From: Massilia frigida
GTDB lineage: Bacteria; Pseudomonadota; Gammaproteobacteria; Burkholderiales; Burkholderiaceae_D
DNA: 64,000 nt
Reading direction: 5' to 3'
Assembly: GCF_011682175.1 (NCBI RefSeq)
Contig: NZ_WHJG01000003.1
Location: 62,001 to 126,000 of the forward strand
Shown here: positions 1 through 64,000 of the stretch, piece by piece
Layout of the letters: the number at the start of each line of letters is the position of its first letter
Numbering within the stretch: the first letter of the stretch is position 1
The notes under the pieces: generated by a model
What the model saw: the letters and a program-made list of their open reading frames with translations, nothing else
What the model was told of the DNA's origin: nothing
Database searches by the model: none
Translations under genes and position numbers: made by a program

Positions 1-612
1 CTGGGTCAGGAAGGATATGTCGAAACTGGTGGAGGCGCCCGGCGCCACCGGCGCCGGCAGGTCGAAGCGCACCACCGTCTGGTCGGAGGCGGGGCCATTG
101 TCGGGATGGACGAACGACCAGTCGACCTTGGCCCCGCCCTGGGTCACGCTGCGCAGGTCGATCTGGCCCCATTCGCCGGGGGCGGTGGTGACGCTGCCGC
201 CGGCCTCGCGCTGTTCGGTGAAGTAGGTGCTGCCGGCGCTTTTGAAGGCGTTCATGTACAGGTGCAGGTAGACGCTGCGCACGGTCTCCTTGCTGCGGTT
301 GCGCCAGGTGAGTTTCTGCTTGCCGTCGACCGTGTGGGCGACCGGGTCGAGCGTGGCTTCGATGCGGTAGTCGACCACGCGCTCCGACAGGGTCGCTTCG
401 CTGCCGCTGCGCGGCCCGCCCCACGCATCCGCGGCGCTCGGCACGCTCACCGCGCTGGCCGACGGCAGGGCCAGGCCGATGCCGACGTCGGTCACCGGTT
501 GCGGGATCGGGGTGATGGTGATGTCGCCCTGGGCCAGCAGCTCGGCGCCGGCGATGGCGGCTGCCGCCAGCAGGAGCGCCTTGAGGGCCATGGTTAGGGT
601 ACGCGCTTGCAT
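1..612 (-). CDS. M1-family metallopeptidase, N-terminal part (runs off the left edge)
   Basis: The reading frame is open from an ATG at 612 down to base 1 (204 codons). A good ribosome site (AGGAGA) lies just upstream; the ATG at 616 is in another frame. The protein starts with a signal peptide (about 20 residues, ending near AAAIAGAEL). It then enters a beta-rich domain with VVDYRIEATLDPVAHTVDG and KLTWRNRSKETVRSVYLHLY, typical of the N-terminal saddle domain of gluzincin aminopeptidases. The zinc site (HExxH) would lie beyond the edge, so activity cannot be judged. It is transcribed away from the cobalamin uptake genes. The family call rests on the N-terminal domain only. Confidence 0.7.
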   Translation of the reverse strand, partial: MQARTLTMALKALLLAAAAIAGAELLAQGDITITPIPQPVTDVGIGLALPSASAVSVPSAADAWGGPRSGSEATLSERVVDYRIEATLDPVAHTVDGKQKLTWRNRSKETVRSVYLHLYMNAFKSAGSTYFTEQREAGGSVTTAPGEWGQIDLRSVTQGGAKVDWSFVHPDNGPASDQTVVRFDLPAPVAPGASTSFDISFLTQ

Positions 613-721
613 GCATTCTCCTGCGCCGCTGGGCGCTTGCGATGGGGTAGAGGGGGCCGGCGGCCAGCCGCACAGCATGCCACAACGCCCGCCGGGCCGC
701 AGTCCGGCTGGCGTATCCGAT

Positions 722-727
722 TATAAT
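722..727 (+). promoter_or_regulatory. Perfect -10 hexamer of the cobalamin riboswitch transcript
   Basis: A perfect TATAAT lies at 722-727, about 10 bases before the first recognisable riboswitch bases. No good -35 hexamer is visible 17 bp upstream. Transcription would start near 734 and give a leader of about 210 bases before btuB. Confidence 0.5.
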
Positions 728-733
728 GGCGCA

Positions 734-925
734 GTTTTGGTGCCCGCCCGCGTCCTCACGCCGGCAGTTAAACGGGAAACACCCAGTGTGCTGCCCCCGC
801 AACGGTACTGCAAGCCGCTCATCGTGGCTTGCGAGCCCGGATACCGGCCAAAACAGGTGGACCCGATGCCGCAACGCGCGTCGGTTCCGTGCAATCCGGC
901 TTGCGGGGACGCAGGCCAGGACTCT
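734..925 (+). promoter_or_regulatory. Cobalamin (B12) riboswitch
   Basis: This leader carries the hallmarks of the cobalamin riboswitch. It has the B12-box core GCTGCCCCCGCAACGGTA (about 814-831 within the leader), the preceding AACGGGAAAC segment, and the later GCCCGGATACCGGCCA strand. It ends about 20 bases before the start codon of a TonB-dependent receptor followed by a btuF-like gene, the expected context. Adenosylcobalamin binding should turn off translation or transcription of the uptake genes. Outer boundaries are approximate. Confidence 0.92.
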
Positions 926-944
926 TTTTTCTGAAGACGACATC

Positions 945-2936
945 ATGATTTCTGCAGTATCGCCGCGCCGCGCGCTCTCCGCCAGGCCGCTCGCGCTGGT
1001 TTCCGCCCTGTCCCTGTGTTTCCTGTCCAGCGCCGCGCTGTCCGCTGAAACCCAAACCCTGCCCGCCGTGACCGTGACCGGCGCCCGCTTCGCCAGCGAC
1101 CCGGCGCTGGCCCCGATCGGCGCGACCGTCATCAGCGCCGACGAGATCCGCCGCGCCGGTGCGGCCGACGTCAACCAGGCCATCCGCCAGATCGGCGGCG
1201 TGTACGGCCGCCAGAGCCTGGACGGCTCGCCCGATTTCAGTCTCGATCTGCGCGGCTTCGGCACCAACAGCAGCCAGAACATGGTGGTCACGCTCGACGG
1301 CGTGCGCATGTCCGAGAGTGAATTGAGCAATGCGACGCTGTCGTCGATCCCGATCGAGACCGTCGAACGCATCGAAATCATTCGCGGCGGCGCCAGCGTG
1401 CTGTATGGCGAAGGCGCCACCGGCGGCGTGATCCACATCATCACGCGCCGTCCGGAAGCGAACGGCCGGCGCGGCATGCTGCGCGCCGAAGCCGGCCAGT
1501 TCGGCCTGCGCGACCTGCGCGCCGCCATGGCCCAGTCGTGGAACGGCTTCGCGCTCGACGCTTCGGTCGGCAGCCAGCGCACCGACAATTACCGTGACCA
1601 TAACGAGTTCGCGCTCGATACCTTCAGCGGCGGCGCCCAGTGGGCCTACCAGGGCGGCCGCGCCGGGGTGCGCTACGACCGCGCGCGCCAGGAGTCGGAC
1701 CTGCCGGGCGCCCTGAGCGCACGCCAGTTCGGCGAGAACCCGCGCCAGGCCAATACGCCTGACGATATTGGCTCGCTCGATTCGGACCGCCGGACCGCGT
1801 TCGTGGAGCAGCGCGTCGGCAGCGTCGACCTGGCTGCCGAACTGTCGCGCCGCGAGCGCACCACCCGTTCGACCTATTTCTACACCATCGAGGGCAAGCG
1901 CATGGCGTCGAAGGCGACCTATGACAGCGCCCAGACCCAGTTTTCGCCGCGCCTGCGCCATCTGGCGCAAATGGGCGGCGTGCTCAATGAGCTGGTGGCC
2001 GGCGTCGATATGGTCAAGTGGTCGCGCGTGACCGATTCGGCGTATTCGGATGCCGACGCCACGCAAAAATCGAGGGCGCTGTATGTGCGCGATGAGCTCA
2101 AGTTCGGCGGCGCGCACAAGGCCCGCGTGGCCGTGGGCGCGCGCCGCGAACGCTTCGAGAAGGATGCCACCGACGCGCGCGCCTTCGCCGCGCCGTACGC
2201 CAGCAAGACCACCCTCAACGCCTGGGAAGTGCAGGGCAGCGTTGATGTCATGCCGCTGGTGAACCTGTACGCCAAGGCCGGGCGCAGCTACCGCGTGGCC
2301 AACGTCGACGAGAACGGCTACCGCGCCGCGCCCGGCGTGCTGGCGCCGCAAACCTCGCGCGACCTGGAACTGGGCGTCGCTTACGGCGACGCGGCCCTGG
2401 GCGCGAATACGCGCGTGTTCCGCCATCAGCTGCGTAATGAAATTTTCTACGACCCGACCGTGAACGGCGGCTACGGCGCCAACACCAACCTCGATCCGAC
2501 CGAGCGCAAAGGCGTGGAGTTCGATGTCCACGCCAGCATCGCGCGCGACTGGCGCGTGAGCGGCAACTGGCAGCATGTGCTGGCGCGCTTCACCGACGGC
2601 CCGAACGCCGGGCGCGCGATGGTGCTGGTGCCGAAGAACGTGGTCTCGGCGCGCCTGGCCTGGGTACCGGGCAATGGCCACAGCGCCGATATCGGCTTTC
2701 AATGGGCCGGCAGCCAGCGTTTCGGCGCCGACTTCGCCAACAACTGCGGTGCGCGCATGGCATCAAGCACCACCTTCGAGGCCCGTTACGCGCGCCAGAT
2801 CGGCGCCTGGGAATTCGCGGTGGCGGGCCTGAACCTGGCCGACAAGCATTACACCAGCAATGCCTACGGCTGCAACAGCGGCATCTATCCGAGCGACGGG
2901 CGCCAGATCAAGGTCTCGGCGCGCTACGACTTCTGA
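945..2936 (+). CDS. btuB: TonB-dependent vitamin B12 outer-membrane receptor
   Basis: A 663-residue outer-membrane receptor for cobalamin uptake. It has a signal peptide (to about LSAETQT) and a TonB box (LPAVTVTGAR). A plug domain follows, with ADVNQAIRQIGGVYG, VTLDGVRMSE and VERIEIIRGGASVLYGEGAT, and then a beta-barrel ending in an aromatic residue (ARYDF). The frame is open upstream to 726, but that stretch is riboswitch, so the ATG at 945 is chosen. Cobalamin as substrate follows from the riboswitch and the btuF-like neighbour. Its stop codon overlaps the next start (TGATG), indicating translational coupling. Confidence 0.92.
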   Translation: MISAVSPRRALSARPLALVSALSLCFLSSAALSAETQTLPAVTVTGARFASDPALAPIGATVISADEIRRAGAADVNQAIRQIGGVYGRQSLDGSPDFSLDLRGFGTNSSQNMVVTLDGVRMSESELSNATLSSIPIETVERIEIIRGGASVLYGEGATGGVIHIITRRPEANGRRGMLRAEAGQFGLRDLRAAMAQSWNGFALDASVGSQRTDNYRDHNEFALDTFSGGAQWAYQGGRAGVRYDRARQESDLPGALSARQFGENPRQANTPDDIGSLDSDRRTAFVEQRVGSVDLAAELSRRERTTRSTYFYTIEGKRMASKATYDSAQTQFSPRLRHLAQMGGVLNELVAGVDMVKWSRVTDSAYSDADATQKSRALYVRDELKFGGAHKARVAVGARRERFEKDATDARAFAAPYASKTTLNAWEVQGSVDVMPLVNLYAKAGRSYRVANVDENGYRAAPGVLAPQTSRDLELGVAYGDAALGANTRVFRHQLRNEIFYDPTVNGGYGANTNLDPTERKGVEFDVHASIARDWRVSGNWQHVLARFTDGPNAGRAMVLVPKNVVSARLAWVPGNGHSADIGFQWAGSQRFGADFANNCGARMASSTTFEARYARQIGAWEFAVAGLNLADKHYTSNAYGCNSGIYPSDGRQIKVSARYDF

Positions 2937-3814
2937 TGCGCCAGCGCCTCGTCTTCGCCGCGCTGGCCCTGTGGGCCGGTGTTGCCGGCGCCGCCATCAC
3001 GGTGGTCGACGACGCCGGCCGGCGCGTGGCGCTGGCCGCGCCGGCCCGGCGCATCGTGTCGATGGCGCCGCACGTCACCGAGCTGCTGTTCGCGGCCGGC
3101 GGCGGCGCGCGCATCGTCGGGGCGATGAGCTACAGCGACTATCCGCCGGCCGCCCGCGGCATCCCGCTGGTCGGCGACAACAGCCAGATCGACATCGAAC
3201 GCGTGCTGGCGCTCAAACCCGACCTGCTGGTGGTCTGGCAGAGCGGGAACACGGCGCGCCAGCTGGAGCAGCTGCGCCAGCTCGGCATTCCAATGTTTTA
3301 CAGCGAGCCGGCGCGGATGGACCAGGTGGCCGGCAGCATGCTGCGCTTCGGCCAGCTGCTCGGCACTGAAACAGTGGCGCAGGCGGCGGCAGCGTCGTTC
3401 CGCGCCCGCATCGCGGCGCTGGCGGCGCGCTACAGCAAGCGAGCGCCGGTCACGGTGTTTTACCAGGTGTGGGAAAAGCCGCTGTACACCCTCAATGGCC
3501 AGCAGATCGCCAGCGACGCCATCCGCCTGTGCGGCGGCGAGAATATCTTCGCCGCGCTGGCGGTCAAGGCGCCCTCGGTTGGCATCGAGGCGGTGTTGCA
3601 GGCCAATCCGGAAGCGATCGTCGGCAGCGAGCCGCACGATGCCTCGGAACAGGGCCTGGCGATCTGGGCGCCTTACAAAACTCTGTTGGCGGTGCGCCAG
3701 GGCAATCTGTTCACCCTGGATGGGGAATTGCTGACCCGCGCCGGGCCGCGCCTGCCCGACGGCGCCGCCATCCTGTGCGAAAAACTCGACCTGGCGCGTC
3801 AACGCCGCAGGTAG
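2936..3814 (+). CDS. btuF: Periplasmic cobalamin-binding protein
   Basis: A 292-residue class III periplasmic binding protein. It starts with a signal peptide (cleavage near AGAAITVVD). It has the family's DDAGRRVALAAPARRIVSMA opening, the LKPDLLVVWQ strand and a C-terminal lobe with NPEAIVGSE. It would pass B12 from BtuB to an inner-membrane BtuCD transporter, which is not in this window. The ATG shares one base with the btuB stop. Haem- or siderophore-binding relatives are similar in sequence, but the riboswitch makes cobalamin by far the likeliest ligand. Confidence 0.88.
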   Translation: MRQRLVFAALALWAGVAGAAITVVDDAGRRVALAAPARRIVSMAPHVTELLFAAGGGARIVGAMSYSDYPPAARGIPLVGDNSQIDIERVLALKPDLLVVWQSGNTARQLEQLRQLGIPMFYSEPARMDQVAGSMLRFGQLLGTETVAQAAAASFRARIAALAARYSKRAPVTVFYQVWEKPLYTLNGQQIASDAIRLCGGENIFAALAVKAPSVGIEAVLQANPEAIVGSEPHDASEQGLAIWAPYKTLLAVRQGNLFTLDGELLTRAGPRLPDGAAILCEKLDLARQRRR

Positions 3815-3953
3815 GCCTGCGTTTACTGCATGACCGGGCGATCACTGGGCCGGCATGTGCAACGCAATGTAAAATGCGGGTCCCTGGCCTCTGACCTGCC
3901 GCAAAAAGTGGTAATCTCGCGATCGTCGTCTCAACTTAACATGAAGGATATTT

Positions 3954-4682
3954 ATGCGTTTCCTGCGTATTGCTCTGGCCGTGGCCAGTCTGGCCGTCAG
4001 TACGGCGTTCGCTTCGCCCACCGATCCGAAAAACGGTGTCGAGTTCGTGACGCTGGCCGCGCCGCAGCCGACCAAGGCGACCGGCAAGAAAGTCGAAGTC
4101 ATCGAATTTTTCATGTACCACTGCCCGCATTGCTATACGCTTGAACCGCATCTGGCCGAATGGGTCAAAAAGCAGGGCGACAACGTCCTGTTGCGGCGCG
4201 TGCACTTCGCCTCCAGCGGTACCGATCCGGAGGCGCATCTGCACCTGACGCTCGAAGCGATGGGCAAGGCCGAAGAAATGCATCCGAAAGTGCTGCATGC
4301 CTTTCATGTCGAGCGCCTTCGCCTGAACAAGGACGCGGCCATTCTTGAGTGGATTCCCAAGCAGGGCATCGACCAGGCCAAGTTCCTGGAATACTGGAAT
4401 TCGTTCGGCGTGCTGACCAAGCTGAAAAGCGCATCGCAGCTGACCCAGAACTACAAGGTCGACAGTGCGCCAACGGTGGTGGTCGATGGCCGTTTCGTGA
4501 CCTCGCCATCGGTCGTTGCCGAAGCCAATCCGGGCGTGACCAAGGCCACCGAGTACGTGGTGTTCATGCAGGCGCTCGACGCGCTCGTGACCAAGGCCCA
4601 GAAAGAGAAGGGCGCTGCCGCAGCACCGGCCAAGGCGCCTGCCAAAGCGAGTACCACACCTGCCAAGTCCGCCGGAAAATGA
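3954..4682 (+). CDS. dsbA: Periplasmic thiol:disulfide oxidoreductase DsbA
   Basis: This protein introduces disulfide bonds into exported proteins. It is 242 residues, with a signal peptide cut near AFASPTDP. The thioredoxin-fold active site CPHC lies at residues 57-60 (FFMYHCPHCYTLEP), and the cis-proline loop is SAPTVVVDG. The lysine/alanine/proline-rich tail after residue 220 is longer than in E. coli DsbA. A good ribosome site (GAAGGA) precedes the ATG. The next gene starts inside its stop codon (ATGA overlap). Confidence 0.93.
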   Translation: MRFLRIALAVASLAVSTAFASPTDPKNGVEFVTLAAPQPTKATGKKVEVIEFFMYHCPHCYTLEPHLAEWVKKQGDNVLLRRVHFASSGTDPEAHLHLTLEAMGKAEEMHPKVLHAFHVERLRLNKDAAILEWIPKQGIDQAKFLEYWNSFGVLTKLKSASQLTQNYKVDSAPTVVVDGRFVTSPSVVAEANPGVTKATEYVVFMQALDALVTKAQKEKGAAAAPAKAPAKASTTPAKSAGK

Positions 4683-4993
4683 GCGATCCTGAAGAGAAAA
4701 TCATCAAAATCTACGACGCCTCGCGCCCCATAGAGGAAGATTTGTTCGAGCGCAACTGGATTAACCAGCTGGCATGGAGCCTGGTGGTCGTGCTGTGCAG
4801 CGTCGTGGTGTGGTTTTCGATAGCGATCGTCAATGCCGAGAACCAGCGCCATGCGCTTATCACCAAGCAATGCGCCGATCCGGTGTTCAAGGGCGAGGTC
4901 GACACGCGCTGCATGCAGGTGGTCAGTTCGCGTCCGCACTGGTGGGAACACCTCTGGTACGGCATCACGCATCTGAAGCCGGCGGAAAAGTAA
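4679..4993 (+). CDS. Small inner-membrane protein of unknown function, coupled to dsbA
   Basis: This 104-residue protein has an acidic N-terminus (MSDPEEKIIKIYDASRPIEE) and one transmembrane segment (about residues 32-54, LAWSLVVVLCSVVVWFSIAI). A short outer part follows with two cysteines (KQCADPVF and DTRCMQVV) and aromatic residues (RPHWWEHLWYG). The ATGA overlap with dsbA implies coupled translation. The two periplasmic cysteines make it a possible DsbA substrate or partner, which is inference. I do not recognise the family. Confidence 0.7.
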   Translation: MSDPEEKIIKIYDASRPIEEDLFERNWINQLAWSLVVVLCSVVVWFSIAIVNAENQRHALITKQCADPVFKGEVDTRCMQVVSSRPHWWEHLWYGITHLKPAEK

Positions 4994-5007
4994 CAGCAGT
5001 CATTGCA

Positions 5008-5037
5008 CTGCCGTTTTTGCCTTCGCAGAAACGGCAG
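5008..5037. terminator. Hairpin between convergent genes
   Basis: A nine-base-pair stem, CTGCCGTTT paired with AAACGGCAG, encloses a 12-base loop between the dsbA operon and the convergent kinase gene. There is no long T-run, so termination would be weak or bidirectional. Confidence 0.4.
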
Positions 5038-5040
5038 TTC

Positions 5041-6339
5041 TCAGGCCGGCAAGGCAATCACGAAGCGCGCCCCGCCCAGCGCCGACTGTTCCACCGCAAT
5101 CGTGCCGCCATGCAGCGCTACCGCCTTCTGTGCAATCGATAATCCCAGCCCGAAACCGCCGGTACTGCGGTCGCGGCTGCGGTCGAGCCGGTAAAACGGT
5201 TCGAACACCTTGCCCCGTTCCGCCTCCGGAATGCCGGGCCCGTCATCCTCCACCACGATTTCCACGCCGTCCACGCGCCGCGCCGACAGCGCAATCCGGC
5301 CATTGCCGTATTTTTGCGCATTGCGCAGCAGGTTGCCCACCGCCCGCAGCAGCAGGCGCCGGTCGCCGGTCATGCTGCCCAGCGCACTGTCGAGCCGGAC
5401 CTGGGGCTGGGCCGCCAGCGGGTCGAGCGCGTCCACGCAGCCCAGCAGCGCCGGCGCCAGCTCGAAGCTGGCTTGCTGCAAGGCCTGGCGGCTGTCGAGC
5501 CGGATCATGCCCAGCAGTTCATTCACCAACCCGTTCAGCTCGGCGACATCGCCTTCCATCGCCACGATGCGCTGTTCCAGCGCCGGATCGTCCGCTGCCG
5601 ACCTGAGTAGTTCCAGTGCGAATTCCAGGCGCGCGATCGGGGTGCGCAGTTCGTGCGAAACGGAATGGAGCAGGTTTTTCTGCGCGTCGAGCAAGCCTTC
5701 GATGCGCCCGGCCATGTGGTTGAGCCGCTCGGCCAGCGGATAAATGATGGCGCCGGTCTTGAAGCTGGCGCGCGCCGACAGCTTGCCGGCACCGACTTCG
5801 TCGGCCACGCGCGAGAGTTCCTGCAGCCCCAGCCAGTGCGAGCGCGACCACAGGGCGATCGGCACCAGCAGGAACAGCGCCACGATCACGTAGCGCACCG
5901 CTTCCATCTTCAGCGCCAGGTCGATGTCGATCGGCAGCTCTTGCGCATGGATGACTTCCTCGGCGCTGCCGATATAGCTTTCGCCATGCAGGTCGACGCG
6001 GCGGTAAAAGGCTTTGTTGGCGGTATCGAGCACCAGTTCGCCGCGGTTGAGCGCGGCGTGCTGCTGGACCGGCAGCGAGGCGCGCACGCTGCTCAGCGGC
6101 ACCAGGTAGAACTTGACGCCCGACACTTCGCGCACCTTGTTGAGCCGCACCAGCCAGTCGTCGGCCGGGGCTTTGTCGATGTATTGTTCAAGCAGGAAAA
6201 TCTGGGCGGCCGCCTGGCGCCGCGCGATATCGTCCAGCGGATCGCCGAACAGGCGGCTGGTGGCGAAATAGATGGCGAAGGTCGCAATCGTAATCGACAG
6301 CATGACCAGCACGAAGAAGCGGAAGAAGATCCGGTTCAC
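5041..6339 (-). CDS. RstB-like two-component sensor histidine kinase
   Basis: A membrane kinase of about 432 residues. TM1 is in IFFRFFVLVMLSITIATFAI, followed by a periplasmic sensor of about 120 residues, TM2 (YVIVALFLLVPIALW) and a HAMP region. The phosphoacceptor is in LLHSVSHELRTPIARLEF. The ATPase N box is NLLRNAQKYGNG, and the G boxes are DDGPGIPEAE and GGFGLGLSIA. The preferred start is GTG at 6339 (MNRIFFRF), which overlaps the stop of a short upstream ORF (GTGA). A TTG at 6357 would add six residues. The likely partner regulator (12973-13659) is on the same strand but 6.6 kb away, with accessory genes between. Confidence 0.87.
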   Translation of the reverse strand: MNRIFFRFFVLVMLSITIATFAIYFATSRLFGDPLDDIARRQAAAQIFLLEQYIDKAPADDWLVRLNKVREVSGVKFYLVPLSSVRASLPVQQHAALNRGELVLDTANKAFYRRVDLHGESYIGSAEEVIHAQELPIDIDLALKMEAVRYVIVALFLLVPIALWSRSHWLGLQELSRVADEVGAGKLSARASFKTGAIIYPLAERLNHMAGRIEGLLDAQKNLLHSVSHELRTPIARLEFALELLRSAADDPALEQRIVAMEGDVAELNGLVNELLGMIRLDSRQALQQASFELAPALLGCVDALDPLAAQPQVRLDSALGSMTGDRRLLLRAVGNLLRNAQKYGNGRIALSARRVDGVEIVVEDDGPGIPEAERGKVFEPFYRLDRSRDRSTGGFGLGLSIAQKAVALHGGTIAVEQSALGGARFVIALPA

Positions 6340-6386
6340 GCGTGTTTCCCGCCACAACGTTGTTCAATAACTGTTGCCGTCGCCAT
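6336..6386 (-). CDS. Possible 16-residue leader peptide upstream of the histidine kinase
   Basis: On the minus strand a strong ribosome site (AAGGAGAA) is followed by an ATG at 6386 and 16 codons (MATATVIEQRCGGKHA). The stop TGA overlaps the GTG start of the kinase as GTGA. The kinase GTG has only a poor ribosome site of its own, so its translation may depend on the leader. It is too short for codon statistics; the evidence is the ribosome site plus the exact stop/start overlap. Confidence 0.45.
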   Translation of the reverse strand: MATATVIEQRCGGKHA

Positions 6387-6403
6387 CGCTTCTCCTTGCG
6401 CAG

Positions 6404-6417
6404 CATTGTATAAGAGC
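6404..6417 (-). promoter_or_regulatory. Promoter-like element shared with the response-regulator gene
   Basis: Read on the minus strand the element is GCTCTTATACAATG, containing a -10-like TATACAAT. It begins 18 bases upstream of the leader ATG. The same 14 bases occur at 13679-13692, 20 bases before the response-regulator ATG, followed in both places by an AGGAGAA ribosome site. This suggests the two halves of the signalling system are expressed from matching promoters. Confidence 0.5.
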
Positions 6418-6574
6418 GGGGCGGATCGGGGTATTACAAATAAGTGACAAATAGGGGACAGTTCATGGCGGAAGTGTGGCGCGATTCTCGATATCATGGC
6501 CTTACTCGAATTCCAGGTCTGCCCGCCGCGCTTGCGCGCTGGCAGGTATCGCTTCCCTTATGAAAGGATTTGCC

Positions 6575-7840
6575 ATGTCTGTTTTGATTCGCGCACTTTC
6601 CTGCCTCCCGCTGGCTGGCGCTGTCGCGCTTGCCGGTTGCGGCGGCGGCGACAACGGCGGCAGCACGCCCGTCCCACCGAAAACGCAACCGGACATCGTC
6701 GTGCCGACGCCGACGCCGACGCCGACACCAACGCCGACGCCGACGCCGGTTCCGGTCACCGTGATCACCCCCTTCATCGCGCGCGCCCAGCAAGCCTCGT
6801 GCGCCAGCGTGACCAACCGCCTGTTCGTGATCGATCACAAATACGTCCTGTGGAACCAGTCGGGCGATTGCGCCGACAAGCGCTACAGCACCGAACTGTT
6901 CGCCCTGACACCGGACGCGAAAGTATGCAGCCTGAGTGACTCCATCGCCGGCCCCAAGCGGGAATGCAGCGACGCAGTCATGCTGCCCATTTTTAACACG
7001 ATCATCGAGAAGAGCAATGAAGAAGGTTTCGGCCTTGGCGCCGGCCATGTGGTCGAAGAGATCAAGTTCCTCCCTGCAAACGGATTGAGTGTGGATTTCA
7101 ATACCATCGCCAGCGATACCTTTTCGGGCGTGGGCACGGCCCGCAACGTCGTAGTGCGCGACCAGGCGGCGCTCGACGCGCTGTGGGCCGAACACAGCGC
7201 CATCCGCATCCCGCCGCCGCCGGCGCCCAAGGTCGACTTCACGAAAGAGATGGTCATCGCCTTGTTCGGCGGCAACGGCTCGGCCTGCGGCAGCTTCGGC
7301 GTGCGCCGCGCCAACGCCAGCGACGGGCATCTGGTGATCCGTTACGAGGACAAGGCACCCGATCCCGGCACCATCTGCATCGCCGTGGTGGCCAATCCGA
7401 TGCACATGATCACGGTGCCGCGCATCGACGCAGTGGTCGACTTCGTGAAGGTGACGACGCAGAATATCGCCTTCACCGATCTGTGGCGCAGCCCGTTTTC
7501 GCACATCGATACGCCGCGCAATATCGTGATCAAGGATGCCGCCACCTTCGCCACCGTGTGGCGCCAGTCGCATGACAACGCCGACCTGCCGGCTGTCGAT
7601 TTCAGCAAGGACATGGTGGTCGCGGTCTTCGGCCGTGGCGGCTCGAACGGTTGCCATACCACCGAAATCGAGAGCATCTACCGCGAGAGCGGCAAGATCC
7701 AGGTGTCCAGCGTGAACTGGTCGCTCAAGCCCGACAACGGCGCCATGTGTCCGGCGGCGATCTCGCACCCCGGGCATCTGGTGAAGCTGGCGCGCTCGGA
7801 TGACACGGTCGAGTTTTCGACCCAATCGCGGCAACGTTAA
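6575..7840 (+). CDS. Lipoprotein with two PrcB-like domains
   Basis: A 421-residue exported lipoprotein. The lipobox is LAGC (AVALAGCGGGDNGG), followed by a Thr-Pro repeat linker. Two copies of a domain resembling the PrcB C-terminal domain follow: FSGVGTARNVVVRDQAALDALW ends in VDFTKEMVIALFG, and HIDTPRNIVIKDAATFATVW ends in VDFSKDMVVAVFG. The start at 6575 has AAGGA seven bases upstream; an in-frame ATG at 6560 is less well placed. A truncated relative lies at 12451-12933, so the family has been duplicated within this block. The domain name is from memory of the family pattern and the function is unknown. Confidence 0.75.
   Translation: MSVLIRALSCLPLAGAVALAGCGGGDNGGSTPVPPKTQPDIVVPTPTPTPTPTPTPTPVPVTVITPFIARAQQASCASVTNRLFVIDHKYVLWNQSGDCADKRYSTELFALTPDAKVCSLSDSIAGPKRECSDAVMLPIFNTIIEKSNEEGFGLGAGHVVEEIKFLPANGLSVDFNTIASDTFSGVGTARNVVVRDQAALDALWAEHSAIRIPPPPAPKVDFTKEMVIALFGGNGSACGSFGVRRANASDGHLVIRYEDKAPDPGTICIAVVANPMHMITVPRIDAVVDFVKVTTQNIAFTDLWRSPFSHIDTPRNIVIKDAATFATVWRQSHDNADLPAVDFSKDMVVAVFGRGGSNGCHTTEIESIYRESGKIQVSSVNWSLKPDNGAMCPAAISHPGHLVKLARSDDTVEFSTQSRQR
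6704..6748 (+). repeat. CCGACG hexanucleotide repeat coding for a Thr-Pro linker
   Basis: About seven imperfect copies of CCGACG encode the (TP)n linker just after the lipid-anchored N-terminus of the preceding lipoprotein. Copy number is likely to vary between strains by slippage in units of two residues, keeping the frame. Confidence 0.8.
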
Positions 7841-7897
7841 GGCAGTTTTCCGTTTCCCTGGTGGCGCGCAAGCGCCGCCGGGCCCGGACCCCGATGT

Positions 7898-8797
7898 ATG
7901 AAAATCCTGTTGACCTTTGTGCTCGGGGCGGCGTGCGCCAGCGCCACCGCCCGTACCCCGGCCGTCAATCCGATGCCGGACGGCAGCCGCGACATGTATG
8001 TCGGGCTGGGCTTCGTGGCGGCGCCCGCCTATGAAGGCGCGCGCCGGCCGCGCCGCATGGCGGTGCCGGTGCTGCAGGGTGAGTGGAGCAATGGCGTGTT
8101 TATTTCCGGTATGAACGCAGGCGTGCACCTGTCGGACCAGCCATCGCTCGAATTCGGCCCGCTGCTGTCGGTCCAGGCGCGGCGCAGCGAATCGGGCAAC
8201 GGGACCGCGCTGGGCGGCACCTCGCTCACCTCCATGACTGACGGCGGTGCGCCGCTGGCGCCGATCGACAGCACGCCGGCCGAGCCAACTGCCACCCCCG
8301 GTTTGGGCGCGCGCAGCAGCGGCCCCAACCGCCTGTCCGGCATGGACGTGGTTGGCGCGCGCCTGCAGGCGGGCGGCTTCGTCAACGTCTATCTCAGCCC
8401 CAGCCTGCGCCTGACCAACAGCGTGCTGTACGGCGCCGGCCGGGATGCCAACGGCTTGCTGTGGAACCTCGGCATCCAGCATGTGGTGCAGCAGTTTTCG
8501 CCGCACCACAGCGTGTCGCTGTCGGCTGGCGTGAGCGTGGTCAACCGTCACTACAACACCAGCTTTTTCGGCGTCAGCGCGGCTGAATCCCTGCGCAGCG
8601 GCAACCCGGCGTACGCGCCCGGCGGCGGCCTGAACGGCGCCAGCGCGGGCCTGAGATGGCACTGGGCCTTGTCGCCATCGTGGCTGCTGATTAATAACGT
8701 GCAAGCGACCCGGGTACTGGGCGCTGCGCAAAAGAGTCCCTTGGTGGAGCGTCCCAACGGCTTTGTCTTGTCCACTGCGCTCGCTTACCGGTTTTGA
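7898..8797 (+). CDS. MipA/OmpV-family outer-membrane protein, copy 1
   Basis: A 299-residue protein with a signal peptide (cut near ATARTPAVNP) and a beta-barrel ending in phenylalanine (LAYRF). Family features include DMYVGLGFVAAPAYEGARRP at the mature N-terminus and SVVNRHYNTSFFGVSAAESL near the C-terminus. MipA proteins are outer-membrane proteins linked to murein hydrolases or small-molecule efflux. A close paralogue lies at 9832-10734, so the gene and its downstream partner form a duplicated pair. The next gene starts within its stop codon. Confidence 0.85.
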   Translation: MKILLTFVLGAACASATARTPAVNPMPDGSRDMYVGLGFVAAPAYEGARRPRRMAVPVLQGEWSNGVFISGMNAGVHLSDQPSLEFGPLLSVQARRSESGNGTALGGTSLTSMTDGGAPLAPIDSTPAEPTATPGLGARSSGPNRLSGMDVVGARLQAGGFVNVYLSPSLRLTNSVLYGAGRDANGLLWNLGIQHVVQQFSPHHSVSLSAGVSVVNRHYNTSFFGVSAAESLRSGNPAYAPGGGLNGASAGLRWHWALSPSWLLINNVQATRVLGAAQKSPLVERPNGFVLSTALAYRF

Positions 8798-9504
8798 TGA
8801 TGAATGCCCCACGCCACGTCGCCCTCCTGATCGCGCTGCTGTTGTCGGCCGGCGCCAGCACGGCGCATGCGCCCGCGCCGGAATGGCTCAGCTATCGCGA
8901 CGCTTACCGCGCCATGGTGGTGTTCCAGAAATACGGCGGCCCGAAACACTATCTGCAAAACCAGTTGCAGCTGGTGCCGGCGCGGCAGGGCGCGGTGGCG
9001 CCGAATGTACAGCTGATCTTGCAGACCCGGGACGGCGACCAGTACCTTGCGCTCGATCCCAGCGGGCGCGCGGTATTTCCCCTCAGCACGGCGGCCTATA
9101 ACGAGAACGCGCCCTTGCTGGTCAGCGGCGGCGCCGGACCGGTCGGTTTTCGCGCGCGCGTGTCGATCGTGCCGCGTGCCAACGGCCTGTACGACAGCGC
9201 CGAGCTGCGCGCCGCCTGCGGCCAGGCGCTCGACTACCTGCGCTATGCCGATGCCAGTGCCCGCACGCGCGCCTGCGTGGGCGTACGCTTCGTCTTTCCG
9301 CACGAGATAGGCGCCCCCGCGCCGGTGCGCGTGCGCAGCGGCGCGGCCGACGCGGTGGCGCTGCCGGTGACCGAGGGCGGCGCATTTCCCGGCGATGGAC
9401 AAAATGGCTTTCGCATCGTTCATTATCGTTTCAGTCGTGGCGCCGAAGCGCGCCAGCTCATCACCAGCAGTACGCCGCTGGCGATCACGCCCCTCATCGA
9501 ATAG
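8797..9504 (+). CDS. Exported protein of unknown function, copy 1 (paired with MipA)
   Basis: A 235-residue protein with a signal peptide (cut near STAHAPAPE) and no transmembrane segment, so probably periplasmic. Conserved with its paralogue at 10737-11438 are EWLSYRDAYRAMVVFQKYG, LRAACGQALDYLRYADASAR and a C-terminal STPLAITPLIE. Two central cysteines are retained in both. The ATG at 8797 shares a base with the MipA stop (TGATG); an ATG at 8800 is equally possible. The strict pairing in both copies suggests the two proteins work together. I do not recognise the family. Confidence 0.72.
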   Translation: MMNAPRHVALLIALLLSAGASTAHAPAPEWLSYRDAYRAMVVFQKYGGPKHYLQNQLQLVPARQGAVAPNVQLILQTRDGDQYLALDPSGRAVFPLSTAAYNENAPLLVSGGAGPVGFRARVSIVPRANGLYDSAELRAACGQALDYLRYADASARTRACVGVRFVFPHEIGAPAPVRVRSGAADAVALPVTEGGAFPGDGQNGFRIVHYRFSRGAEARQLITSSTPLAITPLIE

Positions 9505-9831
9505 CGTACTCAGCAGTTCGGTGATGTCGAATACATATTTACGACAATTGCCAGACATTTCGAGGCGGAAAGGGAAGCGCGAAGCGCCTAAGCTATGCGC
9601 ATCGGGTTTTCCGTTCGCCCTCGATGCTCTCCGGTGTCGTGGGCTTTTTTTCTTCGCAATAACAGCATGATGGCGATGCAGCGGGACGCATGAAGGCGCC
9701 CGCCAGCCGCGCATCGTGGGACGCCGTGGCGCGCAGGCGAGGCGCGTGCGGTCTTGACGAAAACTCAGCGATTTCGGCGATGTCGGCGGCAGGCCGTAAA
9801 ATGGCGGCTGATCATCTTTTCGGCGAACTTC
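9505..9831. other. Spacer between the two MipA pairs
   Basis: These 327 bases separate the duplicated gene pairs and show no convincing gene. A minus-strand stretch reading SGNCRKYVFDITELLSTLF resembles coding sequence but has no start, stop or neighbour supporting it. A T7 run (9644-9650) follows a GC-rich stretch and might terminate the first pair. Confidence 0.4.
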
Positions 9832-10734
9832 ATGAGAACCCTTTTTGCCCTCGTCCTGGCCGGCGTCTTGCCTGCCGCCTGGGCCCAGACCCCTGCCACC
9901 AATCCGATGCCGGACGGCAGCCGCGACATGTATGTCGGGCTGGGCGCCGTCTCTGCGCCGCGCTACCAGGGGGCGCACGCGCGCCGCGTGACAGCCTTGC
10001 CGCTGCTGCAGGTCGAGTGGAGCAATGGCGTGTTTGTCTCGGGCATGAGCGCGGGGATGCACTTGTCGACCAATCCGGTGCTCGAATACGGCCCCCTGCT
10101 TGCGCTGCTGCCACGCCGCAACCATTCCGGCAACGACGGCGAGTGGCTGGGGGCGCCCGTGGCCGGGTTTGCGGGCGAGTCGGTGCCGACCTTCGGCGCG
10201 ACCGATCCGAAGACCGGCCAGCCGGACCGCCCAACGCCACCGGCGGCGGAAAAGCGCAGCGGCAACCGGCTCAGCGGCACCGACGCCATCGGTGCGCGCC
10301 TGCAAGGCGGGTTTTTTTTCCATTATTATCTGACGCCATCCTTGCGCATCACCAATAACTTGCTGGCAGGCTCGGGACGGGACCGCCATGGCGCCACCTG
10401 GACCGTGGGCCTGCAGCACGTGGCGCGGGCCATCTCGCCGCACCACACGGTATCGCTATCGGCCGATCTGACGCTGGTGAACGGCAGCTACAACCGCAGC
10501 TACTTCGGCGTGACCGAGGTCGAGAGCTTGCGCAGCGGCAATGACGTGTATGCGCCGTCGGGCGGCCTCAAGGAGGTAGCGGTGGCTGCGCGCTGGAACT
10601 GGGCGCTGTCGCCTTCCTGGATGCTCGGCAGCACGGTGCGCGCCGCGCGCCTGCAGGGCGATGCGCGGCGCAGCCCGCTGGTCGAACGCCCCAATCATGT
10701 CACCGTGTCCACCGGACTTGCTTACCGATTCTGA
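9832..10734 (+). CDS. MipA/OmpV-family outer-membrane protein, copy 2
   Basis: A 300-residue paralogue of the protein at 7898-8797. The mature N-terminus (NPMPDGSRDMYVGLG) and the barrel segments (SYNRSYFGVTEVESLRSGN, and RSPLVERPNHVTVSTGLAYRF at the end) are near-copies, while the middle (about residues 90-140) has diverged. The start is the ATG before the signal peptide MRTLFALVLAGVLPAAWAQ; the ribosome site is weak. Divergence between copies points to an old duplication rather than an assembly artefact. Confidence 0.85.
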   Translation: MRTLFALVLAGVLPAAWAQTPATNPMPDGSRDMYVGLGAVSAPRYQGAHARRVTALPLLQVEWSNGVFVSGMSAGMHLSTNPVLEYGPLLALLPRRNHSGNDGEWLGAPVAGFAGESVPTFGATDPKTGQPDRPTPPAAEKRSGNRLSGTDAIGARLQGGFFFHYYLTPSLRITNNLLAGSGRDRHGATWTVGLQHVARAISPHHTVSLSADLTLVNGSYNRSYFGVTEVESLRSGNDVYAPSGGLKEVAVAARWNWALSPSWMLGSTVRAARLQGDARRSPLVERPNHVTVSTGLAYRF

Positions 10735-10736
10735 TC

Positions 10737-11438
10737 ATGCCATTTGTACGCCACGTTTCCGCCATCCTTGCCTTGCTGTTTACGGCAGGCGGCACGACGG
10801 CCAATGAGGTTGGCGGCGAATGGCTCAGCTATCGCGACGCTTACCGCGCGATGGTGGTGTTTGAGAAATACGGCAGGCCCAAGAATTTCTTGCAGAACCA
10901 TTTCCAGGTCATGTTGAAAGAGAAGGGCGTGCTGACCGACGGTTTGCAGTTGAGCCTGCTAAGCAAGGCCAGCAGCCTGAACCTGCCGCTCGATCCGACC
11001 GGCCGCACCGTCTTCCCGCTGCTCAAGGCCGCGTATGACGACAATGCCACGCTGATGCTCACCCGCAATGCCGCCCAGTACGTGTTCCGGGCGCGCGTAT
11101 CGATCGTGGTGCGCTCCGACGGCGTGTACGAAACCAGCGACCTGCGCGCGGCCTGCGAGCAAGCGCTCACGTATCTGCGCCATGTGGATGCGTCGGCGCG
11201 CACGCGCCGTTGCGGCGGAGTGCGCCTGAGCTACCTGCGCAAGGGGCCGGACCCGGTGGTCAAGCTGCGCAACGGTAGCGGCGACGTGGCCCTGCTGTCG
11301 GTGGCCGAGGGCACCACCTTCGGGGACGACAACAACGAGGGCTTCCGGGTCGTCAATTACCGTTTCGGCGACCATGCCGACAAGGGCCAGCTGGTGACCC
11401 GGAGCGCGCCGCTGGCGATCGCGCCGCTGCTGGAATAG
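10737..11438 (+). CDS. Exported protein of unknown function, copy 2 (paired with MipA)
   Basis: A 233-residue paralogue of 8797-9504. It has a signal peptide (cut near TTANEVGGE), the same EWLSYRDAYRAMVVFEKYG block, LRAACEQALTYLRHVDASAR, and the ending RSAPLAIAPLLE. It begins two bases after the stop of its MipA partner. The preserved order and spacing in both pairs imply co-expression. Function unknown. Confidence 0.72.
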   Translation: MPFVRHVSAILALLFTAGGTTANEVGGEWLSYRDAYRAMVVFEKYGRPKNFLQNHFQVMLKEKGVLTDGLQLSLLSKASSLNLPLDPTGRTVFPLLKAAYDDNATLMLTRNAAQYVFRARVSIVVRSDGVYETSDLRAACEQALTYLRHVDASARTRRCGGVRLSYLRKGPDPVVKLRNGSGDVALLSVAEGTTFGDDNNEGFRVVNYRFGDHADKGQLVTRSAPLAIAPLLE

Positions 11439-11486
11439 CTCGGGCCCGCCAGATGGGTTTTGCATGTGGCGACAAGGCCCCGCGGC

Positions 11487-12218
11487 TCAGGGACTCACGC
11501 CGTATTTGCCGTAGATCCGGGCGATCGCCCCCGAGCGTTTCATGATGAGGATCGCTTCGTCCAGTTTCGGCAACAAGGCTTTCTTGCTGGGCTGGACGCG
11601 TATCGAGACATCATACGAACCCAGCACGTCACCGATGACCAACTCACTGTAATTGGGTACTTGGAGCACGCTGTATTGCGCGACCGCCTTGTTGATCAGG
11701 ATCTGGTCCATCCGCCCGGCAGCGAGCATGGCCATGAGCTGCTGCTCGTTCACGGCGTCGGCGCGATGCACGACGCCACTGGCAAACAGCTCGCGCAATT
11801 CCGGATAGCTATAACCCCTGACCAATCCCACTGTCTTGCCACTCAAATCCCTTGGCGTGCTCACTTTGAAATGTTTTCCAGGGGCAAACACGAGTACGTC
11901 GATCACTTTGCCAAACGGTATTGAAAACACGCCGGGGATTCTTTCCTGCTTTACCCAGCCGGGGAACACGCCAAGTTCGAGATCGATTTGTCCCAGGTCG
12001 AAGCGTTTGGCAAGACGCGCGTAGGGAAGGTACTCGGCCTGGAAGCGATGCCCTGTAATCTGGCCCAGTTCGTCGAGGAGCTCCTGGTAAATGCCCGTCC
12101 GCCCGCTCTCGATCATCATGGGCGGGTAATTGTAGAAGCCGACCTTGAACGTCTCGGAGCGCGCATTCGTCAACCAGGCGGCGCACACCAGGCATGCGGC
12201 GTAAACAAGGATTTTCAT
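11487..12218 (-). CDS. Periplasmic amino-acid-type substrate-binding protein
   Basis: A 243-residue protein with a signal peptide (cut near TNARSETF). It has the two-lobed family 3 binding-protein pattern: VGFYNYPPMMIESGRTGIYQ at the front, TPRDLSGKTVGLVRGYSYPE in the hinge, and ELLDELGQITGHRFQAEYLP. No permease or ATPase gene is adjacent, so it is an orphan. Similar orphans in this group may act as sensors rather than importers. It is convergent with the gene pair on its left. The ligand cannot be predicted. Confidence 0.8.
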   Translation of the reverse strand: MKILVYAACLVCAAWLTNARSETFKVGFYNYPPMMIESGRTGIYQELLDELGQITGHRFQAEYLPYARLAKRFDLGQIDLELGVFPGWVKQERIPGVFSIPFGKVIDVLVFAPGKHFKVSTPRDLSGKTVGLVRGYSYPELRELFASGVVHRADAVNEQQLMAMLAAGRMDQILINKAVAQYSVLQVPNYSELVIGDVLGSYDVSIRVQPSKKALLPKLDEAILIMKRSGAIARIYGKYGVSP

Positions 12219-12450
12219 GTCTGCCCTAAGTCGTCATGCGGAGTCGGGTCGAACGCCGCGCGAAGGCATCGCGGGCGCGCCTATATTCCGCATCAACTAT
12301 TGTGCCCTTGTCGTCCAAAGTCAAGCGCCGTGCTGGCGCTGCGCTGACCGTCCCCACCCGCCGGGGATGGACGCCAGTCCGCAGAACGACTGGTATATAT
12401 TTAAGAAATATTTAAATTAAATTAATATTTTCGCCGCAAAGCGTATTCAT

Positions 12451-12933
12451 GCGCCCGGTACCGCCTGCGCGCCGACCGTCAGCACGCCGATGCAGATGGT
12501 CATGGTCGACCGCAGCTACGCCAGCGTGACGTTTGAAAAAGTCGCGCCGCTGCGGGTGGCGTTCACGCCGGTCGAGGGCTACGGCAAATCGCAGATGCAC
12601 GAGCGCACCCAGCTGGTGATCAAGGATGCGCAGGCTTGGGCCGCATTGTGGAAACGGCATAGCGGCGAACCGCTGCCGCCGGAGGTGGACTTCAGCAAGC
12701 ACATGGTGTTGTTCGCCACCATCGGCGACCGGCCGGTGCTAGCGTACAAGTTGGCGGTCAGCGATGTCGAGCGCATTGGGGGCAAGCTGCGCGTGACCAT
12801 GGTCGAAAAAACGATGGGACGCTACAGCCTGGGCCTGGCGCCAGCGGCGATCACCAATGCCGGCGCGGCGGCGCTGGTGGCGCGCTCGGACGACCCGGTC
12901 GAGTTCGTGGAGCAGTTGTTCTACAAGCGCTAG
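12451..12933 (+). pseudogene. 5'-truncated relative of the PrcB-domain lipoprotein
   Basis: The open frame from about 12451 reads APGTACAPTVSTPMQMVMV, matching APDPGTICIAVVANPMHMITV in the lipoprotein at 6575-7840. It continues through a whole second domain (LVIKDAQAWAALW, VDFSKHMVLFATIG, ARSDDPVEFVEQLF). Homology therefore starts upstream of any start codon: the first usable ATG (12490) is inside the domain and has no ribosome site. An AT-rich stretch with a stop at 12418 lies just before. This looks like the 3' remnant of a second lipoprotein gene. A short cytoplasmic protein starting at 12490 is the alternative. Confidence 0.6.
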
Positions 12934-12943
12934 CCGGAATGGC

Positions 12944-12964
12944 GGGGCGTCCTGGCGGCGCCCC
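12944..12964. terminator. GC hairpin between convergent genes
   Basis: GGGGCG pairs with CGCCCC around a nine-base loop, between the truncated lipoprotein gene and the convergent response-regulator gene. There is no clear T-run. Confidence 0.35.
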
Positions 12965-12972
12965 GTTGCGCA

Positions 12973-13659
12973 TCAGGCCCAGGCCGAGGGCGAGAACAGA
13001 TAGCCTTCGCCCCACACAGTCTTGATTTTTTCGGAATCGACGTCGTCGAACTTGCGCCGCAGCTTGGAAATGCAGTTATCGATGCTGCGGTCCAGCCCGT
13101 CGAACTCGATGCCGCGCATTTTTTTCAGCAATGCATCGCGCGAGAGCACCCGTCCGGCCGATTCGGCCAGCACCAGCAGCAGCTTGTATTCGGTATTGCT
13201 GAGCAGGCATTGCTCGCCGCGCCAGGTGACGATGCGGTCGCTGGCGATGATCGACAGGGCGCCGAATTCGAGCGCCGCCGGGTCGCCGCCCGGTTTGCCC
13301 TGGGCACGCCGCAGCAGGGCGCGCAGGCGCGCCAGCAGCACCCGCGGCTGCACCGGCTTGTTGACGAAATCGTCCGCGCCCTGTTCCAGCACCGACACTT
13401 CGTCGTAGGAATCTTCGCGCGCGGTCAGGATCAGGATGGGTGTTTCGCTCAGTTCGCGGATCTGGCGGCACACCACCATGCCGTCCAGGCCGGGCAGCAT
13501 CAGGTCGAGAATGACCACATCCGGGGTGAGCGCCTTGAAGCGGTCCAGCGCGGCGTCGCCGCGCGTAACCAGGTCGACCGTGAACTCGTACCCGCTCAGG
13601 TACTCCGTGACCAATTGCGCCAGGCGCGCATCGTCCTCCACCAGCATTACACGAAACAT
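12973..13659 (-). CDS. RstA-like OmpR-family response regulator
   Basis: A 228-residue DNA-binding response regulator. The receiver domain has MLVEDDARLAQLV, the phosphoacceptor in DVVILDLMLPGLDG, and ILTAREDSYDEV. The winged-helix output domain contains LSNTEYKLLLVLAE, RGIEFDGLDRSIDNCISKLR and VWGEGYLFSP, close to the RstA subgroup. The start at 13659 has an excellent AGGAGAAA site; earlier in-frame starts do not. Its natural partner is probably the kinase at 5041-6339, on the same strand but 6.6 kb downstream. Confidence 0.9.
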   Translation of the reverse strand: MFRVMLVEDDARLAQLVTEYLSGYEFTVDLVTRGDAALDRFKALTPDVVILDLMLPGLDGMVVCRQIRELSETPILILTAREDSYDEVSVLEQGADDFVNKPVQPRVLLARLRALLRRAQGKPGGDPAALEFGALSIIASDRIVTWRGEQCLLSNTEYKLLLVLAESAGRVLSRDALLKKMRGIEFDGLDRSIDNCISKLRRKFDDVDSEKIKTVWGEGYLFSPSAWA

Positions 13660-13678
13660 GAATTTTCTCCTAGCCGCC

Positions 13679-13692
13679 CATTGTATAAGAGC
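13679..13692 (-). promoter_or_regulatory. Promoter-like element of the response-regulator gene
   Basis: The minus-strand sequence GCTCTTATACAATG contains a -10-like TATACAAT. It is identical over 14 bases to the element in front of the kinase leader (6404-6417), with the same downstream AGGAGAA. Confidence 0.5.
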
Positions 13693-13762
13693 TACTACCA
13701 AAAAAAGTCAGTTGCAGGCCGGCGCGGACAATTTGCTACACTTTCATGACACTCTGGCTACC

Positions 13763-14278
13763 TTACTGCTGGGGAATACAGACTTCCAGCACTTTTTCGA
13801 TGCGCTCGTTGAGGATGGTGCGGGCGGCGGGCGCTTCGAGGACACGGTTGGTCACCAGTTTTTCGCCGGCCGAGCTGGTGCGGAATTGCTCGAAATCGAC
13901 CATCTCATCCTCGGTAAAGCGCGGAAGCGCTTCCGGCAGCGGCTCGCCGGCGGCCGCAAAGACGCCCAGGTAACCGTGCTTGGCGAACTTCTTGCCGACC
14001 GACTTGGTCAGGAAGGATTGGGTGCGCATCAATTCATTGCTGTCGAGATTGGCGAGCAGCAATTGCTTGTAGACCTCGTCGAAACTGGCGGGGTCGAGCC
14101 CTTGCACGCATTTCAACTGGTCGGCCGTGACCTTGCCCTGTTTGGCCCCGGCCTTCATCGACAGTTGCACGCCGAGCAGGGCGGGTTTGGAGAAGACGGC
14201 GGCGGTGGCCGGGTTGATGGTTTGCGCCTGCGCCGCGCCGCCCAGCAGCAAGGCTAGCGGAAACAATAGCGTGGCCAT
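13763..14278 (-). CDS. Small exported protein, DUF2059-like
   Basis: A 171-residue protein with a hydrophobic export signal (LLFPLALLLGGAAQAQ). A helical region (FDEVYKQLLLANLDSNEL, FLTKSVGKKFAKHGYLGVF) resembles DUF2059-type periplasmic proteins. Two cysteines are present (KCVQGLD and the C-terminal EVCIPQQ). The start is uncertain: the ATG at 14278 gives a signal peptide lacking basic residues, while ATG 14356 adds a basic N-region but covers sequence that looks non-coding. Function unknown. Confidence 0.6.
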   Translation of the reverse strand: MATLLFPLALLLGGAAQAQTINPATAAVFSKPALLGVQLSMKAGAKQGKVTADQLKCVQGLDPASFDEVYKQLLLANLDSNELMRTQSFLTKSVGKKFAKHGYLGVFAAAGEPLPEALPRFTEDEMVDFEQFRTSSAGEKLVTNRVLEAPAARTILNERIEKVLEVCIPQQ

Positions 14279-14858
14279 GCGAGGTCCAGACAGTGCAGAA
14301 ATACCCGTGGTTAAACGACGCGTCTGCAATAAGCAGGCTTTGTGTGGGGAATTCATGTCACCGTCCATTCTTCTCAAGTCACTTTCCTATCAACAGCGTG
14401 GGCACGCCAAGTCATGCGGAAGGGTTAAATCAGCCGTATTAGCGAACATTATGACTGATCTGTGGACATTTGTGTGTATGAAAAGCAACGCCAGTAAGCA
14501 TTATGAAAATTTGGTATATGGCGAAATATGCTTAATATTTCATGGATGAATGCGAATCCATTCGAGCAAAATTACTGTTTTGTGTCTTAAATGCAACCAC
14601 ACCTTAGGATTTTGCACGCACAGAATTTCATCGAAGTGTTGCTTCTTGGTGAACTTGGCCGTGGTCCATCACCAAGCTGGTGAATCCTGGGTCCATTCTG
14701 GTGCAATTGAGCATACCCGAGCGCTCGATACGCACCAAAACGCGACACGCGCAGCACACCAATTGCTCGATATGGCGCTTGGCCGGCCCGGCCTCCATCG
14801 CCTCATCGCGTGATCGACGGCACCAAGCCGGTCATTTTCCTCGATCCCGCATCGGCTG
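14279..14858. other. AT-richer region without a convincing gene
   Basis: This stretch has visibly lower GC than its surroundings, especially 14400-14660. An 87-codon open frame at 14550-14813 has no ribosome site, no protein-like composition and no recognisable motif. The right end grades into a gene remnant. Base composition and the neighbouring remnant suggest old transferred or decaying DNA. Confidence 0.4.
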
Positions 14859-15023
14859 ATGCCAGGGACCGGCAACCCGCTGGCCGCCTGCCGCATCAAG
14901 GGAGGCGATTTGCAAGGCCGCCATGCGAGTCCGGTGGTGCGCGAGCTGGTTCCCGCTGCGCGCGTGGTCAAGGCCTTCAAGCGCCTGGACGTGAAGGTGC
15001 ATCAAGATTTGAAGCGCCAATAA
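14859..15023 (+). pseudogene. Remnant of an NADP-binding reductase gene
   Basis: A 54-codon frame contains GNPLAACRIKGGD and SPVVRELVPAARVVKAFKRL. The latter closely resembles the PGARVVKAFN segment of NADPH-dependent F420-reductase-like proteins, a family normally about 200 residues long. The nucleotide-binding N-terminus (GxGxxG) and the C-terminal half are missing. It ends directly against a terminator hairpin. Confidence 0.45.
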
Positions 15024-15027
15024 AAAA

Positions 15028-15059
15028 AGAAGCCTGCGCTAAGCGCGCAGGCTTCTTTT
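15028..15059. terminator. Strong bidirectional rho-independent terminator
   Basis: A perfect 12-bp stem, AGAAGCCTGCGC with GCGCAGGCTTCT, has a five-base loop. An A7 run precedes it and a T-run follows. It would terminate sodB transcription from the right and any transcript of the gene remnant from the left. Confidence 0.88.
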
Positions 15060-15104
15060 CTGGATCGTCGGCAAGCGTGCCTGAGCGCGGCGCTTGCCGC
15101 GCAA

Positions 15105-15683
15105 TCAGGCCGCGTTTTGCGCGACGAAGTCCCAGTTGACCAGGCCCCAGAAGGTTTCGACATACTTGGCGCGGGCGTTGCGGTAGTCGATGTAGTAAGC
15201 GTGCTCCCAGACGTCGCAGGTCAGCAGTGGCTGGTCGCCGCTGGTCAGCGGGCAGCCGGCGTTGGCGGTGTTGACGATGTCAACGCCGCCGTCGGCTTTC
15301 TGCACCAGCCAGGTCCAGCCGGAACCGAAGTTGCCGAGGCACGACTTGGTGAATTCTTCCTTGAATTTGTCGAACGAACCCCACTTGGCGTTGATCGCGT
15401 CGGCGACCTTGCCGCTTGGCGCGCCGCCACCGTTCGGCTTCATGCCGTTCCAGTAGAAGGTGTGGTTCCACACCTGGGCTGCGTTGTTGAACACGCCGCC
15501 GGAGGATTTCTTGATGATCTCTTCGAGCGACAGGTTCTCGAACTCGGTGCCCTTGATCAGGTTGTTCAGGTTGGTCACATAGGTCTGGTGATGCTTGCCG
15601 TAGTGGTATTCCAGCGTTTCTTTCGAAATGTGGGGAGCCAGGGCGTCCATTTCATACGGCAGAGGCGGCAGTGTGTGTTCCAT
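15105..15683 (-). CDS. sodB: Iron superoxide dismutase
   Basis: A 192-residue cytoplasmic enzyme that converts superoxide to hydrogen peroxide and oxygen. It has [20 protein letters not shown] at the N-terminus, [14 protein letters not shown] and [15 protein letters not shown]. The metal ligands are the histidines in HYGKHH and WNHTFYW, and the Asp and His of DVWEH. The Gln in NNAAQ is the iron-type marker. The ribosome site is AAGGA. It has its own terminator on the downstream side. Confidence 0.96.
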
Positions 15684-15807
15684 GTTGTGTCCTTTTTGTT
15701 TGGAAAAGCGTCAATGATTCTGAACCGGTGCTTATTGTAATTCGGATGGGCGTTCGTTGCTTATTTGCTTCGCGCCGGAAAGCGCGCTTGCCCAGGAGCC
15801 AGTCAGC

Positions 15808-17169
15808 TTACTCCAGCTGGGTCTGGACGCTCGACACGCCCACCTCGGCGCTGCCCTCGGCCAGGCGTACCGTGAGCACCTCGTTCGGCTTGATCTGCAA
15901 GGGCGAGCGCACCACCTTGCCCTTGGCGTCGTGCACGATGGCGTAACCGCGTTCGAGCGTGCGCTGGGGATTGAGCAGTTCGAGTTGAGACGCCAGCGCG
16001 CCGAGCGCATCGCGCTTCTGTTGCATCTGGCTGGCCAGGCTGCTGCTGGTGCGGCGCTGCTGCGAGGCGATGTCGGCGCGCAGGGCGCGCACGTCCGGCC
16101 GGTGGCTGGCCCAGCGCGCGCGTAATTGTGCCAGCACATAGGCCTGGCGCTGCACCGGCGCGCGCAGCGCGTGCGTCATCGCGGTCGACAAGGCCACCAG
16201 CTCCAGGCGCTGGTGGCCGATGCGTGCCGATGGGCTCAGCAGCCGGCGCTGCCAGTTGTCCAGGCCCTGGTGCGCTTCGTTGAGGGTGTGGCGCATGGCG
16301 CGCCGCAGGTCGCCGGCATCGGCCGACAGCGAGGCGAGCCAGTCCGCGCGCGGGGTGGCGGCCAGTTCGGCGGCGGCGGTCGGAGTGGCCGCGCGCAGGT
16401 CGGCGGCAAAATCGGCGATGGTGAAGTCGGTCTCGTGGCCGACCCCGGAAATGACGGGCATGCCGCAGTTGGCGATCGCGTGGGCCACCACTTCTTCGTT
16501 AAAGCTCCACAAGTCTTCGATCGAACCGCCGCCACGGCATACCAGCAGCACGTCCACTTCCGCCCGGCGCGAGGCCGTTTGAATGGCGCCGGCAATCCGC
16601 TCGGCCGCGCCCTGGCCCTGCACCGGGGCAGGGTAGAGCACGATGCGCAGGTGCGGCGCGCGCCGCTTGAGCGCGGAGAGGATGTCGCGCAGCGCCGCCG
16701 CCTGCGGGCTGGTGACAATGCCGACGCTGCGCGTGAACATCGGCAGGGGACGCTTGCGCTCCTGGTCGAACAGGCCCTGCGCGCCCAGCTTGTCCTTGAG
16801 GCGCAGGAAGGCTTCGTACAGCGCCCCCACGCCGGCGCGGCGGATCGCCTCGACGTTGATCTGGTAATCGCCGCGCGCGCCGTACAGGGTCACCAGGGCG
16901 CGCACCTCGACCTTGTCGCCTTCGCGCGGAATGAAGCCGGCGTACTGGGCGCGGCCACGGAACATCACGGCGCGCACCTGGGCCGCGTCATCCTTGAGCG
17001 TGAAATACCAGTGGCCGGAACTGGCGCGTGTGAAGTTCGATATTTCACCGCTGATCCAGGTCAGCGGAAAGGAGCGCTCCAGCAGGCGCGCCACTTGCGC
17101 ATTGAGCGCGGTGACGGTCAGCACCGGCGGGGCGGCGAGGGGCGGGTCTTGGTCGAAATCGGTGTGCAT
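15808..17169 (-). CDS. xseA: Exodeoxyribonuclease VII large subunit
   Basis: The 453-residue catalytic subunit of the single-strand-specific nuclease ExoVII. The N-terminal OB-fold has [19 protein letters not shown]. The catalytic core has [32 protein letters not shown] and [21 protein letters not shown] long C-terminal coiled region follows, and [14 protein letters not shown] lies near the end. The ATG at 17169 is chosen; a GTG at 17196 would add nine residues. The small subunit xseB is not adjacent. The gene reads away from the repeat array. Confidence 0.95.
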
Positions 17170-17323
17170 GGGAAGAGTTCCGGAATAACTGTCCACAAAA
17201 TTTTAAAGCGGTCATGCTTATGTCACATATCGCGTAAAACAACAAGACTTTTTTCTAAGTCGATGATTTTAAACGAAAAAGCGAATGTGCTGGTTTTCAA
17301 CGCAATGCCTGAAATCCCTTCTA

Positions 17324-17389
17324 AATCAAGCACTTTGGCGGTCCGGGCGGGAGTTGCTCACAAAGTTATCCACAGAAATTGTGTAGAAG
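17324..17389 (+). repeat. DnaA-box element, unit 1
   Basis: AATCAAGCAC at 17324 and TTATCCACA at 17366-17374. Arms CACAA and TTGTG pair over five bases. TAGAAG replaces the usual CAGAA ending. Confidence 0.8.
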
Positions 17390-17452
17390 TTTTTCTGTAC
17401 GTACACGCGGGCACCTGCCTGCCGCGTGCGCACCGCCTAGCTATCTGTTTGT

Positions 17453-17518
17453 AATCAGGCACTTACGTGGTTCTGCAACGCCTTGCACACAATCTTGTCC
17501 ACAGAAGCTGTGCAGAAC
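17453..17518 (+). repeat. DnaA-box element, unit 2
   Basis: AATCAGGCAC at 17453 and TTGTCCACA at 17495-17503. Flanked by TTGCACACAATC and CTGTGCAGAAC. A further near-box, TTATCCACT, lies just outside the unit near 17527. Confidence 0.8.
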
Positions 17519-17592
17519 TGCCTGGCTTATCCACTGCCAAGCCGCCGCGCCGGCCCTGCCATTCTTTTAAGCACAATGGTTTTTCCCTTTGA

Positions 17593-17658
17593 AATCAGTG
17601 GCTTGATGCAGTGTCGGCTGGCTTGCTCACAATCTTGTCCACAAAAGGTGTGCAGAAC
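17593..17658 (+). repeat. DnaA-box element, unit 3
   Basis: AATCAGTGGC at 17593, preceded by TTTCCCTTT. TTGTCCACA at 17635-17643, followed by GTGTGCAGAAC. Confidence 0.8.
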
Positions 17659-17694
17659 GCGCCGACTTGTCCAGCGCCGTCCACAAGCCGGAAA

Positions 17695-17728
17695 ATGGGC
17701 GCCCATGATGGCATTTTGGGCGCCCAAA
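17695..17728. promoter_or_regulatory. Two GGGCGCCC palindromes spaced by two helical turns
   Basis: ATGGGCGCCCAT (17695-17706) and TTTGGGCGCCCAAA (17715-17728) are perfect palindromes whose centres are exactly 21 bp apart. They fill the unusually long spacer between units 3 and 4 of the repeat array. This arrangement suits cooperative binding of two dimers on one DNA face; the protein is unknown. Confidence 0.55.
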
Positions 17729-17782
17729 CAGCGGGTTATCCCTGTTTGCCGCATATTTGTGCACGACCGTATTAGTCAATGG

Positions 17783-17848
17783 AATCAAGGACTTCGAGGG
17801 ACTTGCGCGCCCTTGCGCACAATCTTATCCACAAAAGATGTGCAGAAG
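17783..17848 (+). repeat. DnaA-box element, unit 4
   Basis: AATCAAGGAC at 17783 and an exact TTATCCACA at 17825-17833. Arms GCACA and TGTGC. Confidence 0.8.
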
Positions 17849-17899
17849 ATTTGCGCGCCAGCCTGCCTTATTTTTACGCTGGGACCTTTTTCCCTTTTT

Positions 17900-17965
17900 A
17901 ATCAGGGACTTGACCATCCACCCCCGGTATTGCTAACAATCTTATCCACAGTTTTTGTTCAGAAC
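17900..17965 (+). repeat. DnaA-box element, unit 5
   Basis: AATCAGGGAC at 17900, preceded by TTTCCCTTTTT. TTATCCACA at 17942-17950. Both arms are altered in a compensating way (AACA with TGTT). Confidence 0.8.
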
Positions 17966-18027
17966 ACTGGCTGAATTTTTAATTTTCCACATGCCTTGTT
18001 TTTACGCATGGAAAACTTTCCCTTTAA

Positions 18028-18093
18028 AATCAAGCACATCCTGCCCATTGGGGCCGCTTGCACACAATCTTATCCACAGAAGGTGTGCAGAAG
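18028..18093 (+). repeat. DnaA-box element, unit 6
   Basis: AATCAAGCAC at 18028, preceded by TTTCCCTTT. TTATCCACA at 18070-18078, followed by GTGTGCAGAAG. It lies about 80 bp before the exbB start. Confidence 0.8.
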
Positions 18094-18175
18094 TGGACTT
18101 GCCGAGTGACGGGCAACACGTTACATTGCCGGAGTTCGTTCTTATCAAGAATTACCATTCACTCAGGAGTTTGTT

Positions 18176-18781
18176 TTGCTGCCCATTCTTCAAGCTGCAG
18201 GTTTGCCTGTCATTCCATTGCTGATCGCCTCTCTGGTGGCCTTGGCCTTGATCGTCGAGCGCATTATTTATCTGCGCCGCGCCAAGATCCTCCCACCGCA
18301 GTTGCTTGACGAAGTGGTGCGCGTGTATCACAACGGCAAAATCACCAAGGACGTGGTCGAGTCGCTGGAAAAGAACTCGCCGCTCGGCGCCGTGCTCGCC
18401 GCTGCCCTGCGCAACGTCGACGCCCCGCGCGAAGTGATGAAGGAATCGATCGAAGAAGCAGGGCGCGGCGTGGCCCACGTGCTGGAACGCTTCCTGACCA
18501 CGCTCGGCACCATCGCTTCGCTGGCCCCTCTGATGGGTCTGTTCGGCACGGTGATCGGCATGATCGAGATTTTCGGCTCCACCAATTCCACGGGCGCCAA
18601 TCCGGCCCAGCTGGCTCATGGTATTTCGGTCGCGCTGTACAACACCGCCTTCGGTATCGCCATCGCCATGCCGGCCCTGATTGCCTATCGCCACTTCCGC
18701 GCCCTGGTCGACAGCTTCATCATCGACATGGAAATGCAGGCAGTTAAGTTCGTCGACATCGTGCACGGTGCCCGCAAATGA
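18176..18781 (+). CDS. exbB: MotA/TolQ/ExbB-family proton channel subunit
   Basis: A 201-residue inner-membrane protein of the TonB or Tol energising complex. It has three membrane segments: LPVIPLLIASLVALALIVER near the N-terminus, then FLTTLGTIASLAPLMGLFGT and LYNTAFGIAIAMPALIAYRH. The last two carry the conserved proline- and threonine-rich channel pattern. The start is TTG at 18176 with CAGGAG seven bases upstream. exbD follows with overlap. Without TolA/TolB/Pal nearby, ExbB is a better name than TolQ. It would help power receptors such as BtuB. Confidence 0.85.
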   Translation: MLPILQAAGLPVIPLLIASLVALALIVERIIYLRRAKILPPQLLDEVVRVYHNGKITKDVVESLEKNSPLGAVLAAALRNVDAPREVMKESIEEAGRGVAHVLERFLTTLGTIASLAPLMGLFGTVIGMIEIFGSTNSTGANPAQLAHGISVALYNTAFGIAIAMPALIAYRHFRALVDSFIIDMEMQAVKFVDIVHGARK

Positions 18782-19233
18782 TGAACTTTCGCCGCGGCCA
18801 GAAACGTGAAGATCCAGAGATCAACCTGATCCCCTTCATCGACGTGCTGCTGGTGGTGCTGATTTTCCTGATGGTCACGACCACCTACAGCAAGTTTACC
18901 GAGTTGAAAATTACCCTGCCGACCGCCGACGCCGAAAAAGCGCTGGAAAAGCCGTTCGAACTGAACGTCACGGTCGACGCCAAGGGTAACTACACGATCA
19001 ACAACCAGCCAGTCTCGTTCAACAACGTGGCTGGCCTGGCGGAAGATCTGAAGGCGGCGGCCCGTACCGGCAACAACGGCCAGCCGGCGCCGAGCGGCGA
19101 AAAAGGCCCGGTCGTGGTCGTCAACGCCGACCAGTTCGCGATGCACCAGATGGTCATCAACGTGCTGGAAGCGGCGCGCATGGCAGGCTACGACAAGCTG
19201 ACCTTCGCCGCCCAGACCGGCGAGAAGAAGTAA
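18778..19233 (+). CDS. exbD: ExbD/TolR-family energy-transducing protein
   Basis: A 151-residue protein with a single membrane segment. The N-terminus (NFRRGQKREDPEINLIPFID) leads into LLVVLIFLMVTTTYSKFTEL, with the proton-carrying Asp in PFIDVLLV. A periplasmic domain follows (VVVVNADQFAMHQMVINVLE). Two adjacent ATG codons overlap the exbB stop (18778 and 18781). Partner of exbB in coupling proton flow to TonB. Confidence 0.87.
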   Translation: MMNFRRGQKREDPEINLIPFIDVLLVVLIFLMVTTTYSKFTELKITLPTADAEKALEKPFELNVTVDAKGNYTINNQPVSFNNVAGLAEDLKAAARTGNNGQPAPSGEKGPVVVVNADQFAMHQMVINVLEAARMAGYDKLTFAAQTGEKK

Positions 19234-19238
19234 GCAGC

Positions 19239-19260
19239 GCAGGCGAAGCGATTCGCCTGC
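19239..19260 (+). other. Intergenic hairpin between exbD and lpxK
   Basis: GCAGGCGAA pairs with TTCGCCTGC around a GCGA tetraloop, directly after the exbD stop. There is no T-run, so it is more likely an mRNA 3'-stabilising or attenuating hairpin than a full terminator. Confidence 0.4.
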
Positions 19261-19266
19261 CGCCAC

Positions 19267-20376
19267 ATGGCCTCCTCCTCCTCTTCCCTCGCAACGACGC
19301 TTCAGCGTGCCTGGCAGCGCCGTGGCGCGCTCGCTTGCGCGCTGTGGCCCCTGTCCTTGCTGTTCCGCTGCGTGAGCGGCCTGCGCGCGCTGCTGTTTCG
19401 CTTCGGTGTGCTGGGCTCGACCCGGCTGCCGGTCCCGGTCATCGTGGTCGGCAATATTTTTATCGGCGGCACCGGCAAGACCCCGCTGACGATCTGGCTG
19501 GCCGAGGCCTTGCGCGGCGCCGGCTTCACGCCCGGCATCATTTCGCGCGGCCACGGCGGCGGTGACAGCGCGCCGCATAGCGCGTCGCATAGCGCGCCGC
19601 ATAGCGCGCCGCATAGCGCGCCGCATAGCGCCCCGCATAGCGCCCCGCGCGCGGTCACGGCCGACTCCAGCGCGCGCGATGTCGGCGACGAGCCGCTCCT
19701 GATTGCGCGCCGCACCGGCTGTCCGGTGGTGGTGGGGCGCGACCGCGGCGCCGCCGGACGCGCCTTGCTGGCCGCCCATCCCGACGTCGACGTGATCCTC
19801 ACCGACGATGGCTTGCAGCACTACGCCCTGCGGCGCGATATCGAAATCATGCTGTTCGACGGACGCGGCGTGGGCAATGGCTGGCTGCTGCCGGCCGGGC
19901 CCTTGCGCGAAGCGCCGTCGCGCCGGCGCGACTTCACCATCGTCAACGCGCCCGAACTGACGCCGGCCTTGCGCCAGGCGGTCGGCGGCCAGCCATTCCG
20001 CATGCAACTGGCAGGCGAGTTCGCCGAGCCGTTGGCGCGCCCCGGCCAGCGCGTGCCGCTGGCCAGCCTGGCTGGCCGCCGCTTGGTGGCCGCCTGCGGC
20101 ATCGGCAATCCGCAGCGCTTCTTCACCCTGCTGCGCGGCGCCGGCCTGGAGGTCGCCGAACTGCCGCTGCCGGACCATCACGATTTCCTCGACCAGCCAT
20201 TTGCCGCCATCGAAGCGGACTGCATCCTGATCACCGAGAAGGATGCAGTAAAATGTGCGCAAATTGAAAATCTCAAAAACGACCCGAGACTGTGGGTCGT
20301 ACCGGTGACGGCGCAGCTTGATAGCGCGCTGGCCGAACACATTGTGGAGAAATGTCGTGGATGCTCGACTGCTTGA
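19267..20376 (+). CDS. lpxK: Tetraacyldisaccharide 4'-kinase (lipid A synthesis)
   Basis: A 369-residue enzyme that phosphorylates the lipid A precursor at the 4' position at the inner membrane. A membrane anchor region is followed by the P-loop in [47 protein letters not shown] and the C-terminal [10 protein letters not shown] are conserved. An unusual SAPH repeat (residues 101-127) sits in the loop after SRGHGG, where relatives have a short linker. The Trm112-like gene starts before its stop. Neighbours kdsB and exbBD fit an envelope role. Confidence 0.95.
19567..19647 (+). repeat. lpxK: 12-bp tandem repeat inside lpxK
   Basis: Six nearly identical 12-bp units (AGCGCGCCGCAT type) plus a partial unit encode SAPH, SASH and SAP repeats. 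The unit length is a multiple of three, so copy-number change keeps the frame. The near-perfect copies suggest recent expansion by slippage. Confidence 0.9.
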
Positions 20377-20527
20377 TATCCTGGTCTGCCCTGTATGCAA
20401 GGGCCCGCTCGAACTGGACAAAAAGGCCCAGGAACTGATTTGCCGTGGCGACCGCCTGGCGTTTCCGATCCGCGACGGCATTCCCATCATGTGGGCCGAC
20501 CAGGCGCGCAAGATCGAAGCGCTGTAA
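20357..20527 (+). CDS. Trm112/YcaR-like small zinc-ribbon protein
   Basis: A 56-residue protein with [18 protein letters not shown] and [18 protein letters not shown], the conserved pattern of the Trm112-like (UPF0434) family. The first cysteine pair is CPVC; the second zinc pair of the eukaryotic protein is incomplete (one Cys in LICRGD). The GTG start at 20357 has GGAGAAA upstream and overlaps the end of lpxK. Its place between lpxK and kdsB is common in beta- and gammaproteobacteria. Function in bacteria is poorly known. Confidence 0.88.
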
Positions 20528-20530
20528 GCG

Positions 20531-21283
20531 ATGGGTTTCATCGTCATCATTCCGGCGCGCCTGGCCTCGACCCGGCTGCCGAACAAACCGCTGGCCGACC
20601 TGGGCGGCAAACCGATGGTGGTGCGCGTGGCCGAACGCGCGGCCGCGTCCGGTGCGTCGCGCATCATCGTCGCCACCGACCACGAGACCATCGCCGCCGC
20701 CTGCCGTGAACACGGGGTGGAAGTATGCATGACGCGTGCCGACCATCCGTCCGGCACCGACCGCATCGCCGAAGTGGCGCGCGCGCTGAACCTGGCGCCC
20801 GACGCCGTGGTGGTCAACCTGCAGGGCGACGAGCCGCTGATCGACCCGGCGCTGCTGGCCGCCACCGCGGCCCGCGTGGGCGTGGACGTGCCGATGGCCA
20901 CCTGCGCCCATCCGCTGCACGAGGCCGCCGACGCCTTCAATCCGAACGTGGTCAAGGTGGTGCTCGACAAGGCCGGGCGCGCCCTGTATTTTTCGCGCGC
21001 CACCATTCCCTGGCACCGCGACGGCTTCGCGCAGTCGAAAGAAAGCTTGCCGGCGTCGTATGTCGCGCTGCGCCATATCGGCCTGTACGCGTACACCAAC
21101 GCCTTCCTGCAAACCTATCCGACCCTGGAACCGGCGCCGCTCGAAGCGCTCGAAGCGCTGGAGCAGTTGCGCGTGCTATGGCATGGCTATCCGATCGCCG
21201 TGCACGTGACCGGCAGCGCCCCGGCGGCCGGCGTCGACACCCCCGAAGATCTCGAACGGGTACGCCGGCATTACCCGGAATAG
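20531..21283 (+). CDS. kdsB: 3-deoxy-manno-octulosonate cytidylyltransferase (CMP-Kdo synthetase)
   Basis: A 250-residue cytoplasmic enzyme activating Kdo with CTP for attachment to lipid A. The nucleotide site is [40 protein letters not shown] and [12 protein letters not shown] are family motifs, and [10 protein letters not shown] lies near the end. Three bases separate it from the preceding gene, so it is in the lpxK operon. Confidence 0.96.
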
Positions 21284-21335
21284 CTTTGCTACGGCGCAGC
21301 ACTTGTGGCGGTTCTCATCAGTAACCGACGCATAG

Positions 21336-22127
<792 letters not shown>

Positions 22128-22137
22128 ACGGTACAAG

Positions 22138-22160
22138 AGCGGACTTCGGTCCGCTTTTTT
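22138..22160 (+). terminator. Rho-independent terminator after adk
   Basis: AGCGGAC pairs with GTCCGCT around a TTCG tetraloop and is followed by five further T residues. This is a textbook structure 10 bases after the adk stop. Confidence 0.93.
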
Positions 22161-22357
22161 GATGGCCGCGCCCTGCGGCCATGTGGTGCACTGAATGTCT
22201 TGTCTTGCCATGCCGCCCCGCGCGGCGGGCGTTCCCGGTTTTTTTGGATTCAACGTTTTGCAGTACGCAGTGAGGTTGGCCCATCTCTTTCACATGTGGT
22301 TGGAGCGGTCTTTCAAATGTGTTGTTGTGTTACTTGATAAAAAAGCGAGGGGACGAT

Positions 22358-24511
22358 ATGGCAGCAAGATTTCTTGTCTTTGCAGTTGTGTGCGGCGTCA
22401 TTGCCGTGATTTATGGATTGGTCACGCGCAGCTGGATCCTGCGCCAGGACCCGGGCAATGCCCGCATGCAGGCCATCGCCCAGGCCATCCAGGAAGGCGC
22501 CGCCGCCTACCTCGGGCGCCAGTACCGCACCATCGGCATGGTCGGCGTGGTGCTGCTGATCGCCATCGGCGTCCTGCTCGACCTCAATACCGCAATCGGC
22601 TTCCTGATCGGCGCGGTGCTTTCCGGCGCTTGCGGCTTCATCGGCATGAACGTGTCGGTGCGCGCCAATGTGCGTACCGCCCAGGCCGCCACGCGCGGCA
22701 TGAACGAAGCGCTCGACGTCGCCTTCAAGGGCGGGGCCATCACCGGCATGCTGGTGGTCGGGCTCGGCCTGCTCGGCGTGACCCTGTTCTACTGGATGTT
22801 GACGGCCCAGGCGGCCGGCAGCAGCGCCAGCCAGCATGACGTCATCAAGCCCCTGATCGGCCTGGCCTTCGGCGCTTCGCTCATTTCCATTTTCGCCCGC
22901 CTCGGCGGCGGCATCTTCACCAAGGGCGCCGACGTCGGCGCCGACCTGGTCGGGAAGGTCGAAGCCGGCATTCCCGAGGACGATCCGCGCAACCCGGCCG
23001 TGATCGCCGATAACGTGGGCGACAACGTCGGCGACTGCGCCGGCATGGCCGCCGACCTGTTCGAGACCTATGTGGTGACCCTGATCGCCACCATGCTGCT
23101 GGGCGCGCTGATGATGGCCACCCCGGGTGGCGAAGCGGTCATCTATCCGCTGCTGCTGGGTGCGGTGTCGATCATCGGTTCGATCGTCGGCTGCTCGCTG
23201 GTCAAGGCCAAGCCGGGCAAGAAAATCATGTCGGCCCTGTACACCGGCCTGTGGTGGGCCGCCGGCCTGTCGCTGATCGGCTTTGCCGGCGTCACCTGGC
23301 TGGTCTGGGGCGACGAGGCCATGCGCATGAAGATGATGGGCTGCGCCCTGGTCGGCATCGTCCTGACCGGCCTGATGGTGTATATCACCGAGTACTACAC
23401 CGGCACCGACTTCAAACCGGTCAAGCACATCGCCGAAGCCTCCACCACCGGCCACGGCACCAACATCATCGCCGGCCTGGGCGTGTCGATGAAGTCGACC
23501 GCCTACCCGGTGCTGGCCGTGTGCGCCGCCATCCTGGCGTCCTACCAGATGGCGCAGTTGTACGGCATCGCGATTGCCGCCACCTCGATGCTGTCGATGG
23601 CCGGCATCGTGGTTGCGCTCGACGCCTACGGACCGATCACCGACAACGCCGGCGGCATCGCCGAAATGTCGGGCATGCCCGAATCGGTGCGCGCCATCAC
23701 CGACCCGCTCGACGCCGTGGGCAATACCACCAAGGCCGTCACCAAGGGGTACGCGATCGGTTCGGCCGGGCTGGCCGCGCTGGTCCTGTTCGCCGACTAT
23801 ACCCACGCGCTCGAATCGGTCGGCAAGCAAGTCTCGTTCGACCTGTCGAACCCGATGGTGATCGTGGGCCTGTTCATCGGCGGCCTGATTCCCTACCTGT
23901 TCGGGGCCATGGCGATGGAAGCGGTGGGGCGCGCCGCCGGCGCCGTGGTGGTCGAAGTGCGGCGCCAGTTCCGCGACATCAAGGGCATCATGGATGGCAC
24001 CGGCAAGCCGGAATACGACAAGGCGGTCGACATGCTGACCGCCTCGGCCATCAAGGAAATGATCTTGCCATCCTTGCTGCCGGTGGTGGTGCCGGTGGTG
24101 GTCGGCATGCTGCTCGGGCCGGCCGCGCTGGGCGGGCTGCTGATGGGTACCATCGTCACCGGCCTGTTCGTGGCCATTTCCATGACCACCGGCGGCGGCG
24201 CCTGGGATAACGCCAAGAAATACATCGAGGATGGCCACTTCGGCGGCAAGGGCTCGGAAGCGCACAAGGCCGCCGTGACCGGCGACACCGTGGGCGACCC
24301 GTACAAGGACACCGCCGGCCCGGCCGTCAATCCGCTGATCAAGATCATCAATATCGTGGCCTTGCTGCTGGTGCCGCTGCTGCCGGTTACCGGCTGGATC
24401 GCGGTGACGGTGCCGGTGCATGCGCCCCTCAATACCGTGGTGCCGGGTCCGGTCGCCCACAGCGCGCCGGCGCCCGTGCCAGCCACCCTGGCTGCCGCGC
24501 CCGCGCCCTGA
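22358..24511 (+). CDS. hppA: Proton-pumping membrane pyrophosphatase, K+-independent type
   Basis: A 717-residue integral membrane protein, with roughly 15-16 helices, that couples pyrophosphate hydrolysis to proton export. Catalytic segments include [39 protein letters not shown] and [15 protein letters not shown]. The motif [17 protein letters not shown] has Lys where K+-dependent enzymes have Ala, marking the K+-independent class. The start at 22358 has GAGGGG upstream. A proline/alanine-rich tail of about 30 residues follows the last helix. Monocistronic in appearance. Confidence 0.95.
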
Positions 24512-24526
24512 GCGCTGTTGCCTCCT

Positions 24527-24549
24527 TGGCCCGGTGTCCAGCCGGGCCA
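24527..24549 (+). terminator. Hairpin after hppA
   Basis: TGGCCCGG pairs with CCGGGCCA around a seven-base loop, 15 bases after the hppA stop. There is no T-run, so it is a weak terminator candidate. Confidence 0.45.
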
Positions 24550-24627
24550 GATATATCTGGCATCAAACTTATTATTGGAGTAATGTTCCTTCTTTATTAA
24601 TGTTTCTTTTTTGGAGGGAATGCCAGT

Positions 24628-26010
24628 ATGAGTAACTTGAAATCCCGCTTCATGCGGGGCGGCGCCCTCGCCGGTGGCTTGATTTGTCTCGCTGGCATGA
24701 CCGCCTGCGGCGGCGACGACGACAGCACGACGCCCGTGAAACAGCCCGACCCGATCCTCACGTCGCAACCGGCCACTGTGGCCAGCATCACAATCGAGCC
24801 CAAGACGCAAGCAGTGCAGGCCGGCCAGCCTGCCACGTTTTCGGTGGTGGCCGCCGGCACCGGCACGCTGGCTTACCAATGGTGGCGCAACGGTGTGGCG
24901 ATCCCTGGCGCCACCAGCGCCATTTACACCACGCTGGCGACCACCTTGGCCGACAGCGGCGACGTGCTGAGCGTTGTCGTGCGTAACGATGGCGGCACCA
25001 GCACCAGCGACGCTGTCGCCCTGCAGGTGGAAGGCATCGGCGCACGCGTGCTGGCTGGCGGCGCGGTCGAACCGACCCGCGCCCAGGTCGACGGCGTCGG
25101 CAAGCTGGCGCGTTTTCTGAACGCCGGAGCGCTTGCGAGCGATGGCGCCGGCAACCTGCTGCTGGTCGATACCGGCCTCAAGTCGGTGCGCAAGATCACG
25201 CCCGCCGGCGTGGTGAGCACCGCCATCATTGGCGGCACGACCGCATCGGCACTGCGTTCCCCGCGCGATGTCGCCGCCGGCGCAAACGGCGTCACGTATG
25301 TGATCGACAGCGCCGACGGTTCGGCGTCGACCTTGGTGCGCAAGATCGGCGCCGACGGCGCGGCCAGCACCATCGAGCTGGGCACCACGCAAGGCGACCC
25401 GGCCGGGACCGGCATCGCGCCGCCGGCGTTTACCGCGATTACGAGCGACGCTGCCGGCAATCTGTACGTCGCGAGCGAAGTCACGCGTCCCGGCGAGCCA
25501 GCATGCAGTTCGTGCTTTAAACGCGCCATCGTGCGTAAAGTGGCTCCGAATGGCACGGTGACGACCGTGTTCGAAAACCTGGGCCCGCACTCCGCCAGCG
25601 CCACCATCACCGACCTGGCTGTCGACAAGAATGGCAAGCTGTACGTGCTCGACGACAGGGGTATCCGCACGCTCGATGCCGCCGGCGTCGCTGTCACGCT
25701 GATGGACAACAGCCAGGCGTTCATCAGCGCCATCGCGGTCGATGCCGGCGGCAACCTGTTCTTCACGACCGAACCGTTCAGCGGCCGCCAGAGCAGCTGG
25801 CCCGCCGGCGCCATCGGCAAGATTGCGGCGGACGGCAAGCTGTCGGTAGCGGCCGATCCGAACGGCAGCGATGAACGCTTCACTGGTGCCGCCGGGCTCG
25901 AAAAGCCAGCCGGCCTGGCGACCGGCAAGCCGGTCGGCCTGGCGACCGACGCCGCCGGCGCGCTGTACCTCAGCGCCAACGGCCGCGTGCTCAAGCTGGT
26001 CTTGCCGTAA
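24628..26010 (+). CDS. Lipoprotein with an Ig-like domain and NHL-type repeats
   Basis: A 460-residue lipoprotein with lipobox LAGMTAC followed by GGDDDS. Residues about 50-135 look like an immunoglobulin-like domain (PATFSVVAAGTGTLAYQWWR, SGDVLSVVVRNDGG). The rest is a series of beta-propeller-like repeats with LASDGAGNLLLVDTGLKSVR, ITSDAAGNLYVASE, LAVDKNGKLYVLDDRGIRTL and LATDAAGALYLSANGRVLKL. This matches surface or periplasmic NHL propellers. The ribosome site is GGAGGG. The ligand is unknown. Confidence 0.78.
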   Translation: MSNLKSRFMRGGALAGGLICLAGMTACGGDDDSTTPVKQPDPILTSQPATVASITIEPKTQAVQAGQPATFSVVAAGTGTLAYQWWRNGVAIPGATSAIYTTLATTLADSGDVLSVVVRNDGGTSTSDAVALQVEGIGARVLAGGAVEPTRAQVDGVGKLARFLNAGALASDGAGNLLLVDTGLKSVRKITPAGVVSTAIIGGTTASALRSPRDVAAGANGVTYVIDSADGSASTLVRKIGADGAASTIELGTTQGDPAGTGIAPPAFTAITSDAAGNLYVASEVTRPGEPACSSCFKRAIVRKVAPNGTVTTVFENLGPHSASATITDLAVDKNGKLYVLDDRGIRTLDAAGVAVTLMDNSQAFISAIAVDAGGNLFFTTEPFSGRQSSWPAGAIGKIAADGKLSVAADPNGSDERFTGAAGLEKPAGLATGKPVGLATDAAGALYLSANGRVLKLVLP

Positions 26011-26110
26011 TCCGGGGCGCCTCGCGCCTTTTTACGCCGTCCGGTCGCTCGACTGGACGGCCATTGCTTTGTTACCGCGCGAAGCTGATGTTTTATCGCT
26101 ACGATTGCAA

Positions 26111-26133
26111 AAAATCATCATCGAGATGATTTT
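26111..26133. other. AT-rich hairpin upstream of the PEP-CTERM gene
   Basis: AAAATCATC pairs perfectly with GATGATTTT around a five-base loop. The A-run before and T-run after would allow termination in either direction, but 100 bp separate it from the lipoprotein stop, so it could also be an operator. Confidence 0.4.
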
Positions 26134-26257
26134 CCGTTTGCAAGATCAACGTACTATTTCTTGGTCGTTCTTGACGCTCATCATTTCAGTTTCCGGCAAG
26201 ACGACCTGTCCCGGCCGGAAACCCGGCCGCTCCCCACTGTGACCGGAAGGATGAACG

Positions 26258-27022
26258 ATGAACTTGATGACTCGGCTGTCCGCGATGGCAGCGCTGGTGC
26301 TCGCTGTGCCCGCCAATGCGCAAACCCCCGAACGGATCGAGACCGCCGCCTTTTCCATGGTGAACCAGTGGGGCGATGCGACCGACGCGCTGCTGTCGGA
26401 CGCCAACGGCGTCACCCGCATCAGCCTGAACTCCGCCGCCGCCAGCCTGAACGCCGCCACCTCGGCTTACCTGGACGGGAACTTTTACGGCGGCCTGTTC
26501 GAATTCTCCGTGCACGACGGCTACCGGGTCACCGGTTTTTCCTTTTCCGGCAGCTTTGAAGGGCTGCTCCACGTCCCGCCCAATCCGGACGGCACACCCG
26601 GCAACGGCCTTGCCTACAACTCCGGCAACGTCGAGTTCAGCGCCGGTTCGCGTCCGTACGGCATCCTTTATGGAGAACATTCCATGCGCGTCGACATGCT
26701 CGACGGCGCCATGCCGTTCGACATGTCGATCGGACAGCTGTCGCTGACCACCGATTTCAACCTGTCGATGCAAGGCCTGATCCTGGTATCGGCCTACCCG
26801 ACGGTCACGCCGGAGAATCCGTCCGGGATCGATGCGTTTGCCAGTTTGCGGGTCGTCAACCCGGTCTTTACGATCTACACCATGGCTGTGCCCGAGCCCG
26901 ATCACTACGCCATGCTGTTGGCCGGGCTGGCTCTGGTGGGCGTGCTGCGGCGTCGCCAAAAAAAATATAGGCAATTTTATAAAATTGACAGAATGATTCT
27001 GCATGCAGATCATGCAATGTAG
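26258..27022 (+). CDS. PEP-CTERM protein with an abnormal C-terminal extension
   Basis: A 254-residue exported protein with a signal peptide (cut near PANAQTPE). The C-terminal sorting signal is VPEPDHYAMLLAGLALVGVL followed by RRR, recognised by exosortases. Normally translation stops just after the arginines. Here it continues with QKKYRQFYKIDRMILHADHA. An A8 run (26958-26965) lies exactly there, and one extra A would bring a TAG into frame at once, so the tail is probably the product of a frameshift. A paralogue follows at 27042. Confidence 0.75.
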   Translation: MNLMTRLSAMAALVLAVPANAQTPERIETAAFSMVNQWGDATDALLSDANGVTRISLNSAAASLNAATSAYLDGNFYGGLFEFSVHDGYRVTGFSFSGSFEGLLHVPPNPDGTPGNGLAYNSGNVEFSAGSRPYGILYGEHSMRVDMLDGAMPFDMSIGQLSLTTDFNLSMQGLILVSAYPTVTPENPSGIDAFASLRVVNPVFTIYTMAVPEPDHYAMLLAGLALVGVLRRRQKKYRQFYKIDRMILHADHAM

Positions 27023-27041
27023 CCATAAAAGAAAGAATCTG

Positions 27042-27766
27042 ATGACTTCACTACTGCCGCGCGCGGCGCTGTTCGCATTCGCGCCGCCACCCCTGCGTTC
27101 GCCAATGGCCCGATCACCATCGACGCCACCACCTTCTCGATGGAAAATGATTGGACCTCCACGTCCGACGTGATCACGTCGGACGCCAACGGCGTCACCA
27201 AGATCGCCTTGATCGACGCCGCAAGCACCCTCAAGACCGCCACCACCCACTACGACAATGGCGACGCTTACAATGGCTGGTTCAGCATCACGCTGCGCCC
27301 CGGGTATCGGATGACGGGCTTTTCCCTATCGGGTACCGTGCTGGGCGAACTGGGACCGGTCACGACGCCGCGCGGCAAACCGGGCGACGGCTTTACCACC
27401 AACTCCACGAAAATCGATCTGTCCGCGTCAGCGCGCGACAGCGCCTGGTCCATGAAGCAGACCATGCAGCACAGCATGGTTGACGGTGCGATTCCCTTCG
27501 TGATGAACAGCGGCCCCATGTCGCTGACGGGCCTGGTCTACGTGGGGATGTGGAGTCCGGTGTACGTGTCGTCGAGGCCTTACTCCCCGCCGGGAGCTCC
27601 TGATGGCAGCTCGGGCCCGCAAGTGCTCACCCTGGCCTCGATGCAAGTCCTGAACCCGACCCTGACCATCTACACCTCGGCCGTGCCGGAGCCGGAAACC
27701 TACGGCATGCTGCTGGCCGGCGTTGCTGTCATTGGCCTGGTGCGCCGTCGCCGCCGGCTTGCCTGA
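27042..27766 (+). pseudogene. PEP-CTERM paralogue with a frameshift in its signal peptide
   Basis: From ATG 27042 the frame reads MTSLLPRAALFAFA, a signal-peptide start. The continuation AATPAFANGPITIDATTFSM is in another frame. The change occurs around 27080-27092 (GCGCCGCCACCCC), equal to one lost or two gained bases. The second frame runs from 27140 (first in-frame ATG) through homology to the upstream paralogue and ends with VPEPETYGMLLAGVAVIGLV and RRRRRLA, a complete sorting signal. Without repair the product would lack export, so this is a pseudogene or a sequencing error. Confidence 0.6.
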
Positions 27767-27773
27767 ACCCGGA

Positions 27774-29072
27774 TTACAGCACGCACATCCGGTTCGCTTC
27801 CGCGCGCAGCGACGCGCGGAAGTCCGGATGGGCGATCGCAATCAGCGCCTGCGCGCGCTGCTTGGCCGACTTGCCGCGCAACTGCGCCACGCCATACTCG
27901 GTCACCACATAATTGATGTCATTCTTGCTGGTCGTTGCGTGCGTGCCGGGCGTAAGCATGGGCACGATGCGCGAAATGGTGTTGTCCTTGGCCGTCGACG
28001 GCAGCACGATGAACGACTTGCCGCCGCGCGAACGGTTGCCCGCCCTGACAAAATCGACCTGGCCGCCGGTGCCGGAATAAGGCAGGTGCGCGATACTCTC
28101 CGAGCCGCACTGGCCCAGCAGGTCGATCTGCAGGGTCGCGTTGATCGTCATCAGCTTGTCGTTTTGCGCCGCCAGGTAGGGGTCGTTGGTAAAGTTCGAC
28201 GGATGCATCTCGATCATCGGATTGTGATGCAAGAATTTGTACAGCTTTTGCGAACCTAGCGCAAAGGTCGCCACCATCTTGCCCGGCAAGAAGGTCTTCT
28301 TGCGGTTGGTGACCGCGCCCGCTTCGATCAGGGTCAGGATGCCGTCGCCGATCATTTCGGTGTGGATGCCGAGGTCGTGCTTGGAGGTGAGCTGCATCAC
28401 CACCGCGTCCGGAATGCCGCCATAGCCGATCTGCAGGGTCGAGCCGTCGTCGATCATGTCGGCCACGTACTTGCCGATGGCTTCCTGCACCGCGCCGATT
28501 TTCGGCAATCCCACTTCCAGGATCGCTTCGCTGCTCTCGACCAGCGCGCTTACCTGCGACACATGCACATGGCATTGGCCGTGCGCGAACGGCACGTGCG
28601 GATTGACTTCGAGGACGACCGCGCGTGCCTTGGCGATGGCCGCCATGGTGTAGTCGACCGCCAGGCTCAGTGAGAAAAACCCCTGCTCGTTCATGGGCGA
28701 GGCCATGGCGAAGACCACGTCGGCCGGCATCAGGCCCTGCTCGATCAGGCCGGGCAGCTCGGAAAAATAGTTCGGGATGAAATCGCACCAGCCGCCCTGG
28801 CCGGACGCGCGCGAGGCGCCGCCGAAAAACAGCGAAGCGTGGCGTACGTGATGCGCGGTATCCTGGTCGAAGTAGCCAAATTTGCGCATGGCCAGGATCT
28901 GCGCCACTTTCACGTCGTGGAACTGCTGGCGCTGGCTTGACAAGGCGGTGAGCAGCGCGGGCGGCTCGCCCACGCCGGTCGGCACCACGATCATGTCGCC
29001 GTCGCGCACGAGGCGCAGGGCCTCGGCGGGCGTGGTCAGTTTTTGCTGATAAAGCTGGTGCGGGGTTTGCAT
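27774..29072 (-). CDS. Acetyl-CoA hydrolase/transferase-family CoA-transferase
   Basis: A 432-residue cytoplasmic CoA-transferase of the 4-hydroxybutyrate/acetate type, two homologous halves in one chain. Motifs include VRDGDMIVVPTGVGEPPALL, ASPMNEQGFFSLSLAVDYT, LQIGYGGIPDAVV, GQCGSESIAHLPYSGTGGQV and VVTEYGVAQLRGKSAKQRA. It would move CoA between acetyl-CoA and a short or hydroxylated acid; the acceptor cannot be read from sequence. It stands alone on the minus strand, converging on the PEP-CTERM pair. Confidence 0.87.
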   Translation of the reverse strand: MQTPHQLYQQKLTTPAEALRLVRDGDMIVVPTGVGEPPALLTALSSQRQQFHDVKVAQILAMRKFGYFDQDTAHHVRHASLFFGGASRASGQGGWCDFIPNYFSELPGLIEQGLMPADVVFAMASPMNEQGFFSLSLAVDYTMAAIAKARAVVLEVNPHVPFAHGQCHVHVSQVSALVESSEAILEVGLPKIGAVQEAIGKYVADMIDDGSTLQIGYGGIPDAVVMQLTSKHDLGIHTEMIGDGILTLIEAGAVTNRKKTFLPGKMVATFALGSQKLYKFLHHNPMIEMHPSNFTNDPYLAAQNDKLMTINATLQIDLLGQCGSESIAHLPYSGTGGQVDFVRAGNRSRGGKSFIVLPSTAKDNTISRIVPMLTPGTHATTSKNDINYVVTEYGVAQLRGKSAKQRAQALIAIAHPDFRASLRAEANRMCVL

Positions 29073-29153
29073 GGCTGTCTCCTTTATTATGGGTAAATAG
29101 TACCCCGGGAAACTGACCGAGCGCTTACTGCAAGCGCCGCAATGGAGCGGACA

Positions 29154-30143
29154 TCAGGCCGGGCGGTAAAAGTGGCCCGTCATGGCCGCGTAATCGTCCT
29201 GCGCATAGAAGTCATCGCCCTCATACTGCCCACCCATCGACAGCGCATCGCCAAATAGCTGGCGCGCGCGCGGCACGTCCTGGGGAACGCCAGGCGCGCC
29301 TGTGGCGTACAGCGACGCCAGGTTGTGCGCGGCGCAGGCGTCGCCCAGGGCCTTGGCGTCTTCCAGCAACGGTGCCGCCGTCGATCCGCAATGGGGAACG
29401 CCTTCTCCCAGTACGTGTAGCGCGCCAAGCAGTCCGAGTGCGGCCGGCACCTGTGCGTCCACCAGCGGCGCAAGCGCGCCGAGGGCGCGTTCAGCGGACC
29501 CGTTGGCGATCAGCCGGATCGTTGACGCCAGGACGGCATGAAAGGGATCGTCACGGCGCACCTCGAGGACGGTACTGAGCCTGTACCGAAAAAATTCCTG
29601 GACCAGCATCCTGGTCCAGGCGATCTGGCCCATGACGTCATGAAACTGGCGCGCGTACGGCTCTCTGCCGGTGCGAAGGCCGGCGCTCCCGATCGGGAAG
29701 CCATGAAACAGAATCGGGCTGTCCCAGCACCCCTCGTGCAGCAAGCCCGTGTCGCGTTGCGTGGTGTCGATCGGCACCACGCGGGTGCTGCCGCACTCAA
29801 GGCAGAAGGGCGGCGCGTTGCGCCCGGCGAGGTGCTGGAACAGCCAGGCGAAATCGGCGTCATCGAGATCGAGCAAATCATCGTCGATGCCTTCCTGCCT
29901 CGCGCGCCCTGGCATGCGCCGCAAGCCGGCGGCCAGCGCAAATTCGCGCGCGCTGGGGATGCGTTCGCCCCAGGAAGCGCCTTCGCATTGGTGGCACCAG
30001 ACCGGCAGCAGGAGCATCTGGCTGAAATGGGCGCCGCAGCGTCCCCCCGTTTGCGGTAAATCGGTGTAGGCGCGTCCTATCGAAGGAAACGCAAACTCCT
30101 GCGCGCAGCCGCTGCATTTGAGCGGATGGTAGAGAATGTTCAT
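29154..30143 (-). CDS. Zinc-ribbon plus Sel1-like repeat protein, last gene of a four-gene operon
   Basis: A 329-residue protein. The N-terminus has zinc-ribbon-like pairs (LKCSGCAQEF, VWCHQC, and FCLECGSTRV). The C-terminal third has short helical repeats (AAHNLASLYATGAPGVPQDV, ARQLFGDALSMGG) of Sel1 type. The start at 30143 overlaps the previous stop as ATGA; the longer open frame upstream is a shadow of neighbouring genes. In E. coli, Sel1 (YbeQ/YbeT) and DUF1266 (YbeR/YbeU/YbeV) genes are also neighbours near hscC, a parallel worth noting. Function unknown. Confidence 0.65.
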   Translation of the reverse strand: MNILYHPLKCSGCAQEFAFPSIGRAYTDLPQTGGRCGAHFSQMLLLPVWCHQCEGASWGERIPSAREFALAAGLRRMPGRARQEGIDDDLLDLDDADFAWLFQHLAGRNAPPFCLECGSTRVVPIDTTQRDTGLLHEGCWDSPILFHGFPIGSAGLRTGREPYARQFHDVMGQIAWTRMLVQEFFRYRLSTVLEVRRDDPFHAVLASTIRLIANGSAERALGALAPLVDAQVPAALGLLGALHVLGEGVPHCGSTAAPLLEDAKALGDACAAHNLASLYATGAPGVPQDVPRARQLFGDALSMGGQYEGDDFYAQDDYAAMTGHFYRPA

Positions 30144-30829
30144 GCCGTGGCCGGCGGCTCGAACAGCACCTGGCCGCGCCAGGGCATGCTGCGCCACGGG
30201 TGGCTGCGGCTGGCCAGCCACTGTGCCAACGTCGCCTCGTCGAAGGCGGCACCAAGGCTGTCGGCGCGCGCGCCGGCGATCCATTGCTGGCGCCCGCGCG
30301 CCAGCGCCGCGCCGAACTCCTCCCAACTGGCGAAGCAGTCGTTGGCGCGCTGGGCGTTCTGGAACAGCACTTCCCATTGCAGCGCCGGATCGAGCCAGCC
30401 GAGCAAGCTCGCGGTGCGCACCGCGAAGGCCACCCGTGCCGAGGCGAACGCCATCGCCGCGCGCGGATCGTCTTCCGGCCGCAGGCGGTCCAGGTCGATG
30501 CGGAACCAGTGGCGCCGCAGCAGCTCCGGCAGGGCGGCTTTGACGGCGTCGTCCTGCATGCTGGCGCGCAGGCCGATGATGTGCAGCAGGCTGGCGCGCA
30601 GTGCCTGCGCCTGCTCCGCCGTCGGCGCCGGCGCTTTTGGGTTGGCGTAGGCGACCAGCGCGCGCGCGCTGGCAATCGGGTGCGCCAGGGCCAGCGCGCG
30701 GTTCTGGCGCGCGTCGAATTTGTAGCGCACGCGCGTGGCGCTTCCCGTCCAGGACCGGATGCGGTTGCGGATCAGCACATACAGGCGCCGCATCACCCAC
30801 AGGAACAGTAAAAGAATCAGCCAGTTCAT
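30140..30829 (-). CDS. DUF1266-like protein with an N-terminal membrane anchor
   Basis: A 229-residue protein beginning with one membrane segment (MNWLILLLFLWVMRRLYVLI). A soluble helical domain follows with VAFAVRTASLLGWLDPALQW and CFASWEEFGAALARGRQQW, the tryptophan/glycine pattern of DUF1266 proteins. The ATG overlaps the stop of the PcfJ-like gene (ATGA), and the next gene again overlaps it. It is the only member of the operon with a membrane segment, so it may anchor the others. Function unknown. Confidence 0.65.
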   Translation of the reverse strand: MNWLILLLFLWVMRRLYVLIRNRIRSWTGSATRVRYKFDARQNRALALAHPIASARALVAYANPKAPAPTAEQAQALRASLLHIIGLRASMQDDAVKAALPELLRRHWFRIDLDRLRPEDDPRAAMAFASARVAFAVRTASLLGWLDPALQWEVLFQNAQRANDCFASWEEFGAALARGRQQWIAGARADSLGAAFDEATLAQWLASRSHPWRSMPWRGQVLFEPPATA

Positions 30830-31923
30830 GCCGCGCCCCTGACCGCGTGCGCCACCACCGGGTGCAGCGCCATGCCCTGCAACTGCCCCGGCGCGCGCGC
30901 GGCGGCGATCCACTGGGCCAGCACCGAGGGCGCCGGCAATTGCCGGAACAGGGCGGGGAAGTGGTGCGCGACGAACAACTGGTCGGCCTCGTCGCGCGCA
31001 TCTTCCACCATCGCCCAGCCCGAGGGCAGGCGCACCATGCCCATGCTCAGGGCGTCCGGCGGCGTGTGCAGGTCGCTATCGACGCTGCGCAAGAACGCCA
31101 GCAGCTCGCCCCGGTAGCGCTCCACCGGCGGGCGATTGTGCTTGCCCTTGATCTGTTCGAGGCGCAGGCGGCCGTCGGCCACGACGTTGGCGCTGATGGT
31201 GATGTGTGCATGGCCGTTGCGGCCACGGTAGCTGAACAGGCGCATCTTGCCCTGCTCACAGGCTGCCGCATAGTGCTCACCGTAGCCGCCGCTGAGCTGG
31301 CGCCGGTCGCTGAACTGGCCCAGGCAATGACGCATCACCTGGCTCTCGAACGCCATCTCCGCGCGCAGCAGCGGGTTGGACCCCAGCAGCTCGACCACGC
31401 TGCCGGCCTCGCCCTCCCAGCGGGTCGCCACCGCCTCGGGCTGGTGCTCGCGCCAGCCGGCCGCGCTTTTCGCCTCGAAGGCGGCATGCTCCGCGCTCCA
31501 CAGCGCCAGCGCCTGGCGGCAGTTGATGCGCTGTAGCTTGCCTTCGAGCGCGGTACCGTGGCGCGCCCCCAGGAATTCGACCAGTTTCGCTTCCAGCGCC
31601 AGCAGTTCGGCGCCATCGGGCACCACCCACCACATGGCGTCGCCGTCGGCCTGGTGCAGGCGTGCGGACACCCACTCGGGCACCGCGGCGGGAGCGAACA
31701 GGGAGCGCGCCTGCGCGCTGGAGGCGATGCGCGCCAGCGCCGGCTCGGGCGCGTCGAGGTTGCCGACCGCGTAGCGGAAGAAGTGGTTGGCCAGCCATGC
31801 GGCCACCTCGGGCGCATCGCCGCGCTGCGCGCTGCGCCTGGCGATGGCCTGCTTGAGCGCCGGCGCGTTGACCACGTCGCGCGCGCCGTAGGCGCTGGCC
31901 CGGCCCATCCTTGCCGCCGCCAT
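30826..31923 (-). CDS. PcfJ-like domain protein
   Basis: A 365-residue soluble protein. The central part has MRHCLGQFSDRRQLSGGYG, MRLFSYRGRNGHAHITISA and LEQIKGKHNRPPVERYRGE. This matches the PcfJ pattern (a Cys near a conserved strand, an arginine-rich strand, then KGKxNRPP). PcfJ-like proteins occur on plasmids and phages and have no established biochemical role. The start at 31923 is exactly coupled to the upstream stop (TAATG). Second gene of the operon. Confidence 0.68.
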   Translation of the reverse strand: MAAARMGRASAYGARDVVNAPALKQAIARRSAQRGDAPEVAAWLANHFFRYAVGNLDAPEPALARIASSAQARSLFAPAAVPEWVSARLHQADGDAMWWVVPDGAELLALEAKLVEFLGARHGTALEGKLQRINCRQALALWSAEHAAFEAKSAAGWREHQPEAVATRWEGEAGSVVELLGSNPLLRAEMAFESQVMRHCLGQFSDRRQLSGGYGEHYAAACEQGKMRLFSYRGRNGHAHITISANVVADGRLRLEQIKGKHNRPPVERYRGELLAFLRSVDSDLHTPPDALSMGMVRLPSGWAMVEDARDEADQLFVAHHFPALFRQLPAPSVLAQWIAAARAPGQLQGMALHPVVAHAVRGAA

Positions 31924-34181
31924 TACCAGACCTTCCACCAGGGCTTGGCCGCGCGCTGCAGGCGCTTGCATTCGGCCACGCCCTCGACGATCGCCTTGCG
32001 CTGCGTTTCGTGCCAGGCATCGTCCGGCTTGACCTGGCGCAGCGCTTCCGCGTACATCGCCTGGGCGCGCTCGAACCGGCCGGCCGTGCGCAGCGCGTGC
32101 GCCGCCATGCGGCTGGTGTAGGGCGTGGCGGCCGTGCGCACCCGCGGCAGCATGGCGTCCAGGCGCAGCATGGCGTCGTCCGGCTGGGAATGCGCCAGGT
32201 GGTACAGCACCGACGTCACCGCCCGCACATACGGCTTCTCGTATTCGGCGCGCTCGTCCTGCTCCAGGCTGGCCCACCATTCGTCGAGCCGCTGCAGCCA
32301 GATGGCGATGTCGGTGCCGCGCCCCAGGCGGTGCAGGGCGGCGGCCACGTCGTCGATGTAGTCGGCCGGATCGTGCCGGCTGTAGCCATGGTCGGCCGAG
32401 TAGTGCCACAGCTGCTCGGCGCCGTCGATCATGGCGGCATCGTCGCCGCTATTGCGGTGACAGTTCAGTACACCCTGGTAGTGTTCCGAGAACGGGCTGG
32501 CGGCGATGCCCTTGTGATGCAGCGGCAGCGCGGCGGCCGCATCGGACTTGTCGTGGCGGTAGTAGATGGCCAGGTTATTGCACAGCATCGAGTAGGTATG
32601 CGCATGGCCGTCGCGCGCATTGCCTTCGCCGCTCATGACGAAGGCTTCGAAGCGCGCCAGGCCTATTTCGTAGTAGCGCGCGGCGAGCGCTTTTATTTCG
32701 TCTTTCGGTACCGTCACCCCTTCCGGCAACTGTTCCTTGAGGTTGTAGCCGAGGTTCACGCCAAGGTTGTAGCACGAGCCGGCGCTCGACGCCGGCACGA
32801 ACGGCATGGCCAGCGCGGCTTGCGCACCGTGCACGCGGATGCGCGCCACCCACAGCTTGAATAGCACATCCGACTGGGCCAGCGACAGGTCGCGCGCCGC
32901 CGTTTCGAGCAGGGGCAGGGCCTGGTGGTAGTCGCCCGCCGATTTGATCAGGAACAGGGCCTCGACCGCATCGATGGCCGGATGGGCATGCGCCTGCGCG
33001 CGCGCCAGCGCCAGGTGGCGGTGCACGTAAGCGGCCTCGCTCTCGTCGCCACGTACCTCCATGGTGTCGTCGGCCATGCCGGCGTACGCCAATGCCAGCT
33101 GCCAGTAAAGCTGGCCGGCCAGGCCCTCGCTGACGGCGCGCAGGGCGGCGTGCGTTCCATGTTCGGCCGAGACCTGGCGTTCGTGGAACACCGATTCGAA
33201 GGCCAGGCGGGCGGCATCGTCGTGCCGTCCCGCTTCCAGTAGCCAGTCGAGCATGATGGCAGCATAGCGGTCGTCGTCGTCGCCCCTGATCACGGAGCGC
33301 CCCAGGACCAGCCGCGCCAGTGCCTGGTCGCGCGCGCCCTGGCGGTGCAAGGTCAGCGCTTCGAGCCGGGCGACGCGCACGTCGATGTCGCGCCGCGCAA
33401 AGAACACGGTGCTGGCGGGGGTCAGCGCGCGCACCTGGCGCACCACGCCGTCGATCGCCTCGGGCGCGATCTGGAACAGGGCATGGCCGATGCGCAGCCA
33501 GTCGTCCACGTCGATATCCTGCTCCGGGCCGGCCGTGGCAAGGCTGGCAGTGGCGCGCGCGGCGGCTTCCCCGGCCTGCGTTTCCTGCCCTTCCAGCGCA
33601 AAGCTCTGGGCCTGGCGCACCGCCATCAGCGCATCGTCCCAGGCGCGGTAGGCGGCGCGTTCCGGGTCGGCGTGCTGCAGCGCGTTGCGCGCGGCGGCGC
33701 AGCGGCGCGACAGGGCGTGCGCGCCGGCCCGCGTGGCTTGCTCGTCCAGATGTCCCCAGGCCTTGTCGTACTGCAGGGCGCCCGGCAGCGATGTCAGCAA
33801 TGCGAACGCGGCGTCCAGCGTGGCGCGCAGGGCGGCGGCGTCGTCCAGCGCGAACAGCGGTTCCAGGCGCCAGAAGGCCAGCGTCAAGTCCCAGTCGGGG
33901 CGTTCGGCGGCGGGCAGGGCGGCCAGGGCGTCGCGGCCGTCGCCCTCGATCACGCGCAGCGCCGCGGCCGGGTCGCCGGCGCGCAGCCACAGCCTGAACA
34001 AACGGCCCGCGCTGGCCAGGGTATCGGCGCGGAAGCGCTGGCCGTCCATCGATGCCTTCAGGCCCGCCTGGATCAGTTCGGGGTCGAGGTCGGCGTCGTC
34101 CTGCTGTTCGAGGGCGGCTTCGGTCTGGTCGAGGTAGGCGTCGAGCTGGCTGGCGCTGATGGGGTCAAGGATGGTGTGCAT
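31923..34181 (-). CDS. Large TPR-like helical repeat protein, first gene of the operon
   Basis: A 752-residue soluble protein built almost wholly of helical pairs with TPR spacing, for example LFRLWLRAGDPAAALRVIEG, YAAIMLDWLLEAGRHDDAAR, CYNLGVNLGYNLKEQL and AAHALRTAGRFERAQAMYAE. No catalytic motif or signal peptide is visible, so it is probably a scaffold. A good sigma-70-type promoter lies just upstream (34215-34243). Its stop overlaps the next start (TAATG). Function unknown. Confidence 0.65.
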   Translation of the reverse strand: MHTILDPISASQLDAYLDQTEAALEQQDDADLDPELIQAGLKASMDGQRFRADTLASAGRLFRLWLRAGDPAAALRVIEGDGRDALAALPAAERPDWDLTLAFWRLEPLFALDDAAALRATLDAAFALLTSLPGALQYDKAWGHLDEQATRAGAHALSRRCAAARNALQHADPERAAYRAWDDALMAVRQAQSFALEGQETQAGEAAARATASLATAGPEQDIDVDDWLRIGHALFQIAPEAIDGVVRQVRALTPASTVFFARRDIDVRVARLEALTLHRQGARDQALARLVLGRSVIRGDDDDRYAAIMLDWLLEAGRHDDAARLAFESVFHERQVSAEHGTHAALRAVSEGLAGQLYWQLALAYAGMADDTMEVRGDESEAAYVHRHLALARAQAHAHPAIDAVEALFLIKSAGDYHQALPLLETAARDLSLAQSDVLFKLWVARIRVHGAQAALAMPFVPASSAGSCYNLGVNLGYNLKEQLPEGVTVPKDEIKALAARYYEIGLARFEAFVMSGEGNARDGHAHTYSMLCNNLAIYYRHDKSDAAAALPLHHKGIAASPFSEHYQGVLNCHRNSGDDAAMIDGAEQLWHYSADHGYSRHDPADYIDDVAAALHRLGRGTDIAIWLQRLDEWWASLEQDERAEYEKPYVRAVTSVLYHLAHSQPDDAMLRLDAMLPRVRTAATPYTSRMAAHALRTAGRFERAQAMYAEALRQVKPDDAWHETQRKAIVEGVAECKRLQRAAKPWWKVW

Positions 34182-34214
34182 GGATAGTGGTGTGCGCGTT
34201 TTTAGTGTGCCGAA

Positions 34215-34243
34215 ATTATCGTCTTATCAATACTTTTGGTCAA
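34215..34243 (-). promoter_or_regulatory. Sigma-70-type promoter of the four-gene operon
   Basis: On the minus strand TTGACC is followed after exactly 17 bases by GATAAT, about 35 bases before the ATG of the TPR-like gene. Both hexamers match the consensus at five of six positions. Confidence 0.65.
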
Positions 34244-34370
34244 CAATAAACATTATGTCTATGCAAATATCCGGTTCCGGCTTGGCCAGCATCGGTACGG
34301 GCTGCACGCGCCGCGTTCCGGGCAAACATGGTAGGCTGGCTGGGTTACTCATCTTCTTGCGGGGTGCACG

Positions 34371-34778
34371 ATGCTGGTCCCGAACATCGCCCTGGTGCTG
34401 ATGGTTTCGCTGGCTGCGGGCGGCGTCCTGGCGCGCGAGGAGCGCCCGCCCACGCCCGCGCAGGCCAAACCGGCGCCGCCCAAGAAACCGCCCAAGAAAT
34501 CACCCATCGAGCGCCGCGCCGTCCGCCAGATCGTCGATGGCATGCCCGCCTACGGGCCGCGCCTGCACGCGCCGCCAGCGGTGCCGGTGAGCGCCTTGCC
34601 GGCGCCATCGACGTCGCCATCGTCCATCGCCCCGCCGCCCGCCGTCATCAACCGCTGCGACGCTGGAGGTTGCACCGACGTCAACGGCACGCGCTACAAC
34701 GGCGCGGCCGGCAACACCGTGATCGGCGCGCAGGGCCGCCCCTGCACCGCCAATGGCGCCACGATCCAGTGTTTTTAA
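34371..34778 (+). CDS. Small secreted proline-rich protein
   Basis: A 135-residue protein with a signal peptide (cut near GGVLAREER). A Pro/Lys/Ala-rich linker (KPAPPKKPPKKSPIERR) leads to a compact cysteine-containing C-terminus: NRCDAGGCTDVNGTRYNG and GRPCTANGATIQCF. Four cysteines could form two disulfides in the periplasm. Unrecognised; stands alone. Confidence 0.6.
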   Translation: MLVPNIALVLMVSLAAGGVLAREERPPTPAQAKPAPPKKPPKKSPIERRAVRQIVDGMPAYGPRLHAPPAVPVSALPAPSTSPSSIAPPPAVINRCDAGGCTDVNGTRYNGAAGNTVIGAQGRPCTANGATIQCF

Positions 34779-34827
34779 TGCACCACGATTGGTGTTTTCC
34801 GTGAAAAGTTCGCTACAATCCGGTTAG

Positions 34828-34849
34828 TTGACGTTTACGTAAACGTCAA
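34828..34849. promoter_or_regulatory. Perfect 22-bp operator palindrome (LiuR-like)
   Basis: TTGACGTTTAC is followed immediately by its exact reverse complement GTAAACGTCAA. It lies 27 bases before the dehydrogenase start, next to a -10-like TACAAT (34813-34818). The TTTACGTAAACG core resembles sites of MerR-type regulators of branched-chain amino-acid and fatty-acid breakdown (LiuR). That assignment is from memory and unproven; the palindrome itself is certain. Confidence 0.7.
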
Positions 34850-34876
34850 AAAGAACTTATAAGAGAAGAGGACACC

Positions 34877-35635
34877 ATGCAAATTCAAGACAATGTATTC
34901 ATCATCACGGGCGGCGCATCGGGCCTGGGCGCGGCGACGGCGCGCATGATCACCGAAGCGGGCGGCAAGGTGGTGCTGGCCGACGTGCAGGTCGAGGCGG
35001 GCGAAGCGCTGGCCGCTGAACTGAAGGGCAAGTTCGTCAAATGCGACGTGACCTCCGAGGCCGATGGCCAGGCCGTGGTTGCCGCCGCTGTCGCGCTGGG
35101 CACCCTGCGCGGCCTGGTCAACTGCGCCGGTGTGGCGCCGGCGGTGAAAACCGTGGGCAAGGATGGCCCGCATCCGCTGGAAGTATTCCAGCGCACCGTG
35201 AACATCAACCTGGTCGGCACTTTCAATATGGCGCGCCTGGCGGCTGATGCCATGGGCAAGACCGAAGCGATGGATTCCGGCGAGCGCGGCATCATCATCA
35301 ATACCGCGTCGGTGGCGGCCTTCGACGGCCAGATCGGCCAGGCGGCCTACGGCTCGTCCAAGGCGGCGGTGGCCGGCATGACCCTGCCGATGGCGCGCGA
35401 CCTGGCCCGCAGCGGCGTGCGCGTGATGACCATCGCTCCCGGCATTTTCGAGACCCCCATGCTGATGGGCATGCCGGAAGAAGTGCGCGGCGCGCTGGGC
35501 AACATGGTACCGTTCCCGCAGCGCCTCGGCCGCCCTGCCGAATATGCCCACCTGGCCCGCGCCATCATCGAAAACGTCATGCTCAACGGCGAAACCATCC
35601 GTCTTGACGGCGCGATCCGCATGCAACCGAAGTAA
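34877..35635 (+). CDS. Short-chain dehydrogenase, 3-hydroxyacyl-CoA dehydrogenase type II-like
   Basis: A 252-residue NAD-dependent SDR. The Rossmann motif is ITGGASGLGAATARMI and the structural motif is LRGLVNCAGVAPA. The catalytic Ser precedes FDGQIGQAAYGSSKAAVAG, which holds the Tyr and Lys. The pattern (NxxGTFNMARLAA, RLGRPAEYAHLARAI) is that of 17-beta-HSD10-like enzymes oxidising short branched 3-hydroxyacyl-CoA in isoleucine or fatty-acid breakdown. AGAGGA precedes the ATG. The palindromic operator upstream supports catabolic regulation. Confidence 0.87.
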   Translation: MQIQDNVFIITGGASGLGAATARMITEAGGKVVLADVQVEAGEALAAELKGKFVKCDVTSEADGQAVVAAAVALGTLRGLVNCAGVAPAVKTVGKDGPHPLEVFQRTVNINLVGTFNMARLAADAMGKTEAMDSGERGIIINTASVAAFDGQIGQAAYGSSKAAVAGMTLPMARDLARSGVRVMTIAPGIFETPMLMGMPEEVRGALGNMVPFPQRLGRPAEYAHLARAIIENVMLNGETIRLDGAIRMQPK

Positions 35636-35702
35636 TTCATTTACTGTACGATAGCGGGATCGGACGCGCGGCTGTGGTCGCGCGTTTCTCATTGGAGAAT
35701 CC

Positions 35703-37478
35703 ATGCTCAGGTTGAAGTACCTTCCTTTCGCGCTGCTCGTGTTCAGCGCCCCCGTGTTGGCCCAGGATGCCGCCGTGCGTCCGGCCGACTCGCCCGAAAT
35801 TCACACCGCCTATGCCGACAAGGCCGGCTGGGCCGCCAAGAAATTCATGGTCGCCGCCGCCAACCCGCTGGCGGTCGATGCCGGCTATCAGATCCTGCGC
35901 CGTGGCGGCAGCGCCATCGACGCCGCCATCGCCACCCAGCTGATGCTCACGCTGGTGGAACCGCAATCGTCCGGCATCGGCGGCGGCGCCTTCCTGATGC
36001 ATTACGACGGCAAGAATGTGCAAGCCTTCGATGGCCGCGAAACCGCGCCCGCGGCGGTCGACGAACACCTGTTCCAGAACAAGGATGGCACGCCGCTCTC
36101 GCGCACCGCCGGCGTGGTGGGCGGGCGCTCGGTGGGCGCGCCGGGCGTGCTGCGCATGCTGGAACTGGCGCACCGCCAGCACGGCAAGCTGCCGTGGAAG
36201 GCGCTGTTCGCGCCGGCCATCGCCATGGCCGACAAGGGTTTCCCGGTCAGCCAGCGCCTGAACGGCATGCTGATGTTCGACCAGCACCTGCGCAAGGACC
36301 CGGTGGCCGCCGCCTATTTCTACGACAAGGATGGCAAGCCCTGGCCGATCGGCCACCTGCTGCGCAATCCCGCGCTGGCGTCGACCCTGCGCGAGATCGC
36401 CGCCGGCGGCGCCGACGCTTTCTACAAGGGCCACATCGCCAAAGACATCGCGGCCAAGGTGGCGGCCCATCCGAGCAACCCGGGCCTCTTGAGCGCGGCG
36501 GACATCGCCGGCTACCAGCCCAAGGTGCGGGTGCCGGTGTGCAGCGACTACCGCGCCTACACCGTGTGCGGCATGCCGCCGCCGTCGTCGGGCGGGATCG
36601 CCGTGGCGCAGATGCTTGGCATGCTGGAAACGAAGGATATGCGCGCCTACGCGCCGGTCGATGGCGTGCTGGGCGCCGACGCGGTGCACCTGTTTACCGA
36701 AGCCGGGCGCCTGGCCTACGCCGACCGCAACCGCTATGCGGCCGACACCGATTTCGTGCCGCTGCCGGGACGCGGCATTCCGAGCCTGATCGACAAAACC
36801 TATCTGCGCCAGCGCGCCGCCCTGATCGGCGACAAGTCGATGGGCACCGCCGCAGCCGGCACGCCGCCCGGCATGGAAGTGGCGTGGGGTCTCGATAACG
36901 CCATCGAAACCGCGTCCACCTCGCACTTCGTGGTGGTCGACGGCAAAGGCGCCGGCCTGTCGATGACGACCACGGTGGAAGACGCTTTTGGGTCGCGCCA
37001 GATGGTCGATGGCTTCATCCTGAACAACCAGCTCACCGATTTCTCCTTCGATTCGGCCGACGCCAGCGGCCCCGTGGCCAACCGGGTCCAGGCCGGCAAG
37101 CGCCCGCGCAGCGCCATGTCGCCGACGGTGGTGTTCGACCGCGCGACCGGCAAGCTGGTGCTGGCGGTCGGTTCGCCGGGCGGCCCGGCCATCATCAACT
37201 ACGTGGCCAAGACCCTGGTCGGCACGCTCGACTGGGGCCTGAATGTGCAGCAGGCCATCAGCCTGCCCAACTTCGGCAGCCGCAACGGGCCGACCGAGCT
37301 GGAACAGGGACGTTTCAGTCCGGCCCTGCAGGATCAACTGAAGGCGCGCGGCCACTCCCTGCGCAGCTACGAAATGACTTCCGGCCTGCATGGCGTGCAG
37401 CGCATCCTGATCCACGGCCAGCCATGGTGGTTCGGCGGGGCCGATCCGCGCCGCGAAGGCGTGGCCAGGGGCGACTGA
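35703..37478 (+). CDS. ggt: Gamma-glutamyltransferase
   Basis: A 591-residue periplasmic enzyme that removes or transfers the gamma-glutamyl group of glutathione. It has a signal peptide (cut near VLAQDAAV). The large subunit has VAAANPLAVDAGYQILRRGG and SSGIGGGAFLMHYD. Autocleavage should occur before Thr406 in TASTSHFVVVDG, the new N-terminal nucleophile of the small subunit. Downstream are FILNNQLTDFSF and SPGGPAIINYVAKT. GGAG precedes the start. Confidence 0.93.
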   Translation: MLRLKYLPFALLVFSAPVLAQDAAVRPADSPEIHTAYADKAGWAAKKFMVAAANPLAVDAGYQILRRGGSAIDAAIATQLMLTLVEPQSSGIGGGAFLMHYDGKNVQAFDGRETAPAAVDEHLFQNKDGTPLSRTAGVVGGRSVGAPGVLRMLELAHRQHGKLPWKALFAPAIAMADKGFPVSQRLNGMLMFDQHLRKDPVAAAYFYDKDGKPWPIGHLLRNPALASTLREIAAGGADAFYKGHIAKDIAAKVAAHPSNPGLLSAADIAGYQPKVRVPVCSDYRAYTVCGMPPPSSGGIAVAQMLGMLETKDMRAYAPVDGVLGADAVHLFTEAGRLAYADRNRYAADTDFVPLPGRGIPSLIDKTYLRQRAALIGDKSMGTAAAGTPPGMEVAWGLDNAIETASTSHFVVVDGKGAGLSMTTTVEDAFGSRQMVDGFILNNQLTDFSFDSADASGPVANRVQAGKRPRSAMSPTVVFDRATGKLVLAVGSPGGPAIINYVAKTLVGTLDWGLNVQQAISLPNFGSRNGPTELEQGRFSPALQDQLKARGHSLRSYEMTSGLHGVQRILIHGQPWWFGGADPRREGVARGD

Positions 37479-37550
37479 GGCGCTATTGTAAAAAGTGTAC
37501 AAGTCCTAAGTTTCTCCCGCAAGGCGGGCAGACCCTGATACGCTTGGCGA

Positions 37551-38720
37551 ATGGAAACGGAACAAAAAACGGGCTTGATCCTCACCGGCGGTGGCGCGCG
37601 CGCCGCCTATCAGGTGGGGGTGCTGCAGGCGATCTCGCAAATCTTGTGGGAGGCCGGCTGGCGGCCCGCGCGCAACCCCTTCGACATCATCTGCGGCACC
37701 TCGGCCGGCGCCATCAACGCCGTGGCCCTGGCCTGCCGCGCCGATAACTTTGGCGAGGGCGTGCAAAAGCTGCTCGACGTGTGGGAAAACTTCACCGTCG
37801 AACAGGTCTACCGCGCCGATTCGCTGGGCGTGCTGCGCTCCGGCGCGCGCTGGCTGTCGCTGCTCTCGTTCGGCTGGCTGCTGCGCAAATGGCGCGCCGC
37901 GCCGCCGGCCTCGCTGCTGGACAACACCCCGCTGGTGGGCCTGCTGCACCGCATGCTCGACTTGCCGCGCCTGGACGCGGCCATGTCGGACGGCCTGCTG
38001 CATGCGCTGGCGGTCACCGCCTCGTCCTACACGGCCGGCAACCACATCACCTTTTACCAGACCGCCGCCGACATCGCGCCCTGGGTGCGCATGCAGCGCA
38101 TCGCGCTGCAAGACCAGATCGGGGTCGAGCACCTGCTGGCGTCGTCGGCGATTCCCTTCATTTTTCCGGCCGTGCCGCTGTACCTGGGCAGCCACCGCGA
38201 ATTTTGCGGCGACGGCTCGATGCGCCAGCTCGCGCCCATTTCGCCGGCCATCCACCTGGGCGCGTCCAAGGTGCTGGTGGTGGGCGCCGGGCGCCTGTCC
38301 GAACCGAACCGCGACACGCCCGGCCAGGCGCGCTATCCGAGCCTGGCGCAGATCGCCGGCCACGCCATGTCCTCGATTTTTCTCGACAGCCTGGCGGTCG
38401 ACATCGAGCGCCTGAACCGCATCAACCTGACCTTGTCGCTGCTGCCGGAGGAATACCGCCAGAAGATGCCCCTGAAACCGGTGGAGCTGCTGGTGATCGC
38501 CCCGTCCGAACGGCTCGACGTGATCGCCAGCCGCCACACGGCCAGCCTGCCGGCGCCGATCCGCACCATGCTCTCCGGGATAGGCGCGACCGAGGCGCGC
38601 GGTTCGGCGCTGGCCTCGTACCTGCTGTTCGAATCGAGCTACACCTGTGAACTGATCCAGCTCGGCCAGCGCGACACCCATGCGCGGCGCGCCGATGTCC
38701 TGACTTTTTTCGGCTCCTGA
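37551..38720 (+). CDS. Patatin-like phospholipase
   Basis: A 389-residue cytoplasmic lipid hydrolase. The oxyanion hole is [18 protein letters not shown], the nucleophile elbow is GTSAGAINA, and the catalytic Asp is in [14 protein letters not shown]. No signal peptide or membrane segment. Bacterial relatives act on membrane phospholipids or stored lipids. It is followed closely by the response regulator gene. Confidence 0.88.
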
Positions 38721-38753
38721 GCCGCGCGCGCCGGAACCGCCATGGAGAACTTC

Positions 38754-39479
38754 ATGAAAGCACTGATTGTTGACGATGACGTGGTCTCGCGCATCGCGCT
38801 GATGGACCTGCTGTCGGTGTATGGCATTTTCGACCTGGTCGAAGCGGAAGATGGCGCCGCGGCCTGGGCCATGCTCCAGCAAGGCTTGCATCCGGTGATC
38901 TGTTTTTGCGACGTGCGCATGCCGCGCATGTCCGGCATCGCCCTGCTCGAGCGCATGAAGGGCGATCCGGCGCTGGCCCAGGTGCCGTTCGTGCTGGTTT
39001 CGTCGGCCTCCGACCGCGACACCGTGCTGCAGGCGGTGACCCTGGGCGCGGTCGGCTACATCCTGAAACCGCTGCACGCGGCCGAAGCGCGCGCCCATCT
39101 GGAAAAAATCTTCCGCATTACGCTCGACAAGCTGGCCGAAGACCCGGCCACCACCATGAAACGCCTGAACATCGGGTCGGACCGGCTGGGCGCCTACCTG
39201 AACGCTTTCGCCGAACAGCTGCTGGCCGGGCGCGCCGCCATCGTCGCGCTGCTCGAAGCCGGGGAGGGCGCCGACGCCCGCCTGCGCATCGATTCGGTGC
39301 ACACCGGCTGCATGACGCTCGGCCTGTGGCATGTCGCCTCGCAGCTCGATACGGCGCGCCGCGGCTTGCCCGACGCGCGCGCCGTGGCGGCGGTGCTGGA
39401 CGAGGTGAGCGAATCGGTGCGGCGCCAGCTGAGCCGCCTGCGCGCCGGCGCGGCCGACAACGAAGGAGCGCTTGCCTGA
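38754..39479 (+). CDS. Response regulator with an HPt-like C-terminal domain, copy 1
   Basis: A 241-residue two-domain signalling protein. The receiver has ALIVDDDVVSRIALMDLLS, phosphoacceptor Asp53 in FCDVRMPRMSG, VSSASDRDTV and the Lys in YILKPLHA. The C-terminal helical domain contains IDSVHTGCMTLGLWHVASQL, resembling a degenerate HPt motif with the His kept. There is no DNA-binding domain. The start follows GGAG. The stop overlaps the CTG start of the kinase, so the two are coupled. A paralogue lies on the other side of the kinase (44525-45244). Confidence 0.85.
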   Translation: MKALIVDDDVVSRIALMDLLSVYGIFDLVEAEDGAAAWAMLQQGLHPVICFCDVRMPRMSGIALLERMKGDPALAQVPFVLVSSASDRDTVLQAVTLGAVGYILKPLHAAEARAHLEKIFRITLDKLAEDPATTMKRLNIGSDRLGAYLNAFAEQLLAGRAAIVALLEAGEGADARLRIDSVHTGCMTLGLWHVASQLDTARRGLPDARAVAAVLDEVSESVRRQLSRLRAGAADNEGALA

Positions 39480-42400
39480 ACCCGATCCGACGTTTTGCCG
39501 CCCTGGCGGCGCTGTTCCTCCTGCTGTGCTGCCTGCCGTTCGCGGGCAGCCAGGCCGCGCCCGCACGTACCTTGCGCTTCGAGCACCTGAGCGTGGAACA
39601 GGGTCTGGCCCAGGAATCGGTGCTGGCGGTGGCCCAGGATGCCGAGGGCTTCATGTGGTTCGGCAGCCAGGCAGGCCTGTCGCGCTTCGACGGCTACCGC
39701 GTCACCACTTACCGCAACGTGGTCGGCAACCCGCGCAGCCTGGTCAACAACTGGGTGCGCGTGCTGCACGTGGACGAGGGCGGCCGCCTGTGGATCGGCA
39801 CCGACGGCGGCCTTGACCGCTTCGATCCGGCCACCCAGACCTTCACCCATTACGCGCCGGACGAACCGGTCAAGCGCGGCAACGGCAACCTGCACGTGCG
39901 CGCCATCGCCGGCGACGGCCGCCAGGGACTGTGGCTGGGCACCAGCGACGGCTTGCAGCACTTCGACATGGTCAGCGGAAAATTCAAGGTCTGGCACCAC
40001 GTGCCGGGCGACCCGGGTAGCCTGGCCGACGACCAGGTCAATGCGCTGGCGGTCGACGCCGGCGGGCGCGTGTGGGTCGGCACCTCGTCCGGCGTGGACA
40101 GCCTGGCGGTCGGCGCGCGCGCCTTCGAGCACTATCCCGCGCTCGGGGTCGACCACAAGAACAATATGGTGCAGGCGCTGCTGGTCGACACCGACCAGAC
40201 CCTGTGGATCGGCAGCCTGGGTGGCCTGGAAAGCTGGAAGATCGGCAGCGCTGCCTCGCAGCGCCGCCAACTGGGCGTGGCGGACGGCCTGCGTTCCGGC
40301 TACATCACCACCCTGTACCAGGACCAGGACCGCAACGTGTGGGTCGGCAGCCATACCGACGGCCTGTATCGCTGGCAGCCGGCCACGCGCCGCTTCGCCA
40401 ACTACCGCCATCTGCCGGGCGACAAGCATAGCGTGGCCGACAACCAGATTTCGGCCATGTACCGCGACCGCGTCGGCACCTTCTGGGTCGGCACCTGGTA
40501 CGCCGGCGTGAGCCGGGTCGACTTGAACAGCGGCGGCTTCGCGCGCATTGCGCGCCATGCCGAGATTCCCGATACCCTGTCCGACAACAAGGTGCGCGCG
40601 ATCGCCGCCGCGCCCGGGGGCGACCTGTGGATCGGGGCGAACAGCGGCTTGAACCGGCTCGATCCGGAAACCGGCCAGGCGCGCCTGTACCGGCACGACC
40701 CGGATAATCCCAACAGCCTGGCCGGCATTCCGGCCAGCGCGCTGGCGCACGACCGCGACGGCATGCTGTGGATCGGCAGCCATTCGGGCGTGGCGCGCTT
40801 CGACCCGGCCAGCGGCAATTTCACGCGCCAGTCCTTCGCCGAGGGCGACCCGGACGGCAACCATATCCGCGGCATGCTGTCCGACCGCGCCGGCGTGATG
40901 TGGATCGCTTCGCGCGGCGGCCTGCACCGGCTCGATCCGGCCACGCGCGCCGTCGTCACCTACCGCCACGATGCCGCCGACAGTTCCAGCCTGGCCGACA
41001 ACGTGGTGCGCCCGCTGCTGGAAGACCGCCGCGGCCAGCTGTGGATCGGCACCTTCGACGGTCTCGACATGCTCGACCGCGCCAGCGGCAAGTTCCGCCA
41101 CTTCCGCCACGATCCGGCCAACCCGGCCAGCATCAGTCACGACGAGGTGCACTATCTGCACGAAGACAAGAAGGGTGTCTTGTGGGTCGGCACCGCGGCC
41201 GGCTTGAACAAGATGAGCATCGGCGCCGGCGGCGCGGTGAGCTTTCGCCGCTACACGGTGGCCGACGGCGTGGCCGACGACGCCATCGCCGCCATCCTGG
41301 AGGATGAAGAGGGCAAACTCTGGCTCAGCACGAATACCGGCATTTCGCGCTTCGATCCCCTGACCGGCCTATTCCGCAACTACAGCGCCGGCGACGGCAC
41401 CATCGAAGGCGCCTACTTCGACGGCTCGGCCCTGCGCACGCCGGACGGCACCATGTATTTCGGCGGCTTCAATGGCGTGACCGCCTTCAATCCCAAGGCC
41501 ATCAGCGACAACCGGATCGCCCCGCGCGCGGTCATCACCGGCTTCCAGATCTTCAACCGGCCGGCCGCGCTGGCGCGTCCGGGCCTGTTCAAGGGGCCGA
41601 TCGAGTCGACCCGCGCGGTCACGCTGGGCGCGGCCGATTCGGTGTTTTCGCTCGAATTCTCGGCCCTGCACTACGCCGCGCCGCAGCGCAACCTGTTCTC
41701 GTACCGGCTCGATGGCTTCGACCAGAACTGGGTCAGCACCGACGCCAGCCGCCGCTTCGCCACCTACACCAACCTCGATCCCGGCACCTATACGTTCCGC
41801 CTGCGCGCCGCCAACAAGGATGGCGTGTGGAGCGAGGAGGGCGCCACGCTGGCCATCACGATCCTGCCGCCGGTCTGGAAAACCTGGTGGTTCCGCACCC
41901 TGTCGGCATTGCTGGTGCTGGGCAGCGCTTACTGGGCCTACCGCGCGCGCATGTCCGGACTGCGGCGCCAGAAAGACATGCTGGAAACCCAGGTGGCCGC
42001 GCGCACCGAGGAAATCGAGCAGCAGAACCGCCTGCTGGAGCGCCAGAAGGGCGAGCTCGAAGCGCAGCGGCGCGATGCCGACAGCCAGCGCGCCGAGGCC
42101 GAGCAGCGCCGCTTCGACGCCGAACGCCAGAAAGAAGAAGTCGAGCGCCAGAAAGAGAACGTGGAGCTGGCGCACCGGAATATCTCGGTGCTGTCCGAGA
42201 TCGGGCGCGAGCTGACCGCCACGCTCGACATGGAAACCATCATGAGCACCGTGTACCGCCATGTGCACCACCTGATGGATGCGCGCATCTTCGGCATCGG
42301 CTTTTATCGCGAAGACCAGGGCGTGATCGAGTTCCCGTTCGCGATGGACCAGGGCTTGCGCAGCCAGTTCTATACGCGCCCGCTGGACGATCCGCACCAG

Positions 42401-44404
42401 TTCGCGGTGTGGTGCCTGAAGCACCGGCGCGAAGTGTTCATCAACGACCTGGACGCCGAATATGGGCGCTACCTGGACGCCGAGCAGAGTGCGGTGCCGA
42501 TCCCGCCGCTACGCGTGGACGGCAGCCCGCGCTCGCTGCCGGTGGCGATGATGTACGTACCGCTGATCGTCAAGGAACGCATGATGGGCGTGCTGTGCGT
42601 GCAGAGCGTGGAGCTCAATGCCTACCACCGCGTGCACCTGGACATGCTCAAGACGCTGGCCGCGCACGCGGCGGTGGCGCTCGACAACGCGCGCGCCTAC
42701 CGCGAGCTGGAAGAAACCCAGGCGCGCCTGGTCGAGCAGGAGCGCCAGGTGCGCCTGAACACCGACGAACTGGCGCTGGCCAACCGCGCGCTCCAGGAAA
42801 ACGACGAGCGATTGCGCCTGGCCAAGCAGAAGGCGGAAGACGCCACCCGCCAGAAGTCGGAGTTTCTGGCCAATATGAGCCACGAAATGCGCACCCCGCT
42901 GGCGGGCGTGATCGGCATGCTGGGGTTTGCGCTGCGCGACGGCCAGCTGCAGGAAAACACGCGCGAACAGATATTGCGCGGCCAGGCCAATGCGCAGTCG
43001 CTGCTGACCATCATCAACGATCTGCTCGACTTTTCCAAGATCGAGGCGGGTAAGCTGACCATCGAGAATATCGATTTCGGGCTCACCGGCGCCGTCGAAA
43101 ACGTGGTCAGCCTGTTCGAGGAGCAGGCCGCCGCGCAAAGCGTGGGCTTCAATGTGTCGCTGGCCGATGACTTGCCGCGCTTCGTGGTAGGCGACCCGAC
43201 CCGCCTGCGCCAGGTGCTGGTCAACCTGGTCGGCAATGCCTTCAAGTTTACCAACAACGGCGCGGTGCGCCTGGCGGTCGAGCGCGTGGCGCCGGTGCCG
43301 GGCAGCGCGCCGGGCGTCAACACCATCCGCTTTGCGGTGAGCGACACCGGCATCGGCATCGCCCCGGATGCGGTGGAACGCCTGTTCCAGAAGTTCGAGC
43401 AGGCCGACAGTACCACCACGCGCCGCTACGGCGGCACCGGGCTGGGACTGGCGATCTGCCGCCAGCTGGTCGACCTGATGGGCGGGTCCATCAGCGTCGA
43501 CAGCACCGAGGGCGTGGGCAGCACCTTCAGCGTGCTGCTGCCGCTGGCCGACGGCGTGGCCCCGCCGATGGTGCAGCACGTGCCGCGCGAGCCGCACAGC
43601 CACCGCCTGAAGGTCCTGTGTGCGGAAGACTTCCCGACCAACCAGATCATCATCCGCATGATGCTGGAAGACCTGGGGCACAAGGTCGACATCGCCGACA
43701 ATGGCTTGCTGGCGGTGGCGGCCTGCGCGCGCACGCGCTATGACCTGATCCTGATGGACGGGCGCATGCCCGAGATGGATGGCGCCAGCGCCACGCGCCT
43801 GATCCGCGCCGGCGGCCCGCCGGAAGCGCCCGTGCGCGACCAGGAGCTGATGATCGTGGCGCTGACTGCCAACGCCAGCGAGGAAGACCGCAGCCGCTAC
43901 CTGGCCTGCGGCATGGACGACTTCCTGACCAAGCCGATCGACGAAGCGGCCCTGCATCATCACCTGAGCCGCGCCATCGAGCGCCAGCTCCAGCGTGGCA
44001 TCAGCCTGGCGCCGATGCCGCAGCCGCGCGTGGAACGCCCGCCCACCACGGCCGAACTGGACGCCATGTTCGGCGTCGATACCGGCCCTGCGCCGCTGGC
44101 CGGACCGGCGGCCCACAATGCCGGGCGCCGCGCCAGCGACCTGAAAGCGCGCATGCGGGCCGCCTTCGCCAGCGACCTGCCGAGCCGCCGCGCCGACCTG
44201 GAAGAAGCCATTGTCACCCATGATTCCGAGACGGCCGGGCGCCTGCTGCACGGCTTCAAGGGCAGCTCTTCCTACCTGGAGGCGACCGAACTGCACCAGC
44301 TGTCGGGCGAGATGGAAGAAGCGGCCGACGCGCGCCGCTGGGACCTGATCGCCGTGGCCATGCCGCGCTTGCGCGAACTGCTGTCCGCTTACGACAACGC
44401 GTAG
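39476..44404 (+). CDS. Giant hybrid sensor kinase with periplasmic propeller (HTCS-like)
   Basis: About 1642 residues. From the N-terminus: signal peptide (NPIRRFAALAALFLLLCC), a periplasmic two-component-regulator propeller (many GxLWIGT units), a Y_Y_Y domain (YRLDGFDQNWVST), one membrane segment (LSALLVLGSAYWAYRAR), a coiled coil, and a GAF domain. The transmitter has His1136 (NMSHEMRTPLAGVIGML), an ATPase with YGGTGLGLAICRQL, a receiver with Asp1428 (LILMDGRMPEMDG), and an HPt with His1592 (LLHGFKGSSS). The only suitable start is CTG at 39476, after AAGGAG and overlapping the previous stop (CTGA). It probably senses an extracellular saccharide or metabolite, which is inference from the architecture. 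Confidence 0.9.
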   Translation: MNPIRRFAALAALFLLLCCLPFAGSQAAPARTLRFEHLSVEQGLAQESVLAVAQDAEGFMWFGSQAGLSRFDGYRVTTYRNVVGNPRSLVNNWVRVLHVDEGGRLWIGTDGGLDRFDPATQTFTHYAPDEPVKRGNGNLHVRAIAGDGRQGLWLGTSDGLQHFDMVSGKFKVWHHVPGDPGSLADDQVNALAVDAGGRVWVGTSSGVDSLAVGARAFEHYPALGVDHKNNMVQALLVDTDQTLWIGSLGGLESWKIGSAASQRRQLGVADGLRSGYITTLYQDQDRNVWVGSHTDGLYRWQPATRRFANYRHLPGDKHSVADNQISAMYRDRVGTFWVGTWYAGVSRVDLNSGGFARIARHAEIPDTLSDNKVRAIAAAPGGDLWIGANSGLNRLDPETGQARLYRHDPDNPNSLAGIPASALAHDRDGMLWIGSHSGVARFDPASGNFTRQSFAEGDPDGNHIRGMLSDRAGVMWIASRGGLHRLDPATRAVVTYRHDAADSSSLADNVVRPLLEDRRGQLWIGTFDGLDMLDRASGKFRHFRHDPANPASISHDEVHYLHEDKKGVLWVGTAAGLNKMSIGAGGAVSFRRYTVADGVADDAIAAILEDEEGKLWLSTNTGISRFDPLTGLFRNYSAGDGTIEGAYFDGSALRTPDGTMYFGGFNGVTAFNPKAISDNRIAPRAVITGFQIFNRPAALARPGLFKGPIESTRAVTLGAADSVFSLEFSALHYAAPQRNLFSYRLDGFDQNWVSTDASRRFATYTNLDPGTYTFRLRAANKDGVWSEEGATLAITILPPVWKTWWFRTLSALLVLGSAYWAYRARMSGLRRQKDMLETQVAARTEEIEQQNRLLERQKGELEAQRRDADSQRAEAEQRRFDAERQKEEVERQKENVELAHRNISVLSEIGRELTATLDMETIMSTVYRHVHHLMDARIFGIGFYREDQGVIEFPFAMDQGLRSQFYTRPLDDPHQFAVWCLKHRREVFINDLDAEYGRYLDAEQSAVPIPPLRVDGSPRSLPVAMMYVPLIVKERMMGVLCVQSVELNAYHRVHLDMLKTLAAHAAVALDNARAYRELEETQARLVEQERQVRLNTDELALANRALQENDERLRLAKQKAEDATRQKSEFLANMSHEMRTPLAGVIGMLGFALRDGQLQENTREQILRGQANAQSLLTIINDLLDFSKIEAGKLTIENIDFGLTGAVENVVSLFEEQAAAQSVGFNVSLADDLPRFVVGDPTRLRQVLVNLVGNAFKFTNNGAVRLAVERVAPVPGSAPGVNTIRFAVSDTGIGIAPDAVERLFQKFEQADSTTTRRYGGTGLGLAICRQLVDLMGGSISVDSTEGVGSTFSVLLPLADGVAPPMVQHVPREPHSHRLKVLCAEDFPTNQIIIRMMLEDLGHKVDIADNGLLAVAACARTRYDLILMDGRMPEMDGASATRLIRAGGPPEAPVRDQELMIVALTANASEEDRSRYLACGMDDFLTKPIDEAALHHHLSRAIERQLQRGISLAPMPQPRVERPPTTAELDAMFGVDTGPAPLAGPAAHNAGRRASDLKARMRAAFASDLPSRRADLEEAIVTHDSETAGRLLHGFKGSSSYLEATELHQLSGEMEEAADARRWDLIAVAMPRLRELLSAYDNA

Positions 44405-44524
44405 CTCCTCAAGTGCCGACCCGCTATGCATATGCTGTAATATTGGCGTATAAACTATTGGTATAAACTTCCGGAATCGGTTGTTGCGGGTTTTTTGGCG
44501 TTGTTGCGTACGGGAGGTGGCCGA

Positions 44525-45244
44525 ATGAAGGTTCTGGTGGTGGATGACGACATCGTATCGCGCATGGTGCTGATGCACCTGATCGACTCCTGCGGCCAAT
44601 TCGAAATCCTCGAAGCAGAGGACGGGGTCGACGCCTGGAACCAGCTCGAACAGGGCTTGCGCCCTGCAATCTGTTTTTGCGACCTGCGCATGCCGCGCCT
44701 GTCCGGCATGGACCTGCTGCAGCGCGTGCGCGCCGACGGCGCTCTGGGCGCGATGCCCTTCGTGCTGGTGTCCTCGGCCACCGACCGCGACACGGTCGAC
44801 CAGGCCAGCGGCCTTGGCGCGTCGGGCTATATCGTCAAACCGTTCCAGGGTGAGCAGGTGCGCGAGCACATGGCCGGCCTGGCCAGGCACGCCCCGATCG
44901 CGGTACCGCTGCGCGCCGAAAAGGTACAGGCCACGCTGCTGCGCCTCGGGATCGGCGCCGAACGCCTGCTGGTCTACCTGGGCGGCTTGCAATCGCAGGC
45001 GGCGGCGGCCGGCACCGACATCGCCGCCATGCTCGAACGCGGCGAGCATGGCGCGGCCCATGTGCGCATCGACCGCCTGCACGCCGGCTGCGTCACGCTG
45101 GGCCTGAACGGCGCGGCCGACACGCTCAAGGCGCTGCCGCCCGGCGATCTCGATGGCGCCCAGGTCAAGCTGGCACTGGCCGAGGTGGTGCGCTCGGCGA
45201 TGCACCAGAGCGAGGCGCTCAAACGCCTGGGAATCGCTTCCTGA
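44525..45244 (+). CDS. Response regulator with an HPt-like C-terminal domain, copy 2
   Basis: A 239-residue paralogue of 38754-39479. The receiver has VLVVDDDIVSRMVLMHLI, Asp53 in FCDLRMPRLSGMDLL, SSATDRDTV and YIVKPFQG. The C-terminal domain has RIDRLHAGCVTLGLNGAAD, the same HPt-like motif. GGGAGG precedes the ATG. Sandwiching the hybrid kinase between two such regulators suggests a phosphorelay with alternative acceptors. Confidence 0.85.
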   Translation: MKVLVVDDDIVSRMVLMHLIDSCGQFEILEAEDGVDAWNQLEQGLRPAICFCDLRMPRLSGMDLLQRVRADGALGAMPFVLVSSATDRDTVDQASGLGASGYIVKPFQGEQVREHMAGLARHAPIAVPLRAEKVQATLLRLGIGAERLLVYLGGLQSQAAAAGTDIAAMLERGEHGAAHVRIDRLHAGCVTLGLNGAADTLKALPPGDLDGAQVKLALAEVVRSAMHQSEALKRLGIAS

Positions 45245-45343
45245 CGACGATGCGCGAAAGCGCTTGATGTTGTGATAGTTTAAGTCTAAAGTATCCGTCG
45301 GGTGAACGAGGACCCGACCACTGATACTTTTTTCGGGGCGACC

Positions 45344-46972
45344 ATGACACGATTGACAGCATCGCTACTGAGCGCTTCGGCCTACCAGGACGGCTTTGCG
45401 CGCGAACACCTGCCGCCGCCGGGCCAGTGGCCCGACTTTTTGTTCGACCTGCCGGAGCTGCACTATCCGGCGCAGCTGAACTGCGCCGCCGAACTGCTCG
45501 ACGCCGCCGTGGAGCGCGGCTGGGGGGAGCGCACCGCCATCGCCGGCGAGCACGAAAGCTGGACTTACGCGGAGCTGCAACGGCGGGTCGACCGCATCGC
45601 CCACGTGCTGCGCGCCGACCTGGGACTGGTCACCGGCAACCGCGTGCTGCTGCGTGGCGCGAACAATCCAATGATGGCCGCTTGCCTGCTGGCCGTGCTC
45701 AAGGCCGGCCTGATCGCGGTGCCCACCATGCCGCTGCTGCGCGCGCGCGAGCTGACCGCCATCGTCGACAAGGCCAGCGTGGACGCGGTGCTGTGCGCGG
45801 CCAGCCTGCGCGGCGAGATCGACGCCATCGCCGCCTTGCCGCGCCATGTGGTGACGTTCAACGACCCTGATAATCCGGCCTCGCTGGAGGCCATGATGGC
45901 GCGCCATCCGGTGCCGTTCGCCGCGCACGCCAGTGCCGCCGACGACGTGTGCCTGATCAGTTTTACCTCGGGCACCACTGGCGTTCCCAAGGGGACCATG
46001 CATTTTCACCGCGACGTGCTGGCCATCTGCGACTGCTTTCCGCGCCATACGCTGGCCGCGCGCGCGGACGATATCTTCATCGGCACGCCGCCGCTGGCCT
46101 TCACCTTCGGGCTGGGCGGGCTGCTGCTGTTCCCGATGCGCGTTGGCGCGGCCGGGGTGCTGCTGGAAAAACTCACGCCCGAGACGCTGCTGGCCGCCAT
46201 CGAAAAATACCGCGCCACGGTGTGCTTTACCGCGCCGACCTTTTACCGCCAGATGGCACCGCTGGCGGCGAATTACGACCTGTCGAGCCTGACGCGCACC
46301 GTGTCGGCCGGCGAGGCGCTGCCGCTGGCCACGCGCCAAGCCTGGCAGGCGGCCACCGGGCTGCGCATGATCGACGGCATCGGTGCGACCGAACTGCTGC
46401 ACATCTTCATATCGGCGGCGGGCGACGCGATCCGGCCCGGCGCGACCGGCAAACCGGTGCCGGGTTACCAGGCCTGCATCCTCGATGCCAACGGCCAGCA
46501 GGTGGGGCCGGGCGTGATCGGCCGGCTGGCGGTGAAGGGGCCGACCGGCTGCCGCTACCTGGCCGACGAGCGCCAGAAGGATTACGTGGTCGGCGGCTGG
46601 AACCTCACCGGCGACGCCTACGAGATGGACGCCGACGGCTATTTCCACTACCGTTCGCGCACCGACGACATGATCATCTCGGCCGGCTACAACATCGCCG
46701 GCGCCGAAGTCGAAGAAGTGCTGCTGCGCCACGACGCGGTGGCCGAATGCGGCGTGATCGGGCGTCCTTGCGAGGAGCGTGGCCAGGTGGTGGAGGCGCA
46801 CGTGGTGCTCAGGCCCGGTTTCGAGCCGACCGAGGCGCTGGCCGCCCAGTTGCAGGAGTTCGTCAAGCTGCAGATCGCTCCCTATAAATATCCCCGCTCG
46901 CTCAGGTTCATCGACAAACTGCCGCGTACCGAAACCGGCAAGCTGCAGCGCTTCAAGCTGCGCGCAAACTAA
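45344..46972 (+). CDS. 2-aminobenzoate-CoA ligase
   Basis: A 542-residue AMP-forming acyl-CoA ligase. It has [20 protein letters not shown] (P-loop), [52 protein letters not shown] and the C-terminal Lys in [11 protein letters not shown]. This is the benzoate/2-aminobenzoate-CoA ligase branch. The operon partner, a monooxygenase/reductase fusion, makes anthranilate the likely substrate. The ATG at 45344 is preferred; an in-frame GTG lies at 45302. First gene of the operon. Confidence 0.87.
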
Positions 46973-46988
46973 ACCGAAGACGAACCTC

Positions 46989-49361
46989 ATGAATATTGTG
47001 TGCATCGGCGGCGGCCCCGCCGGACTGTATTTCAGCCTGCTGATGAAAAAGCAGGACCCGTCCCACCAGATCACCGTCGTCGAACGCAACCGGCCTTACG
47101 ATACCTTCGGCTGGGGCGTGGTGTTTTCCGACCAGACGCTGGGCAACCTGGTGAACGCCGACGAGCAGAGCGCGCGCGAGATTCTGCAATCGTTCAATCA
47201 CTGGGACGATATCGATATCTTCTTCAAGGGCGAGAAAGTGACGTCGGGCGGGCATGGCTTTTGCGGCATCGGCCGCAAGCGCCTGCTCAACATCCTGCAG
47301 CAGCGCTGCGAGGAACTGGGCGTGCAGCTGGTGTTCGAAAACGAGGTCGAGGACGACCAGGCGCTGGCCGCCAGGTACGGGGCCGACCTGGTGATTGCTT
47401 CGGACGGCTTGAATAGCCGTACCCGCAAGCGCTACGCCGGCACCTATCGGCCCGAGATCGAGGCGCGCCGCTGCCGCTTCGTGTGGCTTGGCACGCGCAA
47501 GAAGTTCGATGCGTTCACGTTCGCCTTCGCCGAGACCGAGCACGGCTGGTTCCAGGCCCATATATATCAGTACGATGGCGATACCTCGACCTTCATCGTC
47601 GAAACGCCGGAGCAGGTGTGGCGCCGCGCGGGACTGGACCAGATGACGCAGGACGAGAGCATCGCGTACTGCGAGCGCCTGTTCGCCGGCCAGCTGGACG
47701 GGCATGCACTGATGTCCAATGCGCCGCATTTGCGCGGTTCGGCCATGTGGATTACGTTTCCGCGCGTGGTGTGCGCGCAGTGGGTGCACTGGAACGGGGC
47801 GGTTCCCGTGGTGCTGATGGGCGACGCGGCCCATTCGGCGCATTATTCGATCGGTTCGGGCACCAAGCTGGCGCTGGAAGACGCGATCGAGCTGGCGCGC
47901 TGTTTCGGCGCGCACGCGGATGCGGCGCAGGCGCTGGCGGCCTACCAGGAAGTGCGCGCGGTTGAAGTGCTCAAGCTGCAAAGCGCGGCGCGCAACTCGA
48001 TGGAGTGGTTCGAAAACGTGGAGCGCTACACCGCCATGGAGGCGCCGCAGTTCGCGTACTCGATGCTCACGCGCAGCCAGCGCCTGTCGCACGAAAACCT
48101 GCGCCTGCGTGACCCCGGTTACGTCGCCGGTTTCGAGGCCTGGATAGCGCGGCGCGCCTGCGAGCAGGCGGGATTGGCATTGCCGGCCGGCGCACGCATG
48201 CCGCCGATGCTCACTCCCTTCAAACTGCGCGGCGTCACGCTGAAAAACCGCATCGTGGTCTCGCCCATGGCGCAGTATTCGGCGGTTGACGGCGTGGCGG
48301 GCGACTATCATCTGGTGCACCTTGGCGCGCGCGCCCTGGGTGGCGCGGGACTGGTGTTCGCCGAAATGACATGCGTGTCGGCCGATGCGCGCATCACCCC
48401 AGGCTGCCCGGGCATGTACGCGCCCGAACACACGGCGGCGTGGAAGCGCATCGTCGACTTCGTGCATGCCGGTTCGGACGCCAGGATCGCGCTGCAACTG
48501 GGCCACGCGGGGCCGAAAGGATCGACCCGCGCGATGTGGGACGGGATCGACCAGCCGCTCGAAAGCGGTAACTGGCCGCTGGTGGCCGCCTCGGGCGAAC
48601 AGTATCTGGAGGGCGTTTCGCAGACCGCGCGCGCCGCCACGGTCGACGACATGGACCGCATCGCAGCCGATTTCGTGCGCGCCACGCGCGCGGCGTTTGA
48701 CGCGGGCTTCGACTGGCTGGAGCTGCACTGCGCGCACGGCTATCTGCTGTCGTCGTTCATTTCGCCGCTGACCAACCGGCGCGGCGACGAATTCGGCGGC
48801 AGCCTGGAAAACCGCTGCCGCTATCCGCTGCGGGTGTTTCGCGCGATGCGCGCCGCCTGGCCGGCCGACCGGCCGATCAGCGTGCGCATTTCGGCGCACG
48901 ACTGGGTCGACGGCGGCATCACGCCCGACGACGCGGTGCTGATCGCGCGCCTGTTCAAGGATGCCGGCGCCGACCTGATCGACTGCTCGTCGGGGCAGGT
49001 CAGCAAGCGCGAAAAACCGGTGTACGGACGCATGTTCCAGACCCCGTTCGCCGACCGCGTGCGCAATGAGGCGAAGATTCCGACCATCGCGGTGGGCTCG
49101 ATTTTCGAGGCCGATCACGCCAACAGCATCATCGCGGCCGGCCGCGCCGATCTGTGCGCGGTGGGGCGGCCGCACCTGGCCAACCCGGCGTGGACCCTGA
49201 CCGAGGCGGCGCGCATCGGCTTTTCCGCGATCGACTGGCCGAAGCAGTACCGGCCGGCCAAGCTGCAGCTGGAGCGCAACCTGGAACGCGAACGCCAGCT
49301 GGCCGCCGCCGGTGCCGGTTTGAGTCCGCAGCAGGTCGCGGCCAGATTGCTGGAGGGCTGA
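46989..49361 (+). CDS. 2-aminobenzoyl-CoA monooxygenase/reductase (bifunctional flavoenzyme)
   Basis: A 790-residue fusion. Residues 1 to about 390 form a salicylate-hydroxylase-like FAD monooxygenase ([50 protein letters not shown]). From about residue 405 an Old-Yellow-Enzyme-type reductase follows ([52 protein letters not shown]). This architecture is known from aerobic anthranilate breakdown in Azoarcus, where anthranilyl-CoA is hydroxylated and dearomatised. Databases often call it salicylyl-CoA 5-hydroxylase. The MarR gene starts on its stop codon. Confidence 0.9.
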
Positions 49362-49852
49362 TGGACGACCTCTCAGCGCAGGACGATGGCACGGCGCTGG
49401 ACCTGGCCAGCCGCCTGACGCAGGATCATCACCAGTCGCTCAAGCTGTGGCTGCGCATGCTTTCGTGCACGGTGCGCATCGAGAACGAGATTCGCAGCCG
49501 CCTGCGCACCACCTTCGACATCACCTTGCCGCGGTTCGACCTGATGGCGCAGCTGGAGCGCCATCCGGACGGGCTGCGCATGGGCGAGCTGTCCAAGCGC
49601 ATGATGGTCACCGGCGGGAACATCACCGGCATCACCGACCAGCTGGAACAGGAAGCGCTGGTGGTGCGCGTGCCCGACCCGAAGGACCGGCGCGCCTACA
49701 GCGTCAAGCTGACGCGCGAAGGCCACATCGCGTTCGCCAAAATGGCGGTGGTGCATGAGGAGTGGATCGCCGACCTGCTCAAGGATATGTCGCCCGACGA
49801 CAAGGGGCAGCTCATCGCGCTGCTCTCGCAAATGAAACAGCATCTTCAATAA
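49361..49852 (+). CDS. MarR-family regulator inside the anthranilate operon
   Basis: A 163-residue winged-helix regulator with [40 protein letters not shown] and [20 protein letters not shown] (wing). It overlaps the preceding stop by one base (TGATG) and lies eight bases before the next gene. It is therefore co-transcribed with the enzymes and would autoregulate them. MarR proteins of aromatic pathways commonly respond to the CoA-thioester intermediate; the ligand here is inferred. Confidence 0.9.
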
Positions 49853-49860
49853 GGAATACC

Positions 49861-50715
<855 letters not shown>

Positions 50716-50716
50716 G

Positions 50717-51874
50717 ATGGCTGACAAAACGTATCTGGACTGGCCGTTTTTTGACGCCGGACACGCTGCGCTGGAACAGGCACTGGACACGTGGGCGAGC
50801 GCCAAGCTGTCGCCCACGCACGGACGCGATGTCGATGGCGCCTGTCGTGCATTGGTGCGCCAGCTTGGCACGGGCGGCTGGCTTGAGCATGCTGTTGGCG
50901 CGATCGACACGCGCGCCATTTGCCTGATCCGCGAAACGCTGGCGCGCCACGATGGCCTGGCCGATTTCGCGTTCGCCATGCAGGGCCTGGGATCGGGCGC
51001 GATTTCACTGTTCGGCAGCGCCGCCAACAAGGAGCGCTACCTGCCGCGGGTGGCGCGCGGCGAGGCGATTGCGGCGTTCGCGCTGTCCGAGCCGCAGGCC
51101 GGGTCGGACGTGGCGGCGATGCAGTGCGCGGCTGTACGCGACGGCGACGATTATGTGCTCGATGGCGAGAAGACCTGGATTTCCAACGGCGGTATCGCCG
51201 ACTTTTACGTGCTGTTCGCGCGTACCGGCGAGGCGCCTGGCGCGCGCGGCATCAGCGCGTTCATCGTCGATGCCGATACGCCCGGGTTGTCGGTGGCCGA
51301 ACGGATCGAGGTGATCGCCCCGCATCCGCTGGCGCGCCTGCGTTTCGATGGCTGCCGCGTCCCAAGCTCGCAGCGCCTGGGCGAGGCAGGGCAGGGCTTC
51401 AAGGTGGCGATGGCGACGCTGGACGTGTTCCGTACGTCGGTTGCGGCGGCGGCGCTGGGCTTTGCGCGGCGCGCCTTCGACGAGGCGATCGCGCATGCGA
51501 GCACGCGCAAGATGTTCGGCCAGACCCTGGCCGACTTCCAGCTCACGCAAGCGAAGCTGGCCGAGATGGCGAGCGGGATCGATGCGGCGGCGCTGCTGAC
51601 GTACCGGGCGGCGTGGCAGCGCGACCAGGGCCGCAAGGTCACCAAGGAAGCGGCCATGGCCAAGATGACGGCAACCGAAACGGCGCAGAAGGTCATCGAC
51701 GCGGCGCTGCAGATGTTCGGCGCGATGGGCGTGGTCAGCGAGCATCCGGTGGAGCGGCTGTACCGCGAGATCCGCGCGCTGCGCATTTACGAAGGCGCTA
51801 CCGAGGTGCAGCAATTGATCATCGCGCGCGAGCTGCTGCGCGAAGCCGCGCCGGCGCTGGAAGGGAAGGCATAG
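50717..51874 (+). CDS. Acyl-CoA dehydrogenase
   Basis: A 385-residue FAD enzyme. It has [55 protein letters not shown] and a C-terminal [19 protein letters not shown]. In place of the usual catalytic Glu, the active-site region reads [17 protein letters not shown] with a Glu present (E in YEGAT). Probably oxidises the ring-derived acyl-CoA of the anthranilate route. Tight spacing on both sides puts it in the operon. Confidence 0.88.
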
Positions 51875-51875
51875 C

Positions 51876-52268
51876 ATGGAATTTCTACAACCGCCGGGCT
51901 GGGTACGGGCACGCGGCTATTCAAATGGCGTGGCGGCCAGCGGACGCACGGTGTGCGTGAGCGGCATGATCGGCTGGGACGGCCAGGGCGTGTTTCACAC
52001 GGATGACTTCGCCGGGCAGGTGCGCCAGGCGCTGCAAAATGTGGTCGATGTGCTGGCCGAGGGCGGAGCGCGGCCCGAGCACATCGTGCGCATGACGTGG
52101 TACGTGCTCGACAAGCACGAGTATCTGCGGGCGCACAAGGAAGTCGGCGCGGCATATCGCGACGTCATCGGCAGGCACTTTCCGGCGATGACGGCGGTGC
52201 AGGTGGCTGGTCTGATCGAGGATAAGGCGCGCGTGGAAATCGAAGTGACGGCAATCGTGCCGGCGTAG
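51876..52268 (+). CDS. RidA/YjgF-family enamine/imine deaminase
   Basis: A 130-residue protein with VCVSGMIGWDGQGVFHTDDF, RQALQNVVDVLAEGGARPEH, MTWYVLDKHEY and VEIEVTAIVPA at the end. The Arg of DKARVEIE matches the position of the catalytic Arg of RidA. It is the last gene of the operon. The dearomatised product of anthranilyl-CoA is an enamine/imine, the substrate type RidA hydrolyses to a ketone and ammonia, so a dedicated role in nitrogen removal is a good inference. Confidence 0.85.
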   Translation: MEFLQPPGWVRARGYSNGVAASGRTVCVSGMIGWDGQGVFHTDDFAGQVRQALQNVVDVLAEGGARPEHIVRMTWYVLDKHEYLRAHKEVGAAYRDVIGRHFPAMTAVQVAGLIEDKARVEIEVTAIVPA

Positions 52269-52484
52269 CTTGCCTGGGGCGGCGGGCGGGAGGGCTGCCG
52301 GGTCGAAGAATGCTTCGTGCTTCGCCGGCAGCAAAGCGCTGAGCTTCTCAATTTTCTCAATTTGTTCCCCTCGCCCTTACGTAGTCTGACTCGCGTCAAG
52401 GCGCGCGTGGAACACCCGATGACGGCAGCCGTATACGCCTACACTTGATGGCGCGGTGCGTGCCGTGCCAGGCAGGGGATGACG

Positions 52485-52970
52485 ATGAGTATGAATGCCG
52501 TGCCGAGCGGGCCGCCGGAACCTGACAACAAACGTGCGCCCGTTGCCGGTGGCGGGGGCCCGCCGTATGATGGCGGCATGGACCGCCGCCTCACCGTGCT
52601 CGAAACGCGCTTTGACACCATCTTGGCGACCTTGGCGACCAAGGCGGACTTGGCCGAGTTGCGTGTTGGACTTGTCGATTTGTGCATGCGTTCAAATAAT
52701 GAATTGCGGCTTGAGATGGAAAAGATGCGATCCGAGCTGCGCAATGAGGTACATGGCACCTTGATGAAGGCAATGATGTGGTTCGGCGCGCTTGCGATGA
52801 CCGTGATCTTCAGCATCGCCGGTATGGGCATCTATTGGAGCAATCAGGTCACGGCTCAGATCACTAACCAGATCAGCAATCTTGCCATTCGTCTGCAGGT
52901 TCCCAGCGCGCCGTCGGCAACTCCTCCGGATAGACAAGTGCCTGGTGCTTTGCCGCCCGCCCAGCGCTGA
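52485..52970 (+). CDS. Coiled-coil membrane protein, tandem copy 1
   Basis: A 161-residue protein. The N-terminus is Pro/Gly-rich (MNAVPSGPPEPDNKRAPVAG), then MDRRLTVLETRFDTILATLA begins a coiled coil (to about residue 97). One membrane segment follows (MKAMMWFGALAMTVIFSIAG) and a polar, proline-rich tail. The conserved start is ATG in GATGAGTATGAAT; an ATG two codons earlier exists only in this copy. The coiled coil is the shortest of the three. Unknown function. Confidence 0.7.
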   Translation: MSMNAVPSGPPEPDNKRAPVAGGGGPPYDGGMDRRLTVLETRFDTILATLATKADLAELRVGLVDLCMRSNNELRLEMEKMRSELRNEVHGTLMKAMMWFGALAMTVIFSIAGMGIYWSNQVTAQITNQISNLAIRLQVPSAPSATPPDRQVPGALPPAQR

Positions 52971-53067
52971 GCTTTTCAATTTGTTCCCCTCTTCCTTAGC
53001 TTGGCTGACCCACGTCAAGGCGCGCGTGGAACACCCGATGACGGCAATCGTACGAGCCTACACTTGA

Positions 53068-53089
53068 TGGCACGGCGCGTGCCGTGCCA
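53068..53089 (+). other. Hairpin just before the ribosome site of tandem copy 2
   Basis: TGGCACGGC pairs perfectly with GCCGTGCCA around a GCGT loop, a few bases upstream of the GGGGA ribosome site. Copies 1 and 3 keep the hairpin with one or two mismatches. It may occlude or set translation of the genes. Confidence 0.5.
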
Positions 53090-53102
53090 ACCGGGGATGT
53101 CG

Positions 53103-53663
53103 ATGAGTATGAATGCCGTGCCGAGCGGGCCGCCGGAACCTGACAACAAACGTGCGCCCGTTGCCGGTGGCGGGGGGCCGCCGTATGATGGCGGCATGGA
53201 CCGCCGCCTCACCGTGCTCGAAACGCGTTTTGACACTATCTTGCCGACCCTGGCTACCAAGGCGGACCTGGTCGACTTGCGCCTGGATATGGAGAAGATG
53301 CGCTCCGAGTTACTTGGAAAAACAGACGCCCTGGGTTCCGAATTGCGCGGGAAAATAGACGCCGTGGGTTCCGAATTACGCGGGGAAATGAGTGAATTGG
53401 GGTCGAGTCTTCGTGCAGAAATGGTGAAGCTGCGCAATGAGGTACATGGCACCTTGATGAAAGCGATGATGTGGTTCGGCGCGCTTGCGATTACCGTGAT
53501 CTTCAGCATCGCCGGTATGGGCATCTACTTGAGCAATCAGGTCACGGCTCAGATCACTAACCAGATCAGCAATCTTGCCACACGTCTGCAGGTCCCCAGC
53601 GCGCCGTCGGCAACTCCTCCGGACAGGCAAGTGCCTGGTGCTTTGCCGCCCGCCCGGCGCTGA
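53103..53663 (+). CDS. Coiled-coil membrane protein, tandem copy 2
   Basis: A 186-residue paralogue. The N-terminal 55 residues are almost identical to copy 1. The coiled coil is longer, with 11-residue repeats (LLGKTDALGSE, LRGKIDAVGSE, LRGEMSELGSS). The same membrane segment (MWFGALAITVIFSIAGMGIY) and tail (VTAQITNQISNLATRLQV) follow. The GGGGA ribosome site is followed by ATG 53103. Confidence 0.7.
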   Translation: MSMNAVPSGPPEPDNKRAPVAGGGGPPYDGGMDRRLTVLETRFDTILPTLATKADLVDLRLDMEKMRSELLGKTDALGSELRGKIDAVGSELRGEMSELGSSLRAEMVKLRNEVHGTLMKAMMWFGALAITVIFSIAGMGIYLSNQVTAQITNQISNLATRLQVPSAPSATPPDRQVPGALPPARR

Positions 53664-53796
53664 GATTTTCAATTTCTTCCCCTCGTCCTTACGTTGTCTG
53701 ACTCACGTCAAGACGCGCGTGGAACACCCGATGACGGCAATCGTACAAGCCTACACTTGATGGCGCGGCGCGTGCCGTGCCAACCGGGGAGTGTCG

Positions 53797-54354
53797 ATGA
53801 GTATGAATGCCGTGCCGAGCGGGCCGCCGGAACCTGACAACATAGGTGCGCCCGTTGCCGGCGGTGGGGGACCGCCGTATGATGGCGGCATGGACCGCCG
53901 CCTCATCGTGCTCGAAACGCGTTTTGACACTATCTTGCCGACCTTGGCTACCTTGGCTACCAAGGCGGACCTGGCCGACTTGCGCCGCGATATGACCGGA
54001 GAAATGAGCGGGCTGCGCCTCGATATCAACGAAAAAGTAGACAAGCTGCGTTCCGAATTGCGCGGAGAAATGAGCGGCTTGCGTCTGGACCTGAACGAAA
54101 AAATGGACAAGTTGCGTTCGGATTTCGACGCTGCGGTGATGAACAAGGTGAAATGGTGCGCTGGTATTGCCATCACGCTGTTCGTCGGCATGGCCGGCCA
54201 AGGCCTGTATCTGGGAACCCAGATCAATAAGCTCGCTGCGCGCCTGCCCCCGGTATCTCCTGTGCCACCAGGGCCGGACCGGCTGGCGGCATCACCCGCG
54301 CGAACCTTACCTCACGCGCCTCCCCAGCCGGGGCCCGCACCGGATCCCCGTTAA
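53797..54354 (+). CDS. Coiled-coil membrane protein, tandem copy 3 (different C-terminus)
   Basis: A 185-residue paralogue sharing the N-terminus. Its coiled coil has two copies of a 22-residue unit (LRGEMSGLRLDLNEKMDKLR type). Its C-terminal half is different: WCAGIAITLFVGMAGQGLYL as the membrane segment and a proline-rich tail (SPVPPGPDRLAASPARTLP). The change of anchor with a constant N-terminus looks like recombination between related genes. Function unknown. Confidence 0.7.
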   Translation: MSMNAVPSGPPEPDNIGAPVAGGGGPPYDGGMDRRLIVLETRFDTILPTLATLATKADLADLRRDMTGEMSGLRLDINEKVDKLRSELRGEMSGLRLDLNEKMDKLRSDFDAAVMNKVKWCAGIAITLFVGMAGQGLYLGTQINKLAARLPPVSPVPPGPDRLAASPARTLPHAPPQPGPAPDPR

Positions 54355-54680
54355 ACAACGCCGATTGCATTGCCACGCGCGGCGCCGGCGCTAGCCGGGA
54401 ACAGGCTGCGTCCCATCCCGGTTCGCAGCGCTCTCTTGCCTGATCGGAGCGGCCATCCTGTTGCCGCTGATGCCGGCTTACACAGTGCCGGTGTCCTGGA
54501 TTTTCAAGGGGGGAATCAGGGCGGGGGAGAGCTGTCAGGCTTGAGCGGCGGGACACGGAAGTAGCATGGGCGCGTGCCTTTCTTGAGGGAAATGTGCGAC
54601 AGCATTCAGGCCGAGCTTGTAGGCTGCGGCTTTCGGACGGAGCGTCGCCAGCCGTCCGCCGCACTTGAAGGAGACCACAT
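54355..54680. other. Spacer between the tandem array and the MscS gene
   Basis: 326 bases with no convincing gene on either strand. Only the TTG start region of the next gene (AAGGAG at 54668-54673) is recognisable. Confidence 0.5.
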
Positions 54681-55832
54681 TTGACTATCCATGACATCAC
54701 CTCCCCACTGGCCGGGATCGCCCCGTCCAACTGGCTGCTCGCGTCCGCCGTGGCGGTCGGCAGCTACGTCATCCTGCACGGCGCCGTCATGCTGTTCCGC
54801 CGCCACCTCGCCACGCTGAGCGAGCAGGGACGGGCCGACCGCCCGGCCGCCGAATTGCTCAAGGCCACCCTGGCGCGCACCAGCAAGCTGGCGCTGATGG
54901 TCACCGCGCTGCTGTTCGGGCTGACCGTGCTCGACCTCGGCGCGCCGTGGGACGAACGGGTGCGCCATCTCTGGTTCATCGCCCTTGGCGCCCAGCTGGC
55001 GCTGTATCTGGACCGCGCGCTCAGCGTCGGCGCGCAGCGCTACTTCCGCAGCCGCGCCAGTGCGCCGGACGCGCCTGCCGCCGTCGCCAACACCCTCATG
55101 GTCTGGGTACTGAAAACCGTGCTGTGGGTGGTGTTTTTGCTGGCCGTGCTATCCAATCTCGGGATCGATGTGTCGACCCTGGTGGCCAGTCTGGGCATCG
55201 GCGGGATTGCCGTCGCGCTGGCGGTGCAAAACATTCTCGGCGACCTGTTCGCCTCGCTCTCGATCGCTGTCGACAAGCCGTTTGAAGTGGGCGACGCAAT
55301 CAGCGTCGCCGGCTTTTCGGGCAATGTCGAACACGTGGGCCTGAAGACGACCCGCATCCGCTCCGACAGCGGCGAGCAGATCGTCATCGCCAACGCGGAA
55401 CTGCTGAAAAATACGCTGCGCAACTTCAAGCGCATGTCGACCCGGCGCGTGCAGTTGTCGCTGCGCGCCAATCCGTCGACCACCACCGCGCAGGCGGCCC
55501 AGGTGCCGGCCGCGCTGCGCGCCATCATCGAAGCGCAGGAGGGCGTGCGCTACGACCGCGTGCACCTGAAAAGCGTGACCCAGGAAGCGCTCGAATTCGA
55601 TGTCGTGTTCCATGTGCTCGATCCTTCCTACGGGCGCTACATGGATATCCAGCAAACCATCCTGCTGGCCGCGATGGAAGCGTTCGAGCAACTGGGCGTG
55701 TCGACGGTGGGCGCCGCGCGCCATGTGCTGATCGAGCGGGTGGCGCGGACCGCCGGCGCCACGCCGGCGGCGCCCGTCAAGCCGGCCGCGGCGCTGCACC
55801 ATATCGTGTCGACGCGCAAGCAGCCGGCCTGA
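54681..55832 (+). CDS. MscS-family mechanosensitive channel
   Basis: A 383-residue membrane protein. Three or four N-terminal helices precede the pore-lining helix SLGIGGIAVALAVQNILGDL, the MscS hallmark. The cytoplasmic beta domain has KPFEVGDAISVAGFSGNVEH and RIRSDSGEQIVIANAELLKN. It opens under membrane tension to release solutes. The start is TTG at 54681 with AAGGAG seven bases before; the next in-frame ATG is far downstream. Confidence 0.9.
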   Translation: MTIHDITSPLAGIAPSNWLLASAVAVGSYVILHGAVMLFRRHLATLSEQGRADRPAAELLKATLARTSKLALMVTALLFGLTVLDLGAPWDERVRHLWFIALGAQLALYLDRALSVGAQRYFRSRASAPDAPAAVANTLMVWVLKTVLWVVFLLAVLSNLGIDVSTLVASLGIGGIAVALAVQNILGDLFASLSIAVDKPFEVGDAISVAGFSGNVEHVGLKTTRIRSDSGEQIVIANAELLKNTLRNFKRMSTRRVQLSLRANPSTTTAQAAQVPAALRAIIEAQEGVRYDRVHLKSVTQEALEFDVVFHVLDPSYGRYMDIQQTILLAAMEAFEQLGVSTVGAARHVLIERVARTAGATPAAPVKPAAALHHIVSTRKQPA

Positions 55833-55910
55833 ATCGGCATGTTGCAGCGGTAACGAAATGGCCTGTGCCGGCGTTTCCGCGCACAATGTCACCGAGGAGG
55901 AAAGCGCACT

Positions 55911-56846
55911 ATGGATACTGCGGTCAGATTTCCCACCACGCCCAAGGCCATCAGGGCGCGTGCACTCAAGCTGTCGGCCCGCATGAACGTCGAGAAAGCC
56001 TTCCAGACGATCATGCGCAATTGCCTCGACCAGATCGAGGCCAACGAAAACGGGGTGATCAAGTACCATGACGTCGAGAGCCTGCACCAGATGCGGGTCG
56101 GCCTGCGCCGCCTGCGCTCGGCCCTCGGCATGTTCGATGAGGTGCTCAGCCTGCCCATGGCGCTGCGCCAGGAGCTGGACTGGCTTGTTTCCCGGCTGGG
56201 ACCGGCGCGCGACTGGGATGTGCTGGCCGGCTCGACCTTGCCGCGCATCACCACCGCCCTCGATGCGGACGCCGCGCTGGTGCGCGTGCAGCACGCCGCC
56301 GCCGACCAGGCCGTGGCCCTGCATGCGGTGGCCGGCGCGGCTGTCGCGTCGGAGCGCTACCAGAGCCTGATCGGGCGCCTGGAGCGCTGGCTTGACGAGC
56401 GCGGCTGGCGTGCGATGCAGTTGCCTGCCGATAAGGTGCGGCTCAAGATGCGCATCGGCGACTTCGCCAGCGGCATTCTGGAAAAGGACCAGCAACGTCT
56501 TCTCAAGCGCGGCCGCAAGCTGAAAGGCGCCGATCCCGAGGCGCGCCACCGGCTGCGCATCGCCGCCAAGAAAACGCGCTATGCCGCCGAGTTTTTCGCC
56601 GCGCTGTATCCGCAAAAAACCGTGCGGCCCTACGTCAAAGCCCTGGCCAGCTTGCAGGATGAACTCGGCCTGATGAATGACGCCAGCGTGGCGGACCGCC
56701 TGCTCAGGCAGTTAAGCGATGGCAAGGAGGAATTGAAGGACGGCACCGGCTTCCTGCGCGGCTACCTGGCTTCCCATGCCCGCCTGGGCGGCGGCACATT
56801 GCGCAAGCTGTGGAAGCGCTTTGTGCCCTTGCGCGCACCCGGCTAG
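55911..56846 (+). CDS. CHAD-domain protein
   Basis: A 311-residue all-helical protein with the conserved histidine/basic motifs of CHAD domains: VESLHQMRVGLRRLRSALGM in the first half and EARHRLRIAAKKTRYAAEFF in the second. CHAD domains bind polyphosphate through these basic helices. No CYTH triphosphatase domain is fused or adjacent. GAGGAGG lies before the ATG. Confidence 0.88.
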   Translation: MDTAVRFPTTPKAIRARALKLSARMNVEKAFQTIMRNCLDQIEANENGVIKYHDVESLHQMRVGLRRLRSALGMFDEVLSLPMALRQELDWLVSRLGPARDWDVLAGSTLPRITTALDADAALVRVQHAAADQAVALHAVAGAAVASERYQSLIGRLERWLDERGWRAMQLPADKVRLKMRIGDFASGILEKDQQRLLKRGRKLKGADPEARHRLRIAAKKTRYAAEFFAALYPQKTVRPYVKALASLQDELGLMNDASVADRLLRQLSDGKEELKDGTGFLRGYLASHARLGGGTLRKLWKRFVPLRAPG

Positions 56847-56971
56847 GATAGTGGGCGGCTACGCTGCGGCCAATATCTGCCTGCCGGTGCCGCCAGGCTC
56901 GCCACTCGGCCACTTAATCGGATAAACTTTTGCATGAATGCCCATCGTTGGCATGCGTCGAAGGGGACGAT

Positions 56972-57307
56972 ATGGCGATGACACCGACTTACCGCACTGC
57001 TGCATTTGCCGGAGCATGGTCATCTGTGGGCCTTGGCGGCATCGAGGCTATGCAAGACGCGAACGCGGATTCTCTCCTCAGCGGCAACCTGGCAACGCTG
57101 CTTGCCTTCGCCGTGTTCTTCTTTGTGCCGGTGCTTTTCCTCGTGATCGGACGGGATACCGGCGCATTCAGCCGCACCTGGTTCCTCGACCCGCACGAAA
57201 GCGCGGCGTACTGGGTCGTCACGAAGAGGGCGCTGGTCTGGTTTGTCAGTGCGGCGCTGGCGGGCGCCATCGTTTCGCTGGCCGCAAGCGTGCTGCGGAT
57301 GCTGTAG
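56972..57307 (+). CDS. Small membrane protein of unknown function
   Basis: A 111-residue protein with two membrane segments (TLLAFAVFFFVPVLFLVIG and ALVWFVSAALAGAIVSLAAS). Between them is a short loop with RDTGAFSRTWFLDPHESAAY. The ATG at 56972 has AAGGGGA five bases upstream. It reads toward a tRNA gene on the other strand. Confidence 0.65.
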   Translation: MAMTPTYRTAAFAGAWSSVGLGGIEAMQDANADSLLSGNLATLLAFAVFFFVPVLFLVIGRDTGAFSRTWFLDPHESAAYWVVTKRALVWFVSAALAGAIVSLAASVLRML

Positions 57308-57374
57308 CCGTGCGGCGCGCAGGCAGGCTGGCCGCGCCACGTGTGCGGGCGATGCTCATCGCCCCGAACAGACT

Positions 57375-57449
57375 GGTCCCTCCGACAAGAATCGAACTTG
57401 TATCCCACGCTTAGGAGGCATGTGCACTATCCATTGTGCTACGGAGAGG
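57375..57449 (-). tRNA. tRNA-Arg (anticodon CCT)
   Basis: Read on the minus strand the sequence folds as a full cloverleaf. The acceptor CTCTCCG pairs with CGGAGGG (one wobble). The D stem is GCAC/GTGC, the anticodon stem is CATGC/GCGTG with loop CTCCTAA (anticodon CCT at 57414-57416), and the T stem is ACAAG/CTTGT with loop TTCGATT. The CCA end is encoded (57375-57377). No integrase or attachment-site duplication is seen nearby. Confidence 0.93.
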
Positions 57450-57629
57450 ACGCTGTGATTCGGCGATCGGCCTCCGCCTGAGGCGGCCCGGTGTCGTGAA
57501 TCGACCGCAATTATAGCCGAGGTTCGACCCCTAAATGGCGGCAAATTGGGTGCCACCTGTCCCAAGTCGGTACAATGCGTGCTTCATTCATTCATCTGGC
57601 GGGTTTTCCCGCCTGCGCACTTACCCTCT

Positions 57630-59537
57630 ATGGCTGTCATTTCACTCTCGTCGGCGCAACTTGCGTTCGGCCACGTCGCGTTGCTCGATCACGCGGAATT
57701 TTCCCTTGAAACCACGGAGCGCGTCGGTCTGATCGGGCGTAACGGCACCGGCAAGTCTTCGCTGCTGAAAACCATCTCGGGCAAATTCAAGCTCGACGAT
57801 GGTCTGCTGGTGATGCAACAATGCATCAAAATCGCCTATGTCGAGCAGGAACCGACCTTCGACCCGGCCATGTCGGTGTTCGACGCGGTCGCCGCCGGCA
57901 TGGGGGGCCAGGCTGCCATGCTGGCCGAATACGAAGCATTGACCGGCCAGTTCGGCCAGGGCGACGACGATGCGCTGATGGAGCGCATGCACGACCTGCA
58001 AGTCCAGCTCGACGCTACCGATGGCTGGAGCATGCAAAACAAGGTCGACACCACCCTCGACCGCCTGAGCCTCGCCGGCGAGTCGCTGATGGGCACGCTG
58101 TCGGGCGGGATGCAAAAGCGCGTCGCGCTGGCCGTGGCCCTGGTGTCCGCGCCGGACGTGCTGCTGCTCGATGAGCCGACCAACCACCTCGACTTCCGCT
58201 CCATCCTGTGGCTGGAAAGCCTGTTGCGCGACTTCAAGGGCTCGGTCCTGTTCATCACCCACGATCGTAGCTTCCTCGACAACGTCGCCACCCGCATCAT
58301 CGAACTCGACCGCGGCAAGCTGCTGTCTTATCCTGGCAATTTCAGCGCCTACCAGACGCGCAAGGCCGAACAGCTGGAAATCGAAGAAGTCGAGGCGGCC
58401 AAGTTCGATAAGTTCCTGGCCCAGGAAGAAGTCTGGATCCGCAAGGGCGTCAAGGCACGCCGCGTGCGCGACGAAGGCCGCGTGCGCCGCCTGGAAGCGC
58501 TGCGCCTGTTGCGCGCCGCGCGCCGCGACCAGCAAGGCCAGGTCAAGCTCGAAGTGTCCTCGGGCGAACGCTCGGGCAAGATCGTGGCGGAGCTGGAAAA
58601 CGTCAACAAGGCGTATGGCGACAAGGTCATCGTCAGCAATTTCAGCGGCACCATCCTGCGCGGCGACAAGGTCGGCCTGATCGGCGCCAACGGCGCCGGC
58701 AAGACCACCCTGCTGAAAATGATCCTGGGCGAAGAGCAGGCCGACAGCGGCTCCGTGCGTCTCGGCACCAAATTGCAGGTCGCGTACTTCGACCAGATGC
58801 GCGCCCAGCTCAATGAAGAAGCCAACCTGATGGAAACCATCGCCCCGGGCAGCGACTGGGTCGAGGTCAATGGCGCGCGCAAGCACGTCATGACCTACCT
58901 GAACGACTTCCTGTTCGCGCCGGAACGGGCCCGTTCGCCGGTCAAGTCGCTCTCCGGCGGCGAGCGCAACCGCCTGCTGCTGGCGCGCCTGTTCGCCAAG
59001 CCGGCCAACTGCCTGGTGCTCGATGAGCCGACCAACGATCTGGACATCGATACCCTCGAATTGCTGGAAGAGTTGTTGGAAGACTACACCGGCACCGTGT
59101 TCCTGGTCAGCCACGACCGCACCTTCCTCGACAATGTCGTGACCCAGGTGATCGTGGCCGAAGGCGAGGGCAACTGGCGCGAATTCGTGGGCGGATATAC
59201 CGACTGGGAACGCGTCAAAGGCCAGATCCAGGCCCAGGGCGCCGCCGCAGCACCGAAAGCGGCTGTTAAAACTACTACAACATCCTCTGGTGTTCCTGTT
59301 GCTAAAAAGGTAAAATTAAGTAACAAGGAACAGCGGGAGCTCGAAGAGCTGCCATTATTGATAGCCAGCCTGGAGGACGAGCAATCGGCCATCACGCAGC
59401 AACTCAACGCACCGGACTTTTACAGGACCAACCCGGCCGATGCCAAGCGCCTCAATACGCGCTTTGCCGACATCGATCAGCTACTGAGCGATGCGCTGGA
59501 AAAGTGGGAACTGATCGAAGCCCGTTCAAAGGGATGA
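57630..59537 (+). CDS. uup: ABC-F ATPase, Uup type
   Basis: A 635-residue soluble protein with two ABC domains and no membrane part. Walker A motifs are GLIGRNGTGKSSLL and GLIGANGAGKTTLL. The signature motifs are LSGGMQKRVALAVAL and LSGGERNRLLLARLF, and the Walker B motifs are LLLDEPTNHLDF and LVLDEPTNDLDI. The C-terminal coiled coil (LEELPLLIASLEDEQSAITQ) is the DNA-binding tail of Uup. The family acts on the ribosome or in suppressing transposon excision. The ATG at 57630 fits the conserved N-terminus MAVISLSSAQ. Confidence 0.92.
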   Translation: MAVISLSSAQLAFGHVALLDHAEFSLETTERVGLIGRNGTGKSSLLKTISGKFKLDDGLLVMQQCIKIAYVEQEPTFDPAMSVFDAVAAGMGGQAAMLAEYEALTGQFGQGDDDALMERMHDLQVQLDATDGWSMQNKVDTTLDRLSLAGESLMGTLSGGMQKRVALAVALVSAPDVLLLDEPTNHLDFRSILWLESLLRDFKGSVLFITHDRSFLDNVATRIIELDRGKLLSYPGNFSAYQTRKAEQLEIEEVEAAKFDKFLAQEEVWIRKGVKARRVRDEGRVRRLEALRLLRAARRDQQGQVKLEVSSGERSGKIVAELENVNKAYGDKVIVSNFSGTILRGDKVGLIGANGAGKTTLLKMILGEEQADSGSVRLGTKLQVAYFDQMRAQLNEEANLMETIAPGSDWVEVNGARKHVMTYLNDFLFAPERARSPVKSLSGGERNRLLLARLFAKPANCLVLDEPTNDLDIDTLELLEELLEDYTGTVFLVSHDRTFLDNVVTQVIVAEGEGNWREFVGGYTDWERVKGQIQAQGAAAAPKAAVKTTTTSSGVPVAKKVKLSNKEQRELEELPLLIASLEDEQSAITQQLNAPDFYRTNPADAKRLNTRFADIDQLLSDALEKWELIEARSKG

Positions 59538-59586
59538 TCACCATAGATTAAACAGGAGCAGGCGTTTGCCTGGCAGATGAAGAACC

Positions 59587-60306
59587 ATGTCCGAACGCAA
59601 TGAACAACCCGACCTGACGGCGCCTGCCGCTGCCAACGTTCCGATGTTCAGTCGCTCGGCCTGGGCCCGCATCCTGCCATTCCTGGTGTATATCTTGTTT
59701 ATCATCGCGGTCGATGTCCTGACCCGCCTGGGTGTCGATGCCCAGGCGCTGCGCTGGATGTACGCCCTCAAGATCGGCGCCGTCCTGGCCACGCTGGCCT
59801 GGTTCTGGCGCGATTACACCGAACTGCATGCCTGGCGCGCCGGCGCGCTGGCGACCGCCATCGCCGCCGCGACCGGGGTGGTGGTGCTGGTGCTGTGGGT
59901 CAGCCTGAATGCGGACTGGATGGTGATCGGCGCGCCCGATGGCTTCAATCCCACCGCGGGCGGACGGATCGACTGGCTGATGGTGGCGGTGCGTATTGCC
60001 GGCGCCGCACTGGTCGTGCCCGTCATGGAAGAATTGTTCTGGCGCTCGTTTTTGATGCGCTGGATCGATTCGGACCACTTCGATTCGCTTGATCCAGCAC
60101 AAATAAGCGTCAAAAGTTTTGTGATCGGCGTGGTCCTGTTTGGATTTGAGCATAACCTGTGGCTGGCCGGGATCGTCGCCGGCGCCGCCTATTCCCTGTT
60201 GTACATGAAACAACGCAGCCTGTGGTCATCCATCCTCGCGCACGCCGTCACCAACGGCCTTCTCGGGCTGTGGATTGTGCGAACGGGAAATTGGACATAC
60301 TGGTAA
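59587..60306 (+). CDS. CAAX-protease-related membrane protein of the exosortase/EPS locus
   Basis: A 239-residue membrane protein with about six helices. Catalytic-type motifs of the CPBP family are present: VMEELFWRSFLMRW (EExxxR), FGFEHNLWLAGIVAGAAYSL and AHAVTNGLLG. The length and context (EpsL and EpsB follow) match the CAAX prenyl protease-related proteins found in PEP-CTERM/EPS loci. Substrate unknown; a role in processing sorted proteins or polysaccharide export is inferred. Confidence 0.82.
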   Translation: MSERNEQPDLTAPAAANVPMFSRSAWARILPFLVYILFIIAVDVLTRLGVDAQALRWMYALKIGAVLATLAWFWRDYTELHAWRAGALATAIAAATGVVVLVLWVSLNADWMVIGAPDGFNPTAGGRIDWLMVAVRIAGAALVVPVMEELFWRSFLMRWIDSDHFDSLDPAQISVKSFVIGVVLFGFEHNLWLAGIVAGAAYSLLYMKQRSLWSSILAHAVTNGLLGLWIVRTGNWTYW

Positions 60307-60346
60307 TATCTCGCCAATTCGAAATGACTTGAACAAAGACTAACAA

Positions 60347-61591
60347 ATGCCTTCCACCTTGCCAACACATCCACACCGTCCGCGCCTGGCGCCTGGCGCC
60401 ATCGTGCCGGGCGCCGTAGCGCTGGCCCTGGCCATGGGCGCGGCCGCGACGCCGGCCTGGGCCGGGCCGTCCGATGCGCTGCACGTTTACGGCGGCCTCG
60501 GCTATTTCTACGACGACAACCTGTTTCGCCTGGAAGACGCCGCGCCCGGTTACGACAAGCAGCGCAGCGATTCCGCGCGCCAGAGCGTGGCCGGGGTCAT
60601 TTTCGACAAAACCTATGGCCGCCAGCGCATCGAGCTGCAGGGCAAGCTGTCGAAAGTGGCGTATTCGCACTTCCAGCAGCTCGATTACGACGGCAAGGAT
60701 TTCCAGGGCACCTGGAACTGGCAGCTCGGCAACCACCTGGAAGGCAGCCTCGGCGCCACCTATGCCCAGAGCCTGGCGCCGTACACCGATTTCCAGAGCC
60801 GCGAACGCAACCTGCGCGTGCAGCGCCGCCAGTTCGCCGATGGCGCCTGGCGCATGCATCCGAGCTGGCGCGTGCGCAGCGCCGTCGCGCGCGACAAATT
60901 TACCTATGAGCTGTCGACGCAGCGTTATAACGACCGCACCCAGGACACGGTCGAAGCCGGCTTCGACTACCTGCCGCGCAGCGGCAGCAGCGCCGGCCTG
61001 GTGGCGCGCCGCCTGAGCGGCAAGTACCTGAACCGGCGCATTATCGGCGGCCAGGTGCGCAACAACGATTACGAGCAAGATGAACTGAAGGCGCGCGTGG
61101 TCTGGCGCGCCACGCCCATCCTTACCGTGCAGGGACTGGCAGGCTACGCCAAGCGCAAGAATGCCGAATCGGGTCCGCACGACGTGAGCGGCTTTAACGG
61201 CCGCGTCACGGCGGACTTCAGCCCGCGCCAGAAGCTGCGCTTCAATACCGCGCTGTGGCGCGAGTTTGCCGCCATCGATAACTATTACTATACCTTCAGC
61301 CTGAACCGCGGCGCCAGTCTCGGCAGCGCTTGGGATGCCATGGCCAAGGTGCGCTTCGACGGCACGCTGAGCGTGGAACAGCGCTCCTATGAAGGCCGCC
61401 TGCTGCCCAATTCGCCGGGCGACCTGAGCGACACGCTGCGCACGGCCACCTTCGGCGCCACCTGGGTTCCGTTGCAGACAGTGCAATTTTCCACCTCTTT
61501 CATCCACCAGGAGCGCAGCGGCGCGCAATTCCTCGGTAATGGAAGCTTCAAGGCGAACACAGTTTCGGTAAACGCCAATGCGCAGTTCTAA
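60347..61591 (+). CDS. epsL: EpsL-like outer-membrane beta-barrel for polysaccharide export
   Basis: A 414-residue exported protein with a signal peptide (cut near TPAWAGPSD). A long beta-strand-rich barrel follows, for example LHVYGGLGYFYDDNLFRLED, RLSGKYLNRRIIGGQVRNND and the ending NTVSVNANAQF. This fits EpsL proteins of exosortase-linked exopolysaccharide clusters, in which the barrel is thought to let the polymer leave the cell. It lies nine bases before the epsB-like gene. Confidence 0.78.
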   Translation: MPSTLPTHPHRPRLAPGAIVPGAVALALAMGAAATPAWAGPSDALHVYGGLGYFYDDNLFRLEDAAPGYDKQRSDSARQSVAGVIFDKTYGRQRIELQGKLSKVAYSHFQQLDYDGKDFQGTWNWQLGNHLEGSLGATYAQSLAPYTDFQSRERNLRVQRRQFADGAWRMHPSWRVRSAVARDKFTYELSTQRYNDRTQDTVEAGFDYLPRSGSSAGLVARRLSGKYLNRRIIGGQVRNNDYEQDELKARVVWRATPILTVQGLAGYAKRKNAESGPHDVSGFNGRVTADFSPRQKLRFNTALWREFAAIDNYYYTFSLNRGASLGSAWDAMAKVRFDGTLSVEQRSYEGRLLPNSPGDLSDTLRTATFGATWVPLQTVQFSTSFIHQERSGAQFLGNGSFKANTVSVNANAQF

Positions 61592-61599
61592 AGGTGCCC

Positions 61600-62982
61600 A
61601 TGACGGTCAATGACATCCCCTTAATTTCGTTCTTCCAGCGCGTGCTCGATCCCCTGATCATCATGGGGACCCTGTACGTCTCGTCGATGTTCTTCCATGA
61701 ACCGTTCACGGGGTATTCGCTGGTCTTGATGATTCTCGCTTTCTTCGTCTCGTCCGCCGTCTACCAGCACGTCGATCCGTACCGGACCTGGCGCAGCGGG
61801 CGCATGCTCGCCTACATGCGCGACACCGTGTTCGGCTGGATCCTGACCGTGTGCGTGCTGCTGTTCCTCGGTTCGGCCAGCGGACTGTCGTATTATTACG
61901 ACAATAAAGTGGTGCTGGCCTGGTTCATCGCCACCCCGATCGTGATGCTGGTGAGCCACCTGGCGGTGCGCCGCGTCTCCGTCGGCCCCGGCAACAATAC
62001 CGAAATGCGCTCGGTGGTGGTGATCGGCGCCAACGATGTCGGCATCAAGTTCGCCGGCATCTGCGAGCGCCACAAGAACCTGTTCATGCAGATGCACGGC
62101 TTTTTCGACGACCGCACCGAAGACCGCCATCCGGCCAACCTGCGCCATCCGATGCTGGGCAAGATGGCCGATATCGCCGCCTATGTGCGCGAACATAACA
62201 TCAAGATGATTTTCATCAGCCAGCCGATCTCGGCCCAGCCGCGCATCCGCAAGCTGCTCGACGAGCTGCAGGACACCACGGCCTCGGTCTACTTCCTGCC
62301 CGATATCTATGTGTTCGACCTGATGCAGGCGCGCTTCGACAATGTCGGCGGCATGCCCGTGATCGCCATCTGCGAAACCCCGTTCATGGGCTTGAACAGC
62401 ATGGTCAAGCGCACCAGCGACATCGTGCTCGGCCTGATCATCCAGCTGATGCTGCTGCCGATCATGCTGGTCATCGCTTGCGCCGTGAAGTTCACCTCGC
62501 CGGGGCCGGTGATTTTCCGCCAGCGCCGCTACGGCCTGTACGGCGAGGAAATCATCGTCTACAAGTTCCGCTCGATGACGGTGACCGAAAATGGCGACAC
62601 CGTGGTGCAGGCGCGCAAGGGCGACCAGCGCATCACCCGGGTCGGGGCGTTTTTGCGCAAGAGTTCGCTCGACGAACTGCCCCAGTTCTTCAATGTGCTG
62701 CAGGGACGCATGAGCATCGTCGGTCCGCGCCCGCACGCGGTGGCGCACAACGAGCAATACCGCAAGCTGATCAAGGGCTATATGCTGCGCCACAAGGTCA
62801 AGCCCGGCATCACCGGCTGGGCCCAGGTCAACGGCATGCGCGGCGAAACCGAAACGCTCGACAAGATGGAAGCGCGGATCCAGTACGATCTCGATTACCT
62901 GCGCAGCTGGTCACTCTGGCTCGACCTGTGGATCATCGTCAAGACGGTCAAGGTGGTGTTCAGCCGCGAGAATGCGCACTAA
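61600..62982 (+). CDS. epsB: Undecaprenyl-phosphate glucose phosphotransferase, exopolysaccharide priming enzyme
   Basis: A 460-residue inner-membrane enzyme transferring glucose-1-phosphate to undecaprenyl phosphate, the first step of repeat-unit assembly. Four N-terminal helices and a CoA-binding-like domain (VVVIGANDVGIKFAGICERH) precede the sugar-transferase domain. That domain has FRQRRYGLYGEEIIVYKFRS, KSSLDELPQFFNVLQGRMSI and GPRPHAVAHNEQY, with KPGITGWAQVNGMRGETETL near the end. The ATG at 61600 follows AAGGTG; a GTG two codons earlier is less likely. Confidence 0.92.
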   Translation: MTVNDIPLISFFQRVLDPLIIMGTLYVSSMFFHEPFTGYSLVLMILAFFVSSAVYQHVDPYRTWRSGRMLAYMRDTVFGWILTVCVLLFLGSASGLSYYYDNKVVLAWFIATPIVMLVSHLAVRRVSVGPGNNTEMRSVVVIGANDVGIKFAGICERHKNLFMQMHGFFDDRTEDRHPANLRHPMLGKMADIAAYVREHNIKMIFISQPISAQPRIRKLLDELQDTTASVYFLPDIYVFDLMQARFDNVGGMPVIAICETPFMGLNSMVKRTSDIVLGLIIQLMLLPIMLVIACAVKFTSPGPVIFRQRRYGLYGEEIIVYKFRSMTVTENGDTVVQARKGDQRITRVGAFLRKSSLDELPQFFNVLQGRMSIVGPRPHAVAHNEQYRKLIKGYMLRHKVKPGITGWAQVNGMRGETETLDKMEARIQYDLDYLRSWSLWLDLWIIVKTVKVVFSRENAH

Positions 62983-63221
62983 TGCAACACGCCGTATTAA
63001 GCCGGCCTTAATCCTCTACCGCAGTGCAGCAAAAGTTGTTTCGTCGTCATCAACAACGCGCTAAAATGAAGACCGGCGCGGGCGCCCCGGGCTGCCCGCC
63101 GGCCATCATGCAGGGCGGAATAGCAGTACCATTTAAACGCATCGATTTGCCGATGTGTGTAATAATCCCGGCAATCTCGTTGTGTATTAATCAAGCTTTA
63201 TTAACAAAATTGAGGAATAAA

Positions 63222-64000
63222 TTGAACAACTCCACCCTGGCCATGTCGGCGCCATCCCACAAACGTTTGCTGTGCGCCGCGCTCATGGTCGCGCTCGCCG
63301 CACTTGGCGGCTGCGGCAACAAAGGCAGCAAACCCAAGGTGGGCCAGGCGCTGGTCAGCGTCAATGGAGAAGAAATCACCGAGTTGCAGCTGAGCGAAGA
63401 GCTGATGCTGGCCAACGTGCCACCGGCCCAGCAGGCCGAGGCCAGCAAGAAGCTGGTCGAAGCCCTGATCGACCGCCAGCTGCTGCAAAATGAAGCGGCC
63501 AAGGAAAAGGCCGACCGCGATCCCAAGGTGGTGCAGGCGATCGAACGGGCCAAGGCCCTGATCATCGCCCAATACTATATGCAGAAGAAGGTCGGCGCCG
63601 TGGCCCGCCCGAGCGCCGTCGAAATCAGCGATTACTACACCAAGAATCCCGACTTCTTCGCCGCCCGCAAGCAGTTCGACATGAAGCAGCTGGTGATCCA
63701 GTCGAAAGACCTGAGCGACGAAGTCAAGAAGGTGGCCGAGAACGCCAAGTCGCTGGACGACGTGGCCGTCTGGTTCGACGCCAACAAGATCAAGTTCATG
63801 CGCGCCCAGGCCTCGCGCACCACTTCCGACCTGGCGCCGGAAATGTCCGCCAAGCTCAAGAGCATGCCGAAGAACCAGCTGTTCATCGTCAAGGAAGGCG
63901 AGCGCAGCATGCTGGTGTCGATCGTCGACGTGCGCGACAACCCGGCCACGCTCGAAGTGGCGTCGCCCCAGATCGAGAAATTCCTGTTCAACAAGCGTAC
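63222..64000 (+). CDS. epsD: EpsD-family peptidyl-prolyl isomerase lipoprotein (runs off the right edge)
   Basis: The frame is open from 63222 to the window end (259 codons). It has a lipobox (ALAALGGCGNKGSK), then a SurA-like N-terminal helical domain (ALVSVNGEEITELQLSEELM, LVEALIDRQLLQNEAAKEKA) and the beginning of a PpiC-type isomerase domain (FAARKQFDMKQLVIQSKDLS). This fits EpsD of exosortase-associated exopolysaccharide loci. The start TTG at 63222 has GAGGA nine bases upstream; an in-frame ATG at 63243 has none. Confidence 0.8.
   Translation, partial: MNNSTLAMSAPSHKRLLCAALMVALAALGGCGNKGSKPKVGQALVSVNGEEITELQLSEELMLANVPPAQQAEASKKLVEALIDRQLLQNEAAKEKADRDPKVVQAIERAKALIIAQYYMQKKVGAVARPSAVEISDYYTKNPDFFAARKQFDMKQLVIQSKDLSDEVKKVAENAKSLDDVAVWFDANKIKFMRAQASRTTSDLAPEMSAKLKSMPKNQLFIVKEGERSMLVSIVDVRDNPATLEVASPQIEKFLFNKR

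Follow-up and report, generated by a model that had tools for sequence, protein, structure and literature searches.

The six tandem DnaA-box units that lie between xseA and exbB in Massilia frigida are probably a bank of compact DARS-type elements, amplified in tandem, which would regenerate ATP-DnaA. The sequence supports a DARS-type function, which would fit it better than titration of DnaA, promoter control or a replication origin. DARS elements have been characterised mainly in E. coli, as two scattered loci with different regulation. The new part here, as far as literature searches show, is the tandem and compact array; the open PMC literature yielded no paper that deals with arrays of DARS or with loci of this kind in Oxalobacteraceae.

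In the window, which is the 64-kb stretch of M. frigida DNA that was analysed, six in-register units of 66 nt occupy 17324-18093 and fill the interval between the divergent xseA and exbB genes (Table 1). Each unit starts with its IHF-like site, and the spacings are 129, 140, 190, 117 and 128 nt. The preliminary description of this DNA had reported six fixed-length repeats, with AATCA starting 42 nt before TTRTCCACA, in a gene-free interval, and both statements held: the distance is 42 nt in all six units, and the interval looks free of genes, since three overlapping, mechanically called ORFs in it (442, 163 and 89 aa) matched no Pfam family. All six occurrences of TTRTCCACA in the window fall within a unit, compared with a mean of 0.43 and a maximum of 3 in 100 shuffles of the window. 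In the whole genome (7.79 Mb in 255 contigs), the exact motif given earlier had five matches and its reversed-pattern control none, and a looser motif matched all six units and nothing elsewhere.

When the first A of AATCA is numbered 1, the IHF-like site covers positions 1-13 (pattern AATCAR-N4-TTR, scored against WATCARNNNNTTR), and three DnaA boxes follow: the DnaA-like box III at positions 31-39 (+), box II, TTRTCCACA, at 43-51 (+), and box I at 57-65 on the minus strand, which reads TTCTGCACA in four units. In every unit, boxes III and II are head-to-tail, 3 nt apart, and box I is inverted, 5 nt beyond box II. Box III, of the TTGCNCACA type, has two to three mismatches to TTWTNCACA, and box I has one mismatch in five units and two in the other, giving summed box mismatches of 3, 4, 4, 3, 5 and 3 for units 1-6. 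The proposed link to DnaA is thus well supported by the boxes present in all six units. The earlier two-block description of the unit missed a further element, a dyad TGC-N11-GCA with an AT-rich middle at unit positions -36 to -20. Within it, a frame of 15 bp loosely matches the Fis consensus GNNYANNNNNTRNNC, with one to three mismatches in five of the six units and an exact match in none, and unit 2 is without such a dyad (6 mismatches). We call the dyad Fis-like in this loose sense and do not call it Fis.

Table 1. Features of the array and its borders (window coordinates; box positions in the last column).
Feature	Position	Strand	Remarks
xseA, exodeoxyribonuclease VII large subunit, left border	15808..17196	-	TIGR00237, 475.7 bits, cut-off 180
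Whole array, six DARS-like units including Fis-like dyads	17289..18093	+	between xseA and exbB
Unit 1 weak Fis-like dyad	17289..17303		3 mismatches
Unit 1 IHF-like site AATCAAGCACTTT	17324..17336	+	1 mismatch to WATCARNNNNTTR
Unit 1 core	17354..17388	+	III 17354-17362 (+), II 17366-17374 (+), I 17380-17388 (-)
Unit 2 IHF-like site AATCAGGCACTTA	17453..17465	+	0 mismatches
Unit 2 core	17483..17517	+	III 17483-17491, II 17495-17503, I 17509-17517 (-)
Unit 3 Fis-like dyad	17558..17572		2 mismatches
Unit 3 IHF-like site AATCAGTGGCTTG	17593..17605	+	0 mismatches
Unit 3 core	17623..17657	+	III 17623-17631, II 17635-17643, I 17649-17657 (-)
Unit 4 Fis-like dyad	17748..17762		2 mismatches
Unit 4 IHF-like site AATCAAGGACTTC	17783..17795	+	1 mismatch
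Unit 4 core	17813..17847	+	III 17813-17821, II 17825-17833, I 17839-17847 (-)
Unit 5 Fis-like dyad	17865..17879		1 mismatch
Unit 5 IHF-like site AATCAGGGACTTG	17900..17912	+	0 mismatches
Unit 5 core, boxes III/I with AACA/TGTT	17930..17964	+	III 17930-17938, II 17942-17950, I 17956-17964 (-)
Unit 6 Fis-like dyad	17993..18007		1 mismatch
Unit 6 IHF-like site AATCAAGCACATC	18028..18040	+	2 mismatches
Unit 6 core	18058..18092	+	III 18058-18066, II 18070-18078, I 18084-18092 (-)
exbB/tolQ-family proton-channel gene, right border, TTG start	18176..18781	+	TolQ and ExbB families, below equivalog cut-offs

The E. coli DARS1, DARS2 and datA regions were obtained by accession and scanned for a box, 5 nt, an inverted box, 3 nt and a second inverted box. 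The scan found TTATCCACT-5-TGTGGATAA-3-TGTGTATTA in DARS1 (L152 2108-2142) and TTATTCACC-5-TGTGGATAG-3-TGTGAAGAA in DARS2 (core at L151 1636-1670), as well as a second, weaker DARS2 copy 0.3 kb from the main core; it matched all six units of the array and gave no match in the datA region. The geometry of DARS1 and DARS2, I(+)-5 nt-II(-)-3 nt-III(-), is that of the array core read on the opposite strand. Both DARSs are described as having equal box spacing with box I opposite to II and III (PMC5742627), and head-to-head boxes I/II as characteristic of DARS and essential to it (PMC10380432); the three boxes, the opposite box I and the 5/3-nt spacing are present in each of the six units. The DARS1 and DARS2 sequences found here agree with the double boxes listed in a ChIP table (PMC11317965). 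Another placement of the DARS2 core, at L151 1952-1986 with AATCAGAGAATTG as the IHF site, was rejected, as the scan and that ChIP table point to 1636-1670.

The head-to-tail pair with a 3-nt gap is not diagnostic by itself, because DnaA favours such pairs at most of its E. coli sites (PMC11317965). Among nine of the 13 distinct double-box sites given in that source (rne, rpoH, dnaA and mioC were left out), DARS1 and the DARS2 core are the only ones with an inverted box I at 5 nt that has no more than one mismatch; the other seven sites have three to six mismatches there. This comparison bears on the possibility that the array is a datA-type locus, an IHF-dependent sink that would titrate DnaA and/or speed hydrolysis of DnaA-bound ATP. 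Like the array, datA combines intergenic DnaA boxes with IHF and has a head-to-tail pair with a 3-nt gap, and an array as dense as this one, with up to 18 DnaA boxes and IHF-like sites in 0.8 kb, should titrate some DnaA. However, datA has four mismatches at the position of the inverted box, which is kept in all six array units, and it has its IHF match on the opposite flank of the pair. The layout of datA, with IHF between two groups of DnaA boxes and a double box without inverted box I, is not found in the array, where the distance from the boxes of one unit to the next IHF-like site varies. We consider a datA-type locus unlikely. The suggestion of titration or reactivation is thus supported for reactivation, which fits the anatomy, whereas datA-type titration fits less well.

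With regard to chance occurrence, 1.6 Mb of DNA from relatives contained five three-box matches at six or fewer summed mismatches, two at five or fewer and one at four or fewer, the last being letter-for-letter the core found between hemE and priA (see below). The oriC candidate contains one three-box match with a sum of 5. Unit 5 alone would not stand out, because its sum of 5 is reached twice in this background and once in the oriC candidate.

The preliminary description had assigned the AATCA block to an unknown second protein. This protein is probably IHF, judging from the match to the consensus (WATCAANNNNTTR in PMC4585315, its reverse in PMC8682772) and from the genome, in which both IHF alpha and IHF beta pass the NCBIfam cut-offs in a profile search. 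The genome also encodes an HU-like protein, which stays below the cut-offs for HU, and a fourth protein with an HU/IHF domain. A Fis-family protein scores 118.3 bits with NF002517 (cut-off 122) when its 85-residue frame is read from one of the ATG codons, which gives 77 residues. The E. coli Fis query found a match in seven of eight genomes of the family that were searched; G022 gave none and is also without the IHF-box unit. DnaA of this genome shares 252 of 467 residues with E. coli DnaA, and of 19 selected positions 17 are identical, including R285, L290 and D269. Hda is presumably represented by a protein of 227 aa that weakly matches the DnaA domain.

In E. coli DARS2, the core is followed by IHF sites and then Fis sites, and both IHF and Fis are required (PMC4245941). 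We placed IBS1 and IBS2 of DARS2 at L151 1729-1741 and 1745-1757, with one mismatch each, because they are reported to be 3 bp apart (PMC4245941), and a Fis match at L151 1781-1795. In the array, the IHF-like site is on the box III side in all six units, and five of them have the weak Fis-like dyad beyond it, which would give the order core-IHF-Fis. DARS2, which lies upstream of mutH, resembles the array in core orientation, in 5/3-nt spacing and probably in having IHF and then Fis beyond box III, but it has one main core at ~58 bp from the IHF sites (IBS1 as placed here), whereas the array has six compact units with 17 bp. The IHF-Fis distance is 20 bp in the array versus ~23 bp in DARS2, again with the sites as placed here. 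Moreover, the array differs from DARS2 in its closer IHF matches, its weaker Fis-like dyad and its xseA-exbB location. The core-IHF spacing is reported to matter in DARS2 (PMC4245941), and the E. coli distances among core, IHF and Fis are not those of the array units, so we file the unit as a DARS-type variant and not as DARS2. E. coli DARS1, in the bioD-uvrB interval, shares the core geometry, but it is a single core, for which the literature consulted describes no IHF site. A DARS in this family is to be expected, because DARS-like sequences are reported in many proteobacteria (PMC10380432), beta-proteobacteria and V. cholerae (PMC6090056) among them; the DARS2 spacing is said to be kept in beta- or gamma-proteobacteria near E. 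coli (PMC5742627), whereas PMC4245941 refers to gamma-proteobacteria. In these accounts, as far as consulted, such sequences are single sites at conserved places, and not tandem arrays.

In relatives, the dyad was assessed in 292 units among the matches listed. Its G and C ends are conserved to 95%, and the mean mismatch is 1.47, compared with an average of 4.0 over all offsets. Slightly better Fis scores are reached at two other offsets, but these overlap fixed DnaA-box columns. The Fis consensus is matched exactly in 38 of these units and with at most one mismatch in 161.

Taken together, these parts suggest how the array may work. IHF would bend the DNA beside each core, with help from Fis perhaps at some units. 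ADP-DnaA would bind head-to-head on inverted box I and box II, with a third molecule on box III, and the head-to-head contact would release ADP, so that the freed DnaA could reload with ATP and be able to initiate again at oriC. With six copies at a distance from the origin, the rate of reactivation would be multiplied and would depend on how many copies of this chromosome region the cell has. Box order, orientation and spacing, the IHF-like sites, their conservation and their location in relatives can be read from the sequence; from these we infer that DnaA, IHF and Fis bind at the array, that nucleotides are exchanged there and that dosage has an effect.

The IHF-box unit, a pattern that does not require boxes III and I, is present in 28 of 60 genomes searched, M. 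frigida included. All 16 other genomes of the genus have it in three to six copies, and 11 of 19 other genomes of the family in one to seven copies; no match was found in the remaining 8 of the family or in 24 genomes from other families, and the controls gave 0. Close relatives thus keep the boxes and the spacing, an outcome mostly in favour of the earlier reading, which their absence would have refuted. The strict three-box core matched in 10 of 16 genomes searched; its pattern with box I found nothing in G020 and G031, though both carry the IHF-III-II part. In a 300-genome sample of the order, the compact IHF-core unit occurs in five genomes, all among the 10 of this family, and in none of the 290 outside it, a pattern that undercounts because a one-base shift was disallowed. 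Cases outside the family do exist among the named loci, for example one unit between xseA and exbB in a Brachymonas MAG (L244). The 37-nt gap is kept in 112 of 113 distinct units at the first loci (36-39 nt allowed), a constancy that is partly by construction because the loci were picked by one such unit. A search for the core only found at least 405 distinct cores in at least 106 of 118 named stretches, each of which had been picked for at least one full unit. Among the matches listed, 292 of the 405 cores have WATCA at the offset expected and 43 have it one base off (+1), and the remaining 19 offsets from -10 to +10 have 18 in all.

Both xseA and exbB are contained in 77 of the 118 named stretches, and 76 of these show a strict core; without exception, the cores of these 76 lie between the two genes, on the strand of exbB. 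The other stretches, which include single matches in other taxa, have either one of the genes (22) or none (19). The number of strict cores per relative ranges from one (Collimonas, Herminiimonas, Noviherbaspirillum) to nine (a Janthinobacterium MAG, L251). The locus of Massilia mucilaginosa (L277) has six cores at the corresponding place, with XseA and ExbB 92% and 99% identical.

The framing CACA/TGTG arms of the boxes had been said to change together. This is real in unit 5, but over 409 distinct cores at the named loci the change to AACA/TGTT is on both sides in 15, on one side only in 47 and 21, and on neither in 326 (Fisher p 5e-5, a statistic that ignores kinship of loci). An obligatory compensating pair is thus rejected, and the association is only loose, because one side changes without the other in many cores. 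The paired change was found in two of nine loci compared, at the matching unit in each.

Strict cores are not confined to the array. The genome has ten of them, the highest number in a sample of 369 genomes across the class, in which no other genome has more than three: six in the array, three in a second array on contig C180 and one between hemE and priA; a search with mismatches adds two at C222. The C180 array (G000:C180:50905-51199; L053 2906-3200) has a 130-bp period and box III TTGTTAACA, with AACA and TGTT changes in all three cores; one unit, inspected by eye, has an IHF-like site at the 42-nt offset that deviates by one mismatch. The hemE-priA core (C211; L055 3206-3240) has the geometry of the array, but it is single, and 84 bp separate its box III from the IHF-like site, which is on that side of the core. 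The hemE-priA intervals of G009 (L345), G029 (L354) and G266 (L184), the last a genome from another order of the class, likewise hold a strict core; that of G030 (L351) has DnaA boxes but no strict core.

These other cores are relevant to the idea that the array is a regulatory region, controlled by DnaA, IHF and Fis, for the divergent xseA and exbB and not for replication. The array fills their divergent interval, the synteny is strict in the 76 named stretches, and DnaA in E. coli regulates genes of nucleotide synthesis, replication and repair (PMC11317965). On the other hand, six like-oriented modules over 0.8 kb would exceed the need of a promoter, the core geometry recurs at hemE-priA, C180 and C222, and the interval contains two promoter-like matches compared with a shuffle mean of 1.0 (sd 0.8). 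Such a regulatory role seems to us quite improbable.

An origin, or a backup origin, is a very improbable reading. DnaA boxes with IHF are present as in oriC, but at 52% A+T, with all 200-bp stretches at or below 61% and without any TAGTAG-type run, the interval offers no AT-rich unwinding element. The preliminary description noted that dnaA is not nearby and that the array does not look like oriC. The first point is correct, as dnaA is on another contig, followed by dnaN- and gyrB-like genes (by eye); the second is likely right, as a better candidate exists elsewhere. This candidate is a DnaA-box cluster (L054 2600-3310; G000:C186) with divergent box pairs, 67% A+T tracts and TAGTAG runs, adjoining nucleosidase-like and nitronate monooxygenase-like genes (by eye). 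In G012 and G009 it is ~0.4 Mb from dnaA. In G017, the GC skew changes sign at 5.25-5.55 Mb, a range that includes the DnaA-box cluster of this genome (5.418 Mb), and neither at the array nor at dnaA (record start); the nucleosidase and nitronate monooxygenase neighbours were not found at this cluster, and the call rests on boxes and on skew from 20 samples in the only genome with clear skew. The skew of G011 has no clean pattern, and that of G012 is ambiguous between about 1.2 and 2.8 Mb.

A conserved relative distance from oriC is a trait of DARS2. The distance from the oriC candidate to the array is 25.5-28.1% of the genome in five of six long assemblies: 25.5% in G012, 26.3% in G011, 26.4% in G017, 28.1% in G005 (an assembly rated 48% complete) and 25.7% of the main contig in G033; G030, in three contigs, was left out. 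The position is not fixed among close relatives, because the distance is 7.0% in G009, the units of which are very like those of the window.

A selfish or passively spreading repeat with incidental box-like sequence, to which the varying copy number, the tandem duplication in G029 and the similar three-unit array at C180 might be attributed, is scarcely credible, since the IHF-box unit is at one locus and on one strand in 28 of 28 positive genomes, where dispersal at many sites had been considered and was not seen, and since only the binding-site columns are conserved across units, with free linkers. In G029 (G029:C28:699400-700781), units with near-identical boxes are spaced by 245-246 bp, which indicates recent tandem duplication of the element. 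A phage origin was also rejected; the 19 phage records obtained with an artificial query of 37 nt match weakly and mostly over short lengths.

Returning to the DARS-type reading, we propose tentatively, and with rather less than even confidence, that copy number may be what sets the speed of DnaA reactivation in Oxalobacteraceae. A DARS-type unit at xseA-exbB, single in the ancestor, would have been compacted, with IHF next to the core, and multiplied in tandem to up to nine cores. If true, this would be a dosage-dependent replication clock away from the origin, tunable by gain or loss of units. A tandem bank of such sites may tune the timing of DNA copying, and the array raises the question whether the number of sites sets the rate of ATP-DnaA regeneration. 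As a simple module, it would allow the core, the IHF bend and the number of copies to be varied separately. The core geometry is widespread, with a strict core in 96 of the 369 genomes sampled across the class and none for the reversed-pattern control.

Two other repeats were observed in the window. A 12-bp repeat, AGCGCGCCGCAT, is present in 6.8 copies at 19567-19648, inside an lpxK-like gene (by eye), where it encodes repeated Ser-Ala-Pro-His. A 33-bp tandem repeat at 53304-53389 has 2.6 copies with 83% matches.
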